From positions 1 to 5,140 of the forward strand of contig JASHRR010000219.1 in assembly GCA_030037185.1 (NCBI GenBank): 5,140 nt of DNA, in the 5' to 3' direction. Source of the stretch: Xanthobacteraceae bacterium. Lineage in GTDB: Bacteria > Pseudomonadota > Alphaproteobacteria > Rhizobiales > Xanthobacteraceae. A program made the translations under genes and the position numbers. Each line of letters begins with the position of its first letter. The stretch's first letter is position 1. The notes beneath the pieces were generated by a model that saw only the letters and a list, made by a program, of their open reading frames with translations, ran no database searches and was not told where the DNA came from. Positions 1 to 5,140 of this stretch are shown here, in pieces.

Positions 1-1
1 T

Positions 2-874
2 GACACTGTCACTATCGAGACGTCATCGTTATTTGCCCGGAGATCATTGACCAATCCGGGGTGGTACCGCCAAGCGCAATCCCGCAATACCAGCGCGACA
101 TATTTCGAGAGGTGAAGGATCGCGGGCCCTCTGGACACGTGCTCACTGGACCAATCGAGATCAGGGGGCGCGATGCCCGGTGACGTGCTCGAAGTGCGCA
201 TCCTTGAGGTCGAACTCGCGCTTGACTGGGGGGTGAACCGGCAGCGGCCCTATGCTGGAGTGCTGCCCGACGAATTCACCGCCCTCTGGACGCGGGTCAT
301 CCCGATCAATCGGCAAACTAAGACCGCTGAGGTAGGCCGCGGTGTTGTCGTGCCGGTCGACAAGCCATTCTTCGGTACTATGGGTGTTGCACCTGATGCC
401 ACGCTGGGCCGCATCAGCAGCGGTCCGCCCGGCATTCATACTGGCAACCTCGACAACAAGGACCTGATCGCCGGCACTACGCTGTACATGCCGGTCCATG
501 TCGCGGGCGCCTTGTTCTCGGTCGGCGATGCCCACGCGGCCCAGGGACACGGCGAGGTCGACATAACTGCGATCGAAACGGGGTTGCGGGGAAAATTTCA
601 ATTCATCGTGCGCAAGGATATGAGACTTCTGTGGCCGCGTGCTGAAACTCCCACGCATTGGGTCGTGATGGGCCTCAACCCGGACCTAGACGATGCGATG
701 AAGATCGCCGTGCGCGAAACTATCGATCTCATTACGAAGAGATTTCCTCATCTCACACGCGAGGAGGCCTATATGATTGCGAGCGTGGCCGTCGACTATC
801 ATGTCACACAAGCCGTGGACGGCACCAAAGGCATTCATGGAATGATTCCGAAAGCGATCTTTCGAGCGCAGTAG
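2..874 (+). pseudogene. Acetamidase/formamidase family protein (FmdA/AmdA), 5'-truncated by window edge and double-frameshifted
   Basis: Members of this family hydrolyse short amides such as formamide or acetamide to ammonia and the acid in the cytoplasm. The intact 3' part is open from an ATG at 173 to the TAG at 872-874 (233 codons). It carries family blocks FFGTMGVAP, a PPGIHTGNLDNKDL stretch, and GDAHAAQGHGEV followed by DITAIE, the most diagnostic metal/active-site region. The ATG at 173 is not the real start, because homologous sequence continues upstream. Frame 1 reads a stretch with CPEIIDQSGVVPPSAIPQ and, further on, GHVLTGPIEIRG (about 31-165). Frame 2 reads DTVTIET at 2-22. Joining them needs one shift near 29-36 and a compensating shift at the G run 164-168, where removing one G gives IEIRGAMPGDVLEV. 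The net frame is restored, so about 290 codons are in the window and roughly 20-40 N-terminal residues lie outside. Sequencing error in two places is the alternative to true decay. Family assignment is very sure; pseudogene status is moderately sure. Confidence 0.9.
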
Positions 875-1353
875 CTCGTCCAGCAGGCCATGACGTATAG
901 AGCCTCCGTCCTCCGTTCCTTAGCAGGGTTGGTCAGAATCGCCTGTGGCCCTCTATCCGAGTGGACGGTAGCTAACCCCCAATTGCTACCGTGCCGGTCG
1001 TATGGCGCCTGCGGAAGGAGTGGGTCAACAACGGCTATCGCGGCCGTTTCGACCGGCACCTCTAGAATCGATATCAAAAATGCTCGGCGAGCGGAGTTCC
1101 CGTGAATCTCCACTCGATAGTCCACGGATAAAGTGGCGTTTGGCTCGCGGTGCAGCACCTTGGGATGCAGGAGCTTGCCGAGTTGAGAGCTGACACCGGT
1201 CCACGGTGAACGATTTAATATGTGCTCTGCAAGGAGCCAGTATTTGCTTGCAGAAGTTGCTGATCCATCAGGGCCAGATGCTGCACTAAGGGCGTCAACC
1301 GGTGCAAAAGAGGTCGCGCGCCGAGGACCCCCAAGCAGCAGCGGCCACTTGGT
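875..1353. other. No assignable gene; partial repeat D inside
   Basis: No recognisable protein lies here. One reverse-strand frame is stop-free from 1353 to 835 (about 173 codons), passing through a possible GTG at 1158, but the only start-like codons lack a ribosome site and I recognise no family in the translation. Short forward frames (890-1105, 1002-1193) look like chance frames. The partial repeat at 1022-1058 suggests mobile-element debris. No terminator is visible after the amidase stop at 874. Confidence 0.5.
1022..1058 (+). repeat. Partial repeat copy D (left end only)
   Basis: GGGTCA-AC-AACGGCT has the same wording and spacing as the left ends of copies A (1744) and C (3866). The next bases, TATCGCGGCCGTTTCGACC, closely match copy B (2693 onward), including GTTTCGACC then GGCAC versus TTTTCGACC then AGCAC. 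It contains a perfect inverted repeat, AACGGC/GCCGTT, at 1030-1048. The right half of the repeat (the GGCAGAGGTGGGCC block) is not found downstream, so the copy is truncated or belongs to a related element. Confidence 0.5.
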
Positions 1354-1659
1354 TCAGGGCAATCGCTTGGTCAGCCATTGCCCGATAGAATGATCCTCGC
1401 GGTCCCCGAGCATCGATCCGTCGAGCGGCAGCGCGAGGTCCTCAAACACCCCCGCTCGTGCGAGATTTTCGGCAAAATTTGCTAGCTCATCCTGCTTGAC
1501 GCTTTCGCTGTCCCCCGGGCGGCCGTTATTGCCAGCCAGTGGTAGTCGGACAGGCGTCGGACCGTGTACTGCGCACAAACAAATAAAGCAGGCCTCCTGC
1601 TCGACCAACCGAGAGGAACGCGACAAAAAGCTTTCCAGCAAAGGCTGCCATTTTCGCAC
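1354..1659 (-). CDS. Unrecognised protein or protein fragment (101 aa)
   Basis: The frame opens at GTG (1657-1659), just after an in-frame TGA at 1666-1668, and ends with TGA at 1354-1356. The upstream bases GAGAAAAG are at best a weak ribosome site set very close to the start. The C-terminal half (after about residue 50, containing DELANFAENLARAGVFEDLA and then SMLGDREDHSIGQWL) has a helix-like composition and mostly G or C third positions. The N-terminal half looks less protein-like, with a Cys-rich CFICLC patch. I therefore suspect the tail of a real gene fused to unrelated sequence. I cannot name a family. A chance frame is a realistic alternative. Confidence 0.25.
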   Translation of the reverse strand: MRKWQPLLESFLSRSSRLVEQEACFICLCAVHGPTPVRLPLAGNNGRPGDSESVKQDELANFAENLARAGVFEDLALPLDGSMLGDREDHSIGQWLTKRLP

Positions 1660-1743
1660 CTTTTCTCAGCGCCGCGCGGGACGTATGTGCAGGAAGCTTC
1701 ACAGACCGATCGGCGTGGAGAAGCGGTTGCTTTCGTCAGTTAT

Positions 1744-1854
1744 GGGTCACCAACGGCTGTGCCGATAACATGAGCGACACGTCCGAAGTACCCCAGCTAA
1801 GCGCCCCCCTTTGTGCAACGCGCAAGTGGGCAGAGGTGGGCCAGGAAGAGACAT
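1744..1854 (+). repeat. Dispersed repeat copy A
   Basis: This is the first full copy of the repeat of about 100 bp. Positions 1744-1843 align with 3866-3964 with 12 substitutions and one 1-base indel (about 87% identity by hand count). Matching blocks include GGGTCAC, AACGGCTGTGCCGATAACAT, CACGTCCGAA, CCCAGCTAA and TTTGTGCAACGCGCAAGT. Its right part (GGCAGAGGTGGGCC to GAGACAT) matches copy B more closely. The left end has a small hairpin, CGGC-TGT-GCCG. It lies 350 bp upstream of the DUF1203 gene. Confidence 0.85.
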
Positions 1855-2192
1855 TGCCGAATCTGCAGCTACGCGCGATCGCGTGTTCGCCGCGGCATGT
1901 TGGCAGCACCGTTCTGATCAGACCCCCATCCTGGAAGATGAAAATACTTCGCCACCTTCTGGACGCACACGCGCACAGTCAAACCGCGGCTCGGCCTGTC
2001 CCAGCCGTATCTCCGCTTCGTGCCAGATGCGCTCCGCCTCCGTCCTCATCCGTTATCTCAAAAACCTCCGTCAGTTCTCTCGGGTCAAAGAACACCGAAA
2101 CGGCCGTGAAGGAAATGCGGCGGCCGGCAGATCGGCGGCAAGAAACGGAGTGTGCTCAACGAAACGCGGTCGTAGGTTCGTCGGGACACAAT
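1855..2192. other. No intact gene; possible BrnT-like remnant on the minus strand
   Basis: The forward frame is open from 1770 into the DUF1203 gene, but its translation before 2202 resembles no protein and crosses repeat A, so I exclude it from the gene. On the minus strand a frame bounded by stops (about 1979-2158) encodes ISFTAVSVFFDPRELTE at about 2072-2122. This resembles the N-terminal core of BrnT-type toxins (family pattern: HGVSF, then A, then VFxDPxxLT). No start, no preceding Lys-His segment and no BrnA antitoxin are seen, so at most it is a decayed piece. Confidence 0.3.
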
Positions 2193-2197
2193 GGAGG
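2193..2197 (+). promoter_or_regulatory. Ribosome binding site of the DUF1203 gene
   Basis: GGAGG stands 4 nt before the ATG at 2202 and 7 nt before the adjacent in-frame ATG at 2205. The 7-nt spacing favours the second ATG as the start. It also rules out the long upstream extension of the open frame back to 1770. Confidence 0.75.
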
Positions 2198-2204
2198 ACC
2201 GATG

Positions 2205-2672
2205 ATGAGCTTTCGTATCAGTGGCCTGCCGGCCGATCAGTTCGCCGATCTGTTTGCATTGTGCGACCAGGAGCTGGTGGCACGCGGTGCTATTCGCCGC
2301 GTCGCTGACGAGTGCACCCCTGGCTATCCGTGCCGGGTCAGCCTCGCGGACGCGCGGCCAGGCGACGAGCTGCTGCTCGTCAACTACGAGCATCACCCCG
2401 TCTCTTCTCCTTACCGCATGCGTTTTGCGATTTTCGTGCGCAAGGGCGAAGAGACCTACAGCGCGGTGGACGAGGTGCCCGAACAGTTGCGGCTGCGGAC
2501 GCTCGCGGTGCGCGCCTTCGACGCCGACGCTATGATGGTAGGCTTCGAGCTGGTCGCTGGCCGCGACCTGGAAGGCGCCATCGAGCGGCTGTTCGCGAAC
2601 CGCGCTGCCGATTATCTGCATGTCCATTTCGCCGCACCGGGCTGTTATGCCGCGAGGGTCGACCGGGCCTGA
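2205..2672 (+). CDS. DUF1203 domain-containing protein
   Basis: This 155-residue protein has the usual length for the DUF1203 family, whose biochemical role is unknown. The protein begins with FRISGLPADQF at residue 3. It continues through PGYPCRVSL (39-47), a PGDELLLVNYEHHPV segment (52-66) with SPYR after it, FAIFVR (74-79), and a C-terminal YLHVHFAAPGCYAARVDR (137-154) with paired histidines 139 and 141. It has no signal peptide or membrane segment, so it is probably cytosolic. The start at 2205 is set by the GGAGG at 2193-2197; ATG 2202 would add one Met. It ends with TGA directly against repeat B and is flanked upstream by repeat A, so it stands alone and not in an operon. G or C third positions dominate, and the gene looks intact. 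Family call is confident; function is unassigned. Confidence 0.9.
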   Translation: MSFRISGLPADQFADLFALCDQELVARGAIRRVADECTPGYPCRVSLADARPGDELLLVNYEHHPVSSPYRMRFAIFVRKGEETYSAVDEVPEQLRLRTLAVRAFDADAMMVGFELVAGRDLEGAIERLFANRAADYLHVHFAAPGCYAARVDRA

Positions 2673-2786
2673 GTCAGCCGCGAAAAACGGCTATGGCGGT
2701 TTTCGACCAGCACGTCCCCTGTACCTCAGATAGCGGTCGACTTTATGTCCCGCGCAACTTGGCAGAGGTGGGCCGCGAGGAGACAT
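2671..2786 (+). repeat. Dispersed repeat copy B, abutting the DUF1203 stop codon
   Basis: This copy is colinear with A and C. From AACGGCT to GGCAGAG is 75 nt here, 77 in A and 76 in C. Shared blocks with A are AACGGCT, CACGTCC, GTACC-CAG, CGCGCAA-T-GGCAGAGGTGGGCC and GAG-AGACAT. The left portion diverges and instead matches partial copy D (CGG then TTTCGACC). The first bases (CGAAAAAC, 2681-2688) can pair with GTTTTCG (2699-2705 region), forming a hairpin just after the DUF1203 stop. That hairpin might act as a weak terminator, although no T tract follows. Confidence 0.7.
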
Positions 2787-2892
2787 ATGCGGTGCAGCAA
2801 AAGAACCCTTGTAGTTCGAGCGCCCCGGCAAAGATGATCCGGGAAGCTCGTAGTGAGAAGGAGACCAGCGCTGCGGGCGCCCCAGCCCTCGA

Positions 2893-3687
2893 CTAGGCTA
2901 TCGAACGAACGACGCCTCCGTCGACGCGCAACGCGGCGCCGGTCGTTGCGGAGGCCTGTTCCGAGCAGGCATAGACCACCATGTTCGCGACCTCTTCGGT
3001 GGTTGCAAACCGATTGATCAGCGTTGTCGGTCGCATCGTCTTCAAGAAATGCTGCTCGGCCTGCTCTTGCGTGACGCCCTGCTCCTGCGCCGTTATCTTC
3101 ATCCAATTGGACAGGATCTCGGAGTTGGTCGGACCGGGAAGCACCGCATTGACGGTGACACCCGTTCCCCCAACGAGTTCGGCTAGTCCCCTCGAAACGC
3201 CGAGCACTGCGGCCTTGGTTACGCCATAGTCGATCATGTCCTTGGGAATGTTCAGCCCGGATTCACTGCTGATAAACACGACACGTCCCCAACTCCGTTC
3301 CATCATTTTCGGCACGTAGTGGCGTGCGGCACGAACGCCACTCATGACGTTGAGTTGGAATAGATCGAGCCATTCGCGATCGTCTTGATCGAAAAAGTTG
3401 TTCAGACGCGCCGTGCCGGCGTTGTTGACGAGGATGTCGGCGTCCGGTGCCTGCGCGAACAAGGCCGCGCAACCTTGCGGCGTCGCGACGTCGGCGGCGA
3501 CGCCGGCCAGGTCGGCCTCCGGCAGAAGCGCGCGCATCTCCCGAAGTGCTGTGGAGACCCTTTCTTCAGTCCGGCCGTTGACCACGACCGAAGCTCCTGT
3601 GCGCGCCAATCCTTCGGCGATCGCTCGGCCTATGCCTGCCGTCGATCCCGTTACGACCGCCTTACGGCCCTTAAGGTCGATATTCAT
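2893..3687 (-). CDS. SDR-family NAD(P)-dependent oxidoreductase
   Basis: This is a classical short-chain dehydrogenase/reductase of 264 residues, full length for the family. It has the Rossmann glycine motif TGSTAGIG (13-20), Asp66 in the adenine-pocket region, NNAG (88-91), and the catalytic tetrad Asn113, Ser141, Tyr154, Lys158 with the YxxxK spacing. LPGPTNSE (183-190) and a C-terminal VDGGV complete the fold. Arg39 after the second strand suggests NADP(H) preference (inference). The substrate is unknown; it resembles FabG-like 3-oxoacyl reductases in general form. I start it at ATG 3685-3687, where the SDR fold begins (MNIDLKGRKAVVTG). The frame stays open by chance back to an ATG at 4239, but that extension crosses the promoter and repeat C. 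The ribosome site is weak (AAAAGAAA about 6 nt upstream). The gene stands alone between repeats B and C, in opposite orientation to the DUF1203 gene. Intact and very likely functional. Confidence 0.95.
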   Translation of the reverse strand: MNIDLKGRKAVVTGSTAGIGRAIAEGLARTGASVVVNGRTEERVSTALREMRALLPEADLAGVAADVATPQGCAALFAQAPDADILVNNAGTARLNNFFDQDDREWLDLFQLNVMSGVRAARHYVPKMMERSWGRVVFISSESGLNIPKDMIDYGVTKAAVLGVSRGLAELVGGTGVTVNAVLPGPTNSEILSNWMKITAQEQGVTQEQAEQHFLKTMRPTTLINRFATTEEVANMVVYACSEQASATTGAALRVDGGVVRSIA

Positions 3688-3826
3688 AGTAATTTCTTTT
3701 ATTTTGTGGTTGCAATTTGCTTTCCCGGGGCTGAAAAGCGGGGGAAGCGGTCCTACGCCTTTGTGGCTTCCACTTCGGCCGCGCGCGCAAGGGTGTCCAC
3801 GAAGAACGGACCTTGCTGTGTCTCCA

Positions 3827-3854
3827 TACATAGACCAATTGGTCTTTAAATCAA
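3827..3854 (-). promoter_or_regulatory. SDR promoter with TetR-type palindromic operator
   Basis: On the minus strand, TTGATT (3854-3849) and TATGTA (3832-3827) are separated by 16 nt and form a plausible sigma-70 promoter pointing at the SDR gene, about 140 nt upstream of its ATG. Filling the spacer is the perfect 14-bp palindrome AGACCAATTGGTCT (3832-3845). This GACC-N4-GGTC layout is known for operators of TetR-family repressors such as NemR and RutR. Placement between -35 and -10 fits repression by steric block. No regulator gene is in the window. The palindrome is seen directly; the regulator class is inferred. Confidence 0.65.
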
Positions 3855-3865
3855 GTGACCGCTTT

Positions 3866-3964
3866 GGGTCACGAACGGCTGTGCCGATAACATTAGTGGC
3901 ACGTCCGAATAGCCCAGCTAACCGACTCACTTTGTGCAACGCGCAAGTCGGCAGAGATCGGCCA
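3866..3964 (+). repeat. Dispersed repeat copy C
   Basis: This copy is about 87% identical to A over its whole length (12 substitutions, one indel by hand count) and in the same orientation. Weaker similarity to A may continue to the GCATTGCCG at about 3975-3983. It starts 20 bp beyond the SDR operator, where a divergent regulator gene would be expected. On its other side lies the end of a truncated membrane-protein frame. No target-site duplication is evident at the edges. Confidence 0.85.
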
Positions 3965-4089
3965 TGTGTCATGAGCATTGCCGGTCTATACGGCGGTGCG
4001 TAACTGTACGAGAGATGAAGGAGGGCCCTCCGGGTTCGGCGATCAGGTGCTGATCCCAAGCTACCGCAAGCTGCCGTGGTCAAAAGCCG

Positions 4090-4239
4090 TGGTGTATTTA
4101 TCCCGAGATTAAGATCTGTCGGCGTAAGGTAATCAAAGGAATACCACGCCAAGCTCGCCGTAAGCGGCAAAGCCAACAAGACGCTAAACAACCAGCGATG
4201 ATTAAAGCAGCATACTAAGATATCCGACAAAATAGCCAT
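4090..4239 (-). pseudogene. Truncated membrane-protein fragment
   Basis: From ATG 4239, about 50 codons read like protein. They include a hydrophobic helix WLFSVLLALPLTASLAWY (about residues 16-33) followed by FDYLTPTDLNLGINTP. Beyond about 4090 the frame continues without a stop but loses protein character and runs into repeat C, so the gene appears cut off. Its ATG overlaps the last 25 nt of the small membrane-protein gene before it, in another frame, which suggests either translational coupling or one original gene broken by a frameshift. No ribosome site is visible. Family unrecognised. Confidence 0.35.
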
Positions 4240-4475
4240 GAAACACTGCGGCCGGACAAAAATAAGAACGTTCCAATAATCGCGATGAAACCAATAATTG
4301 GAGGAAACAACAACATCATTTCTATGGCGTTCCCTCGAGTACGATGCTGTTTTCCGTGGACAAAATCGACGAAAACTGGCTCAATAATGATCGCGACGCC
4401 GACGGCGACAGCCATTAGCAGCGCAACCCACAGAAAACTTTTCGCGTAAGAGGCGTAAGTGCCGCCAATCTTCAT
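4215..4475 (-). CDS. Small two-helix membrane protein, function unknown
   Basis: From ATG 4475 (a TTG at 4484 is an alternative start three codons earlier) the product is 86 residues. It has two strong hydrophobic segments, about 13-32 (SFLWVALLMAVAVGVAIII) and 51-74 (IEMMLLFPPIIGFIAIIGTF region), joined by a basic loop with KQHRTR. That pattern is typical of a small inner-membrane hairpin protein. There is no clear ribosome site, so expression is uncertain. It overlaps by 25 nt the start of the next reverse-strand membrane frame. I recognise no named family. The pattern is too hydrophobic and regular to be a likely chance frame, but this could be the front part of a decayed larger gene. Confidence 0.5.
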   Translation of the reverse strand: MKIGGTYASYAKSFLWVALLMAVAVGVAIIIEPVFVDFVHGKQHRTRGNAIEMMLLFPPIIGFIAIIGTFLFLSGRSVSWLFCRIS

Positions 4476-4557
4476 GGTGCCCAAGGCTAGACATCACGGC
4501 CGGTCGACAAATACCGGCTCCTGCGAGCGGAGTCCCGCCTTGAGAGATTGCCGTGGG

Positions 4558-4761
4558 TCAATCGCGTTGGACTAAGCGAGGCGTCCCATCGATCCACCGG
4601 CCAGGGCCGCCGCGCGTGCCGGTCTCTGCGGCTTTGCCGAAATCATCCACGCCAAGCACAAATGCGCCTGTCTCCCTGGTTATCTGCTTCATTGCTTCGA
4701 GCATTGGCGCGCCAAGAACGGCGTCATCCTGATTCGGCTTTTTGACATACCGCCGTTGCAA
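4558..4761 (-). pseudogene. Fragment of RecA-fold AAA ATPase (RepA-helicase / primase-associated type)
   Basis: The informative core is residues 10-51 of this frame (4609-4734), including LGAPMLEAMKQITRETGAFV, then LGVDDFGKAAETGTRG. AAA_25/RepA-type ATPases carried on plasmids and islands have here a walker-B-side strand ending in DHFGK, then a GTRGSS(A)KE loop. The fragment shows DDFGK in place of DHFGK and loses the SSAKE continuation straight after GTRG. There is no Walker A motif, no credible start (first codon TTG without a ribosome site), and the flanks do not match in any frame. It is therefore a decayed relic of a replication or mobilisation module, supporting a plasmid or island origin. 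Family resemblance is moderately sure. Confidence 0.6.
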
Positions 4762-4850
4762 CGGCCGGCTTCAAGAAATCCGGCGACGCGGCTAAAGGAC
4801 CCAAATCCGACAAAGCGCTGAGCCGGCCCGAAGAATCCGCTCCAGTTTAA

Positions 4851-5140
4851 GCCCTCTCTCATCATTCGTCATTCGTCACGATAACGGCGCTGATGTGCTC
4901 GATCGCCGGCCGCAAATTGAACGCATGTTGCTGTGATCTAAGCATGTTCGATGCACATCTGGCCGCTGGCACCGAGACGCGCATGGGGTCGATGGTCGCT
5001 GGGGTCAGCGAGGAGGCGGTCCATAACATAACACTCTCTGTTGACTCGAATCTTACCGATCGTCTTGTCAACTCGTCGATGTGGGCTGCTTCGAGTTGCG
5101 CGCTCTGAGGACGAGATCCAAGCCACGGGAACGGATAGAC
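4851..5140. other. Unassigned end of window; competing weak frames on both strands
   Basis: On the minus strand a frame is open from the window edge (5140) to a TGA at 4862 (92 codons in the window) and could be the tail of a gene starting outside; its codon use is not distinctive. On the plus strand 4893-5108 encodes a 71-residue frame from an ATG without a clear ribosome site. I recognise neither translation and cannot choose between them; neither may be a gene. Confidence 0.3.

Follow-up and report, generated by a model that had tools for sequence, protein, structure and literature searches.

Small non-autonomous elements such as REPs and MITEs depend for their movement on enzymes supplied in trans, and Bradyrhizobium and its relatives carry interspersed repeats that give rise to spurious small ORFs. 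The rhizobial RIMEs, Sm-repeats and ABC motifs are described as intergenic repeats in an excerpt of one article (PMC2573895), and all three are mentioned for S. meliloti in excerpts of that article and a second one (PMC2573895, PMC2245857). The Br-REPs of Bradyrhizobium are placed in 3'-UTRs in the excerpted part of PMC5082802, where consensus sequences of Br-REP1 and Br-REP2 are also printed.

We analysed a 5,140-nucleotide stretch of DNA, referred to here as the window, which contains three colinear copies (A, B and C) of a short repeat. Our preferred reading, which we consider fairly likely, is that these are old, independently inserted copies of a short interspersed intergenic repeat family of the REP/RIME/MITE-like kind. 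As with the REP, RIME and Br-REP families of rhizobia and Bradyrhizobium, the window repeats are short, apparently non-coding and intergenic. The position of copy B, just past a stop codon and between converging genes, is also reminiscent of the 3'-UTR location given for Br-REPs in the excerpt of PMC5082802. Strong palindromes in the window repeats are not borne out by folding, and the likeness to RIMEs is one of description. With up to three mismatches allowed, the window had no match to the consensus of Br-REP1 or to the first 22 nt of that of Br-REP2, as printed in that excerpt (PMC5082802).

The resemblance to MITEs is of a similar kind. The window repeats are short and non-autonomous-looking and occur in several copies, with a left block whose ends (TGGG...CCCA) are imperfectly inverted. 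However, no target-site duplication was seen by eye at A or C, the true ends of which are undefined, no autonomous parent was seen, and terminal inverted repeats are not significant by folding. An earlier note on this DNA had offered three readings of the repeats: insertion-sequence remnants, a MITE-like family and recombination sites for cargo genes. The MITE-like family fits best among these, although the target-site duplications and mobile parent that would go with it were not seen.

Three repeat copies and two intact genes

Self-BLAST of the window located all three copies on the plus strand. Copy A (1743 to approximately 1857) is the most complete and consists of a left block of about 53 nt (1743–1795) and a right block that begins at 1796. 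Its match to copy C (3865–3964) covers 101 nt (1743–1843 against 3865–3964) with 87.1% identity and 121 bits, in agreement with the identity of about 87% proposed earlier for this pair, and the longest exact run between the two is 20 nt. Copy B (approximately 2676–2790) is diverged. It matches copy A over 77 nt with 75.3% identity (1778–1854 against 2711–2786; 50.9 bits) and copy C over 35 nt (28.3 bits). Dinucleotide shuffling of the window (n = 100) gave a top same-strand off-diagonal score of 36.5 bits and a mean of 25.4 bits. The repeats A, B and C are real, with A-C and A-B similarity far above that of the shuffles.

Multiple alignment gave identities of 85% for A and C (92/108), 65% for A and B (84/129) and 60% for B and C (61/101), which bears out the greater divergence claimed for B. 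A profile built from the three copies matches copy A at 1736–1868, copy A itself being among the profile sources. Within each copy, the spacing of 77, 75 and 76 nt claimed for the AACGGCT and GGCAGAG blocks holds as a start-to-start distance (1752 and 1829 in A, 2686 and 2761 in B, 3874 and 3950 in C). Flanking stretches of 200 bases showed no similarity among the three copies at E ≤ 0.05.

A partial copy, D, had also been described as related to B. The B-D match is present (36 nt, 80.6% identity), and it places D at 1021–1062 on the plus strand. Its pairwise score of 31.9 bits, however, falls inside the range of the shuffles, and the score of D against the A/B/C profile (10.3 bits) was equalled by one of 200 shuffles; copy D is therefore borderline.

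The left block of copy A (1743–1795) starts with TGGG and ends with CCCA as an imperfect palindrome, so that a palindrome in this block is suggested. When whole copies were folded, they were not significantly more stable than shuffles, either as DNA (z-scores of 0.72, -0.55 and -0.86 for the three copies) or as minus-strand RNA (1.20, -0.42 and -1.34). The left blocks of 52–53 nt folded slightly better than shuffles as minus-strand RNA (z-scores of -1.66 and -1.67), with 8/200 and 12/200 shuffles folding equally well; as DNA, they had no extra stability relative to shuffles (z-scores of 0.23 and -0.94). A conserved hairpin RNA was set aside, as the folding of whole copies is not significant and Rfam had nothing above cut-off in the window except the intron described below.

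The repeat-gene-repeat-gene-repeat order reported previously is correct. An intact DUF1203 gene of 156 aa (2202–2672, plus strand; PF06718, E 7.6e-34) lies between A and B, and an intact SDR-family oxidoreductase gene of 264 aa (2893–3687, minus strand; PF13561, E 1.6e-44) lies between B and C. The repeat copies, of approximately 100–115 bp, are outside both genes. From repeat to gene, the distances are 344 nt (A) and 3 nt (B) for DUF1203, and 102 nt (B) and 177 nt (C) for the SDR gene. About 3 nt thus separate the stop codon of DUF1203 (2670–2672) from the start of copy B, which is placed between two genes that both end towards it. The closest homologues of the two predicted proteins are found among JGI metagenome proteins; both are 94% identical, and that of DUF1203 is of equal length. 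One named DUF1203 match (79%) points loosely to Alphaproteobacteria, as do the intron matches described below, and the named SDR matches include Betaproteobacteria. The DUF1203 and SDR genes probably do not belong to the repeat.

At the left of the window (1–874) is a formamidase/acetamidase-like gene, the C-terminal part of which is matched in the ORF 173–874 (Pfam PF03069, profile positions 205–372). By eye, the frame of its N-terminal part changes twice before position 200, and the gene therefore looks broken. The window is a gene-poor, decaying stretch.

A group II intron remnant at the right end of copy C

An Rfam scan of the window gave one family above its cut-off, RF01999 (group II intron D1-D4), at 4017–4138 (43.3 bits; cut-off 36). 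Matches to mgtE and SMAD5-AS1 were far below cut-off, and RF00029, the 3' catalytic domain, was absent from the window at E ≤ 1. In BLAST searches, positions 3965–4087 matched a Methylosinus plasmid with 83.7% identity over 123 nt, while positions 3992–4094 matched introns on Paracoccus and Sinorhizobium (S. meliloti) plasmids with 81.6% and 76.9% identity, respectively, over 103–104 nt. The Paracoccus and S. meliloti introns sit just upstream of ltrA, and all three plasmid loci have RF01999 at 105–123 bits together with a 3' RF00029 domain. The window sequence matches the 5' part of these RF01999-type introns and, unlike the full plasmid introns, keeps this 5' part only, without a match to the 3' domain. 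Judged by these matches, the stretch that follows copy C (3964–4138, plus strand) is a clear 5' piece of an RF01999-type group II intron, which we regard as a neighbour of the repeat and not as the repeat itself.

The first base of the intron aligns at 3964–3966, and the A-C similarity stops at 3964. The A-B similarity runs approximately 10 nt past the point where the A-C similarity stops. As the 5' end of the intron falls where the A-C similarity ends, the right end of C is a truncation, and the intron would have entered a pre-existing copy of the repeat.

Relatives of the repeat outside the window

Were the family common among alphaproteobacterial genome sequences, DNA searches might have turned it up; that those made here gave no relative counts against a dispersed family. 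Copy A had no match among plasmids at E ≤ 0.01. At E ≤ 10, copy C had a single 23-nt plasmid match (E 3) and copy B had six short ones (best E 0.09); the similarity of two Shinella plasmids to B (best E 0.09) extends over only about 26 nt. The repeat consensus had no plasmid match, and neither the region 860–2200 nor a translated query gave a plasmid relative that stood out. Searches of phages with the repeat returned three short matches, all at E 4, and a 21-nt match at E 0.396 was found in one of two genomes searched; none of 148 genomes of one phylum gave a match, an outcome that carries no weight. An exact-pattern scan of genomes picked six stretches (from Paenibacillus, Planctomycetota and a Deltaproteobacteria MAG), none of them from Alphaproteobacteria by title, and viral scans picked 16 stretches from three of eight scans and none from the other five; it should be noted that scans of this kind have little sensitivity for a family whose members differ as much as A and B do. 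A literature search did not find a description of the repeat, sequences being poorly searchable by words.

The A/B/C profile was also run on 29 loci. The best matches, at E 2.6e-5 over 43 nt, were those of L019 and L020 (Planctomycetota), followed by L016, L017 and lower ones. These best matches fall where the pattern scans had picked, and they are taken as selected chance matches. In L019 (4169–4211) and L020 (1863–1905), which are two Planctomycetota MAGs, it is the same weak 43-nt match, and it involves the right part of the profile.

Protein-level comparison was performed at E ≤ 10 with a profile that combined A, translated in its minus-strand frame, with pieces of C. This search gave three candidates, P0241 (E 4e-4), P0242 (E 1.3e-3) and P0243 (E 0.37, not significant alone), all three of which carry the left-block peptide of the [S/N]DVPLMLSAQP or VPLMLSAQP type, in the form SDVPLMLSAQPFVT or VPLMLSAQPLVTH. 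The sequences around the peptide otherwise differ by eye, and each of the three is known as a predicted protein only. Since the left-block peptide recurs in predicted ORFs of three further contigs, amid dissimilar sequence, the repeat family is probably dispersed, and its left 53 bp or so may form a separate unit. P0241, which has 69 aa and is encoded on a 540-base contig, has a match to the group II intron maturase family PF08388 at residues 13–47 (29.9 bits; cut-off 23), and the left-block peptide begins at residue 50, directly after the maturase domain.

Gene finders call spurious proteins over repeats of this type, and the three ORFs could be read in this way. The outcome of the protein search fits the spurious-ORF pattern of Bradyrhizobium-type repeats, short of proving membership. 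Spurious ORFs are also a route to relatives of a repeat, via protein databases, when DNA searches fail.

Origin of the repeats

In the interspersed-family reading that we favour, repeat copies of about 100–115 bp, apparently non-coding (A, B, C and perhaps D), would have inserted independently and in the same orientation into a decaying region, and the genes between them would be there by chance. Copy C would later have been invaded by the group II intron, of which the 5' part was left, and loss of the rest of the intron would have removed the right end of C. The sequence itself shows the repeats and how they diverge, the unrelated flanks, the junction with the intron, the intron's invasion of C and the loss of most of that intron, and the left-block peptide of the three outside ORFs. 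Independent insertion, mobility in trans, the copy number of the family and the order of these events are what we infer; no trans-acting mobilising enzyme was found in this analysis. If the family is dispersed, it would add another case to the short interspersed repeats of environmental bacteria and serve as a marker of past mobility. It would also urge caution, as a repeat-gene-repeat order in a short window is no proof of a cassette system.

Alternatively, the copies could be what is left of the ends of an insertion sequence after repeated insertion and loss of its transposase. Solitary pieces of the same kind, about 100 bp long, in a region that also holds a broken amidase gene and the remains of a group II intron would suit such a mobile-element graveyard, as would the imperfect palindrome from TGGG to CCCA in the left block of A. 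However, an insertion sequence has ends that are mutually inverted, while all the copies here point one way, and the copies were not found in the plasmid records searched. Furthermore, no transposase was matched in the window pieces searched: Pfam on 20 of the 80 listed stop-to-stop pieces of at least 40 aa (two of them shortened) and PHROGs on 10 stop-to-stop pieces gave only sub-threshold matches. We regard an origin as insertion-sequence remnants as unlikely.

Repeat and group II intron adjoin in two places: in the window, an intron begins where a full copy (C) ends, and the left-block peptide of P0241 comes directly behind a broken maturase frame. The left block of about 53 bp (TGGG...CCCA) might then be the part that moves or recombines in a non-autonomous element, so far undescribed, that goes together with group II introns, a proposal that we consider quite improbable.

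As an alternative to an interspersed repeat, the copies could be decayed pieces of a duplicated protein gene. Copy A does lie within long open frames on both strands, and the A-B substitutions are unevenly spread over codon positions (9/21/15, n = 45), which leaves some doubt. Against this, the frames over A have no Pfam match, the A-C substitutions have no codon rhythm (4/5/7, n = 16) and are accompanied by 1-nt indels that break the frame, and the minus-strand frame in copy C contains stops and a shift. These stops and the shift make a conserved protein unlikely and a shared DNA repeat the simpler reading. We rejected a coding origin on the A-C comparison, and judge a duplicated gene to be a very improbable source of the repeats.

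It is extremely improbable that the repeats are recombination sites of a cassette-like array with the intervening single genes as exchangeable cargo: each interval does hold one intact gene, but the DUF1203 and SDR genes are oppositely oriented, the repeat-to-gene gaps are uneven, recombination between A and C would have at best the 20 nt of exact identity, the flanks are dissimilar, the outer copies and not the middle one form the closest pair, and no RYYYAAC...GTTRRRY pair occurs 40–160 bases apart on either strand, with neither core inside a copy. The earlier suggestion that cargo could be exchanged by recombination is consequently not supported, given the lack of an attC pair, the unrelated flanks, the gene orientations and the short exact A-C identity. 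The window recalls integron gene cassettes in that repeats of about 100 bp alternate with single genes, but it differs from them in having neither attC cores nor cassette-like orientation or spacing. Integron cassettes were rejected because attC cores are absent, the attC-core sites in the window being single ones at 2154, 3349 and 4566. Tandem duplication of a repeat-gene unit was rejected because the outer copies are the closest and the flanks are unrelated.

In three of three plasmid neighbourhoods of the SDR gene, the neighbours are other genes and DUF1203 does not adjoin, which speaks neither for nor against exchange. Upstream of the SDR gene in the window, there is a perfect 14-bp palindrome, AGACCAATTGGTCT, at 3832–3845; no regulator gene was seen beside it, and it resembles a TetR-type operator.
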